Origin: Rhytidiadelphus loreus
Taxonomy: Eukaryota; Streptophyta; Bryopsida; Hypnales; Hylocomiaceae
Length of the DNA: 64,000 nucleotides
Reading direction: 5' to 3'
NCBI GenBank assembly: GCA_947034895.1
Contig: OX344765.1
Location: 5,771,001-5,835,000, forward strand
This document shows, in pieces, positions 1 to 64,000 of the stretch. Both the position numbers and the translations under genes were made by a program. Every line of letters starts with the position of its first letter. The first letter of the stretch is position 1. Under the pieces are notes generated by a model. It was given only the letters and a program-made list of their open reading frames with translations, made no database searches and had not been told where the DNA came from.

Positions 1-396
1 AGTGCAATTGAAGAGGGAGGGAGGGGGACCGTTTCATCCAACTGAAGGGAAGGCGTGGGTTCAGTTCACATTGACACACTGATGATGCGTTGGTGAGCCA
101 GGTGAAGGGGAGGGGAGGCACTTTACTTTTTTCTTTCTTATTAATTGAACGCTTTGAATGGCCTTTATGAGGGGGCCCTTGGGAGGCTCCGTCTCAGTCT
201 GACCCGTCATTAGGTCCCGCATGAGATCATGAGAGCGCCCCTTTGGTTCGTTGGACCAACCCCAGCCATCCCACACTGCCCCGCCCTTGACCGGCCTGCC
301 GGCCTGCCCGTGCACCCGTCCTCGGGGGTCGGTCTGTCCCCACCTGACATCCAATAACAGTCTCCGTCCTGGCTCGCTTCGTTCAGTTGAGGACGA

Positions 397-424
397 ACGG
401 ACGGACGGACGGACGGACGGACGG
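397..424. repeat. (ACGG)n microsatellite
   Basis: About seven perfect tandem copies of the tetranucleotide ACGG. Confidence 0.9.
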
Positions 425-936
425 AACTTCGTTGGCCTCCCGGCCCGGCTCAGTGCAGTTGCTGCTGCCCCTCTCATGGAAAATAAATAAATGATCATCT
501 TGCAAAATGCGGTTTTAGCATGCAATGGGTGGGGCGGTTTGGCTTGCAAATTGGATGGCCCTGGATTTTGCAAGTCAAATCACCCCACATTTTGCAAGAC
601 GAGTGGTGATGCTCTTAGTGACTCCTTCAGACTATTTGTACACCGACTACACTTCCCAAAGTTCATCCCAAATTCATACTTTGTTGGTAATTTCAGATTT
701 CAGATGCTATTGCCTGGCTTCTCTTCCATTTCTGATTTGTCTGTTAATTTAATTACTTCCAAAATTATTTGCTGTATTATTTATTTTTGAACCATCCCAA
801 GGCAGCTAGCTCACTGTGGACTGATGTGTAACTTAAGGTAAGCACTCAAAGTGAGTGGCAAACTGGCAAGTGTCAGTTTCCGTGATCTCCCCTTTGTGCA
901 GAACAAAACATTTGGGCTCAGAAACCTCCAATTGAG

Positions 937-956
937 TGTCTGTCTGTCTGTCTGTC
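937..956. repeat. (TGTC)n microsatellite
   Basis: Five perfect tandem copies of TGTC. Confidence 0.9.
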
Positions 957-1509
957 TCAATTGCCAAGCTTCCAATGGCCGTGCCTTCCTTCCATGCCAT
1001 GAGAACCTTCCACTGATGAGTGACAGACAGCAGACCTCCTGAAGGACCGATTGCCTGGCAGGCAGGCAGGTAGGGGCTCCACTCTCCAGTGGAAGACTGA
1101 AGACTGTAGCTTAGCTTATGATTATCATATACTTGTGTGTGATCTCAGTGTAAGTGTAAGTGTATACGTTACCCACCCATAACATATCATTTACCAATGA
1201 TTAATAAGCTTAGGCAAGTCAGCTGGGAACTTAACTTAACTGTAGTTTGGTTGCAGAGTAACTTAACCATGGTCACTCACTCACTGATGAGAGGAACAGA
1301 AAGGAGCTGAACTGATTGGATCTTATAACGGAGGCCAGGCGTTGAACTCACTTACAGACACACACACTCACAAGTGCCCGAGTCCATCACGTGACTTGGT
1401 CGACAAATAGTTTCACTAAGGTAGTGTGTGTTTGAAAAGCAACCCTCTATCATACGTACATTTAGCTTTCTCCAATGTACTTGTAGTGTACATTTCATGA
1501 GTGTGTGTG

Positions 1510-1690
1510 CTCTTAGTGACCACTATGTTTCAACTTCAAGAATTCAGAATTAAATTCACAAAGGTTCAAAAAATATGAAATGACTTGGATTAGATGCCAA
1601 TTCCATTGTTCTTCTTATGAAAATTTACTAGGAGTTGTTTCAAAGAGTTTATCTTCTCCCCAAATGCAATTAGTTCTTAAAAAGTTGCCT
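1510..1690 (+). repeat. Dispersed repeat family, copy 1
   Basis: This shares a long diverged match with 7078-7265 and 25580-25780. The best-kept parts are AAAAAATATGAAA followed by a GATGCCAATTCCATT block, then a gene-free CTCCCCAAAT stretch. All three copies lie in the same orientation. No terminal repeats or coding capacity were recognised, so the class is unknown. Confidence 0.65.
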
Positions 1691-4600
1691 TAACTCCTAA
1701 AAGCCCAAGGGGTTTGGACAATACACAAATGTGTTATAAAATATATAAGTTCTATAACTTTTTTCGGAAGTTTGCATCAAAGAAGATAATGTGAAGTGTG
1801 AAAAGTAGAAAGTATTCTTACGTTCAAAATTCTAAAATTATTTTCATATTCTGTACAAATGAATTTTGAAGATATAACTTCAGAAGTTCACCAAAAAAAC
1901 ATTTTCTATCTTTAGCATTTGAATTTTTTTTTCATTGGTCAAAATTGTGGTTTCTATTGATTTGTGAAAAAAATGCATAAGATCTAGTAATGAGAACATC
2001 AACACTTTCACCATGTAGTAAGTTTTTAAACACTAAGCCAATTCTAAACACTTTGTGCTATTCTCTTATCATTTTGGTTTGAACGTAGCAATCCTAGTTT
2101 TGAATATAAATATTGAAAGACAATCTAATCTTTTAAAAGAAAAACTTGATGAAAAAAGTTTTCTTTTGCCTGAAAATTCTACCTAAAGTTGGGTAGCAAC
2201 TCCAAAATGATATCTTAAGCACTTAGGAGATAAGAACAAAACTACCTTATTTTTCATTTACATGTATTTGTGAGTCAAGCTACTCTATAGAAGTGTTTTG
2301 AGACTACATTTTGTCCAGCAAGGCCTTGTAGTTGACTATGTGGCATAATAATCTCCCTTGTAATAGAATATACTTTGAGAAGGCATTTTTATTTTGAACT
2401 CCTAAAAGACACTTTAGTAGGCTTGCTAGGCTTGCTAAGGTAGCATTGCTTATGACTTGCCTAAATTTTTCACTTTCAAATAGGTCTCCATTACATGGTG
2501 GCTACAAAAGCATAATACTAAAGTACATTGATATTGTCCCAAACTCACTCACTCACTCGCTCACTCAGTTGTGACAATGTATAAGCACCCCGTGAGATTA
2601 AAATCTTCCACTCTAGACATAGTCCTTGGAGATGTCTACCATTGTGGTTGCCAATAGTGGAAGTTTCTCATGTCATGCAAGGATTAGAAGCTAGTCATTA
2701 GCCACTCAATTTTCTATTTAGTATACGACTATTCTATACCCTAAAATGATATTGAGGATGTTTTGTGTCCTTTGGATGATTTCAAGACGGATTGTAGGAT
2801 GGAAAATAATAAATTTTCATCCAAATTTCCTCGGGGAGTTGCTTGAGTGCATTTTAAGTGAATAGTATTAAATATTCCCTCACTATTAGTAGCATTCTTA
2901 ATTTTACAAAAGAAGAAGACATTGAATTTGGATCACCTTTGTAGTATATTTTAGCTACTTCTTGCTCTATACTCTTAATGTGAATTTTAGCTATAAAAAA
3001 ATTTTAAATTTTTTTTGTGACCAACTAATGAAATGAATTTTAACAGGTATAATTTTTACTTTAATTGAAAAATCTTAGAATTTAACTATAGAATCTCTTA
3101 GTTAACTTGTTAAACCATATCCTTCTTAAATTTCATTGTGAAAAATCACATCAATTAGAAGATCATAAAAGTAATTCGTTTTCAACACTTTCCAATGTTC
3201 TAGTACTAGTCTATCTTTAATTGGATGATAAATTGATTACGAAGCAAACTATTCAATCCCTTAGCCCCTCAAAGCCCAACAATTTTTCAATGAATTGTCC
3301 CACTTTGATCTTTTTCTTGCACATGAATATGCTTGAATTTTTTAATTTTAACCGTACAAAAGTAAAGACTAACTTGTCTAGTCTCCAATGGAATTAATTG
3401 TGAAAGACTTTGACTGTTGGATTTTTAGATTATAACAATTTTGGATGATCAACTTTATAGGCAAAAATGCAGTTTCTGGAGAAGAAAAATGATAAGAAGA
3501 TGAATAATTCTTTTATACCCCCAAAAAAATTGTATTGGAATCTAAGGAAAATTTAATATTTTCTTAATTTAAAATTTTGAAAAATAAAAAACTCTCTCAA
3601 ATTTAAATAGAAGGTGTAGAAAGTTAAAACTAACCAAATTGAATCCTAATTATTTTGTGTTCTTAATCATACCAAATTGAACTTTTATTTTTAAAATTGC
3701 TAAAAATACAAATTTGAAAAAAATCTTTAGCCCTAGTCTCTTTGTACAAAGTAAAGACTACAAATTTTGAAGAAAATATTTTTTCCATCCCTACTATTCC
3801 TTTCATTGGAAAAGCATTATATTTGCTCCCTTTTTCTATTAGACTACATTTCCTAAATGAATTTTTAAATACTTCTCACATTCAAATTTTGAAAATCATA
3901 AATTGAAATAAGTTATGTAAACTTATTACTCTATAGGATCCTAACTTACAAAATATTGAAATTTGTTTCACCTACTCAAAATTTGCCATTGAAAATTTGA
4001 AGAAGACACATTATGTCCTCTTGGTCCTTGAATGGTTAAAAGACCAACTATTCTTTTGAATGGATAAATGCAAACTTGTTCTAAGCATACGAAATCTTGT
4101 TTTCTTCATCCATTTATTTTTTATAGATTATTTTTGTATGATATAAATTTTCAAAGCTTTCTATTTCAAATAAAAGCTTTGAGTATGTTTCACCTCACAA
4201 AATAGTTGCTTCATTTAAAATAAATAAAAACTTGAAAAAAAACTTGAAATTAAATAAAATATAAATCTCAAAATTCACCATGATTAGAACTCATCATCTC
4301 AAGTTTAAAAAAATTATTCTTTTGAATATTACATACATTTAATTTTCAATCAATCTGAAAAGGGATTTCTAATTTTTGGTTTCAAACTTTATTGAAAAAT
4401 ATTATTTGGTATTAATAGTAGTAGATCTAATAACATAGATATCACCTATAGGTCATATTTTATAACTTTTATTTTAAATCCATTATAAAATTATTATTCT
4501 AAGTTGCAATTTATGATACATCTTTTAAATTTTGAAAATCAAACTACCCCTCGTCCTCACTAAGGAATTGAAACTTTATATTTATTTATATAATATTAAT

Positions 4601-5430
4601 AAGTTGTATTGGATATTAGGTTTAGCTTTGTAATTTGTGTTGAAGACAATCTAATTATGTATATTCAAATGTCATGGCCCCCACTATAAATGCAACCTCC
4701 ATCTCATTGGTCTATTAAGTGAACCCATCTAATACTCCTATCTAATTTGCACAACTCTTGCTCTAAGCCCATTGACTTTAGATTCTCTATTACTTCATGC
4801 CTCGTGGCAAATCACCTAAATTTGTTGTTGTAGTCACAATATTCTAGAATTGTTTTATGTATATGCAAACTACTTAAATACAATATTTCATGGTGATTGA
4901 TTGGTTATGATACTTGCTATAGACAAGCTTTAGAGAGTCGCATATTCTTGCTTTGTTAAGGAGTTGTACGAAGTTAGAGTTGGAGCAAATGACATATTGG
5001 AGTGAATGCATGAGTTTTGATGTTATTAGTGCATCTACATCTTATCACAACAATGGGTGGTGACAACAATAATGGATGTCCCTATTGCAATTAGAATGAT
5101 GGAACTTTGATTCACCATAGCTATCAAACATGGCTTTTTTTTGGCTTTCTAGTGCTAGATTGCACCCCAAAAAAACAATTTGGCTAAAAAATGGTAAAAT
5201 AATTGTGAAGTTTTCGCCAAAAAACTTCAAATTAAAAAGAAAATCGTGAATGAAATCGCCAGATTGTGGATGAAAATAGAATTAGAGACATGTGAAATGT
5301 CCGAATGTGATCTTTTCTATCCAAATTGTGGATGAATGCTGAAATTTAGAGCACCACCATAACATTATATATCGCCACTTTGGCACTTTATAAAAAATGA
5401 AAAAAAAGAAGACCTGCTATCAAATATGTA
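1691..5430. other. AT-rich intergenic DNA
   Basis: This stretch is strongly AT-rich, with stops in all frames and no recognisable exon, RNA gene or full transposon. A CTCACTCACT-type simple repeat occurs near 2543-2568. Confidence 0.6.
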
Positions 5431-5654
5431 CTCCCTCCATCCCACCTAAAACCTCCTAATCCAAAATAGTGCACGTACCACTAAAACAACTCCACTTATC
5501 AATATCGATCATTGATTGTTGAGCAAGGGGTGTGGAATTTTTGAAATTAATTGAGCAAGAATCAAATTTGAATCCCACATCACTTCCTCAATGATCAAAA
5601 TCAACAAATGAAATGGTTTTAGTGATTCAAAGTTTTTTGGTAGGACGGAGGGAG
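5431..5654. mobile_element. Stowaway-like (Tc1/mariner) MITE
   Basis: It begins CTCCCTCCATCCCACC and ends with the inverted form GGTAGGACGGAGGGAG, so the terminal repeats match at about 14 of 16 bases. This is the classic Stowaway terminal consensus. A TA precedes the left end, as expected for a TA target site; the right flank is AA, so that copy has probably mutated. At 224 bp with no coding capacity it is non-autonomous. Confidence 0.8.
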
Positions 5655-7077
5655 AATATACTTTGAAAATCTTGTAGTTAAACTACGAATTCTCAAAGTA
5701 CCTATTACATATTGACCTACCTACCTACAATTGACCCTAGGATCGGCTCTCATGTATAGATGAAGACCATTTTGAACCAGAATCTGTCCCCTGTTTAAGT
5801 GGTTTTGCAACACTTTAATTTACGTATTCAAGTTGTATCGTGCAGATCTGGTTGGTTTGAAATTTGTGGCAGATTGAAGTGTCTACAAATAATTGAAAGT
5901 CGTCTCATGAACAGCACATCCATGAACTCAAGGCTTGTGCACACATTCATTTCATTTGTGGCTTGGAGTTTTGGGAATCATGATTCATGAACTGCAGTCA
6001 TTGAATTGCCTTCTTCAATGTCCATCAACTGAAGGGAACACATGAGCACCTTCCTTTGCCAAACTTTTATGAACCCTTTGGGGCATCTGAGAGTGCACAC
6101 GAGTTGAATGAATCTCTTGCTTGAAAGGGGGCAGGTGGGTAGGCCTACCAAAGTATGGATGTTATTGCAAGACAGAGGCTCCCACTCACAAGGAGAGATT
6201 AGCCCTAACTTAGCCGGAGAATCAAAACCCACTCTAAAAACAAGGAACTAACTTATGCAGAAGTTTTCAAAAAACAAAAAAACAGACCCCAAAAAAACTT
6301 ATGAGAAAGCTGGAGGCAAGTATGTTCCCAGAGGGCATGTATGTCCTTGTAGCAATCACTCTTGCTTTTCAGTAGTGTCAACGTAATCGAAGCTTCAAAA
6401 TAAGGTAGGAGGTCCTAAAACAGCCAAGTCTCCAAATGCTTCCAGAGGTACGTTTTGCTTTCTTCAATGCACCATCAATGTACAATACAAGCATTGTACT
6501 CCTTGTGTCTCAAAATAAATCTGTGGTTTCTCGAAAAAGGTTAGATTAATGTGTAAGGTGCTCCTATTTGAACAGGAATGCATAGTTATTGCAGCTTTCA
6601 GTCATCCCTAGTGGGTGTCAAAGTTTCAAAGTTTGTGACCACGGGGTCATGTTGAAAATTGGCGCCAAAATTGTCAATTTTCTTCTATTCTGCAAACGAC
6701 CCCATTGCATTGAATTATATTTGATTTGGACTTACAAATGATCAAACCATTGGGAGAACAAAGATGTGCACCATCTTCTACAACTCTCCTAAAAGGACAT
6801 TGATTCTTTGAAAAGACAAAGGAAAATTGAACAATATTTTTCTCTCCATGCAACAACGCATGGTCAAGGCAATCACTACTAGTTGTTGGAGATGGACAAG
6901 GACAAGTTGCAATGTTGAGGGGAAGTGTCAATCAATTTGCAGAGCTTGAATAATACCATCAAACATGCTTAACATTTCATTTTTATCGACCATTAAAACA
7001 TTGAACTTAATTTGAGACAACCAATTCTTTGCAACCTCAAAATTATTTTGACACAAAGGGAGCTCATTTCAAAAGGT
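5655..7077. other. Intergenic DNA, no gene recognised
   Basis: Short open frames at 5978-6232 and 6674-6931 (both minus) lack recognisable domains and have no supporting exon structure. Nothing else stands out. Confidence 0.45.
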
Positions 7078-7265
7078 GGACGCTTTTAGTGACCACTACG
7101 TTTCAACCTCAAAAATTTGTAACTAACTCCACAAAGGTCCAAAAAATATGAAACAATTTGGGTTGGATGCCGATTCCATTTTTCTTTCTTTGAAAATTTA
7201 CTGGAAAAAAATATATTGCAAGGAGTTTTTGCTTCCCTCCAAATGGAAACTTCATGGATTTCCTA
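7078..7265 (+). repeat. Dispersed repeat family, copy 2
   Basis: Diverged copy of the repeat at 1510-1690. It shares GTGACCACTA, CACAAAGGT, AAAAAATATGAAA and the GATGCC...ATTCCAT block in the same order. Confidence 0.65.
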
Positions 7266-8287
7266 CATTAGTGTCAACTTTCTCACATTCACTATAATAG
7301 CTTGTGTCAATGCAAAACATCCTTCCACTTAGTGTAGAGTCAACAAAGATTTTGGACTTACAATTGGAAACATGGTTCATGGAAATGACCCATAAGAAGA
7401 TCGACACCTTGTCTAATCAATCATGTAAGTCTTCTTGTGGATCATTTCTATAGTTTTGTTGATTGTGTTTGTACTTGTATAATTGTATCCATTGTATTAG
7501 CTGTGGATCTTCTTGTGATTATTTCCTTAGTCTAAGCAAACCATGATTTCTTTATAATTGATAATCTTGCTAAAATGGCAGTCGTTCCAAAACTTTGGCA
7601 CTCTTATAGTTTAGACCACATAGTCTAAAATCTATACGTGTCCTAAATGGTTTACCCCACACAACTTGAAAATGGTGTATGGAATATCACCATTTTAACA
7701 AAATTCCCTATTATAATCATTGCATCTTTGATGCTATATCTTTGTTACAATCCTCCTCCCAACGGTATATCTCCTTAACCCTTGAATGCCGGGCGAGTCA
7801 CCATGGAAATCGTCTGTTTTCTTATTGTGTGAACTGTTGGCTTAAAAGAAGCGCTCATTGGAAGGCAAACTACTGTAAAAGATGTTCCCTTTCCACACAA
7901 ATTTTGGAGGATGAATAGTTGTACTTTTGTCCCACATGGAGAGATTCTTTGTCATTCATCGGCCAAAAAACGTCCTCCGCATTGTTTATGGGTTAACCAT
8001 TGAAGGCTGAACCACAATGGGCTTAAGTTAGAAACTGTCTGCCTGAGAGACTCTGATACTTTCATACTGAAAACCACTTGAATTAGAATCTGACATTTTC
8101 CCTTCCCTTTCTTCCCGACCCTGCCTTACCTACAATCTTGCACCTTCAATAAAATCATGGATGTGGCCCAACCACTGCACCTCATTTTTTACAAACAATT
8201 ATCTACGTAGCTAGAGCATTGATTTTTTTCAGAATGATTGAATTCAGAATTTTTGCACTCTAAACGAAGTGTGTATGTGCCGCCTAA
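7266..8287. other. Intergenic DNA, no gene recognised
   Basis: No exon-like segment with a known domain was found on either strand. Confidence 0.45.
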
Positions 8288-9045
8288 AGAGCATCCGCAC
8301 CTTGGCCTCCAAAGGTAGAGCTTGAACGATTCATCGTGAGCCCGGGAGCTTTTTGTTGTCCCACCCTAGCCCCCTTGCAATTGCATGATGGCTCTTGCCA
8401 TATCTCTGCATGATATTTGGGTATCCATTGTTGCTTTGTGCTCTCATTTATAGGAGGTCTTTTTTTGCAAAACGACTGCAAAAAAATATAGCAAGAATAC
8501 ATGCAGACAAGTGTGGTGAAGAGTTGTAAGGGCTCGGCAAGATGGTGTTTTGAATGCTTAAGTTATTTGGCTAGAACCAAGCTGATTTTTAGTGTTGGCG
8601 TGGTTGTGGTGGGGGAGGTTTTGAAGGGTGTGCTCTACATTAGTTAGTCCAAAGGTTCCTACAATGAAACGATGGAGATGCTTTCAAGGCCCTCGTTCAA
8701 CTTGTGCAACCACAAATTGTACGCATTGTGGTCTACATTTTAGTTTTTGGACATGAATGGCCATCTTTTTCTTCTTCTTGAAACTCATGGACAATTTCCA
8801 TTGATAAATAGGAAAAGGTACATCGAACCAAGGAAGCACCCCCCTAGAGGCAATTATTTAAGATGAATAGTCATCTTCAATTATACCTTCTACTTTAATA
8901 AAAGTCATCTTCAATCCCAACCATGTGGTCTTTAGAGGGCCAACTTAGCGAGTCAAAGTGGGGGGAGTGGATGCTCAGACACTTGTTGGGCCCTTCCAAC
9001 GGCCTTTAGTGAACCACTTCTCCCGTTCAAGGGTGTGGATGCTCT
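8288..9045. mobile_element. MITE-like element with GAGCATCC termini
   Basis: The left end AGAGCATCCGCACCTT is matched by an inverted right end that reads AGAGCATCCACACCCTT on the other strand. The element is about 758 bp and carries no recognisable transposase. TAA lies immediately outside both inner GAGCATCC/GGATGCTC ends, allowing one extra base on the left. That would fit a PIF/Harbinger-type TAA target site. Class assignment is tentative. Confidence 0.6.
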
Positions 9046-10956
9046 AAGAGTACATAATGCCAAGCGTGACACTCCGCCAAACTTCAGCAATGCATTTGGC
9101 TTGCAGTTGAGTGGGACTTGATTAGTAAACTTAGAAGTACGCACCCCGACTAGGGTGGTGTGGCACAAGCTTGGTTTGAAGCTAGGTGGCTTCGCAATAA
9201 GTTGTTCGCTACTATGATTGATGGCCTCCCCCGGCGGGCTCTCACCGGGCCTTGGCCGGCTTTGTATTTCAACCCCCATAGGTGCGCCGCGCCTTTGTGG
9301 GGTGGAAACCACTTTGGTCGGCGCTCTTGTTGTATTTTAGTTTTCTTTCTTGCTTTGTTTCGTTCCCTGCTTGCCCTCCCAAGCCGCATGCGGTTGGGCA
9401 CTTGTTCTTCGTGCAGTAAATTTTCTTTACTTGTGTCAAAAAATAAAATAATGCCAAATGTGGTTTTCAAGGCAGATTCCATTAATTAAATAGTTAGAAA
9501 AGCATTACAACTCATAACATATAACCCTCTTTCTACACCCTTAAATTTGCGAAAAGCGCATATATAAATGTTTGTGATTAACTATTAGACTCCCAACTCA
9601 TGACATCATGACCCATAATGCTCTCAAGCCTCCCAACTCTCGAGCATTATCTAGTCCATGTTTAACTGAACAAGTCCAGATTCCTCAAATATCCCCTTCC
9701 TAGCTACCAAGACATTTGCCACACAGAGATGACACATAAATGATTCCACTGGTGTTAAGTGTTAAAGCTTCCCAATTTTTATTTTTATTTTTTCATTTTT
9801 TTACACAAATGACACAGGATTTCATTGCATAAAATAAAACAAAGCCCCAGGATTTCATTTGTTTCAAAATTAAGAAAAAAAAGACAACCTTCCATCTCCC
9901 CCCCCAAAAAAAAATTTGTCCCATTGTATGGAAAATGGCCCATCCCTTACTCCATTGATGTGTATGTACAGTCCTGTACAATCAATGATCCCAACTGCTG
10001 CTGATTGCTGATGACTTGTTCATGGATTGTTGTAACTTATTCGGCACACCTGAGCTCAATGCACTGGTTGGTAAGTTAAGTTAAGGAGAGGAGAGCTTCA
10101 ACGAGTGCCCACGCCGCACGTCTGACTCAAGCCTCAGTCTTGGGAAAAGGAAGCCAAGCGGAGGACAGATCTCGCCGGAGAAAAAGTCCACTCGCGCTTG
10201 CAGCTCAGCAACAGCAACAGCAACAGGTCGGTCAACACACGGTGCAGTGTTGGATCCATGAAATTCTCGGCTGCTGTTAATTTATATCTTACAAAATGGG
10301 ATCCACACACCATACCTGAAATTCAACGAAGGTGGAAACATCCAGCAGTGTCAACCAAAAGAAGCAATGAATTCAGCATAGTTGGAGGCACCTTTTTTAT
10401 AGAAAAAATAAATATTTTTGAAGAATTAGCAATTGAAAGTGATGAAGTTTCAAAAAAAAAAAAAAAAAAAAATTGAATGTTTGGATAAGACATGTAATTT
10501 CTATGAATTTTTAAAGTGGAACTTCCTAGGCCATTGAAATTGTCACGTAGCTTGGTACAAGAACCGAAATCTACAGAAGTCAACAATCAAACAATTGTAG
10601 TTAAATATGGGAATGGTTTAATGATACTTTGGGGGATACCATTTAATGGAAGTCTACCTCTCAAGAGTGGGTGCAAGGACAGTTTTGGATATTTTCACCT
10701 TCTTGTAAAAGAAAGTGGAAGTGCCTACTACCATCCACTTAAGCAATTTTGCATACTTTGATGCAGAGTCAACATATGAGACTCATTTTGATACATTGAC
10801 ACTTCATAATCATGGATTTCCGAATTTTTTCTGTAAGTTATTGAATATATATGAGTATACTATGAATTTTTGAAACTCAACTTCATTATGTATTTTAAAT
10901 AATTTTTTTTGCATTCATGTTTAAATTTAGAACATTTTGCATATCCTTGGAGGGTG
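9046..10956. other. Intergenic DNA, no gene recognised
   Basis: Both strands are open over 9150-9490, but the protein on neither strand is recognisable. A poly(A) run lies near 10451-10471. No gene can be supported. Confidence 0.45.
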
Positions 10957-11505
10957 CACTTAGTTCTACTACAACAAACCACGTGCAAACAAGTGGTTTC
11001 TAATAAAGTATAATTTCAACCTAAAATTTTGAGCATTGTTTAATAATGACTAAATTTTTTTATAATTGCCAAAATTTCCAACTCAAATAAAATATAAAAT
11101 GATTTCTAAAAGAGGTTGAAAATGAACTAAAATGGCATGTTTTTCAACTCAAATAATTATAGAGAACACATTTAGATGACCATTGAATCAATATTCAACT
11201 CAAAATGAGCTTTCAATAGAGAGTTATTTGTAGGAATTTTTTGTTCATTTTTTAGACAACTCTTTCTTATATAATATAGAGGTGTGAAAGTTATTTTTCA
11301 ATTCTACAGTGTAATCTTTTACTTCAAAAAACTTTCAACTAATTATTAATAACAAATAAAAATATCAATCATTCAAAAAATAAACTTTCAAAGTAGGAAA
11401 ATCTATTCATATTTTATTTATTTATTTCTAATTGAAAATTGAAAAAAAGTAAATAGGGGGGCCAAAGTTTTGTTTGCACATGGCTTCTAATGGACACTCT
11501 AAGTG
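10957..11505 (+). mobile_element. Non-autonomous repeat, copy A (inverted partner at 27781)
   Basis: This 549 bp repeat starts CACTTAG and ends CTAAGTG, with an imperfect inner inverted repeat (CACGTGCAAACAA versus CATGTGCAAACAA). It is present again as the reverse complement at 27781-28317. No coding capacity and no clear target-site duplication were seen. The two-copy match and the matching ends make it a transposon-like unit of unknown superfamily. Confidence 0.75.
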
Positions 11506-11597
11506 ACCCCCCCCCAAGAGCATTTCATCTTTAGGTATAAAATGCAACAAATACTTCAATCAAAATGTATTCCAAGGGTTACTATTATGTGAGCATA

Positions 11598-11837
11598 CAC
11601 TAGAAGAAAACTACGTTGAAACCCACAAAACCATGTGGAATTGGTTTTGTTGAGTTCCTCGTTTCCAATGCTGATTTTTGCGTTGGAATGTGTTGGAATG
11701 CAACACATAATTGCATTCCAACACATTCCAACGCAAAAATCAGCATTAGAAACAAGGAACTCAACAAAACCAATTCCACATGGTTTTGTGGATTCCAACG
11801 TAGTTTTTGACAGTTCCAATACAATTTTCTTCCAGTG
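11598..11837. mobile_element. CACTA-type foldback MITE with 3-bp target duplication
   Basis: The left end is CACTAGAAGAAAACT and the right end, read on the other strand, is CACTGGAAGAAAATT. Both match the CACTA superfamily terminal signature. The trinucleotide ATA flanks both ends exactly (11595-11597 and 11838-11840), the 3-bp duplication expected for CACTA elements. Nearly the whole 240 bp folds on itself as one long inverted repeat, so mirror-image open frames on both strands here are artefacts. Confidence 0.88.
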
Positions 11838-12272
11838 ATAGGAGTGTGAGCCTAGGATACCACACATCTATCTTATAGGTATATATACTATAGAAACCAT
11901 CTATGATTATAGGGTATATATGTTATAAACACCCATATTATAAGCTTTTATGATATATGTACCATTTATAATGTGTGGTATTTATATTATAGGTACCTAT
12001 ATTGTAGGCTCAATGCTCACAAGCTTGCATTCTTGGGCTCACATATAGCACCGTTGTTGAGCATGCTTGCTTTATTGACCTCCTACCTTAATTGCAATCT
12101 CTTTCTATAGCTACCCCATACAAATTTTTGTCTAAAATATAGAACCTCTATTCATGAGAGTCCATTGTACATTTGGGATGCATTTGTTTTCAACATTAAT
12201 TTTTGAAAATCCATAGTTTATATGAATGGTGTCAAATAGTGTGCTTTCAAAGAATTTCAAATTACCTTTTAA

Positions 12273-12819
12273 CCCTTTGGGGCCTAGTACGCCAATTTTG
12301 GTTCTTTTAAATTGAATTTTGGAAATTGGAACACTCTCTTGGCCTTAGTTGCTCTTGAGATGTGAAGAAGATGTGAGGGCACGGGTATTCCACTTTCAAT
12401 GAGCCATTGGCCATCAAATTTGGAGCAATGATGATTTGTCTATGGTAATTTGAAGTTGGGAATTTTAGAGTTTCAAAATGCATTGTGGAACATGTTTCTC
12501 TATTGAATTTATTTGTGTGTAACTAAAGAGAGCATGCCAACTTCACCATAATGTTCAATATAATGAACTCTATTTTTCAAATATAAAAAATTCATGGTAA
12601 AGTGAGCTTTTTTGTAATTACTATGATTTTTCAAAGACATAAACTTTAAAAAATCATATAAATTTCATATTTAAATTTTTAAAAATCATATTAGATAGAA
12701 GATATGAATTCTTATTTGTGGAATAATAATAATTTAAATTAAATTATAAAAATTTAATATGCAAATTTGGTTCTAAAAGAATTCAAGAGGTTGCTTGGGG
12801 CTCCTTAGGCCCTAAAGGG
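12273..12819. mobile_element. TTAA-flanked MITE 1 (piggyBac-like pattern)
   Basis: Inverted ends CCCTTTGGGGCCTA (left) and CCCTTTAGGGCCTA (right, other strand) bound a 547 bp AT-rich, non-coding interior. TTAA sits immediately outside both ends (12269-12272 and 12820-12823). Ends beginning CCC with a TTAA duplication are the hallmark of the piggyBac superfamily. The TTAA could instead be part of the inverted repeat. Confidence 0.6.
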
Positions 12820-12823
12820 TTAA

Positions 12824-15575
12824 CTACAAACAAAACTTTTACTATTCAATAATAAAAACCACGCCTAAAATCTTATTCAAACAATCTTAGGTGTTGTTAT
12901 TTTAAATTTTGGGGGTGACAATTCTCCTCCTAAGTGTTGCTAAGGATTTTTACTAAAGTAATTGTACACCTCAATATCTTTTTCAGTCAACTTTCTTCAA
13001 AATTCCAAATAAACATTCTTAGAAACCTCCTTTGAGATGTTATAGAAATTTCCATTTTTATCAAAATAATGTGTTTCAACTTGCATTTTTCTACACTAGA
13101 TTATTTTCACTTTATGAAGAATATTTGTGACCCTTAGAATATCCTCCAAGGCATTGAGATTACTTAAGTGGTTAGTAATACATATATTAACAATATATGG
13201 CGGTATATACCTTACAAGGGCTACTTTAACCTCTAAAAGATCAAGGCATTTTACCTTCAAAAAACACCCCGAATTGCCAATTCCATTTCTTTGAGTTGTA
13301 AAAACAAAAATATAATTAATTGTGGAATCTAACCATGAAATCTTGCACTAGCTTGTATGTGAACATGTGGTAAATTTTTCTGCCACAAATTTTCAAATCT
13401 TATAAATCCCAACAATATATTGAAAGATTCAATCATTTTCCTCAAGATCTAAAAAAACAATTGGAAAATAAAACATTCTCTAATTTCTACACAAGTTAGA
13501 AGGTCAATGTGGTCATGGAATTGTTAAATGACATTGATCAACTTTGAAGAATGGGGTCCATGATGTTCCCATTCAAACCCAACTTATTCTCCAAAAGAGT
13601 TCCCAACATTCCAAATGTCGAAGCACCCTTTTCCCCAAAAGTTTATGATTAACCACCAATGTCATTTGGAGAAGAATGGGGTCTCAATAGGTCCGCCAAA
13701 TTTGGATTAGCAGTGAAAAAATTGTTGAATAAGAATGATTTAAAAAAATAGGAGAAAAACAAGTTTTAAATCACATGTAGTTCACCTTAGCAAATTAGGT
13801 ATTAATTGCAATTGCCATTTTATTTTTTATTTTTTATTTCTGGAATTTTTTATTATTATCTATTCAACAATTTGTTGTTCATTGCCAAGCTTTTTTTACA
13901 ATACTTGCTGCCCATGTAACAAATCCATCCCTTGAACCTCCAATTTAAAAGAAAAACTATATAAATAGTCAATTTCGTTAAAATGGCGGTATTCCAATAT
14001 AATGGCACCACATTCCATTAAAATGGCACTGAATTTGTTAGAAAATAACACTACATTCCGGTAAAATGGCAAAATGTGTATCAAGAATGGTAAAAAAATG
14101 CCGCCATTTTAACAAAATTGACTATATAACTTTTGAACCATGTGTATGATCACCCAAAAAATCCAAATGTGCACAAAGTTAGTGGGAAAGCACATCTGAA
14201 AGAAAAATTTCAGAAAATCAAGAGAGAAACTGAGATTATAGGTACCTACCCGAACTCCCCCTAGTCCCCCAACAATACTCTTTGTTGTTTAGGGGTTAAA
14301 ACTTAAAAGTGATCAGCAGATCAGGATGGCACGGTTTGATACTTCCAAGAGCTTCCAAGTTTCCACAGAAGTAATGGCATTCCCACAAATCACTTTTATT
14401 TTCACAGTATTTTTTTTCCCTGTTATAATGTACACCTAAGTTTGAGTTTTCACCTAATAGTGGACCCAGCTTTGATTGAAAGTATTTACTGATGTGACGG
14501 GCAAACCTAACAAGATTTACAGTGTTGGTATGGCCATTGAATTACAGTGAATGATTGACAAGGAAGACAATTAAAGTGCAGCCGAGGTCATAACTAATTA
14601 AATTAAAAGGAGTTTGTGGAGGGTGGACGGTTATATGGCCATCAAGGGAGGCTCTATCAACTTTCAGACCCTCAGTCCTCTTCTGCTTACATTCAAAACA
14701 AATTCTCAAAACAAAGGTCCATATCAGAGTCAAGACTGCCTTTGTCAATTCAATGCTACACATGAACATGGAATAGTCCCCATGTTTCAACCACTTTGAC
14801 TGTTGGGAAAGGGAAAGCTTGGACCCCGTTTTATTTATTTAGCAAAGCAATGAGTGTTGGGGTGTCATTTGAGTCTATGCAAGAAAAAAATGATAATTTA
14901 AGTTGGCCCATGTTTCAACACAATTGAAAAAATGGTCTAACTTGTTGGTTTTCTCTTGTCATGTGCAATGTTGGATGTGCACTGAATTTGACATGCTATA
15001 ACACCAACAAATTAACACATCCACTTTGTACGGTTGAGAGTTCTATGTTTTCGTACAATACAACAATTCTCACACAACATGAAGGTACAATCTTCAAGGA
15101 ATCTTCAAGTTGTTACTAGACATTGAAATGGTACCTAGCGCACTTAAGTTACACTAATACGCTTTTTTCATGCACTTCATCCAAACTCATGTACTTCAAG
15201 TGTAGTGCCATAAAATAACCCATGAAAATGTAGAGCTTTAAAATAAGAGTCACAATGTATTGAAAAGATGTAGGCAACCCTGTGCTTATCCCGCCTCTCA
15301 TTGAAAATTGGTAGCTGTCAATTTGTGGTTAAGAGCGGTGTATGTATTGCTCCCATGTAACAGGGATGAGGCAATACAAGGCAGTCCAATCTGTACGACA
15401 ACATTGGACAGAAACATTACATCTGGTGATTGAATTTTAAAAAGCATGGGTCTACCACCCAGGGTCCATCTGGTGAGTGTCACATGTCAAAACTGGCCCT
15501 ACAACTTGCAGACCCCAAGTCAAGGTCCAAGGACTGTGGCAAGTCTGATGTCGATGCCCCAGCGAGTACCCATCA
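12824..15575. other. Intergenic DNA downstream of APC11
   Basis: AT-rich to about 14.2 kb, then more mixed in composition. It contains the small hairpin repeat at 13967-14122. No protein-coding exon was recognised. Confidence 0.5.
13967..14122. repeat. Short inverted-repeat element
   Basis: The left arm AGTCAATTTCGTTAAAATGG is mirrored at 14099-14122 by a sequence reading AGTCAATTTTGTTAAAATGG on the other strand, giving terminal inverted repeats of about 25 bp. The interior repeats AAAATGGC several times. It is likely a tiny MITE, class unknown. Confidence 0.6.
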
Positions 15576-17313
15576 TTAATCTCCCCGAAACTTCCAATCC
15601 CGACGACACATGGGGCACTGAGGGCGTGGACTCTGGGAGTTCACCCACTTCAAGATGCAGTGCAGATGAAAGGCGTGATTGCATGCTCCCCACACTGTCA
15701 ATGCAACATCAGTGCATAAGTATTCGAGAAAAGGCATGAGGCGAGTTGTTACACCAGCAAAGACTCAATTGAGAATTAATTATAACCTTGCATTCAGTCC
15801 TTGGACTCCAGTCCGGTCCCGGCATTACCCAAGAAAGTGGCAATTTTTTCTTTTGGTAACTGATGCAAATGAAGACCAGGCGTTAATCTGGAGACCTCTG
15901 TAGCTTCTGGATCATGTCTACTCATGGCATGAGAAGCTCTCACGAAATGCTAAATAAAAAACAAATAATTTTTTTCTATCGAAATAAGCTAAAGTAGAGT
16001 CGCAGAATCGCTCGCAATCGTATACAGTACAACGTAGAATTTTATCCCTAAATGAAAGAGATTTTATGGTTTAAAATGATCAATTTGATCGATCATAGAG
16101 TGAAAAAACATAATGCAGACGAAGAGCATTCCATGTGTTGGTGGAAGAAAAAAAAGGTAAATTTGGACTAGAGAAAGTCTCCAGATGACCTCTCAAAACT
16201 GCTAAAACACAACCACGGCCAATTTAAGCCGTCGGCCATCAAGGGTTCAAAAGAAAGGGATGGCAACCAAAGGCAGGAAATAGATGCGGCTGAAAAGAAA
16301 ATCAGAATCAGAAAAAAAAAAAAAAACATACTCAGAGGGCAGTCATCGCCTGGCATTTTGCAGTCGGGGCAGCATCCATCAAATGCCATACGACATATTC
16401 CACAAGCATCATCGTGCGCATCCCAGGTCCAATTAGCCACAGCATGCCATCTGCAACCTCAGTCAATATAAAAACATGAGACATCATGACCTAAGTTGAC
16501 CACACTTGAATTCCTTACTAAAATCAAGATTCAGACCTCCAACTGCAGAATGGCGTACTTCCTCATCTCCTTCTACGATTCTACAATCCCTAAAATCATA
16601 CACCAAAGTGCTCCTCAACTAAGCAATCCTATTTGAAAGTTGTAAGTTCAGTAGCACCAGACTATATTGCTTCAGTACACGCAGTCTCAACTCGTTCATC
16701 GGTTCACGACTAAGAAAATAAAACCCCGATGCTTAAACTCCAATACACCCTAATATGATAAATGTGCATCAAATCAATCATAAACCTAACGAAGAAACTC
16801 TAGTCTTTACATAACCAGGTTTTTAAATGCCATGGAGCTATTTATAACATCCACCAACAAACTCGGTCGTCAGTCTCATTTACATTTAAAAAAATGAAAC
16901 TCCCGCCCTAATATCCGGACACCACAGAAGGAAAAACAAAATGAAGACTATCGCTATCGAGGCCAGAAAAACAAATAATGGCTTACTGTGATCCACGGAA
17001 TCGAACCAAACGTTCACTTAAACCCCCCTAAAATGCAGAATACTAAGTAGCTTCGTTCTGGATTACAGTAACAATTGAGGAGAGAGGAGTTCAGGAATTA
17101 CTCACTCTGTATCCGGAGAAAGCCCAGCGCAAAGCGCAATTAGCAATCCGAGTCAAGGACTCGCACAATGCAACTAGCCATTACCAAATCCACGAGAGGT
17201 CCGCTGAAAACACCGTGATTATCAACTCATTCATCGGGAATTCAAATTTGTATGCATGAATCCAAGTAACAAAATATTCAAACATAAAGGATACTCAGAA
17301 TTTTGACTTTCAT
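15576..17313 (-). CDS. APC11: Anaphase-promoting complex subunit 11 (RING-H2), three exons
   Basis: APC11 is the catalytic RING-H2 subunit of the anaphase-promoting complex/cyclosome, which recruits the E2 and drives ubiquitination of cyclins and securin in mitosis. Three exons are visible: 17313-17294 or so (start, MKVKIL), 16450-16332 (RWHAV...GDDCPL) and 15694-15576 ([13 protein letters not shown] to the stop TAA). They give 85 residues, close to the usual size of about 84. The zinc ligands are present: CGIC, CCPDC, GDDC, then C-N-H-x3-H-x2-C and CPMC. The last exon ends RRDWKFRGD. The intron-1 donor GTATCCTTT is a perfect U12-type site. A U12-like branch TTGAC lies 12 bases before the acceptor. 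To keep frame, the exon 1/2 junction must fall one base away from standard GT-AG ends (see findings). Intron 2 is GT-AG and starts with a long T-run. Identification is very secure; only the exon 1/2 junction is unclear. Confidence 0.93.
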
Positions 17314-19937
17314 GATTCGACGCAGTCACGGTCCAGCTCCAAGCTTCAAAATCGAGATGCTGACGAACAACTTCAAGTTCGCAAACCAGAAACTAAGTTA
17401 GGCCAACGAGGAAGAGGATAGAAATCATACTCATGCATGATTACTGTCGAATAAGTCGACGAGAGACGTCAGTGGTTGTTACAAGAATATCATGCCTTTC
17501 AAAACACCTAACTCAAATTCTTCTTCCACACGACTTGTGAGGGAGCAACGTTTTGTGCACATATTATTATTTGTGATAATTATACTATTTAAAAGTAGTT
17601 TTCATATAGAAACAACACAAACCTTTGAAATTCATCAACTTTACCAATACAAATCCTTCTGTCCTTGTTGACTGTCCTTGTTCAAGATGTAATTTAAACA
17701 TATTTATTTAATTTCTTGGATTTCAATGAAATTTTATTCCATCTTAACAAAAAAATAATAATTTATTACTTGAGTTTTTACAATCCGAACATCGAGCGCA
17801 AACAATTCATGAAGCTTTGCAAAAAAGAAGTGTAGAAGCCAGTTGATAAGGAATTTTCAATTAGGCTTTTAGAGGACTAATTGTTGCCAATTTTTGATAA
17901 GTAGTTTCCAAACTTTAAATGTAAATGCGGTCCTTTATCAAGTTGGTTTGGGCATCATCCTTCTAGGGCTGGCAGTGCCTACCACTTCTGAGGGATAGTC
18001 AACTGATAATTTGCACTAACCTGTATTGAATACCATCAGCATCTAGTAACCATGGCTTCGAAAGTTGGTTCAGATTTCAAGCTTGTGTGCACTCGAAGTG
18101 ATCCTAAGTTGTTACATAATACGTAAAAGATAAGCTGGATAACGTTGTTTCTGGTAAGTATTGAATGGTTACCTTGACATTGATTCTCGTTGTAAAAACT
18201 CACTAGGTCATGACTTCCCCCACTGGATCATTCAAGTTCCAGGCTCGTACTAGAACAGCATGTTGATCAATGAAAACGCAGCAAGCTCCCTTGTGTAAAC
18301 ACCCAGTCCTGAATCATGTTATCCTGATACAACATTCTTCGAGTGAAGCAGCACTACCGCAATCTGCACCATCAAAACAGTCACCAATGCAACTTCCCTT
18401 AGTTTCTCAATGAGTCAATTACTGTGCCTCGCCAATTTAGCATGGACGAGAGGGTATGGAGGCCCCCCTGTACAGATCCAACGTGTTATGCATTATTGAG
18501 GGCGATAAAGTCCTATCCGAAGTATAGAGTATTCTGAAAGCCAAAGATCAATGAGATCAACCCCTACAGAACTACATGCTGGGTAATCCTTTATTAACCC
18601 TGAACAGAAGCAGCCTGCACATAACCTAGCAGCCACTCTAAAGTTTATACAAACCCTACAGAGCGTAGCAATTGTGAATTATGAAGGTCGTCATTGAGCA
18701 CACGAAAGTCAGATTCAGGAGTCTTCATTTGCCAAGTCATAGAAGCATCGAGTCTAGAGGAAGAAACCCCATAGTATGTTGGGTTTCCTCCTCTGGATCC
18801 TCTATAATACGAACTGGTCGTTTAGCATTATGAAACGAATCCTGAGGGTTAAGAACTCCATCTATTATGAAAATTCAGCACTACAGTAGTGTGCATGGCC
18901 TAACGGTCATTTCAGTCTTATCCAGAGTCTGAGATTTATGAGGGCCTCACGAAGAGCATCCTGGAGCGGGGATTAGGGGACTTCATCTACAGGATCTTCA
19001 AAAGAATTAGACCTGGAGGAAGAAAGCCAATGGTATGCTAAGTTTGTACTACAGAGGGCCCATTTTCAACATTCCTAGGGGTCATTATAATATATGCAAA
19101 AAGAAAATCGATTCTCTGACGGGTTAGCGCCTGACCTTAACAATAGGCTTCAACTTCTTGCTTGTTGCACAGGAGAGAAATATTGTTGCTCCCACAGTTT
19201 ATGTGGAAACCGCAAAGAGAAAATTTACTTTCTTAACTCTTGCAGTCCTCAAAACCCTAGATTTGACTCCGCATTAATCGTGACTTGACAACGCGGACTT
19301 AAAAAAGAGTTAGTATGGTATCCAGCAGCAGCAGCAAGGAATTTCTTGAAAGAAGAGACATCAATTTCAAACCAGAAATCAAACCAAACAAAGACTAAAG
19401 GTTAGTTTCTACCACAAAAGGATTAACACAACAGTAGCGGCAATAGCAATCAAGACATACATGAAAAACATTTTGAATTGGAACGCAGCGAAAGCTTGAA
19501 CCAGACATTGGTAAAAAGAACTAACTTGCAATCGCTTGCAGTTCCAGATTCGCACCAAAAGTCCTAAACCCCCCAAACCCAAATCATAAACCCTAAACCA
19601 CTCGCGCATAAAAATGCGCATGTCAAAGCCAAATATCGAAACCCCACCTCGCGTAGCTACTCCAAAACACTCACAAGTTCCAGCAAAACCCAGAAGACTA
19701 CATCACTCACTGCCAAAGTTAGAACTTCTGATGAGGGGTCTTCAACCGTGGCATCCCCTAAGACCGTGATTATCCGGCATCTTCGTCATTGCGATGCCGA
19801 AACACCAAATGAGTTTGGATTGCACTATCTTCCACTGCGTCGCAAGTTTGCTGCATTTGTAGTTTCAAGCTCCTTTTTACAAGGAATTCTGCGAGTATTA
19901 TTAGGTTACTGGAAAGAGTTAGTGAGAGGTGGTGAGC
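17314..19937. other. Intergenic region between APC11 and DUF3531 gene
   Basis: The two genes are divergent, so this 2.6 kb should hold both promoters. It is less AT-rich than the left arm. AAACCCTAA-like telo-box motifs occur around 19560-19605 (CCCTAAACC, ATAAACCCTAAACC), a motif often near plant translation-related and plastid gene starts. A CAG-type microsatellite is at about 19323-19336 and a small GAGGAAGAAACC/GGTTTCCTCCTC hairpin at about 18759-18795. No coding exon was recognised. Confidence 0.5.
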
Positions 19938-22900
19938 ATGCTGGGCGCTAAGGATTGCTGCACAGGAGGGGCGCTGTGTAGCAGCAATAGCGGATTGGAG
20001 CTCCTGAGGGGGCAGCCCCAATTGAAGAAGAGAGCTGCGAGGGTGAAGGTTGTGACGGCCGTGAACGTCAACGAGCAAGGAGGAGTTTCAAGGGAACGGA
20101 GTGCGGCCGTGAGTTCAGGGAAAGGCGCAAGAGAGAGACGGTTGCAGAAAGTGGCAGAGGTGCGTAAGCGGAAACAGAATGAGGAGGATGGCAAGTATCC
20201 TGAGTGGGCGACGTAAGCATCTTTACCCTTTGGAATCCTGTTTTGGGTTGCAACTTTCTTCATTTTTTCTGATTTTTTCAATTTGTATCATGGGTTTGTG
20301 TCATGGATTCTCCGGAATCCTAAGCCCTTAAACCCTAATGCTTGCGCGCTTTTGGCACTGCTAATCTTATGCTGGACTAGCATTGGTAACGCTCGTAAAC
20401 AGCGCGTGTATAATGTTGCTGTCAAAATGAAGTTGTCGCTACCTGTTTTGTGAATTTGGCTCTTGAAGCACTGGTCAACAAACTCGCAATGCGGATGGCA
20501 GTGTTCTCAATGGCGTTCTTGTATTTGAGAAATGAAATAAGAGCATTATGGTTGAAGGTCTTAGGATTCCGGAGAAGAGTCGTGCGATGTGTTTCTGGCG
20601 GCGGGGGTTATTGAGGGTTTAAGGTGGAGGATACCATTTGCGTCGCTTTGAGCATTCCAACCAATATGTAGGATGTGGTTTCATTGGGAGATCACTCAAT
20701 AGAGCTCACTGGATAGATTGCTTGGGTGCTACAAGAGCCAAATTCTCTTGAGACCAAATTTTTATCACTCAATGTATTGGATGATTTCGAATGCAATTTT
20801 AAAGTGGGAGATTGTAGATCACTGCAAGTGGCAGTAGACAACCCCATTTCCATTTAAAGATGAGTGACCGTAGACGTTTAGCTAAGTCATGCTTACACCA
20901 ACCGAAGGCCATGCAAGTGCTTGAACAGATGAGTTGTTGTTGGTAACAGGGGTTAGTGTAGGAAACCGGATCATTTCCGTAACGGGTTTAGTACCTTAAG
21001 CGATTTGAATGATGTACAGGATTCTAGAGAATGCAACAAAGGACGACGTGGAGCTACGGGAAATTATCGGAGATGCTATTGGAAATCCAGAAGAGATGAG
21101 ACGGCGAGTACGTTTGTTACTTCGTCTTTTTGCATCTTCAATATTTCCTTGTGAAGCTTCTGCCTGATGTATTTAATTTCAAAGGGAGCTACTTGACTCT
21201 TTTGCAAAGAAGACTTGGTATATCATTCGAATTTGATGATGTGATTGATACAGGTGGAAGAAAGAGTCCGAAGAAAAGGCCGTGATGTTCTGCAAACAAA
21301 AACAGGATCAGCAACTCCGATGGATGTATCTTTCCGGGAGTAAGTGTAGTATCACTATAATATCTTCAGAATTTTCGTTATTAGAAATATTATTCTGCTT
21401 CATGACTCGTCATTTAATGTAATAAATTAGTTTTGCGTTCTAAATTCGTGCTATTTTTCGGGACGGTGATGCAGTTTTGATTCCACGGATGGTCACATCT
21501 GGATGGAGTTCTACGGCCCTCCTACAGACAAAGATGTAGAATTGATCGGAAGTGTATGTTCACTGCTACTTCAATCTTTTAACACCGTCATGTTGAGAGA
21601 AAAAGAACACCATGAGTTCATATATGGGTGGTTGATGCACACTTGTCTCCTAATATTGAGACATACTCAATATTCAGAGACACCTGCTCAGGTTGAGGAT
21701 AAACTGTAAATTAGCCTCTATATACACATCAAACACAATCCGTCGTTACCGTACAGAATACGGTAACGAGGGATTGTGTTTGATGTGTTTTTAGAGGGTA
21801 GTATACAGTTAATTTGTATTGATAAATGGAAGAGTAAGCGCTGAGGATAGCATTGATATTTGAGTGATTTTGGTTGATATTCGAGTGGGAACCTTTTTTA
21901 TGTCACGATACTAATTTCTTTATTGCTCTTGCAGGTATTCCGGTCATTTTTTGTGTTAGGCCGACTGGGTGGCTTCAATTCCATGAATATGCAGGTTAGT
22001 TGTTTCGTCACTTCATTTGGATAATCTCACCTGTCTGTCCTATTGCAGAGATTCTTTTATTCTCTCAAGTTCCTGGTTTACGTCTGTTACATCGCTTGCA
22101 GTTGGGAATTACTGACAAAAGTGATATTTTGATTGCGCTGTGGTAATGCGAGTTTTCACATCTGTCAAGAATAAGAGTTTCTTTAAATGGGATGCATAAT
22201 AACATCATGCAAAATCCTTACTGGCATTATGATATTATTCTCTATGCTTACTCGCGATTCTGAAAGTGGTGGCCGTTTTGTTCATTATGCACATTGTGCA
22301 CATTATTCGTCTCGTGCATAGGATGAATACTGAGTCCTCGGGCAGTAACAACCTTGACAACACAGCTTTAGTATTACATCAGGAAAGAAGCCCCTTGTCA
22401 TTGTCATATGAAGTTCATACGATATTAAGTGAATGAAATTCAATTTCGCATGAACTTCATTTTAATTTAACCAGGGTTTCCGGGTTTTGGAAATATTGAA
22501 AGCTAAGAATTCATAAAGTTTTCTAAAATTGCGACTTTTTTTAAGTTCCAACTTTTACAAAGTTACTGAAATTTTAATTAATATGAAAATCATATGAAAG
22601 TCATATGACGTTTTTTTATTAGATTAGCATCTAGTGCAATATGAAATTGATTGGGGGGCAATATGAGATGTTGTGAACCTGGCAATACAGTAGACAGCAA
22701 CAGAATACTTACCTATTTTGTGAATTGTCTTGTAATCCAAGATAGTTGACACAACATGTGTTTGCATGCAGCTTACAAAACTTCCCTTAAATGTACCTCT
22801 CAACTATAGCACAGAGAAAGCTAAGGAGGCATTAGATGCTTTTTTCCATAACATTGGTGATGTAGAGTTCCAAGACAACTGGGCTCGCATATGGTTAGTG

Positions 22901-23455
22901 ACCTTGATAGTTCTTGAATTTTTCAAATTCTAATGTTCTTGTTTGTAAGCACTGACTTCTATTTCTCTTAGTTCTTTTGTAATCTTGTCAGCTTGTTACG
23001 GTATTTAGAAGTATTTTATATTCTAGTTTCAAATCTGTTATGGAAGCCACAGATGTTGCCTTGCTAACCCAAATACAATTGACTGGGTGTGGATGCTAAC
23101 GTTGCTTGTTGTCTGTTAGGGTTGACTTGGGGACTTCAGACCCTGTGTGTTTGGATGTGCTTATAAATGCAATGACCAACGTTAGCTCCGAGTAAGTGTT
23201 ACCCTTTGCTTTCTGCGTGCAATTCTTTCATGCTTTTTTCATTTCATTGCTTCTTTTCTGTGCTCTTGAGTCATTGTCTTTCAAGTCCTCTTTGCATCTA
23301 ATTGAAACTCCATGTGAATAACATCCGTTTGTGTGTGCGGTGTCTGTTTCAGTCATGTGGGTATCAAGCAATTGGTGTTTGGTGGTAAACGTCTAGGTGA
23401 CTGGGATGAAGATTTGACCAGTGATCAACCAGATTTTAAGTCATACAAAATATGA
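19938..23455 (+). CDS. Plastid DUF3531 family protein, eight exons
   Basis: Exons at 19938-20212, 21020-21107, 21254-21339, 21475-21553, 21935-21994, 22772-22893, 23120-23191 and 23353-23455 join in frame with GT-AG introns to give 294 residues. The C-terminal two thirds matches the DUF3531 family of cyanobacteria and plastids: a segment with IWMEFYGPP, then LGRLGGFNSMN, then NWARIWVDLGTSD, ending with KQLVFGGKRLGDWDED. Biochemical function of the family is unknown. The first 60 or so residues are rich in Ser, Arg and Ala with few acids, consistent with a chloroplast transit peptide (inference). A Lys/Arg-rich stretch and an EDGKYPEW motif follow. The start was chosen as the first ATG in this frame. 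Intron 1 carries a dispersed repeat and intron 4 a long hairpin. Confidence 0.9.
20640..20980 (+). repeat. Dispersed repeat in intron 1 (partner at 35790)
   Basis: About 340 bp with diverged collinear similarity to 35790-36125. Shared blocks in order are CCAATATGTAGGA, TTTCATTGG, CTCTTGAGA, GTGGGAG.TTGTAGA, CAACCCCATTT/CAACTCCATTTTCATT and CAGGGGTT. No coding capacity was seen. It could be a SINE or TRIM-like element; no ends were defined. Confidence 0.7.
21701..21812. repeat. Long intronic hairpin (MITE or small-RNA precursor-like)
   Basis: Within intron 4 of the DUF3531 gene an inverted repeat of about 50 bp per arm has a five-base loop. The inner arms ACACATCAAACACAATCC and GGATTGTGTTTGATGTG, and TTACCGTA/TACGGTAA, are perfect. 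The outer part (AAACTGTA...AGCCTCTA) is less exact. The stem is long and nearly perfect, as in recent MITEs or young miRNA genes. Confidence 0.75.
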
Positions 23456-23875
23456 TTCTAGCCATCAAAGTTTTGGATCAAGATATTTCGATGAGTTTCA
23501 GTAGTTTCTGGTGAGTTGCACTTGCTATTTCAGTGTAGAGCTGCTTCAGCTTCATCTCTTCGTGTTTAAGCTTAATGGAATATATCCTACTTAAGCATTC
23601 AGGGAGGGTGGAGCGTGAATTTTGCACATGATCTCAGATAGCGGAGAGGGAAATTAGAAAGCTCAACAAGGCAGGCTCAAGATAGGAAGCAATACAGATG
23701 GAACATCCGAAGTCCTTCAATTGGGCATCAATGTACATGTGAAGTTTTGCAAATATAGTCATTTTTGACATCTTGAGTATAAATAATGGGCAGTACCAAT
23801 AGTATTGTTTTAAGTAATACCCAAATAATATTGAAATTCAATAAATTACTTCAGTATATTTGTGAATCACCTTTT
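23456..23875. other. Tail-to-tail spacer / 3' UTRs
   Basis: This holds the 3' region of the DUF3531 gene (plus) and of the CCCH gene (minus). Several AATAAT/AATAAA-like signals lie at about 23780-23845. No additional exon was seen. Confidence 0.5.
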
Positions 23876-24850
23876 TCACACTAACTCTAATTGTTTCTCT
23901 AAAGTTAAGAAGCTATTCATGAGATTGACTTTTTTCTCTTTGTAACTACTGTACTTAATATAGAATTCTTTCATCGTGTGTTTCAAAGTTGCATTTTCTT
24001 CTTTAGTCTTACGAAGTTGAGTATCCAAAATATTGCAATTATCACAACCATCCTTTTCTTCACTTTTATGAAGATCTTGCAAAGTTGATGTTGTGTTGTT
24101 TGGTTGTAGATCCTTGTCTAATTCATCTTCAAGATTTGCTTCAAGAGTAACTGGAAGCTCATATTCTTCATGCTCATGATTTGAATTTGACACTATAGTT
24201 ACTTCAGATCTTGGAGGTTGATTTGAATTTGGCTCTTTAGTTACTTCAAACCCTGGAGGGTAGCTTGAATTTGGCTCGTTAGTTGCTTCAAATCTTAGAG
24301 GGATCTCTTGATCAATAATTGTATTTTGTTCCTCGTGATCTTCATGAAATCTTTCATATTCATCTACATTGTCCACTCTCCTTCGTTTTCTTGATAAGGT
24401 GGTATTTGGTTTTGTGAAATGACATGGATGTGGACTCTCCCTTGAAAACTCACCACTTTCTAGTGAAAGTTGTCTAGATCTATCTAAAGCAATTGGAGCT
24501 CGATCTTCTTTTTGAAATTCATATTTAGATTTGGTGGAGGACATTCTATATTCACAATTACTTCTATGTTGTGATTCATGTGATCGTGATGAATGCCTTG
24601 AAGCCTTTGAAGTTGATCTCAAATAGTCTACATGAGAATCATCGTGTCTACGTCTATAGTAGTTACCATTGATAATGTCAAATCTAAAATACCTATTTTG
24701 AGATTCATGTCTATGATGGTATTGATCATTGCTATGTAGTTCGTGAAGACCATGTGCAAATTTGCAATATTGTCCCTTTGGACATGATCGAACCGCTTCC
24801 CAATGTTTACACAATTCTACCTTAAACTTAATATGAGACATATGAGACAT
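23876..24850 (-). CDS. Single CCCH zinc-finger protein, intronless
   Basis: An uninterrupted 324-residue frame. Near the N terminus, FKVELC leads into one CCCH finger with spacing C14-x8-C23-x5-C29-x3-H33 and the FAHG ending. This is the TTP-like spacing and lead-in used for RNA binding. Next comes a His/Ser/Arg/Tyr-rich stretch (about 40-150), a basic RKRRR patch (about 153-157), and about three imperfect copies of a 14-residue unit around PNSxxPPxxEVT (about 190-235). The C-terminal 60 residues are Lys/Glu/Leu-rich and probably coiled coil. The layout (one N-terminal CCCH finger, RS-like middle, C-terminal coiled coil) resembles plant CCCH proteins of unknown RNA-related role. Lack of introns and AT-rich codons set it apart from its neighbours, so a retrocopy is possible, but the long open frame argues it is functional. 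Confidence 0.75.
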   Translation of the reverse strand: MSHMSHIKFKVELCKHWEAVRSCPKGQYCKFAHGLHELHSNDQYHHRHESQNRYFRFDIINGNYYRRRHDDSHVDYLRSTSKASRHSSRSHESQHRSNCEYRMSSTKSKYEFQKEDRAPIALDRSRQLSLESGEFSRESPHPCHFTKPNTTLSRKRRRVDNVDEYERFHEDHEEQNTIIDQEIPLRFEATNEPNSSYPPGFEVTKEPNSNQPPRSEVTIVSNSNHEHEEYELPVTLEANLEDELDKDLQPNNTTSTLQDLHKSEEKDGCDNCNILDTQLRKTKEENATLKHTMKEFYIKYSSYKEKKVNLMNSFLTLEKQLELV

Positions 24851-25487
24851 TATTGCAAACTATATTACAACACCAATGAATGTAATAAAATTGGTGTAAA
24901 ACAAAGCACAATAAGTTCTTGAAGCCTTCGTAAATGGTTACAATAAAATGAAATGAAAATATTTAAAAGAAAAGTTGGATCTATACCAATGAATATAATA
25001 TAATTGACGTGAAATGAAGTATAATAATTTCCTAAAGCCATTATATCATACTATTTATATAAGTGGTTAATATGATTAAAAAAACTAAAGTAAAAGATAA
25101 AGAAAAAGTTGAATGTAATGTAAAAGAATAAAAAGTAAATGTAAAAGAATAATGTCGTCAATATTCTACATTTGTTCTTTTACATTAATGTAAAAGAATG
25201 AAATTCTACCAACTAGATGCATTTTGGTGTTTGATAAGACCTTTGCAAAATTTGGTTGACACGCAATTATTAGCTACATAATATGTGAATGCTAGTGTCA
25301 AATTTGAATTTTTAGCCCATTTAGCAAAGTTTTTACCAACTTGAGCAACTTATGAAAATCATATGTGGGATCACTATTGGGTATAATTTATTTTGCTTTG
25401 ACATTATGTGCATTTCTAAGACATGAAAGAAGTGGAAGAAGATTCTTGAAGGTAGGAGGTTCTTAAAGCACTCCAACTCTAAAATCA

Positions 25488-25576
25488 CCCACACCCTCAA
25501 ATGTACACTATTTGTACATATTGTTTTTTCATTGTACTAGCAATGTACAGAAAGTGTACATTTGAGGAGGTGGACG
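25488..25576. repeat. Inverted repeat hairpin
   Basis: Left arm CCACACCCTCAAATGTACAC and right arm, read on the other strand, CCACCTCCTCAAATGTACAC, pair over about 30 bases around a short loop. Confidence 0.65.
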
Positions 25577-25579
25577 ATT

Positions 25580-25780
25580 TTAGAGCCTATGCCCTTTCTA
25601 CTTCAAAAGTTTATAACTAATTCTAGTTAGAGAGCTCCAAAAAATATGAAACGACTTGGGTTAGATGCCAATTCCATTTGTCTTTCAAATAAAATTTAGT
25701 GAGAAATATTTCAAGCAGTTTCACCTCCCCAAATTAAGTTTTAACTGTTGAATGGGCACTTTATGGACCTCCTACTTTAA
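25580..25780 (+). repeat. Dispersed repeat family, copy 3
   Basis: Shares CCAAAAAATATGAAACGACT, GGGTTAGATGCCAATTCCAT and the downstream CTCCCCAAATT block with the copies at 1510 and 7078. Confidence 0.65.
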
Positions 25781-27780
25781 CTTTGTGATGTTGTTGTAGT
25801 AATAGTAAGTGTCTGATGGATGACAAAGATTGAATCCTCCTATGTATGAAAAAATTTCAAATGTTCATCCTTGGAATTTTATACAAAAAGGTGAGGTCTT
25901 ATACAATAGTTTGACCTCCAATGAGTACTTTGCTTTCTTTTAAGTAGATGATTCACACTATACCATAAAGGATGATATTGCATGGTGACTAGCCTATCCT
26001 TATAGGGTTAAGCATACAATTTAATAGAGGTTCCATGGATCATACAAGTGATCTTTGCTTTGAGTTTTATGGTAAGTGTGAAAATACTTAACCTATTGAC
26101 ATTTAGTTTTTTTGCAATTCTTTTTTTGCTTAACACAAAATAAAAGGGCAAAAAATTTAAGATGGTGCAAGTTTCTAGATTGTTATAGAAAAAGTTAAAA
26201 GTTTAGTTGTATGGTCAATGGAGACCTATGCCTTACTTGGTTGTGTTCTCTATGTTAGATTGAGGGATTCAATATTTGTTTTGACATGGTTCAACTTGGT
26301 GCATACAATATACAAGTGATTGATTAGCTATAACTAAGGTAAACCAATCCATTACCACCTTGATTTGCAATTTGAATCTGTTGGGACCAACTTCAAGAGG
26401 GGCATATATTTTTCAGAGATGTGTGCATGTTTCTTAAATCTCACAAATCTCACCCAAGTGGAATTATAATTTTCTGATTAAAATTATAATTTCTGTGAAT
26501 TTTTGAAGTGTTCTGCCCTAAAATTACAAAACCACCCATAGACTAGAGTCATAAAGGTGTATACATTAGACATATTTTTAATGTTTTATTAAAATTGTTT
26601 TAAAATTTTAAAGTACTCTAGAAAAAAATCATGAGCAGTGATGCTACAAAAAAATAAGAAGGTTGTTTCTTGCAATGACCCATATTCAACCACAAATTTT
26701 GAAATGGTTTTTCCCTAATCTCTTCAACAACCTTGTCTTCAATCTCATGTCTTCATGTCCTTCTTTGTCTCCTTCTACCTCTTTCCTACAACATTTGGAA
26801 AAAAATAATTATACAACTATCATAAAATTTCAGCATTCAAATTTCAAACATACTCTAATATTGAACAAACTTATTGCATATCACTCCAATCAAAATTTAC
26901 AAATGTGGAAATCAATATGCAGGTTTGCATTCACACTGATGATTTCATAAATTTACATGAAGAGCACAACAAGTGGAACCAATTTCACTAGTTACAAATA
27001 TTCAAGGAAGTGGACACCACAACCTCTACACACCATTAAAGGTCTAATCATGGTTACCAAGATACAAAATCTCTATTTCATTCTTTCTTTGTGATTATGA
27101 TTTGAGTATCTATGTAAACAAACAATTTCTTACTATAGAACTCGTGCCATTCAAATTTGCCATTGTAATACAATATAAGTTGCAATGAACCTACAAAAGC
27201 TCTTGCAAGAAATGTTTGTATACAAATCTTCAATCAGTCTTTGTGATCAAATAATTTTTTTATAATGGAACTTGAAAATTAAGATGAGAGAAAAATTAAA
27301 TGCTTTCTTGAAGGGATTCATTTTGTAAAGGATATTGTATATGAAGAAGAGAAAAATCACACATCCATAAAAAGTGCACAATAGGCGCACCGTAGAATCC
27401 ATTTTTCTTAATAGTTCTCAAAGCATTTGTACATCAATGCTCTATAGTCACTAACCTTCGATGCCTACACATAATATTTTCCAAGTACAAAAAAAAGACC
27501 AAGGATGTTGTAACACCCAACTTAGAAAGAGAATTTAAATTATAAATTATAAAGAAAGAAATATTGATTTTGTATTTGATAGAGGATTGGAAATCAATAA
27601 TATACCTTTGAAATGTCACCAAAAGTGATGAATGGCTTGATTTCTTGCTTGATCTCTATTTTTGTTGGTTCCTATGCAACATTAACCCTTAAAACGTTGA
27701 CACGGATGTTTGGCATCCGATGGATGACAATGAATCCTTCTAGTAGGACAGAAGTGCAACAATTAATTCTCTTGGGAGGT

Positions 27781-28317
27781 CACTTAGAGTGCCCATTAGA
27801 AACCACGCGCAAACAAAATTTTGGCCTCCCTATATAGTTTTTGAATTTTAAATAAATAAATAAAAATATGAATAGATTTTCCTACTTTGAAAGTTTATTT
27901 TTTGAATTATTGATATTTTGATTTGTTAATAATAATTAATTACAAATTTTTGAAGTAAAAGGATACATTGTAAAACTGAAAAATAACTTTCACACCCCTT
28001 ATTATATAAGAAAAAATTGTCTTAAAAAATGAACAATTTCTTTTGAAAAATAAGTCTCTATTGAAAGCTCATTTTGAGTTGAATATTGATTCAATGGTCA
28101 TCTAAATGTGTTCTCTATAATTATTTGAGTTGAAAAACATGCCATTTTAGTTCATTTTCAACCTCCTCTAGAAATCATTTCATATTTTATTTGAGTTGGA
28201 AATTTTGGCAATAGAAACCTGTAGTCATTATTAAACAATACTCAAAATTTTAGGTTGAAAATATAGTTTATTAGAAACCACTTGTTTGCACGTGGTTTGT
28301 TGTAGTAGAACTAAGTG
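27781..28317 (-). mobile_element. Non-autonomous repeat, copy B (inverted partner of 10957)
   Basis: This 537 bp repeat is the reverse complement of 10957-11505 along nearly its whole length, with the same CACTTAG/CTAAGTG ends. It has no coding capacity and its superfamily is unknown. Confidence 0.75.
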
Positions 28318-30660
28318 CATTCTTGGAATTTTGTTGTGAAAAGGACAGGTCTTCTACAGTAGTTTGACTTCCATTGAATGCTTTGCTATTTCTTAAGCCA
28401 ATAGTTCACACAATAATGAAAAGGGATGACTTCCAAGGTCATCCATTCGTCCTTTGAGGGTTAAAAATATTGATTGAAGTAGTTTCAAAATATAATTGAC
28501 AAAGCTCAACACTACAACAACAACAACAACTCTAATCACAAACATGAAGCAATATATATATGTCTTTTGCGGTACTATGTACCCATTGACTCGTCATTGT
28601 TGTTGTTGTCATCATTATGTTGTCTTCATTGACTTTTCAAGGTACTATATATGCACTAAACATCTTTTAAGGCATATTTGTACAAATTGTATTTGTACTT
28701 TGTGTGTGTATATATATATATATATATAATATTTTTGTATGTATTCCAGTTACTTTACATATTATGTATTCTTTATTCTATATTTCATATCCCAAAGCGC
28801 CAACAGTTACGATTGTCTCTCACGATGGTAATCAATGGTGATTGTTTACCTTTTTAATTGGACATCAACAACATTGGAGGAGGAGAGGATTTTTTTAAAA
28901 CCAAGATCAAAGGCTTTGGATTTTTTCAAGGGTAGGGGGGTGCAAGAACAAGACCTACTTGCATCTTTTCAGGGAATAAAAGGTCAATAAAGCAATCATC
29001 TTCCAATTGATCACTTTGAGAGGGAAGTTAAATTCTTTAAATTCTTTTTCTATATTGTAAGTTCTCTTTGAAAGATGAATTGAATCAATATTTAACACAA
29101 GTTATTTTACATTTTAGTTATATTAAGAACCATTGGACTAGGGATAGTGCAAGTTTCCCCAATTGTAGAATAAATACAATCTAGAATAATAATTTAAGAT
29201 TAATTTAAAATAAAAGTTGTAAAAATATGATCCATACAATTTGATTGAGTGCTACACTAACTAATATTTTCTATAAATTTTGAAATCTAAAATTATAAAT
29301 TCTTTTTAAAATTGATTATAGATTGAATATTTTTAATTCTTACAACTACACTTTTTACTTTAAACTCAAATTGTTACATTCTAATTATGGTCATTTTTTA
29401 AAATATTTATTTACTTATTTATTCAAGTTGTTTTTGAAGAGTCTTTCTTGAACTAAATCTAGGAACTCTATATGTTTGGGATATGTTTTCATTCATTTGC
29501 TGTTTGAAATTTGGATGCTTGGTCTCTAACCTCTAAAATTCCTTGCAACCAAATTGTGGTTTATTGGGTGGCAGACAACTATCAATATTCATGTTTAGCT
29601 TTTGACTATTCACAAGCAAAATTTATATTTTTTGGATGTGCATTTTTGATAAAAATATCTAAAAAATCTAACTTGCACATGGCCAAGTGTAGATGCATTT
29701 TTTATGCATTTTGAGTGATTTGGTCTCAAAAATTCAATTTTTGTAGTTATTAAAGGACTTTTGAAGAATTGCCATTTGGCATTTTTTTTAAACTTGAGGA
29801 TATTCTTACTTGAGGTTATTCTTACTTGAGGGCTGTTGGCATAAAAAATAATATTCTAGGCTACAAAATTATTGCGTTTTGAAAAAAATTCAATTTTTTC
29901 ATCGCATTTTATATTGCTCAAATACACTAATTTGCCATTGCGATTGTAGAAAGGCATTTTTGAAATTTTGATGAATTTATTGATGTTTTGGGATGTTTTA
30001 GTTTTTCAATGGAATATTAGTAATTCAAAGTGCATAATATTTTCAAAAAGTGGATTCAAGTTTTAAATTTGGGTATGCTAGTTTTCAATCTTTAGCATTT
30101 ACATTACAATAAAAAGATATAAACTTCATTCCACATGCATCTTGTAATTTTCATTGAATTTTGAGATTGAGATACTCCCACATGCACAATGGAAAAAAAT
30201 TACCTTCTACTTCGAGCTTGTAGATCTCACAAATGGTGAGGATTTTGAATATGAAACTCTTCAAATGTGTTCTACATGAATGTGAGATTAAGATTTTAGT
30301 TATGGTTTCAATTGTTATTGTTCATATTTAGTTATGGTTTCAATTGTTATCATTGTGAAATCTAGACTCAAAAGTGACCATTTTCTATGTGTTCTAGGAC
30401 TCAAAATACAAAGGAGTTTTAGGGTTAAGGAATCAAAGGTTCAATCCAAGATACATAAATGGATTGAATCGTTCATTTCCATGTTGCATTAGACAAATAG
30501 AAATGTTCTTAAAGGTGATATGAATGTTCCTGGAAAGTAGAAAACTATATACACATAATAACAAGCATGATTGCTTCAACAAGGAGTTAGATTTTATTGC
30601 ATGTCTCAAAATACAATCAATGTTTGCCATTTGGAATAGACAATATCAAAATTCACTAAG
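28318..30660. other. AT-rich intergenic DNA
   Basis: No gene was recognised. Simple repeats occur: (CAA)n near 28513-28530 and a mixed (TG)n(TA)n tract at about 28700-28729. Confidence 0.5.
28700..28729. repeat. (TG)n(TA)n microsatellite
   Basis: Short TG run followed by about nine TA units. Confidence 0.85.
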
Positions 30661-30963
30661 GGAGATTTCAGCTACTTAGGAGACTGTTTCAAGGCTCTTC
30701 CCATTGCTAGGAACCAATCTTGTACAGTCAGAATATAATAATATTAAAAATATATAAATTAAAAAATATATATAAATAAATATAATAAATAAATAAATAA
30801 ATAAAAATGAAAATATTTTATTTTATTTTTAAATAAAAATTATTAAAAAAAATTATATCTGACGTGGCCGTCTCTTGGCTACGTCAAATGAGCATTCCCA
30901 CAACATTTTTATAGCGTTCCCGCAGTCCGGGGACTCATTGTCTCTTAAAACGCAGAAATCTCC
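30661..30963. mobile_element. Possible MITE with GGAGATTTC termini
   Basis: Left end GGAGATTTCAGC and right end, on the other strand, GGAGATTTCTGC bound a 303 bp AT-rich unit holding a long A/T-only core and a GC-richer right shoulder (GACGTGGCCGTCTC). The inverted ends are short and no clear target duplication was seen. Confidence 0.45.
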
Positions 30964-33900
30964 TCTAATGTTTGCACAAAGCTTGAGCAAATACGATTGT
31001 GAAGGTTAGGAATTCTTATTCCTTATCTTTAGAAAACTATGGCCCACACCCCATTTCACTTAGGAGACTATATCTTGCATTGTAGCTCCAAATTCTTTCA
31101 TTTTGATTTTTTTCTTCATAATCTTCATTCCCTAACATTCAATTTTTAAAAAGATCTTTGAACTTTCTATCATTGAAAATTTTGAGTTTGAAGACTTTGG
31201 TTACGTTTGGTAGAAAATTTTGACATTTTTTTGTCCTATCTACTAGTGCATTTTCCAAATTGATGAGACTTTGGAAAGAAAATATGATTAAAATGCTACA
31301 ATCAAAATGTTGAATTGTTTGTCAAAGAAGGAATTTGACTGCCTTTGTATTTTTGTCAACAAATGGTTGGGCATTGTTCTCACTCGTCGATTAAAAAAAA
31401 CTTTGGATATTGATTGGTTTAGCTCAACTTCCCTCCAAAATATTAATTTCATACTATTGAAGGAACTGACAAGCACTCACCATCATAACATTTCGAAGTT
31501 GAATGGAAATTGAATTATGCACTTAGAAGTACGTAGTTAAATCTGGGAGGATGTGGCCTCTATGACCAAGGTAGTCACCCCAATACTCTGATTATTGGCC
31601 CAATGTGTGCATCTTTTGTTTCTACATTTAATAGTGAAGTCATCCATGGAAATTTTGAGGCTTGCAATGTGCTTACAGGATTAAAGCTTCTAAACATTCT
31701 AATTCCTCTACACTTTATTCCAACTTTAATTCTCACAATAGCATTCATTGAAAAGGTAGAATTGATTCAAAATTTCCCACCAATAACTCCAATTTTTTTG
31801 AACTAGTAGAATTGTCCATTTCGGATTCCAAAGTCCAAATCTTCATTTTGCAATCCCAAAACACAAGTTTACACAACAAAACAAACAACTATTCAATGAG
31901 AGGCTCTATCCTTGTAGTACCAATTCACTTATCAAGTAAGGTACTGCTCAAACATCATCACACGAAGTTTGTGTTGATGCGAAGCCACTGCTCGTTTGAG
32001 ATTTGTCCCAAGCCAATAAAAATGCAACAAAACAAAAATTCAACCAACTTCACTGACCAAGTGTGCATCAAATTAAAATTTTATGGTGATTCATCTAAAA
32101 AAAATGCCCTTGCGCATATACAATGACATGGATGTATGATTTCCAATAGGGGGAATTATAGTTAGACTAGTGAGTTCAATAATAAAGCAATGTTGCAATG
32201 CATGGTTTGCAATGGGAAGACGTCCAACGAACTCATTGAAAGATTTGGTATTTTTGTAGAGGTCAAAGTAACATTTCAACAATTACAATGAAAGGTTGAG
32301 TTCCCTACTATGATTCTCCCCTAATGTTTCTTTAGATAGGATTCTACAAATCTTGTTAAAATCAAAGATCGAGGATTTGTCAAATCTTTCTTATTACAAT
32401 AAACTGTGTAACCCAAACAAGAATGGTGTGATTGTGAGGCTCTATCCTAGGTTGCCCACTTGCCCACAATTCTTGAATCCACCATTGATCGTTTCAAATT
32501 GGAACCAATCCCAATGGCAAATTGAAAGATCTTTCATTCAAGCAATTCAATGTAGGATAGTCAAAAGCACATAGATTGAAGAAATGCAAAAGCTAATTGA
32601 CTACTATAGAATTTTTGTTTTAAGTGCATGCTTGGGGGCCAACTGATTGGATTCTACATCCCCACTCCAACGAAATCCTAACCGCGTTGTAAAGTTCCAT
32701 TCCTGGATTAGAGGATTAGTTTCTGGAGGGGGATGAAAGTTTCACCATAAATTCTATAGCTCTGCCGAATTTCAAAATGTCACTTCCATTGGAATTGGAG
32801 CTTAGAACCCAAATCCCTAGATTTGCGATTGAATGGATTGATGAGCATCAACTTAATTTAGAAATGACCATTTGCCCTAATTCAACATAGTTATGCATTG
32901 TAATGCACTTTTCACTCGAAACACACGATCCACCCTCTAAAGTGAAAGCATTATAGTTCCTTCCAATTCGTTTTCTTCCTAAAAATGATATCCTCCGGTT
33001 GATGCTCCAAGCTCTAATCCTCCTAAACGTGGGGTGGAGGCCGGAGGGGTGGCTTGGAGGTCCTAAATCTTCCCACCTTGCAATGGAAACCACATGGCAC
33101 TCTCGAGTTCAGAGCTCCCGATGCTCTAACGGAAACGTGCTCTTAGAAACCATAATAGACGTGAGAGTCAATGCTAAAGGACACAACCAATAAATGTAGG
33201 TAAAATAGCACTTGCTAGGCGTACTCATCTTTGACATTTGATCGGGAAGAGCCCGTCTTCCATTCCAAGCTTGGACCTTTAGCCTCTAGCTTTGTAAAAG
33301 TTGAAAACATTCCTAGACCTTCCGGACCCTAGACCTTCCGGAGCATGCTTTCAAAACTGTAACGTCACATCAAAGATTTCAGAGTTTTTTCTCCTCTCTG
33401 CCCGTGGTCAAGCCTCAAAGTTCCGGTTACCAATGGAAAACGGGCTCTCATAAGCTGCCCCGAAGCTGAAAATTTACGCTGCTGTGACCGCAACCACCTC
33501 TCCTGCTGCTGAGTGAGTGCCGCCCAGCAAGACCATCCCCACCCGCTGCTGCCACGTCCAAGAATCTTCTTCTCTGGCACCTCCCCCCACGCGTCATCAC
33601 CGAAAGGCGCCAGCTCATAGTCCTTCCCAAAGCCTTAGAAAAAGGGAAAAAACACCACACTACTGTATAAAATTAGAAAACCACAGATGAAGGACTTGGC
33701 AAACTGGGACCACCTGAATCAGTCTCTGCCAATCACCCAAAGCCCGCACTCGCCACAGCCACTAATCCTGGCCACCAGAAACAAGATATTTCAACTTCCA
33801 AATGAGGCTCACTGTTCCCTTCCTCACTTCCGTTAAGGTTCCGTACCAGAAAATCTCTCCCCCTTTCCATTGACACGTCACTTCAACAGATGGAGTAAAA

Positions 33901-35293
33901 ATAAGAAAGAATGATCAACTCTTGTGGGTGGGGCGGGGGAGCAGCAAAAATCAGCAAATACGTCACCTTCGAATTCGTTCCAGTTGCGAACAACACGCCG
34001 AACAGTCAAGTCAAGTTCCCACCTTGGCCTGTTTCCCATGCCAGCAAGATCAACGACCAATATAATAGAACGCAAGGGAAGTACAGTACCATACTAATAA
34101 TAAAAAAGAAACGCTACTAATAAGATATTACTAGTACTAATAATAAAGTATGCAGTAATAATAATATGTTAAAGAGAAAAAAAGACTGCTGAAAAAGTAA
34201 AACGTGAGGAAATTTCACATCTCGGACGGGAGCCGGTTTGTTGTGTTGCTTGGAGTTCAGGAATTCGGTTTTTTCCTGACAGACTGAACGAGAAAGATAC
34301 AACATACACCAAGATTCAACGAAAGCCTGTTGCACGATCTGTGGCTGGCTTTGGGGTTCGAAGAGTCGGTCTTGGGAGGGACAATTGCAGGCGTAGGTTC
34401 ACCGTCTTGTCATAGAAATATCCCGAGTTTGAGGATTGCTGTGGGGTGTGGTTGTAAAACTGGTTTCTTGATCAAGTGGTGATGGTGTCGTTTGCTGTCT
34501 GAATTTGGATTGTTGTGTGTTGACGCGGGGTGTGTGCGTGTTGGTAAGTTCCAGTTGTAGTTTTTTTTATTGCAGATTTGGGCCTCTTTTTTTTTTGTTG
34601 GTTATGGTGAGTCTGAGATATGGCGAGGATTCTTGGTGTGTGAGGGTGACTGGGCTTGTTTTTTGTAGTCTTAAGAGAGAAGTGGGTGCTTTTGGGTTGT
34701 GAAAGTTGCGCAGATCTGACAGTTGCAGAAGGCTCTGTTGAATCACTTGCTTCTGTTTTTTTTGTTTTTGTGAGGAAGAGGCGATAAGCTTAGTTTTCAA
34801 TGCAGATAGAGGCTTTCTCTCTTTACTCACCGAGTCTGTTTTCTCAAAAATCTGATCAAGAAACACCGTTTTGTTTTGTAGGTATGTTTTAGTGGAGTTC
34901 CTATTGTTTGAGTTTTCAGTTGCTCTGCCATTGAAGAAGAAACGGCCTGCGTTTGATAGCATTAACAGAAGGTAAGCGAGTAAATCCAACTTCTCGTGTA
35001 AATGGCCGTTCTTAGGTTACGATCATCTCAACAGTAGTTACTTGAATTGACTTCTAAGAGGAACACATAAAACGTTGTTTGTAGGGGTTTCTTTTGTGGT
35101 ACCGGAGAAAACCTTTAACTTGCGAACTTGGCTTGTGATGAAGTGGGATGTATGTTGTCCATTTCCTGAGGTACCGAGGCTTCTACTAACATTACGTGGT
35201 TTGTAAAAACTTATAAAATAGCGTGTATTGAATGAAGCTTGTAAGTGTATGTGTACTGATGAAAAAATGGGGTTTCAGTGGTGGTGCAGCGTT
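30964..35293. other. Intergenic region and 5' region of the BRO1-domain gene
   Basis: AT-rich to about 32.6 kb, then nearer 45-50% GC. A near-perfect direct repeat CTAGACCTTCCGGA occurs twice at about 33313-33345. Between about 33.4 and 35.29 kb the composition suits a plant promoter and 5' UTR, possibly with a 5' UTR intron, but no start site can be fixed. No other protein was recognised. Confidence 0.45.
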
Positions 35294-38200
35294 ATGGGAT
35301 GCATACTGTCCACCGAAACTTTAGAGGAAGCAAGACCATCGCCGGCTCCCGTCAGTGTGGGCGGGGAAGTCTATGTGTATGTTCCAGGCTTGCGGACTCC
35401 GAAGTATGTGGACTTGAAAGAGCTTTTGCAAGGGTCTGTTTCTACGGACTTGGCTTCACGGTTGCAACTGCTGAGGTCTCAAGTGCTTATTGCTTCGGGC
35501 AAGAACTCCCACGCTGCGAAATCAAGAAGGAGAAGACTTCAACAGCAAGGTTCGTCTCAAATCTGAGGAACTGCATTTTGATTTTGATTTTGATTTTAAG
35601 ATTTAAGTTTTTTTTCCTGAACATTATGATTGTTTGTCGATGGCACATTGTCCAGCTGAGTATGTGAGATGATGATTGTCTTTCATGATCAAATTCTTGG
35701 GTAGTTTCTTTAGGGATTTTTGCCAACTACTGTAGTGGTCGTGTTTGATTTTTCTTTGAAGGTGAAGTAGAGGTTACTACTTGCGTCTGTGTATGCATTT
35801 TAACCAATATGTAGGAGTGTTCTTTCATTGGACTGAGGATATTAGTTTGGGCATTATAATGAGCCAAACTCTCTCTTGAGAGAAAAACTTCTCACCTAAT
35901 GTAAGAGACGATTTCTTATGTAATCATTCAGAGTGGGAGGTTGTAGACCGCTATTGAATGGATAGTAGGCAACTCCATTTTCATTCAAGGGTTAAAGGCC
36001 GTAGAAATTTTGCCAAGGCAGGCTTACACGCTACGTGCTAATTGAAGGTTATTGGGATAGATAAGTTGCTGTCGGTGGCAGGGGTTGGTATAGGAGAAGG
36101 GATCAGGTCCCTACGGTTACTGTGTTCTATCTTAAGTTTTTACTCAAATGCTTCTTTGTAAATATAAAAACCTAAACGAAAAGGTGTGGAGACAAGGTGG
36201 CGAATGTGGGTGTTATCAGTCTTGGTGATTGGTCTTGGATAGTCCATTTGAGTCTTATGGCAATTCTATTTCGGCTTTGATGTTCCTGAGTTGAGACCTT
36301 CGTATGTTTGACGTGCAGATACTAACACATCGGGCGATTTGGAAAAGGCGTTAGTGAACTACCTTCCTACGCTATTGGGTTTTGTGACTGGAGGTTGGTG
36401 TTCAGCAACACTTGTATTTGCATTATGCGAAGAATGTGCCTTGGTCGGCTGTTTTATTTTTCTGTCGCAACGAGATTGAGGTTGAGCTAACAGTAGCCAT
36501 AATTTTAGATTGTATCGGCATTGAAAACTCATTGAAATTGACGACACCTTGCTGCAGGTGAGAAGTTTAGCTCAGGAATCGTATTCGATTGGACCAACGT
36601 GGAAGATGAGAAGAAGGTTGGTGTTCCTTCCAGTTGATATAAATCATTTAGGAAGTTTCAAGGGAGATAGCAGAATGCACCAATAGGAAGAAGAATCGTA
36701 CCTTACCTTTTTGAATTACAGAAGTATGTTTTGAAGGTTTGTACAATCCACTATTAGCTTCCAAAGCGGATTTCTTATTTGGAGCTTGGGCACTTATTTT
36801 GATGCACGTATGCAAAGTTCATCATTGACGGTTACGAGTTTTGTATGAACAGGAAACCGCTCTGGGAAGTGTTTATTACGAGTTGCTGTCAACACTTCAT
36901 CTGCTAGGGGTTCTGGCACTGCAAGAAGCGAATACGTGCCTAACACCAAGACCACCTGCAGAGGGTTATAGCCCCAAAGTTACTGAAGGCATGTGCTTTG
37001 CTTTGCACCCAATCTTTATTTTTGGGCGATTCTTGTCTCTGAGTTTAGCTTGGTACAGTGTATCTGATGGTAACTCCTGTTACATATAAACTGCAATAAT
37101 TAACTGCAATAATTAACTGCAATATCATTGCCTTCGTGGCTTTACTTGCCTGCACTTGCCTGTATCACTTGGAGGTGGGCGATATTTCTACGTAGTGATC
37201 TTGGTATTGGCAGTTTATGCTATAGGGTGAATGACGCGAAACATCTTCTTTAACAGTATACAGTCTGTATGTTTTGTACCAATGATAATGAGATAGAATC
37301 TTTGCTGCAAAGTAGGGCTAGTTTGTTCAAGTATCTAACATTATCATTTGGACCTATCAGAGAGCAAGAGGAATGCTATTGAACTATTGCTGAAAGCTGC
37401 ATCGTATTTTGAGTGTGCCTTGCGTGCTGTGCTGCCCAAGACCCCTGTAGATATCAAGTAAGAGAATGGTTTATGAGGTGTTTTTCTTTACGTTGTGTCC
37501 TGCATTTTTCAATAGAGGTTTGTTGCTTGGCACCTAGATGTTTGCAAATGGATTTAAGGTTGCGGTGTAAGCGTTGATTGAGTGTCTGTATATGGTGCAG
37601 GGCAAAGTTACCAGCTGATTTGACCGAGTCGATGTTTAGATCCTTGGAGAATCAAGCTTTGGGCCACGGTGTGGAGTTGCAGTTGGGATTTGCAGTAGAT
37701 AATGTAAAAGCTTCTCTGGCAGTGAAACGAAGATTATCTTGTGAGCACGTGAAAGTCTGGGAAGAGGTTTGTTTTCTATCATTAGCTTCTGAATATAATG
37801 GAGAATTCTTCGTTCATGCTTGATTCGTATAGTTGACTCCTGCATCCCTTCCCCCCCCCCTGTCAGATTAGGTAGAATATAATTTTTGCAGGAATGTGTA
37901 TATCTATTACCAAGGTACATTGATTGTTTAAGTATACTATTGTGTACTGTGAATAATATTCTCTACTGTGTTTTTCAGGCAAATGAGAAGATCGGGCGTG
38001 TACCGCTGGCGGACGGATGGAGAGAAAAACATCTATCGTTTGTGAAGTGGAAGCTCTGTGAAGCCAAGGCCGGGGCATATTACTATCATGGACTTATTCT
38101 GGACGAGGGTTATGAAGACAACACACATGCTCAAGCTTTAACGTGCTTAAAAGCTGCAGACAGCTTCTTGAAAGAAAGTCAGAGAACAAAAATGGAGTTC

Positions 38201-39373
38201 GGCAATGCAGAGCCCATGACCAGGTACGCACAGGTCTCATTAGTTCGAATTAATCACTTAGTCTAGTAACATAAGATTCTTCACATAAATTTTCTTATTT
38301 ATTTTTGAACCAAATGAGGCAAGCTTCCTTCACTATGATGGAGTGAAAATGAAATTCTTACATGCTTTTATAGTTGTCATTAGAGATGACGCCTGGTCAA
38401 ATCTAATTCTGTTTTTATTGAATGCAGAGTGCCTCCACTGTGGGGACCTATGAAGTACCTCTCCGAGAGGATACCCCGGGAAGCATTGACTAAAGCTCGA
38501 GTGTTCAGAGAAAATTACCGGAAAGAAAGGTAAGTTGAAACTCTTCTACACTCAATCCTTGATTGCACAGTCCTAGAATGCCCTCGAAATCTTTCATGTT
38601 GTGCACACACATCTTATTGGACGAATACCACATGAACACATGTGAGTGGATTTAGAAGCTCATTCGTTTCTCCGAGGGGGTGTCCTTAGAGAGTTGAGGG
38701 ACGAGGGTCGATTTTGGGTCCACCAATTTTCAGCACTTTGAAAATTCGTAGTGTATTTATAGTGTCCAGAACCCCCCATGCTAAACGTGCCCTTCACTTC
38801 GAAAAGTTCATGGTTTGGGTGTACCTATAATGAGCACTTTGAGCTCACTCATGGTGTCAATATGTAGACCAAGAGAATCTAGAATCCTGTTTCAAAACCC
38901 AATAAGTTCCAACAAAACAGTAATACGAACTGTGCTTTAGATGCTTATTCGGTCTCTTGTAGGTTTCGTTTGCGCCTTAGTATCGTTATATTATATCTTC
39001 ATATTATACGTCATATTACAGTGTCACAATAAGTGGGTTAACTTAACTGTTTCAGCCATTTTCACTTTTGCCTGATTGCAAGTTGACTCAAAAACTGGAA
39101 TCATCTGGCTGCAGGTTACCCAGTACCACACCCCAATTGCCAGTGTTCCCATTGGCATTAACAGCTGACGAATACGACTTACCTCCAGTGGACCCAGCGT
39201 GGGAAAAGGAGTCCGGATATGAAGGAAAACACACCCTCACTTCGGATGTACCAGCTTTTCTTGCAAAGCGAGATTTGAATCCGAAGCAAAATGGAATGAA
39301 GGCAGACTTGAGAAGAGCGCAACCCTTGTCACCCCCTCTGTTACCCCCTCCCCAAATGGTGCAAGCAAGATAA
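35294..39373 (+). CDS. BRO1-domain (BROX-like) protein, nine exons
   Basis: Exons about 35294-35549, 36319-36393, 36559-36617, 36853-36988, 37361-37457, 37601-37766, 37979-38223, 38428-38529 and 39115-39373 give 464 residues. The protein matches plant endosomal-targeting BRO1-like proteins: N-terminal YVPGLRTPKYVD, then WTNVED, the core ALGHGVELQLGFAVDNVKAS and KRRLSCE, then KWKLCEAKAGAYYYHGLIL and C-terminal DEYDLPPVD. BRO1 domains fold as helical boomerangs that bind ESCRT-III; a role in endosomal/vacuolar sorting is inferred from the family. The start MGC gives Gly2 for N-myristoylation and Cys3 for palmitoylation, so membrane anchoring at the N terminus is likely. There is no C-terminal CaaX as in animal BROX. 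Intron 4 appears to be GC-AG. The C terminus after about residue 400 is poorly conserved and ends in a Pro-rich stretch. Confidence 0.92.
35790..36125 (+). repeat. Dispersed repeat in intron 1 (partner at 20640)
   Basis: Collinear diverged copy of 20640-20980 in the same orientation relative to the host gene. It lies inside intron 1 of the BRO1-domain gene. Confidence 0.7.
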
Positions 39374-39376
39374 CGC

Positions 39377-39434
39377 TAAAAAAAAAATCCCTAAACCCTG
39401 AACCCTTAAAAACCCTCAAACCCTCAAACCCTAA
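39377..39434. repeat. Degenerate telomere-like repeat in 3' UTR
   Basis: Just after the BRO1-domain stop codon there are about six variants of the plant telomere unit (CCCTAAA): CCCTAAACCCTGAACCC, AAACCCTCAAACCCTC and AAACCCTAAC. Confidence 0.65.
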
Positions 39435-41641
39435 CTTTAGTGTCAGGTATTGAAGGTGCAATCTCTTTTGGTTTGGCATTCATTCTGTAGGTATGTGGTT
39501 GCACTTGGTAGCTCAAAGGCTAGGGCCCAGTTTAAATGGGTATTACTGTACGTGTAGATGACGTTGTAATGTCATGGGGATCCTCTGTAGATTAGAAATT
39601 AAGAAGAGGTGGGCGTATTAGTTTTTGAGGTGGTTGAGAATGTGTATATGACGTGTAGTTTTGGTTCTCATCAATCATGTTGATGTTCTGTACATTGTTG
39701 CCATATAAAGCAGAGGTGGAGAATTAGTGGTGTTCAACATGTGTACTTTTTTTTATAGTGTGGTGGTGTTTGGATGCTGTGGAGGTGTGAAGTTGTGTTG
39801 CACTAATAAGAGCATGAACGTCGAACCCTGTTACGAAAACTATATCATCTGCGGTAGAATTTTGTCTGTAAATCTTCTGAATATAAAGGGCTTACAGTCG
39901 ATATTGCGTCACCTGTGATTAGCACTTCGAAAATTCATTATTTATTCATATGATGTTCCAAAAATACAAGTGACAAGAATTTTGAATCTGTTTTCAATTC
40001 TCAAACAAGGTTCGACCAAAATGAAGACATTTGATGATAGGAATCATTCTTAAATGCTTATTTGGATGATCATAGGTCTTTACTTCAATGCAAACTTGTA
40101 CAATTGACTTTTAAAGCAAACAAAACGGTGAAGATTCTCAATCACAACTTGTTGAGAGTGTCCAGCACCCAAAAATGTCGAAATAAGCAATTCACTATAG
40201 TTGGAGGTACCTTTTCCTGAAAATTATATTTTGTAGGATTAGAAATTGAGAATCATAAATTTTCAAAAAAAAAAAAAGATTTTTCAGATATTGCATGTAC
40301 TAATTTTTATGAATTTTCAAAGTAGAAGTTCCTTACACCACTGGAATTGTCGTATAGATGGATCTATAACCGAAACCTCAAAAAATCTACAATCAAACAA
40401 TTACAATTAAGCATGGAACAGTTTAATGACATTTTTCAAGGATACTTTAATGTAATTTTGAGGACGATTTAATGAAAATCTAGGGTACATGAGTGAGTAC
40501 AGGGACGAGAATGGGTGTTTTCACTGTAGAGGGTGCATTGAGAGTGCATTTACATTCGAGAAGAAAAGGATTTTGTAGAAGGTGAGTTGTGAGTACAGTA
40601 TGGACAACTCTAGAAAGAGAACAATGTAAAGAAATGTTGTGAGGACCTAAAGTAGTTGATGAGTATGATGATGGACAAGGATGAGTTTCAAAGCCAAGGA
40701 TTTATTACATCTATTAAGGTGACAATTTTTGTTGCCTACTACATCCTTCTAGTGGAGCACATGAATTCCTAACTACATTGGGGTCAAACCTATTAGAGTG
40801 CCCAGTTGCCATATTTCCACATCCATGTTCAATTTTTTCTTGTTGTATTCATTTCAACTCACTATTGTAGTTTTGCTTTTGTTTGCAAGTGTTGTTGCCA
40901 TTGCAAAAATTGCTCAAGCTCACCTTGTTTAAGAATCTACTTGTAAAATACTAAACCTAGATTCATGGATGCCTCTCATCCAAGTTTTTCTTATTGCCAT
41001 TTGTGAATAAGTGTGATGAATCTCTTATTGAGTACTAGGCCTCCCGTGGGCTTACATTCTACTCCAATGACACAAATGTCTTTTGACGTGTTACTATTGT
41101 AACCTAAAGAACTCATCTTTAACTTTATTCATTGTAATGTGTGGTTCAAATCTTTTTAGACTAGATTAGAAAATTTCACAGAAGGATTATTTTATCAAAA
41201 ATATCTTTTATATCCATCTAATTTGTGTTCTTCCTTTGATTTCCTATAATTTTGAATGAAATTCATTCCACCCTATTAGAATAATTGAACCCCTATACAC
41301 TCATCTTTTTAATCAATTTAAACAATAGAAGTACAGAGAAAGCAATTAGAAGGTATGTAGAAGTTGGTAATGAAGTCATTCACGTTTAAAGTGTGATAAG
41401 AAGTTAAATAACTATACTTTTAATCTTTGAAGGACCAATTATCTATTCAACGGACACTTGAAACTTGAGTAGGATCATAGAAAGTCAATTTTTAACAGAT
41501 TTTCTCAGAATTTTGATACAAGATGGGGTTTTTAGAGGTTTATCACTATATTATCACAATTCTATACAAGTATTGCAAATTTTACATTTTCCTCTGTCAA
41601 AATAAAATTTCACATATGGGTGCTGGCCAATCATATGATGC
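39435..41641. other. Intergenic DNA
   Basis: The first 300-500 bases are probably 3' UTR of the BRO1-domain gene. The rest is AT-rich with no gene recognised. Confidence 0.5.
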
Positions 41642-41880
41642 CACGTGGTACATTTTTTTTGGAGAAAAGATAGCCATTTGGGGTCGAATCTACTACTCCA
41701 GCACTCTGCATAATACCATGTGCAAGTATGCTGTGACATTAAAGAGGTGAAGGTGTATTGCATCCAATAATTCAGCTGTTCACTGACACTTGGAACTGCG
41801 TGGCAAAGGCCAAGTCAGATTGCCCGGGATGCCACCTGTCATACTCCTTTTCCACGTGTAACCCAATCTTCCCCCACGTG
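41642..41880. promoter_or_regulatory. G-box cluster upstream of RABC gene
   Basis: Three perfect CACGTG palindromes lie at 41642-41647, 41853-41858 and 41875-41880. The last two are within 22 bases and in ACGTGT context, as in abscisic-acid response elements. Several CTAACGG/CTGACGG (MYB-type) motifs follow at about 41935-42060. They sit 0.6-0.8 kb before the RABC start codon, so they are plausible promoter elements for bZIP/bHLH and MYB factors. This is motif evidence only. Confidence 0.45.
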
Positions 41881-42471
41881 TCAGAAGATCGAGCTTCGAG
41901 TCACCAATTTCACACCACAAACTTCAAAATTTCAATCTAACGGCTGTAATCACTTCAAACCAAAATCTAACGGCTCGAAACTCCCGAAAACTCAGAATGA
42001 ATCCCGTCTGCCGTCCCGACCGACACTTCTCGCCCTCATTAAGATCTGACGGCTCTCAACGGCCTTATGTCAGATCGGACGATGCCAGTGACTAGTAATT
42101 AGTATCTTACCACTTACCACTTACCACTCACTAGTAAGTTTAAGCGCTCCTCCGAGCCTGCGCTCCGAAGCTTGATGAGGTCTCCCTATTTGCGCATTTG
42201 CCTGTTTTCACTGCCATTTGCAAGTACTTGATCTCTCTATGTGATTGTCAGTGACCTGTTCCTTCTGGTTTGTTGTTAGATTTCGGATTTCCAAGTTCTT
42301 GCACGAACTTCTTGCCATTAGGGTTTGCAGAAATCACTGCATCCGAAGACTTTGTCTCGTGTTTGCAAACATTTTGAGAATTTTGAAGCTTCGTGACGAG
42401 AGCTTAGGCTCGTGGTGTTGTTAGTTTGTGAGTTTGTGAGTTGTGCAAGTGTTTTGAGAGCGTTCCTGGCG

Positions 42472-43107
42472 ATGGCGGGATCGGGGGGTGATTTCGACCA
42501 ACTGTTTAAAGTGTTGTTGGTCGGCGACTCCGGCGTCGGCAAGAGTAGTTTACTCCTCCGCTTCACGGCAGACACGTTCGATGACCTCTCGCCCACCATC
42601 GGGGTGGACTTCAAGGTGAAGATGATGACCCTCGGTGGCAAAAGGTTGAAGCTCACGATCTGGGACACAGCAGGGCAAGAGCGGTTCCGAACCCTCACGA
42701 GCTCCTATTACAGAGGCGCGCAAGGGATCATCCTGGTGTACGACGTCTCCCGGCGTGCCACTTTCACGGATTTGTCCGACGTGTGGCTGAAAGAGGTGGA
42801 GCGGTACTCCACGAACGAGGATTGCATCAAGATGCTGATTGGGAACAAGGTGGACTTGGAGGAGCATGAACGTGTAGTGACGAAGAAGGAAGGGATTGCG
42901 TTCGCACGGCAGCACGGGTGTTTGTTTCTGGAGGCCAGTGCTAAGACGAGCATCAATGTGCAACGGTGTTTTGATGAACTCGTGCAGAAGATTCTCGACA
43001 CGCCGAGCTTGACTGCGGACACCTCGCAATTGAAGAAGAATGTGCTCAGACCGGGGGAGACTGCGGACTTGCCGGCACCTAATGCTGGCGATGGCTGCGG
43101 ATGTTAA
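42472..43107 (+). CDS. RABC: Rab18/RABC-type small GTPase, intronless
   Basis: A 211-residue small GTPase of the Rab18/RABC group, regulators of vesicle or lipid-droplet/ER-associated traffic. GTP-binding motifs are complete: P-loop GDSGVGKS (18-25), switch-I Thr42 in SPTIGVDF, switch II WDTAGQE (64-70), NKVD (125-128) and a SAK motif near 155. The C terminus ends CGC, a double-geranylgeranylation CxC site. The start [10 protein letters not shown] was chosen because family length is about 210; an in-frame ATG at 42412 would add 20 hydrophobic residues not expected in Rabs. The whole gene is one exon with GC-richer codons than the surroundings. Plant RABC genes usually have introns as I recall, so this could be a retrocopy or a lineage-specific loss. 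The 5' leader is within 42.2-42.47 kb. Confidence 0.95.
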
Positions 43108-44162
43108 CAACAAATCTAATTCAAGGTTGTTCAGGTTGGTTGGTTGGCTGAATTTGCTATAGTATTAGGTATTCTCTTTGTGCAGCTCCTGTTATCAAAC
43201 ATTGGACACTTGTTGTAAATCATTTTTGTTATTTCGAGTAATTATGCGTTTGGGGAAGAGGAACAGTCTCTCGGTTGATTCAAGCTGGAAGGCGGATTTT
43301 GGCAGCAATTCTTGGTTGTTTTGATTTGGAGAGACGTAATTTTTGTCTAATTCATTTAAAAAGAAATTCTGCATTGGAATGTCTTTTAATAATGTTTGTG
43401 TATTTGGGGATTTGATGAGGTTTTCGTGGGTTCAGTGAATTGGATCTTTGTACTGGTAGTGAGGTTTGTATGGTGGACATGAATTCTCCGTTAGTGGATC
43501 CCTGTGGTGCTTTGCTTCGTCTGTTTTGTTTTAAGTTTCAATTGTAAATTTTGATGTGACAATTCACAATCTTCTGAAGGAATCTTCGACTTTTACGCTG
43601 TTTTTTCTCATTTCCTTTTTGGTGGAATGTTACTCATTACTGTAAAGTGGTAATTAGCTAGTACTTCGTATTAGGTAATTTCTGAGTGCCCTAATAATTC
43701 TAAAAACATTTCCAAGTAATAGACACTCATTGCAAAATGTTGAACTTTAGGACATCGAATTCATTGAACTTGGAACCTTTTTTCCCTCCTGGATGTTGGT
43801 ATTACCTAACTACAATTTTTGGTTCAGTAATCGCAACGAGACACTCAATTGAATTTTCGTGATCACTGTAGAACCTAGTTCTGCAATGCCCGTTTCTTAG
43901 GCATTCACATCTACTACAATGCAGTAGTGCACTTCCGACATTCAAAATTTGCTGACAATTGACGAATACACGTCGACGACTCTATTCCAACATGTCAATA
44001 ATACACACAAATTCAAATTGACACCTAAATTACAATACCTCAATCCGTGCCAGTCCATTCCTCTTCCGAAGGAAAACCCTTGCTACTTCTCTCCTAATCG
44101 ATCACAACCTTTTACACACGCTTGCAGCACAACTTTTAACGAAGCTGCCACTTTTATCTATT
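43108..44162. other. RABC 3' UTR and intergenic spacer
   Basis: The first several hundred bases are probably 3' UTR of the RABC gene. No other gene was recognised before the tandem repeat. Confidence 0.5.
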
Positions 44163-44276
44163 AAGAGCAGAAAAAATAGCGACCCCTAACGACTGTTTAG
44201 GCTTCGGACCTCTTTCTGTAAGAGCTGAAAAAATAGCGACCTCTAACGACTGTTTACGCTTCGGACCTCTTTCTAT
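44163..44276. repeat. Tandem duplication of a 57-bp unit
   Basis: Two adjacent copies (44163-44219 and 44220-44276) of a unit beginning AAGAGC.GAAAAAATAGCGAC and ending CTTCGGACCTCTTTCT, differing at a handful of positions. It lies about 80 bases beyond the receptor kinase stop codon, probably in its 3' UTR or terminator region. Confidence 0.85.
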
Positions 44277-44355
44277 ATACTGGATGCGGAAAATAATGTA
44301 ATCTAAGCAATTGAGGAAGCGGTACTTCTGAATATTCTCTTATCATTCGATTGCT

Positions 44356-47300
44356 TCATGAAGGATTACTACTAGTTGGATCTTCAGGTACCTGCAAATC
44401 TGACCAATCCTCATTGTGTCCATATTCTACAGCGTGCAAGGACTTGGAATACTCTAGTATTACAACAGCTTGCAGATCATCGTCTGCAATCGTTTCACTC
44501 CCGAGAAGCATTAGGATGGCTCGAGGAGTCGTAGGTCGTAGATCAGGGTTATCTAGTGTGCACAGAAGCGCTGTCCTAAGTGACCTCAAGGCCTGGTCTT
44601 TGTCAAAATTGCCATCTAACCTCGAGTCTACAAGGTTTAGCAAAACCTGGTCATCGCCCTCTGTTTGAGACTGTTTATACATGCACCGAACCTGCATGAA
44701 TTAAGAAAAGCGTTAAATCAATTATACAGGCACACTTAACCAATACATCTTGTTAGCAGATATCAAAATTGAAGGATGCAGGTTCTGGAAGGGATCTCAG
44801 GCTGAGACTACTGAAAAAAAAGATCAAATGACGAAATCAGATCCAAAACCTGAGAGCCGATAAATAACACATTCGGATCCACCGGCAAGTTGCGCGCTTA
44901 CCCTGTCAACGAGGAAAAGCAACGATCCTGAAGGTGTCCGCTTCATGTTCAATTCACCAGTAATAATTTCCATCAATACCACCCCGAAGCTGTATACGTC
45001 CACCTTCTCTGTCAGCAGGCCTCGAGTAACGTATTCGGGTGCAACATATCCTCTGTAATGGCCATTTCCACCATCGTATGAGGAAATCTAGATAATTACT
45101 TTCTTACAAGCGCAAATCGATCTTCGATCATGAAGGAGACATGAAGGCCATTTAGTAGACCTGTTTCTGTGCTCAACAGATGTTTGGATAAATGTTCAAA
45201 AGAGAAATCTATGAGGTTCAAGGGTTATAAGAAAACTTACAACGTGCCAGCAACATTAGTCGTGAAGTGAGACTGTTCCTCTGGAAACAATTTGGCAATC
45301 CCAAAATCTGCGATTTTGGCTTCAAGATTACGATCCAGAAGAACATTGCTAGCCTTGATGTCTCTGTGTATGATTCTGGGTGTGACCTCGAAATGCAGAT
45401 AGGCCAGTCCTCGTGCAGTTCCCAGGGCGATGTTGAAGCGAGTTTGCCAATTAATATCTATTGCTTCCTTTGGACCACCTGTCACAACAAATCTCGGTGC
45501 AATGGTAGGACTCAATTGATGGCACGCTCCTTATTGATGGAAATGAAGGCGTACCAACATAAGGAGCTTCCAATATTGGAAGCACGTATGATCACAGATA
45601 ATGAATTTAAGATTCACGTTTCCAAATATCTCATACAACATTTACCAGTTAAGAAGGCAGTTGTCTCACCAAGAAGGGATTGACGAAGACTTCTGTTCTC
45701 AAGATATTCGTAGACCAGCAATCGGTGAAGTTTCTCTACACAGCATCCCCGCAACTTCACAAGATTTCGATGCTGGACTCGGCTTATGACTGTCACCTCG
45801 TTTAAGAACTCACGTGCTCCTTGCTTCGAATCCGCTGATAGTTTCTTCACAGCAACCACTGTGCCATCCTTGAACTTCCCCTGACATATGGACAATTCAG
45901 TTTGAACTAAAGAACAGAGAAATTTCACCTAAATACACGCAAGGAACAGAGGCAGAGAATTTGTCACTGTTTCAGAAGGTTCATTTTCCCTTGATATGGA
46001 GCTTAATACAGACAACTTCTCGTCTACAGGAATACCGAGTCAACAGGAATACCAAGTTCTCGGGAAATAAATGAGTAATAACGTAAATTTTTTTTATGTA
46101 CCAAATCAAGCGATTATTTTTATTATTCATTAGATTCCTTACGAGGTAGACTTCTCCAAAGCCACCTTCACCCAACTTTTCGTCCTTGTGAAACTTCTTA
46201 GTTGCAGACTTCAACTCCTTATAAGTGTACTGGTTCGTTGAGATGGACTGCCTTGCAAAATCTGAAAGAGAATGCAATTTTGTAAGCGAATAATACTGCC
46301 TAATGGTGCGTATCAAATCGGCCCTTGTTCCTCCACCACTACAATTATGAAGATAAAACAATGCACGACCATGAAAACCTGAAACAAATCCATATACAGG
46401 TGTTCATGTCTTACCTTCTTTAGTTTCTCGAATGGAGGTCCGAGCAGCTTTTTTCCTCAAAAGGAAGTATATGGAAACGATGGCGATTAAAACAATGGGG
46501 CCAGGTAAGATAGAGGCTAACAGAACGTTTGTGAGATCTCTTTTGGGAGGGTCTAGAAATGCACAATTATCGCAACACAGGTTCTTCAAATAGGTAATTC
46601 TTGGCGATTCGTTTCTGCCCAAATTTTGGGGGCAAAGGGCTTGATCGTGCCATTCCACTGGCTTGGTACACTTGCTAAGGTTGACCTGAGGTAGGACATA
46701 ACGGAACCACCGAAAGAGGCACAATGAGAATGCAGTTCGCGGCAAACATTACAAGCTAGAAACCAGTAGACATTGCCTAAACCTATCTGTTGGGAGTAAA
46801 ACTGCTACAAGACGATTCAAATACTCAACCTGAATCATTTGACAGGGTAGTGGAACGCTGGCGACGTTTGCAGCAATCAATCTCCGCTGGATAGCACTTG
46901 CAGCTTCAGATGAATTCACTATCACATCTATACCCGCTACTCCATAGAGAACTCCCTCATTGATAACTGTACAACAACAAGAAACAAAAGTCACTTCCGG
47001 TGTATGGTATTCTTTCTTGGTTTTCTGATTAATATGCCTTATTATTAAGCAGCCCTCAATATCTCGATGAAAGCAAGTACGCTGCGTGGAGATTTTGTTT
47101 TATTATTGAAAACATGGTCTACAGCAGGCGGAGAAAAACTGACCTGGATAAGTAACAGTTGAAACCTTCCCTAATCCATCGAAGTCCTCATATACGTCCG
47201 TCCAGAACGTGCGGTTTGCTGTGATTCTCAACGTCGCTTGATAGTCGAAATATGGGCGCATGGCCCAAAGCGGATTCCGTTGCGCATCCAATAGGCTGAC

Positions 47301-50300
47301 ATAGTTGACGGTGCTATTCATTAGGCATGACAAACTACGGAGTTCCGTAAGTAGATCAGGTGTATTTTTCGTGTCATCTCCCAGGCTAAAAAAGAATACA
47401 ATCACATTTTCCAGGCTGAGCAACGTGACCATCTGTTGAAGAGCCGAATCATTGAAGGCAGCACTCTTTGCGAAATTTCCGTCGGTCAGCACTACGATCA
47501 TCTGTTGAGGACATACAGAGAGGGAAGGAAAAGAATCCTTTAATATAATAATAACCATAACGTCCAAAGTAGATTTCTGTACCACAACATCGAACTTTTG
47601 TAGTTCACTATCAGGCAGAGTGCAGTATACCTTGAGGATACTGGTCGAGTTGAAGGCTGTTCTTGCTTTCTCGAATCCACTCGTTATGTTTGAGAACCCG
47701 TGTTGGCCGTTCGTCAACGATGTAATTTTAAAGGTGGATATCAGGTCAGAACTTTCTTCTATTCCACCCATGCCAACAACCACCTGCAGTTCCATGTGCA
47801 GAGAAATGAGAGCACAGGACGACGTTATTTGTCTACACATCCTGAAAGGGTTTGCAATTCGTCACTACTGCAGCCCATACAGCAGAAGAACTAATGTGGC
47901 ATCAACAGAATGATGAAGAGGAAAAGGTGCAGGAATTACGGAGGTTGGTTGCAGCAAAGTTGCTCGAGTAGAGTCGAATGTAATCAAGTTGATGCGGTCA
48001 GAGGGCCGAAATGTACCAAATAGGTCTTGAATGACAATCTTGGAATGGATGAAAGTAGAATCATCTACTTGCCCTGTATCGAGAAGTACAACAAGGTCCT
48101 TTACAACTGATACTGCTGTAATATACCTGCACAATGTTATTCTAATAAATCAAGATGTGAAGAAATATGGTCTAGCTCACGAGGAGCACATAATTAAACA
48201 AAAAATCTCTATGGGATATGGGAATGCAGAAAACCTTAAAAAAGATCTCTAATGGAATTTTGCATCAACCTAAATTTCTATATCAGTCTTCCGTCATGCT
48301 TGTGGGATTCCAGGCCGGAGGGATATTACATTCCAAAATAAGTGTTTAGGCTTGAAGCCACGATACGCCGACAAAGAAGATTTCCTCACATGTGGGATGG
48401 CAAGGATTACTTAGGAGTTTGCAGAGATAAACCGGCGACAGAACAAGATCAGACCATCTCAACGATTGCGGCTCACTGCTAGTCAAACTCAGTTCCCGAA
48501 ATGTAGACGAAACCCTATCATGCTGTTAGAATTATGGCTTTTCATAACACGGCTATGGCAAACTGCAGGTCTCTCGGCGGTCGCATTACATTACCAGGGC
48601 CGTTTCCGAGGGTCGTACTCGATGCAACCCTTGTCTGGATCAGCCTCCTGATTTCAATAAACAGGAACTCAGCTTTAGTACTCGATGAGGCAGCTGCACC
48701 GATTTCCTCTCTTCACAGGCAATGTTTCTTCCGACTGTACATAATTCATAGAAAAGAAATTACTCTCAAACCTAAAAGGAGGCTCAAAATCAGCTGCCCA
48801 AGTACATACTCGGCCAGGGTAACCTCGCCATGCGCCCTCAGCAGATCCATAGTAATTCCAAAAAGTAAGTTGTGAGGAAATAGATTCACTGCTAGCAGAA
48901 AATTGAAGATTGGTTTGAGCGCAGATTGATCTCGTAAGCTCTGGACTCAGGTCTGAAAAATTCTGGAATTGTGGAGGAACGCTGCAACCACAGAAAATTA
49001 CTCAATAAGGTCAGCAAGATATCAATTGAAACTGGATGTCGACGTATCCGCAAAGAAAAAGCATACCAGACAAGACAACCAGGTAGCATGTCGCAGAAGT
49101 TGAGATCACATCGAATCTCCCAATATAAAGAAGAAGATTTCGATCGGAATTTCGTGGCTAAGGCCTACCAAGTTTCTGATTGTGACCTCCAGGTTGCCTC
49201 AGTCTCCTCAACCTCATCTCAGAAATTGAATTCTGCATACTCGAAGGCGATTTTTCGCATAAATGACAATAGGCATGCATCTACTAATAGTACATGTTCC
49301 AGAGATGCCTCAAGATGTAGATGTTCGATTACTCCTCCAGGTTTTCATCTTTAGCGGCTGTGGAAGCATTGAGCTAAAATCGAATGATCACGAGGTGATC
49401 GTTTACTCGTGTCAAAATTCAATTCTCGAGCCTCGCGATTCTACGGCCGACTTCAATTCGGACTTGGAATTGTAAAGGAAAACCTCAATCAGAAGTGATT
49501 CATTTCTTCAATCAGCTTGATTATCCACTCGACCAACTACGTACACCATTGAACAAAGAGACTCGTGCTTGCCTCAAGTCTTTTCTTTACAGTCCACCTT
49601 TACATATCATATTTCAGAGTAAGAGCAGAAGAGTCGCTCACCGCACAAAGCCATTTCTGATGAAATCCACCTTTAAGTGCTCGCATGGCGCACTGCTGTT
49701 GATGGAGCTCGTACATTCTGAGACATTACTGGGGGCTTTGATACAGGTGAACTTGTCTTTGGTTGTTGGCGAACAAGAATGACGGGAACATTTGTCAACA
49801 CAATTTGACAAACCTGCGCGCCCGCACATTTCAAGGAATGATATACCATAAACCTAAAATTCAAAGGAAGTCTCCTGCTGACTCAGTTGTATAATGTGCA
49901 GTGACATGTGCAAATTTTCCCATACGTGAGTCCACATGAGCGAGTAGATGCATCCGGAGAAGATTCCTACAGAACACACCCAATATTCCGAATTCGGTAT
50001 AGGTGTGCTTGTCAGGACCGGTATAGCTATCTAATACAAGTCGTGAACACATTAACAAGTCACCAGCACACTAAAATACGAATTAAACTCTCGTAGCAAG
50101 AATTGAAGGAAGAATATAGAGAACCGATGGGAATATTTACCGCAATCGGTCGACTCCGCTGCAAGTTGCAAGAACAGAGCATGGCGGGAGAGGAGCTCGA
50201 CTTTATGTTCCTTGTCGTTGAGAAAATTATCTACCTCAAGGACTGTGCAGTTGCCACAAGGGCTGAGTTGTCCTGCTGCAGGTGTTATAATGATCCACGA

Positions 50301-50348
50301 CACCAGCAGTAGCAACATAAAACCACAAGGCGAACCGAACTCCTCCAT
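44356..50348 (-). CDS. VWA-Cache receptor-like kinase, 14 exons
   Basis: Exons (high to low) 50348-50141, 49813-49642, 48981-48810, 48647-48595, 48126-47940, 47783-47631, 47501-47144, 46966-46830, 46685-46415, 46261-46143, 45880-45670, 45478-45241, 45052-44903 and 44691-44356 join in frame into 921 residues. In order: signal peptide (about 1-26), Cys-rich segment (30-125), first Cache part ending YDPRKRPWY (195-203), a VWA domain (about 212-395) with VVLTDG, second Cache part with WTDVYED...LG (415-426) and GVAGID (443-448), Cys-rich stalk, transmembrane helix (about 534-556), then a serine/threonine kinase. Kinase motifs are complete: GEGGFG (601-606), VAVK Lys622, HRD 718-720 (RD type), DFG 738-740 and APE. 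The kinase resembles LRR-VIII/DUF26-type plant RLKs. The ectodomain has no LRRs; it matches the split VWA-Cache module of alpha2-delta calcium-channel subunits. Role inferred: plasma-membrane receptor for a small ligand. Confidence 0.88.
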
Positions 50349-53296
50349 GGATCAAGTGCCGCACGGACGATCCACATGCAACACGCGTCAACTTCACACC
50401 TACAAAAAGTCTGACATCTATTTCACTCTCCTCGTCTCCCCTTCTTCAGCTCCCACACTATAACACCTACAATTTCATCTCCTAAAGCAGGTATTCTCGC
50501 CACACTTAAAAGGTGCATCTTCAACGACGTCATCCATTCTGCTGGAACCTGGAACCTAGAACCTAAACAGAGCAATCAAATCATAAACGCCCGCCACTCT
50601 CAACAACACATTGCACACTAAATCTTTTAACCTTTTGCAAGAAAACAAGAATAATCATCACCTCCTCGCAATACTAGCTGCCATCTGTTGGCAATCTATC
50701 ACTTTCTTCACAACCAAAATCAACCCCATGCCAATGACAAAGGCACGCTTCACTACCACAGACCTGGGAGCTAGAGCCCGCCAGTAACTCACCACGCTTC
50801 TTCACAACACTTTCTCTGGCACTATCCATCTCATCCGCGTCTCCCGGGCCAAATTAAAAAAAAATCAAAATTAAACGCACTCGTACGATCGAGCCGTACG
50901 AAAACTCCTCGCCTAAAGCAGTCAAGGCGACGAAAGACATGGATCAAAACCTCCTGCACTCAGCATCCTATGAGGAGCACAACACCTCCTCGTAGATCAC
51001 CACAGCAAGGACAACGAAGCTCAATCCTTTAACTTATGATGACAACCTGCAGCTAAAAACAGCAAAAATAATCCTAAAATAATTGAAAATGATTCACGGT
51101 CGGAAAATTCTGCGATGCAAATGGTGGTCTATCCTCTCCGCAGTCCGCTGTCGTGCTTGGACTGACCACTGACCGCTCCGCAGACTTCAATTAACGCCTT
51201 CTCTCCGACTAGCTCCATCAAATGTCTATCCCGAGACGCATTCACAGGGAACCAGATCCTGTATGTAATCAATGGCAAATAACTCTGAATTATGCCAGAA
51301 ATTCTCTAACTAAACACAGAGATTTGATAAAGACAAACTTAACACAGGAAGACCGCGATTAGAATATGGATTTCGGAGTCGGCGGCAATGGCTATGGCGA
51401 TCAATAAGCTCCAGCAGAACAACATAATGAGCCAAATGAACGAGTTCGCGAAGGGAAGGGGAAGCCAGGACGGGCATTACTAAAGTAAGGTACTAAATGT
51501 TTTGGCTGATGGCCGGGTATCTGCCGGGTATCTGCCGGGGATGGAACGCGTGCTTTCCACCGTGTACATGAGGTGAGCATGGGCTTTTCCAGTCCCAATC
51601 AATGATCCTAAATGTGATTTTTATAGTTAGCTTAAGTTGCAAAAACTACTAGTAAATGTACGATTTTTTTATATTTAACACTATGATATTCACATGATTC
51701 TTTTTATAATAAAATAATTGGTAAAAATGTTGCTAAATTTATCCCATCGAACAACAATAGTCCCCAATGATCTTCAGCAAAGTGGGGTGCATGAGACTCT
51801 TTTACTTTTCAAGGAGATGCAGGTCAGACTTTAGCCGGCTTCCAGGACCAACTGGTAATTACACCTACCCTTCGAAAACTACAGATCCCAGCAAGGCCCA
51901 TCACACATCTGACGTTGAAGAAATATTGTAACACGCATTAGCCATGAATAAAAAGTGGTAAGCTTCATCAGTGAATGGGAAGCATCAATGGGCTACAGTA
52001 GTAGTATAACATGAGTCAATTCATGTTCCTAAACCTAAATTAAATTCAAAATTTTAGGCAAATTGCTGAGGAATATTTCAGAAAAATCTACTTCAAGATA
52101 AGCAACAAAAGGTAGATGTAACATACCAATGACAAGCAACTAATCACGTCCTGTGGAACTTAAATGTTAAAGAGGTTACAAATTTGCCACACTACCTCAC
52201 CAAGCGAAGAATACTAAAGTGAAGAATACTAAAGCGAGGTTACAGATTTGTCAGGCACTAATTTTATTTGTGGAAACTAGTTTTGATGCCTCTAATGAGA
52301 TCACTTTCTTAAGAACCTTCTCCATAGTTGAGTACCGCTTGAAACTGATAAAAGCAGAAGTACCAAAAAGTAACACGTTATCTTGGGAACCTCGTTCGAT
52401 GATTCACATACATATATACATTCTCAAATGACAACCGTTCCTAGAAGTTTGTATGGGTGGTAGGTTAAAGTCACATCAGCAGTCAGTGAGTACAGTAGGC
52501 AACGCCAAACTTCAGGGGAGTGAAACAAAAAATTCTGCCCGTGACAGGTGAGGGAGGACAACCCACATTTTAAGGCTACTTCTTAATTCATAACTTCGGT
52601 GGCTAATTTTGAGATGCATGAATACCAGGGTCTTTTCAATTTTTGACTTTGTCCCCAAAAGAATCTAAGAATTAGCAATTGCGAAAGCCACAAGATCAAT
52701 AATTTTCCAGAAAAATGTTACGGTCGAAGACTAACCTCGACCAACCTTGACTAAGACTACGTCTTTATGTCACTATTTACCTCCTGTACGTTTGCAAAAA
52801 TGTACCGTTCCTGTTGTTGAATTGATTGCCTCGCCGGACATACAAGGAAGCAAAACCTTGGCAGGGAAGGTTCAAGACGATGTCTGTTTGAGAACTCTTT
52901 AATCAGTACGCCAGTACCTGATTCAAGGAGTTGTTAAATCACTCTGCATCAAAAGAACGAAACCACGCAGAGTTGAGATAGTATGCCGCAAGTTCTGAAC
53001 CATCCTATTGAATCTAACGAGCGTGAATGATGAGGTGGCACGGGACATCCGTACGCTTCAATCACTGACTCAAATAATAGTACAAAAAGGATCAATCATA
53101 TCTTGTAGTTCTATCTGATGCGATCCTCATCGTTTCCAAGTACAGTGGCATACTCAATCGCGATACGAAAATCTTTAAAAATGTCGGGATGATCATTATC
53201 TCTGAGATTGCGGCCAATGTTTACAATGTTGATTGCGATCAATAAACTAGATTTCGTGGAGCACTGAACCTGGGTAACTAAATTGGGTGAATTCCC
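50349..53296. other. Intergenic region upstream of the receptor kinase
   Basis: The part next to 50348 should hold the kinase promoter and 5' UTR. A 31-codon frame at about 51389-51484 (plus; MAMAINKLQQ...) lies in a GC-richer patch, but I do not recognise it. The last few hundred bases before 53297 are probably 3' UTR of the heme-oxygenase-like gene. No other gene is supported. Confidence 0.45.
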
Positions 53297-56200
53297 CTAT
53301 ACTTTTGATTCCTCAACAGCGAGAACTGATAATAATAAGCTTGTTCTTTGAATGGCCTTTGGTAGCTCCTGCATCACCTGCAACACAAAAGGCGATATAC
53401 GATTAGCACAAATCACATTCTAAAGTGAAGAAATGACAGTAAAGGAAAAGACGAATGTTCAGCGTCTTGGTTGATAAACTTGGTTCCTCCCTTTTCGTGA
53501 ACTTCAGATACTGCAATCATCTAGAACAAGAATGTTCAGATAAACTGTGGGATCTAAGAGCTCCGACCACTTTGGCTCTCGCTCGCAGGTGAAAATGATT
53601 TGAGCATTCATGATTTGGAAATGTAATTCAAGTACCTGTTCTCGTTCCTCAGGCAGAACCAGGTAGGAGCCTGCCGTGTTAAGTGCCGCTATCAGTACTC
53701 TTAATGGATCCTGCGCTTGCTGCAACCACAAGAAATTCGAATTAATGAACAGCAATGTCAGAAGAGGCAAATCCCGAACAAAAAAGAAAACGCAAATGTC
53801 CACAACGAAACATGAAACGTCTTAACAAACGCTTCATTGAAACCTGTTGGTAACTAGAATCCACCCATTAAGGCATCCAAGACAAAACAACGTATAATTT
53901 GCACAAAAGATGTACCTTTGGATAGTCACGGTAAAAGCGCACAGCTCTGGCCTCTTTCAGTAAGGACAAACATTCCACAGCTTTCGCCCCTACCCTCATG
54001 CCTGAAGTACAATAGGATTTGTGAGTTTCATCAAAATGCATTTGCCCAGTACAATCAGTTATTATAGCAGTATCTGGGAGTATGTACAGAAGAATAAGGT
54101 CCATGGTGCCCGTAGGCGTCAGAAGAGATCACTGACCTGTAGTAAGATGAGCCACATGGATTGCAAAAATATGCGCTAACAATCGAAGACATCCCTCAGC
54201 TGAACCGGTCTCAGTGCACGTGGCACTGCGTCCAACTTGCTCTAAGAGCTGCCAGAGAAGAAATAACCCGGTCATTCACTTGAAAATAGATAACTTTGGC
54301 TTTGATCATGCGCACTTCAATTCAGGTTCATAGAATCCTTTTTTCAAGGCCAAAGATTGCATTTCTCTAAAGGAAATCTCATCTTCATCTTTTCCCACTC
54401 CTCTTGCCAAGACAAAAGTATAACATCTGGTACTTGGTGATTCAAGAAATACTGGTGGGACTTCTGGTAGTCATTGTAACGAATTAGAAATAATTTACTC
54501 CATATAGATATAATAGTACCTTCATGTAAGCAGTTGTTTGAGTAGTAGGAGCTCGAATCTCCAAGGACATGCCGATACGAGTCGTTGCCTCACTTAAAGC
54601 TTGAATATCTGCTGCAAGCTCCTATCCAAAACCAAACCACCATACCAGTGAATATGGAGAAGCAACCTGAAATCCTTAGAGCTCTGTGCACCAATGCAAT
54701 GCTAACAAGCCGGCCTAGTAGGCGGATTCCGTTACCCACAATGAAGTAATCATTAGTGTCCCAAGGCAGTAATCGATCTCAGAACCTCACATTTTCTCAA
54801 GGGCTCAAAACAAACATGACCCCTCACGACCCCTCCTCTGATTAGCGCTCTTCGTTCAAGCTGAAACTCCACACATACTCTTGCTTTCTAAAGTGGCAGC
54901 ACCCTCTTGAAAAATCAAAGTTGAACAGCACGCTACGGATCTTCAGTAGCCACTGGACTTGGCCTGTCCAGTAAGGTATAAACTAGAAGTAGGAGTTGAG
55001 ATGGAAGAACTCACGGACCTCATGGCGATCGAGTCCAAGACTGGAGTCAAAAATCGCAACAGCTGATGAAGTTCTGTTTTCAATATCCTCAACATTATCA
55101 GAAACCACAGCGTCATCCTGGATCCTTGAGTTCTTTACAGCTGCAACAACATCCTCTAATGTTCTGTAGACTGCGAGCTGGACCACAATGACAGGCCAAA
55201 CAAGATTACTAAAGCCTCGGTTACCGCCTCAGCTAACTGAAAACCCAGCATCATTTCTACAAATGATTGGTTGAGATACCAGAGGATACTTATTGTGGAA
55301 ATCCGAATGATATTGACTACCACTTTACTAGCAACGGTGATTCAGTGAGAAAGTAAATGGAAACATAAAAATATATTCTGCCAGATAATGGCTTCCCTTA
55401 CGTGGGAATCCCAAGTTTGAATTGGAACTCTAAAAAACAACGAAGAAAGATAAGATGAAGACCTGGTCTTGTAGGAACTGCATATAACGATCTTCCCCAA
55501 AGCTCCAGCGTTCAAATGGTGGCAATGGCTTCCCCTGCGCAACTGCTAACTCCCCCTGCCCTTTCATTCCATCAATGAATGTTAATACGAAGAAAACGAC
55601 CACAAAAGTAATATGAGATAGATCCCAAATAATGTGATAAAGTATTCACATTCTTTTTTCAAGATAACAATACCTATCTCTAGCATCTACTACGTTACCT
55701 TAGATTCTAAAAGCTGCAAGCGTCGAACAAGCTGTTCATAGAAAGGAACACTGTCATCCTCAGAACTGAATGCTGGACTAAAACTCTTCAACTTCAGATT
55801 TTCCAGCTCAGCTTCAGTACCCTCGGCTCCCCACGCCTCAACCCGAACAAAGTCCACATTCCCTTTTGCTGCCTTGTCAGGGTCAATGCCCAGTTTCTTT
55901 TGTTGTTCTGCTGCAGTTTCCTATATTCACATGGCGAAAACAAGAGCGTGAAAAGAACAGCTTGACCGAATTTGTAGCACAACTCTTGCACCACAAACGT
56001 AGATATCTCAGAAGCCGACACTCAATGTAGGTAAGGCCTCCACTGAATCACACAATTCCGGATGAAAGCGAATTAGCAAAGCCATGGCGCTTAGGAATTG
56101 ACTTTTATAGTGATACCCTAAATTGCCACTGACGCAAAATCATCACCCTAAAATCTTAGACAATGGTTACGCATTGACGAAGAGGATGCAGACCACCTAA

Positions 56201-56890
56201 ACAACTGTTCAAATGTTGATTTTAGGTCACTATTAAAAACACTTAGAACCTACATAACTCTCGCGTAACGTATTCAAATAGCGCATGCCTCAATGCGTGT
56301 GCATTTTCCGTCAATTGCTAATAAGACATATACAAAATTGACCATTATAATAATAGCAAGTGTACTCAGCACTAAAAAAAGTGGCGATTCTGGGTGTCCC
56401 TATATTATCTTACTAGCTCGTGCGTAGAAAAATTCGAAGCTCGTTCATAATAGGGAAAGACCGTATTAAACCCCAGAATCCTAGGGTTTACGAATCCCAA
56501 GCACTAGCACAGCATTCTCCGTGGCACAAATCTCCACTACCAATGTATCACAAACATTGCTCCTACTATCACCAACGAAGGCACACTCGTCATCACCTTA
56601 TCCACACTCCTGAGCACATTCTGCAGCTGCCGAGAGCCTTCTTTCACAGCGACAGCCCGCTTGTTTGCACCACCGCTTTGGACCTGCTGCTTCCCAGAAC
56701 CCTTCTTGTTCCCCTTCTTCTTATTCTCCTCGCCTCCTCCAAACCCCTTCCGGCTGCTCTCACATATCACCCGAAGAGCTGGCGAAGCTGCAATCTCATG
56801 ACGCCCATGAGCACTCAGAAAGGAATGCGGGGCCAAGGTTCGGATCACCCCCACACTCATGCTGCCCCTAATTGATGAAAACTCAGTCAC
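53297..56890 (-). CDS. Plastid heme-oxygenase-like (HO-fold) protein, nine exons
   Basis: Exons (high to low) 56890-56597, 55920-55699, 55555-55463, 55177-55019, 54621-54520, 54248-54137, 54001-53916, 53719-53636 and 53377-53297 join in frame to 410 residues (400 if the second ATG, 56860, is used). The N terminus is Ser/Ala/Arg-rich, then Gly/Lys/Gln-rich, as in a chloroplast transit peptide plus linker. The C-terminal 230 residues follow the plant heme oxygenase layout: WSFGEDRYMQFLQDQLAVY, a middle helix, then HIFAIHVAHLTTGMRVGAKA (316-335), which mirrors the distal helix with its Gly-containing kink, then RFYRDYP and a C-terminal helical end. The expected proximal heme-ligand His region is replaced by VDFVRVEAW (120-128) with no His, so enzyme activity is doubtful. 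Likely a non-catalytic HO-fold plastid protein. A short exon in the 676-bp first intron could have been missed. Confidence 0.75.
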
Positions 56891-59364
56891 GAATGGCGTA
56901 GCATGTCACGGACTCTGGGAATACGAGACTCTTAAGCTTGAGAATCCGGCGGCAATCTGTGCAAAAACAGAGAAATCACATGAATTCTCAAGCTGTGTCT
57001 GAAGAGAAAGAGCAGCAGTGTAAGAATTCAATGTTGGAAGAGAGGCTCCGTCCAGCAAAATCATGTGCATGAAATGAAATTGCGAGAGTGTCGAATTCGT
57101 AAGCTTAGTATCGCAGATTCGGCAGTCCGTCTGCTTGTGGAGATGATTGCCACATCGCCTTTTCACGGGTGTTATCAATCAGTCGATGCAACGTGTCATT
57201 TTGGGAAAAAATGTTTTGTGTCCAATCTACAATTCTATCACAGGTAAATTTGTGCCGTAAGGATGAAGATCTATAGAGGGATCTTTATTTGTAACACAGA
57301 CATTTAAGATGCAAAAACTTTTATAACATTTTGGAGAGGAGCTACACTGGGTACACCCAAAATTACATCCTACTTAAAAACCGCCATCATCTCTATGTGT
57401 ACGTCTCCAAAATCAATATGTACATATGTTGAAGAAACAATTTTAGAACATCTATCAAAAAATCTTTGACCCTTCATAACTTTTGCATATGTTTCATTCT
57501 TTTGTGGGCATTGAAACCTCCTTTCACTTGCCTACAAGAAAATATGAAAATTTGATCAGCCTAATAATAGTAACTTGGTTGAGTAGCAAAAAATGGAAGT
57601 TTAGGGGATATCCATCTTACTAACCCTTGGGATTTAAATTCAAAGAAGAATGATTGTCCATGTATTCATGATGCTCAAATTTTATTTTATATATTTTTGG
57701 CACATATGGCTAGCTACCAATGCTATCACTCATTACAAGAAATCTGAGCCCTCTAAAAGGCTGTGAGTGTTGGGGGTTGGTTTGGTGTATTTACACTAAA
57801 AAATCATTGTTTTTTTAATAATGTGGCATGGCACTACTTGTGCCACATCAACGTCACATCAAACTATAAACTTTTTTAATAAATATAAATATTTTTAATG
57901 CTCTGTATTTGCACCACATGGCTGCCGAAAATAAAATCTTAATAGCCTTTCCAAGGGCTCAAAATTTTCCTAATGGATAGGAGGGGCATCAATTGTGCAC
58001 TCTCTTGAATAGTTGCCTTTGTGATTAAACCAAGAATAGGAATGAAAATGAATCACCAATGATGTGGTGACAAATCTCAACAAGGTAAGTAGACCCACTA
58101 TAGATCTCATTAGATGGTTTTTTGGGCCTTTGGGAGACCGCAGGTTCTACTACTATGAAAACCTTAGGAACATGAGTGTTGGCATGATACCTCAGCGGTC
58201 CTATGTGGCCGAGAGATTGCTAGTACATTTCTGAATTTTTTTTTCCAACTTCTTTTAGCATTTGAAGAATTTTTAAATTTTTTTTTGGTGACAGCTAGCC
58301 GTCCTTCACTGCGGGGAGATAGTAAAGGAGAACAACCCTCAAACGATCTCTCGGAGGCTTGAAATAATATGTAATGACAACCCAATTTAAAGTTCTACTT
58401 TTGGATCCAATTCAAGTTTGTTACATTATAATGTAGTTTTTATTACATTGAATGTGCAATTTGGGTTCAAAGTTTTGGAATTGGAGATGAAAGGGTTGGA
58501 ACTTGGAACTCGGTTGGAAAGTCACCATTTAACCTTGGAAAGATGGGCCTATGACCAATGGTTTCAAGCCTTATAGTCCATCATGTCCATGACTTTGGTT
58601 GTTGCCATTTTGCAACTAGATATGAATGAAAAGTTTTCTATTTATTTTTTAGAGATGAAGTCATATGTCTACTTTGAGTCATAAAATCAATTTTTGGTGG
58701 GGAAATTTGAAAATATTGTGAACTTTTTTAGAAAAATGAAGAAAATTCATATCAAATACAAATTATACTCAAAAAATCTGAAATTTTCACCATAGATGTA
58801 TATTATAGTGTACAACATCACGATGTAAACCAAAGTTACCATATCACTCTGAAATTAAGAAATCAACAAACCATAGTTATAGGCTCAAAGTTCATATTGC
58901 TATAAATATTAAAGTTTGTGAACTTTTCAAAATTTCTAATTGGAGTAGAAAATTTGTTTAATAAGATTCATTTCATTAGTTGGACTCAAATTCCAAAAAT
59001 ATCATTTTTATGGCTCAAATTCACATCAAGGGTAAATAACAAGAAATGGCTAAAATACACTACACTACAAGGGTGATCCATGGATTAAAAGCAATTTCTT
59101 CTTTAGAAAAGTCAATAATACCGTAATGAGGAAAATTGCAATATTGTTCACTAAAAATGTACTCAACCATCTTCAAAGAAAAAAATTAGATGAAAACATG
59201 TTTTTTTCCATCCTACAATCTTCAATGAAGTCATCCCAACAAACATTTAGTATCTGTAGTAATGTTACAAGGTTAATGAATTCAATGAACTGTCATGTAG
59301 CTTCTACACATAGCAAAAGGTTCATTCATTGTTTCACTATACAAAACGGTGCCTTGAATTTCCA
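56891..59364. other. Intergenic region, promoter side of the HO-like gene
   Basis: The first 300 bases or so are probably 5' UTR/promoter of the HO-like gene. From 57.3 kb on it is AT-rich without recognised genes or element ends. Confidence 0.5.
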
Positions 59365-59368
59365 TTAA

Positions 59369-60313
59369 CCCCTAAACGTCCAAACAACGTTTTTTGGCAA
59401 CATAGCGATTTTGGGCAGATCACTATAGGTGGAGTTTTTATTATTTTTCTTTGAAAATTTCACAAAATACGAAGACAAGGAGTATCTTTAAGGCCCAACA
59501 ATTTTCATAACATTTGACTACATGGTTCAAAAGTTACTGCATGATATGTAGTTTTCAGTGTTCAGAGGGCAACCTGGGCAGAAAAAAAACTTCATTGAAA
59601 AAAACTTTTTTTTAAAATTAAAATTTGAAACTGATTCTATAGATTCTTATATATGTGGTAAGCTTTGAATCATTCCATTTTGATCAATGAGTCAAAAGTT
59701 ATGAGGAATTTTAGTTTGGGTTAGTTTATAGGTAGTTATGGAATCTCTACTCTAAAATAAACTTTGAAGTCCTTTATTTAATTCAGTTTTAAATATTTTT
59801 GGAAAAAAATAAAAACATTAGGTGTATATTGTTTATTACAACATTACAACCATCAGGATTGGCATTTTCCAATTCTATAAATAAATTGTTAACAATTTAG
59901 TATTTCTAATCATTCTCTACTTCTTTCTACTTACTATTTTTTTCCTATATGTTGTACAAATCCAAATGATCTAAAAATTTTCAAACGTATAGCCAACTTG
60001 ACTTGAAAAATGAATCCAAGGAGTAACCACCATTTTGGACATTTTTTCATACAAATGTAACCTTGTGAAGTGCAACTGCCCGTATTTTCACAGGGCCAAC
60101 TGCCCGTATTTTTGACACTTCAAACGTTAATATCTTGCAATCTATACGGTGGAAAATTCTGAATTTTTTTCCACATCTTCTCAAACCAGTGTACTACAAG
60201 ATCCTACGGTTACATGTTTCTAAAATTATTTTTTTTGTAAAATTTGGTGCTTGTAAATGCAAGGGCAGTTTGGGAGCAGTTTTGGTGAAAACATAGTCTC
60301 TGACCTTTAGGGG
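59369..60313. mobile_element. TTAA-flanked element 2 (piggyBac-like pattern)
   Basis: The left end CCCCTAAACGTC and right end, on the other strand, CCCCTAAAGGTC match at 11 of 12 bases. TTAA flanks both sides (59365-59368 and 60314-60317). The 945 bp interior has no transposase frame; it contains a short direct duplication of AACTGCCCGTATTTT near 60077-60112. It shows the same TTAA/CCC pattern as 12273-12819, though the interiors are not obviously related. Confidence 0.6.
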
Positions 60314-60725
60314 TTAAAATCATGTAGGAAAGTAAGAGCCACAATAGAATCCAAAAGGACAAGAATAGTCCCCCCAGGATCTACAATAAAAAGCTCTATG
60401 TTGACAATCTATAATGTATCATTTTTTCTTCAAAATTAAGATGATTGAATTAGATGTGAAATAAACCCTAATTTCCCATTCACAAAACAAATAACTATAA
60501 ATCCAATAATTGTATCTATTGGCATAGTGACCAAACAATCTACAATGGAATTCCTACCTTAGGTCTTGGACATCTTTAAGAACAATTGTAACTCCAACTT
60601 GGATTAGAAAATGGATTTGCACTCAATTTGGGTGTATAGATAAACTTGATACCACTCAACAACCACAATGTTTATAGTTGGTCCCTTTATAGTTCACTCT
60701 TTTTCATTTTAGATTTCCTTCTATT

Positions 60726-61716
60726 TACTATAAGAAAACAGAGTTTTTTTTGATGTTGCAGAAAACATGGGATGGCGTCTTTTTCGACGCGGAAGTAATT
60801 AGCGTAGATGTCTCCTAAAATCCGTTATAACTGACTAGCAAAAAACGCGTAACAAACATGTTAAAACGTGTCCGATTTTGGCATGTTTTTTGTTGATGTC
60901 AAGAAGAACGTGTGTTTTTCAGCTTCAAAAAACAAGCCACGTGGAAGACACATTAGCGACACATCACCTATTTTTGGCGGGCAATGCCACGTGTGAAATT
61001 TTTCATCCATCCGGTCAAATCATTTTTGTATCATTTGAAAATTTTATTGGTGTTTTCTGAGACGTCAAATTAGACATTTTTTGAAACATCAATTGGTACA
61101 TATAACATATCCTATCTATAAAATGAAGATAAATTTTAAATTTTAAAAAAAATGTCAAATTCAACAAAAATTGAAAAAAACTTACCATTTACCTTCAAGT
61201 AAATTTCTGATGGTAAAATGAAGGAATTTCTTCATTAAAATTTAGTGAAAATAAAGGATTTCGAGGTTTTACTTATATTCTTTCTCTGCCCATAGAGAGA
61301 CAAACAATATGGGATAAGTAAAAAAGGAGATGTATAATGAATTACGTTTTGAGGGACATTCCTGCAAATGTCTTCAAAGACGTAAACATCTCACTTGACA
61401 TCTTTGCCTTTTGTCCGAATTGCATTTTTTACCAGCGGTCAATACTCTATCGCTGACCGCACTAACTTTTGCAAGTGCAAATTGTAATTAATTTTGACGT
61501 GGATAAAGTTGTTGTAAGTGATGTTTTTTTGGGATGTCTTCAAAGACGTACACGTCTCATTTGACATTTGGCGTTCTAATGTTTACAACGCCATGTCTAT
61601 ATAGACGTCAAAAAAAATTTGCACGACTACGTACGTTAACTTGAAAACGCAGGACGTCTCAAAAAACATGTGCCGTTCTGTGGCTAACTCACCAAAAACG
61701 CAGTTTTCTTATAGTG
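60726..61716. mobile_element. Non-autonomous CACTA-type element
   Basis: The right end reads CACTATAAGAAAACTGCGTT on the other strand; the left end reads TACTATAAGAAAACAGAGTT, so the first C has become T. ATT flanks both sides (60723-60725 and 61717-61719), the 3-bp duplication of the superfamily. The 991 bp interior has no transposase but many GACGTC/ACGTCTC-type subrepeats near both ends, as in CACTA subterminal regions. Confidence 0.8.
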
Positions 61717-62952
61717 ATTCCATTCACAAATAAGTACCCAACTCTTAACTCTAGGAGCTATGAATGTAAATAACACCCTATTGCTATGAACTTCAATAAA
61801 TCATATCTAATTCAATATATATCCCCCCAAAGTGAATCCAAAGCCTATGGATATGCCTCCCATTGCTCTTAAAGTGAAAAATTGTTTGGAAATGTATGAA
61901 CTAGGAGTCAAATTGGACACAAATAATAAACTTTCAAAGGGATGATTTTATGCCCATCCTATCTTCAGTTGAAATTGAGAAGCAATATGACTATTGGCAT
62001 AGAACAAGCTCTCTCACAACTGTCTATGAGTGGACAAAAAATTGATGAATTTCCACCACTTCAAAGGATTTGACTACAAATTCAATGGCTCAAGTAGGGT
62101 CATTTTACCTTCCTTTATAAATAAAAGCCTAGATAATTTAACCCCAAAAGGACACCACTCTAAAAATTGTCAAATTTCCTAGATTCTTCATTTCTATAGT
62201 TCCTTGAAAGTCATTCATTGGACACTTTTAGTCTTTGGCTTTGGATGGAGGTAGTAACAACAACGTTGCTCAAATGCTTAATTTGGACAATTTAGTTAAG
62301 TAAAAGGTTTGTGGATCCAAAACTTTCTTTAGTCCAATTATAATCAAACAAGTTGAATCCAAATGCAATAAAAATTGTGTTTGACTAAAATTATAGGGTA
62401 CTATTCTCATCCAATTGGATTCTAATGTGGTTCTTAATTCCCTATATAGTTGTAATGATAAACCCAAAGCATCCAAAGCTTGTAGAAATAATGAATAAAC
62501 CTTTTGCCATGTATAAAAATCACCACTATTCAGTGATTCCAAAAATTAGTGACTTTCAAATCCAATTTCAACTCATTCAACCCCAATTCCATACTAAACC
62601 ATGAAATTGTCCATGACTAAAATATATATGAAAAATTCTCATATTGTCATAATGCAAACCTTGAAATATAACAAACAATTGACTAAAATATGAGTGAAAT
62701 TCTCCAATTTGTTGTTGTATTCCAAAAAAAGGTGTGGATCACATAGTTCTAAATATATGCAAATAACCAAAGGGACAACAAGGCGTGTCATCCTACCTTA
62801 CTAACGATGTCAAGAACTACTTGATGTTAACCAAAAATTGGACAGGAAACAAACTTGGTAATGAGTTTCACTATTGCAAAATAGACAAGGTAATATTACC
62901 TCATTTCTCAAAATTCCAGTCTACAAAGATTTCTGGACTTTGAATTCGTGAT
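61717..62952. other. Intergenic DNA
   Basis: AT-rich, with no gene recognised. The frame at 62270-62542 (minus) has no known domain. Confidence 0.5.
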
Positions 62953-64000
62953 TCACGCAAGCTTCACTGCACTAAGGTAAATACTGTACATAATTTGGCA
63001 ATCTGGTATTTAGAGTGATTCGGAAAACATACCTACAGTAGTAATGTCTACATCACTACAATCTACGGTTGGTTTTGTGGGGTCTTGATTAGCCGGTCTA
63101 TTAGACTTGCCTTTATTTCTTCGAGATTTTCGAGATTTCTTGCCTCCTGAATTGGAAGCATCATTCAATTGGCTGGCCTCCCATGTCCTAAGGCGGTCAG
63201 CAACAGCAGTGTGTTTGAACTTTTTGGCAACATCGACAGCACGATATCCATAAGAATTTGGAACATCCAACGACGCTCCCGCACTAAGTAGTCTATCAAT
63301 GAACCAAACAGAGCCCTTCTGGGCTGCTATATGGAGTGCTGTCTGTCCATATCGATTCTGCCTATTTAGCAATCTCAGCAACTGCTGTGACAATGACATT
63401 GCGTTTAAATCCTCGGCTATTACTACACAAGACAAAGTCCCTCCAAGTGAGGGAACTGCTTTCAAGTTGGCAGGCAAGGAAACAATAGCATCATGAGAGT
63501 CGTTGTCGCTAAGATCCTTCAACTTATCGGCCTCTTCGAAGATTGTCGAGTCCGCAGACATTAAAGGCTGCTCTTTCTGGGTAACATCCAACCCCAACTC
63601 AGATCCCGCAGCCCTGAGTAACATCTCTCCCACATTTTGGCGATCCGCGACCGTTGCTGCCATGAGAGGAGTCCATCCATCACCTGCCATGATCAAGATT
63701 GACTTGAATAAAACTTTCACAAATATACACATTAACCAAATTCCAATTAACTTATCGTTAAATAGAGAATCACAAGAAAGTAAGAAAAAAAAGCTGTCAG
63801 GCCAAGGGATTACAAGCTTGCTTGGCCTATCAGGAAGCCTACCACCCTCCACAACACACATTAAAACGGTAGCCAACACCGCTAATTTCCTAAGATCAAA
63901 ATCTGGTAGACTTAGTCCACCCTTTCTATGATAATCAAAGATTTAGTTGACTGCACGATGATCCTGACAAAAATTTAGTCATCTAAGTGATCACAACCCT
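62953..64000 (-). CDS. Ankyrin-repeat protein, 3' part (5' end beyond window)
   Basis: One large exon, about 63683-63033, is clear. It encodes an ankyrin repeat starting GDGWTPLMAATVADRQNV, a spacer of about 75 residues, then a canonical repeat YGQTALHIAAQKGSVWFID and a third, YGYRAVDVAKKFKHT. A Lys/Arg-rich tail (KKSRKSRRNKGK) follows, perhaps a nuclear or RNA-binding patch. Upstream exons must lie beyond 63683, mostly or wholly off the window. A GTATGT donor closes the exon at 63033. A plausible terminal exon at 62966-62953 adds VKLA and a TGA after a 66-bp intron; this last step is tentative. Ankyrin repeats bind proteins, but the partner and pathway are unknown. Confidence 0.75.

Follow-up and report, generated by a model that had tools for sequence, protein, structure and literature searches.

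Organization of the locus

The window, a 64,000-nucleotide stretch of the Rhytidiadelphus loreus genome, carries on its reverse strand a gene running from position 50348 to 44356. The refined model comprises 14 exons, all with GT-AG borders, and encodes 921 amino acids without internal stops (Table 1). A spliced alignment of the Ceratodon homologue P0001 onto the window, computed independently, yielded the identical 13 introns; it spans amino acid 14 to five residues short of the stop and is incomplete at both ends because the P0001 sequence differs there. The joining of 14 exons without a frame break, as the first-pass annotation had read it, was thereby borne out.

Table 1. Exons of the gene, with positions in the window and the main features encoded.
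Exon	Position	Strand	Features
1	50141..50348	-	ATG start; signal peptide predicted from hydrophobic aa 8-26; N-terminal part
2	49642..49813	-	Cys-rich N-terminal part of the ectodomain; acceptor set by homologue P0001
3	48810..48981	-	first Cache half (FWNYYGSAEGAWRGYPGR); gatekeeper position Trp178
4	48595..48647	-	ligand motif part 1, YDPRKRPW (Y195, R200, W202), as defined in the cited sections of PMC9901441
5	47940..48126	-	Y203, start of VWA insert; degenerate MIDAS LLDTGQV (D218; G220 replaces Ser)
6	47631..47783	-	VWA
7	47144..47501	-	VWA end (LTDGNF); second Cache half begins, Y419 (in FWTDVYEDFDG)
8	46830..46966	-	end of Cache domain with D448 (GVAGIDV)
9	46415..46685	-	Cys-rich stem; transmembrane helix predicted from the hydropathy peak at aa 534-552
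10	46143..46261	-	juxtamembrane part, kinase G-loop (GEGGFGEV, aa 601)
11	45670..45880	-	kinase VAVKK (aa 619), alpha-C FLNEV (aa 635)
12	45241..45478	-	kinase HRDIKASN (aa 718, RD type), DFG (aa 738)
13	44902..45052	-	kinase APEY (aa 764)
14	44356..44691	-	kinase C lobe, tail, stop codon

A 15-exon draft, likewise all GT-AG and built from splice signals alone, was discarded after comparison with P0001 showed one of its exons to be intronic and three borders to be wrong. The Pfam scan and the initial PDB and homologue searches were queried with the draft protein, which departs from the final one solely at two places in the ectodomain and is a net 56 residues longer.

These errors, together with the initial choice of splice sites by eye, speak for a wrong fusion model, the locus holding two adjacent genes or a decayed copy. 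Against this stand five further R. loreus loci that carry the same fusion, stop-free across the aligned length and with matching introns (six fusions in the genome), whole-fusion homologues in other mosses such as Ceratodon (P0001) and Physcomitrium, and purifying selection on both the ectodomain half and the kinase half. A wrong model is thus hardly tenable, and the recurrence of the fusion in five further loci and in other mosses practically excludes a chance or mis-joined one.

Architecture of the encoded protein

In searches of PDB sequences the ectodomain matched alpha2-delta-1 (E 1.8e-9, draft query), and a family profile matched alpha2-delta-1 at 2.2e-28 and CACHD1 at 4.8e-18, aligning solely to residues 132-479 of the alpha2-delta-1 chain 6jp8_F. 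Judging from the sequence and from the predicted fold of the homologue P0017, a VWA domain is inserted into the first dCache domain, as in alpha2-delta and CACHD1; the insertion lies directly after the RPWY of the dCache and splits the amino-acid motif, both as in alpha2-delta. Structure models were those of homologues, with 70% (P0001) and about 30% (P0017) identity to the window protein. The check by structure prediction that the first-pass annotation had suggested was made on the P0017 ectodomain, which was predicted to adopt a dCache-plus-VWA fold, the same as that of alpha2-delta. The full-length P0001 model was of moderate confidence (pLDDT 73.8, pTM 0.54), its first Cache half being weaker than the remainder (block values of 44-84 over residues 61-190), and fold searches with it listed kinases alone because the kinase fills the list. 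The Pfam dCache_1 profile left the window draft unmatched and gave 23.3 bits for P0024 and 30.4 bits for P0025 (from EukProt), below the 45-bit cut-off. Altogether, the PDB match, the family profile and the predicted fold of the homologous ectodomain support a Cache domain split by VWA.

The earlier description of this ectodomain as alpha2-delta-like holds for sequence kinship but not for family membership: since it has a single dCache domain instead of two, it is a relative of the alpha2-delta family. Judged by profile extent and sequence reading, the second dCache domain and the C-terminal delta/GPI part are absent from the window protein; where alpha2-delta continues to its GPI anchor, the moss protein has, after amino acid 478, a short Cys-rich stem, a predicted membrane helix and the kinase. 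The intact MIDAS (DxSxS) of alpha2-delta-1 and -2 is also absent: the window protein reads DTGQV, and all 33 alignment rows have Gly in place of the first Ser, which makes metal-mediated binding in the style of alpha2-delta-1 unlikely.

The kinase half gave a Pfam Pkinase match of 6.4e-48 (draft query) and contains the complete set of motifs (GEGGFGEV, VAVKK, HRD, DFG, APE), in agreement with the complete plant RLK kinase proposed earlier; among solved structures, the kinases closest to the family include BAK1, SYMRK and FERONIA. A simple hydropathy scan, as opposed to a trained predictor, placed peaks at amino acids 8-26 and 534-552, consistent with the suggested secreted, single-pass topology. 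As read from the sequence, the protein thus shares with plant RLK/Pelle receptor kinases a predicted signal peptide, a single predicted membrane helix and a putatively cytosolic RLK/Pelle kinase with its catalytic residues.

The cited sections of PMC10834447 list LRR, G-/L-lectin, LysM, malectin, WAK and DUF26 among RLK ectodomain classes, seven classes covering almost 70% of RLKs. None of the classes given there has the ectodomain of the moss protein, and the main text of that paper contains none of the terms 'VWA', 'von Willebrand' and 'Cache'. A vWA domain is joined to a plant kinase in wheat Lr9/WTK6-vWA, but there the kinases come first, vWA/Vwaint is C-terminal and the architecture is described without Cache; the same sections count at least three kinase-vWA fusion events in grasses, and 'transmembrane' does not occur in the main text (PMC10260399). 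Our literature search found no description of a receptor class like the present one, consistent with its having been called undescribed.

The predicted ligand pocket and its possible partners

The motif YxxxRxWY ... Y ... D defines the dCache_1AA amino-acid sensors in the cited sections of PMC9901441, and the window protein has it complete (Y195, R200, W202, Y203, Y419, D448). The Y-to-R spacing is four residues in both the window protein and alpha2-delta-1, against three as printed in that source. The motif is shared with the dCache_1AA chemoreceptors of the PctA/PctB type in bacteria and archaea (the family profile matched PctB and PctA at about 1e-6), which have no VWA insert and feed into chemotaxis or other signalling pathways of prokaryotes, not into an RLK kinase. 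The full motif is retained in 24 of 30 complete alignment rows. We infer a receptor role for the protein: with an alpha2-delta-related, VWA-split dCache region joined to a complete RD-type RLK/Pelle kinase, the product of the 14-exon gene is likely a membrane receptor kinase for amino acids or comparable small molecules outside the cell. R200 would grip the carboxylate of an apoplastic amino acid, W202 and Y419 would form an aromatic cage around it, and D448 would hold its amino group; as the Cache domain closes, the stem would rearrange and bring kinases into pairs, which would then phosphorylate each other. The VWA domain may offer a metal-independent surface for protein binding or dimerisation, and kinase-less members might act as partners or decoys.

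The same pocket could sense another small molecule, such as an amine, a purine, an organic acid or a plant-specific metabolite, a reading we regard as somewhat unlikely. Shifts of dCache_1 pockets towards amines (PMC10104139) and purines (PMC11245519) are described in the cited sections of the respective papers, and the gatekeeper residue varies across our rows (W, Q, H, F, S, Y, E, L). Moreover, in the five of 33 rows that make up group C the key Arg is replaced by Gln, the residue that the betaine receptor PacA carries there (PMC10104139, cited part), and two of the five also lack the Trp; amino-acid binding by the motif is therefore not possible for every member. The Arg of amino-acid sensors is, however, invariant in all 26 rows with a letter there outside group C (groups A, B and D and the kinase-less forms). 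Trp178 of the window protein stands at the pocket Ala of alpha2-delta-1 and may narrow the pocket relative to it, in which case gabapentin and bulky residues would be expected to fit badly.

Four ligand-motif residues are among the 38 invariant columns of 411, so the conservation of the motif could partly be structural. We consider it quite improbable that the ectodomain is a protein-binding module, contacting a membrane or wall protein through VWA and Cache surfaces, with the pocket a relic or merely structural. Such a module would resemble the closest PDB relatives, alpha2-delta and CACHD1, which work through protein binding (PMC9901441, cited sections): CACHD1 binds Wnt receptors and alpha2-delta channels, and CACHD1-FZD5 complexes are in the PDB by their titles. 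It would also agree with dN/dS values that are higher in the VWA (0.20) and in the second Cache half (0.29, the least constrained part) than in the first Cache part (0.04). However, the substitution of the first MIDAS Ser in every row contrasts with the retention of the full pocket motif in most.

Relatives and possible origin of the putative receptor family

Three homologue searches each scored the 7,990-7,993 candidates richest in shared words and listed 14, 13 and 14 proteins, none of them from vascular plants or algae; because candidates were prefiltered by words, this is no evidence of absence. The second search, with a four-row profile, added one new protein among its 13 and no new lineage. 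For P0008, P0010 and P0013 the coding sequence is a single intronless ORF (927-956 amino acids) on contigs of 3.8-4.7 kb; we infer these to be transcripts.

The ectodomain type was found on two unrelated kinases and in kinase-less proteins. Group A kinases are of the RD type and group D kinases non-RD; P0002 is the group A gene of Physcomitrium, and P0006 and P0007 belong to group B. In the kinase tree, whose comparison set was the best-matching kinases of the R. loreus genome and included no named plant kinases, groups A-C joined L104-L108 (94/89); the sister group of the D kinases was not settled (74/29), with long branches meeting nearby. This tree omitted L094, L096, L100, L102 and L103 (kinase cut-out pattern not found), P0002 (an isoform lacking part of the kinase), P0014 and the kinase-less proteins. 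The ectodomain tree omitted the partial P0003, P0015 and P0023; P0002, P0018, P0019 and P0020 were left uncut before the kinase, and their kinase columns dropped out because of the 60% filling rule.

A scan of genome contigs with one pattern gave at least 47 confirmed loci. Among those listed, 32 are plain dCache, RPWY and the second-half motif being 35-42 residues apart, one (L021) has a 224-residue insert there, and 14 were not classed by the pattern; on reading, three of these 14 (L032, L033 and L058) looked like plain dCache. The VWA-in-dCache architecture, with an intact metal site, is present on a Hodarchaeota (Asgard) contig, so the module may predate plants and animals.

We tentatively propose that bryophytes have a receptor system undescribed in the literature searched, in which alpha2-delta-type amino-acid receptors would reflect two separate captures of RLK kinases (one RD, one non-RD), with kinase-less partners alongside, and whose VWA-in-dCache would be older than plants and animals and lost in non-bryophyte plants. 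In humans the alpha2-delta module is the target of gabapentin, and the moss proteins bear on the origin of this architecture outside animals, with one type of ectodomain joined to two plant kinases that are unrelated to each other. Because specific pocket residues are predicted, the sensor claim can be tested; if it is true, plants would gain a direct cell-surface amino-acid receptor coupled to kinase signalling.

Gene model and domain architecture

The window gene fuses an alpha2-delta-like ectodomain, in which a VWA domain interrupts a Cache domain, to a receptor-like kinase (RLK). Its refined model has 14 exons with GT-AG borders and 921 codons, in agreement with the extent and exon number proposed in the first-pass annotation, and the spliced alignment to the window of P0001, a Ceratodon homologue 70% identical over the ectodomain query, gave the identical 13 introns. 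A 15-exon draft from splice signals was discarded, one exon being dropped and three borders shifted according to P0001. This homologue carries the tag KC19_VG339300 and lies on a contig of 110.5 Mb; the "V" in its tag presumably denotes the Ceratodon V sex chromosome.

Of the three domains proposed initially, Pfam recovered Pkinase (E 6.4e-48) and VWA_2 (E 3.6e-6) on the draft protein, and Cache-type models matched only weakly (MCP-like_PDC_1, E 0.11). The alpha2-delta/CACHD1 type assigned to the ectodomain was borne out by a PDB search, in which the draft ectodomain matched alpha2-delta-1 at 1.8e-9 in an alignment that extends across the VWA from the first Cache half into the second, and by a profile of nine family ectodomains, which retrieved alpha2-delta-1 (2.2e-28), CACHD1 (4.8e-18) and the amino-acid chemoreceptors PctB/PctA (~1e-6). 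The ectodomain contains 12 N-glycosylation sequons and is separated from the membrane helix by a Cys-rich stem; topology and fold are predicted.

Features of the window protein and of related loci
Feature	Position	Remarks
Window gene	50348-44356 (-)	14 exons
Signal peptide	aa 8-26	predicted; hydrophobic stretch
Transmembrane helix	peak aa 534-552	predicted
Kinase motifs		GEGGFGEV, VAVKK, HRDIKASN, DFG, APE present
Paralogues B1 and C (L069, L070, L078)	G000:C4:40025500-40048500	window genome; local tandem pair, same strand, ~21 kb
L021 ORFs	1808-3595 and 3592-4851	contig JAUUVJ010000055.1 (Candidatus Hodarchaeota, Asgard archaeon)

Ligand motif and VWA metal site

According to the available text of PMC9901441, the first Cache half of alpha2-delta-1 contributes YxxxRxWY to the amino-acid site and the second half contributes Y...D, the VWA lying between the two. 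The window protein carries YDPRKRPWY, then VYEDFDG and GIDV, which supply Y195, R200, W202, Y203, Y419 and D448. We aligned it with 27 homologues and five paralogues; 30 of the 33 rows are complete at the six positions, and in 24 of these the motif is full, Y or F being accepted at the first position. Four groups of the family bear a kinase: A, to which the window gene belongs, B, C and D. Among rows not in group C, every one with a letter at R200, W202, Y419 or D448 keeps that residue, and 38 of 411 ectodomain columns are as conserved. Homologue P0018 has Phe at the Y203 position. Five group C rows have Gln instead of Arg, two of them with Gly replacing Trp, and one of these two also with His at Y419. 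The first Ser position of the VWA metal site (MIDAS) is Gly in all 33 rows, so the site is degenerate.

In group C (P0009-P0012 and a paralogue at C4:40.04 Mb of the window genome) the ligand-binding Arg-to-Gln change accompanies a kinase HRD-to-HGD change; the group likely has a changed ligand and a non-RD kinase. The kinases of groups A and B are RD, and those of C and D read HGD.

In the PDB-match alignment, Trp178 falls on an Ala of alpha2-delta-1 that is tied to bulky-ligand binding in the available text of PMC9901441. Because Trp178 occupies this position, the pocket may be narrower than that of alpha2-delta-1. Between the window gene and its paralogue A2, a pair with synonymous sites near saturation, dN/dS was 0.18 for the whole ectodomain (first Cache 0.04, VWA 0.20, second Cache 0.29) and 0.04 for the kinase.

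Family members and their kinases

Searches of 5.8 billion proteins yielded 14, 13 and 14 matches among the candidates scored; organism labels among the matches listed were Ceratodon, Physcomitrium, Sphagnum and Marchantia only. Three fusions, P0008, P0010 and P0013, encode 927-956 aa without introns, on contigs 3.8-4.7 kb long; the window gene, by comparison, spans 6 kb with 13 introns, and we infer that the three are cDNA. P0006 of Physcomitrium patens bears the public name "L-type lectin-domain containing receptor kinase IX.1-like"; no lectin family matched it at E 0.1, and the name probably derives from its kinase.

The window genome holds five further kinase fusions (A2, B1, B2, C and D), stop-free across the aligned length, modelled without the first 39 residues (A2) or the extreme N termini (the others). 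P0024 (Ceratodon), P0025, and P0026 and P0027 (both Marchantia) combine the ectodomain with a predicted membrane helix, and no kinase domain matched in these four. P0024 also matches five further places and a pair in the window genome (C4:19.51-19.76 Mb; C1:71.67-71.69 Mb), with no kinase match at the one place read from each group. Among ectodomain relatives there, approximate models of L080, L081, L082, L109 and L110 (the last with a stop) showed no match to a kinase over the portions read, and L079 matches part of the first half only. The forms without a kinase may represent the ancestral state or a secondary one.

All 13 introns of the window gene recur in C at identical alignment columns and phases. 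In A2 the 13 phases also agree, with one intron displaced by two residues; B1 lacks two of A's introns and B2 one. D shares ectodomain introns 235/2, 301/0 and 320/2 with A and has two more within three columns of A's, the others being absent or displaced; the four introns that interrupt A's kinase are all missing from D. A tree was built from 45 kinases, 25 of the family and 20 others of the window genome; in it A, B and C adjoin multi-exon kinases L104-L108 (support 94/89) and D is placed elsewhere, near long branches flagged by treekit; a single clade for all family kinases was rejected (p-AU 2.2e-5). The simplest interpretation is that a single ectodomain module became joined to two different kinases. 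L104-L108, five near-alike genes, have two kinase introns (611/0 and 760/2) in common with the window gene and are possibly the kinase lineage source for groups A-C.

Literature, origin and proposed mechanism

The suggestion that this receptor class lacks a prior description is consistent with our literature search, which, with most subscription journals outside its coverage, found neither a Cache-domain receptor-like kinase nor a plant RLK with a VWA extracellular domain in Physcomitrella. The available text of vWA and receptor-like kinase papers (PMC10260399, PMC3019232, PMC12223298) does not describe the VWA-in-Cache-kinase architecture. In a survey of 350 genomes (PMC10834447), seven ectodomain classes account for nearly 70% of RLKs, and the main text as available mentions neither VWA nor Cache.

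An RPWY-pattern scan of prokaryote contigs returned at least 47 loci, 32 being plain dCache by pattern and three of the 14 that the pattern did not classify being plain on reading. Among the matches listed, only L021, on a Candidatus Hodarchaeota metagenome contig, has a VWA-sized insert, in the order YDPRLRPWY, intact MIDAS (DESGSMAG), second Cache half, with one in-frame stop codon upstream of the motif. The adjoining ORF encodes a same-kind dCache protein without VWA. This pair possibly pictures, on one contig, the origin of the alpha2-delta module; as a clue to deep origin it is only a lead.

In the mechanism that we propose, an amino acid or similar ligand would be bound outside the cell and close the Cache domain, and closure would lead to pairing and transphosphorylation of the RD kinases, with the VWA serving as a putative metal-free contact surface. 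We put the chances of a proteinogenic amino acid or a close analogue as ligand at about even.
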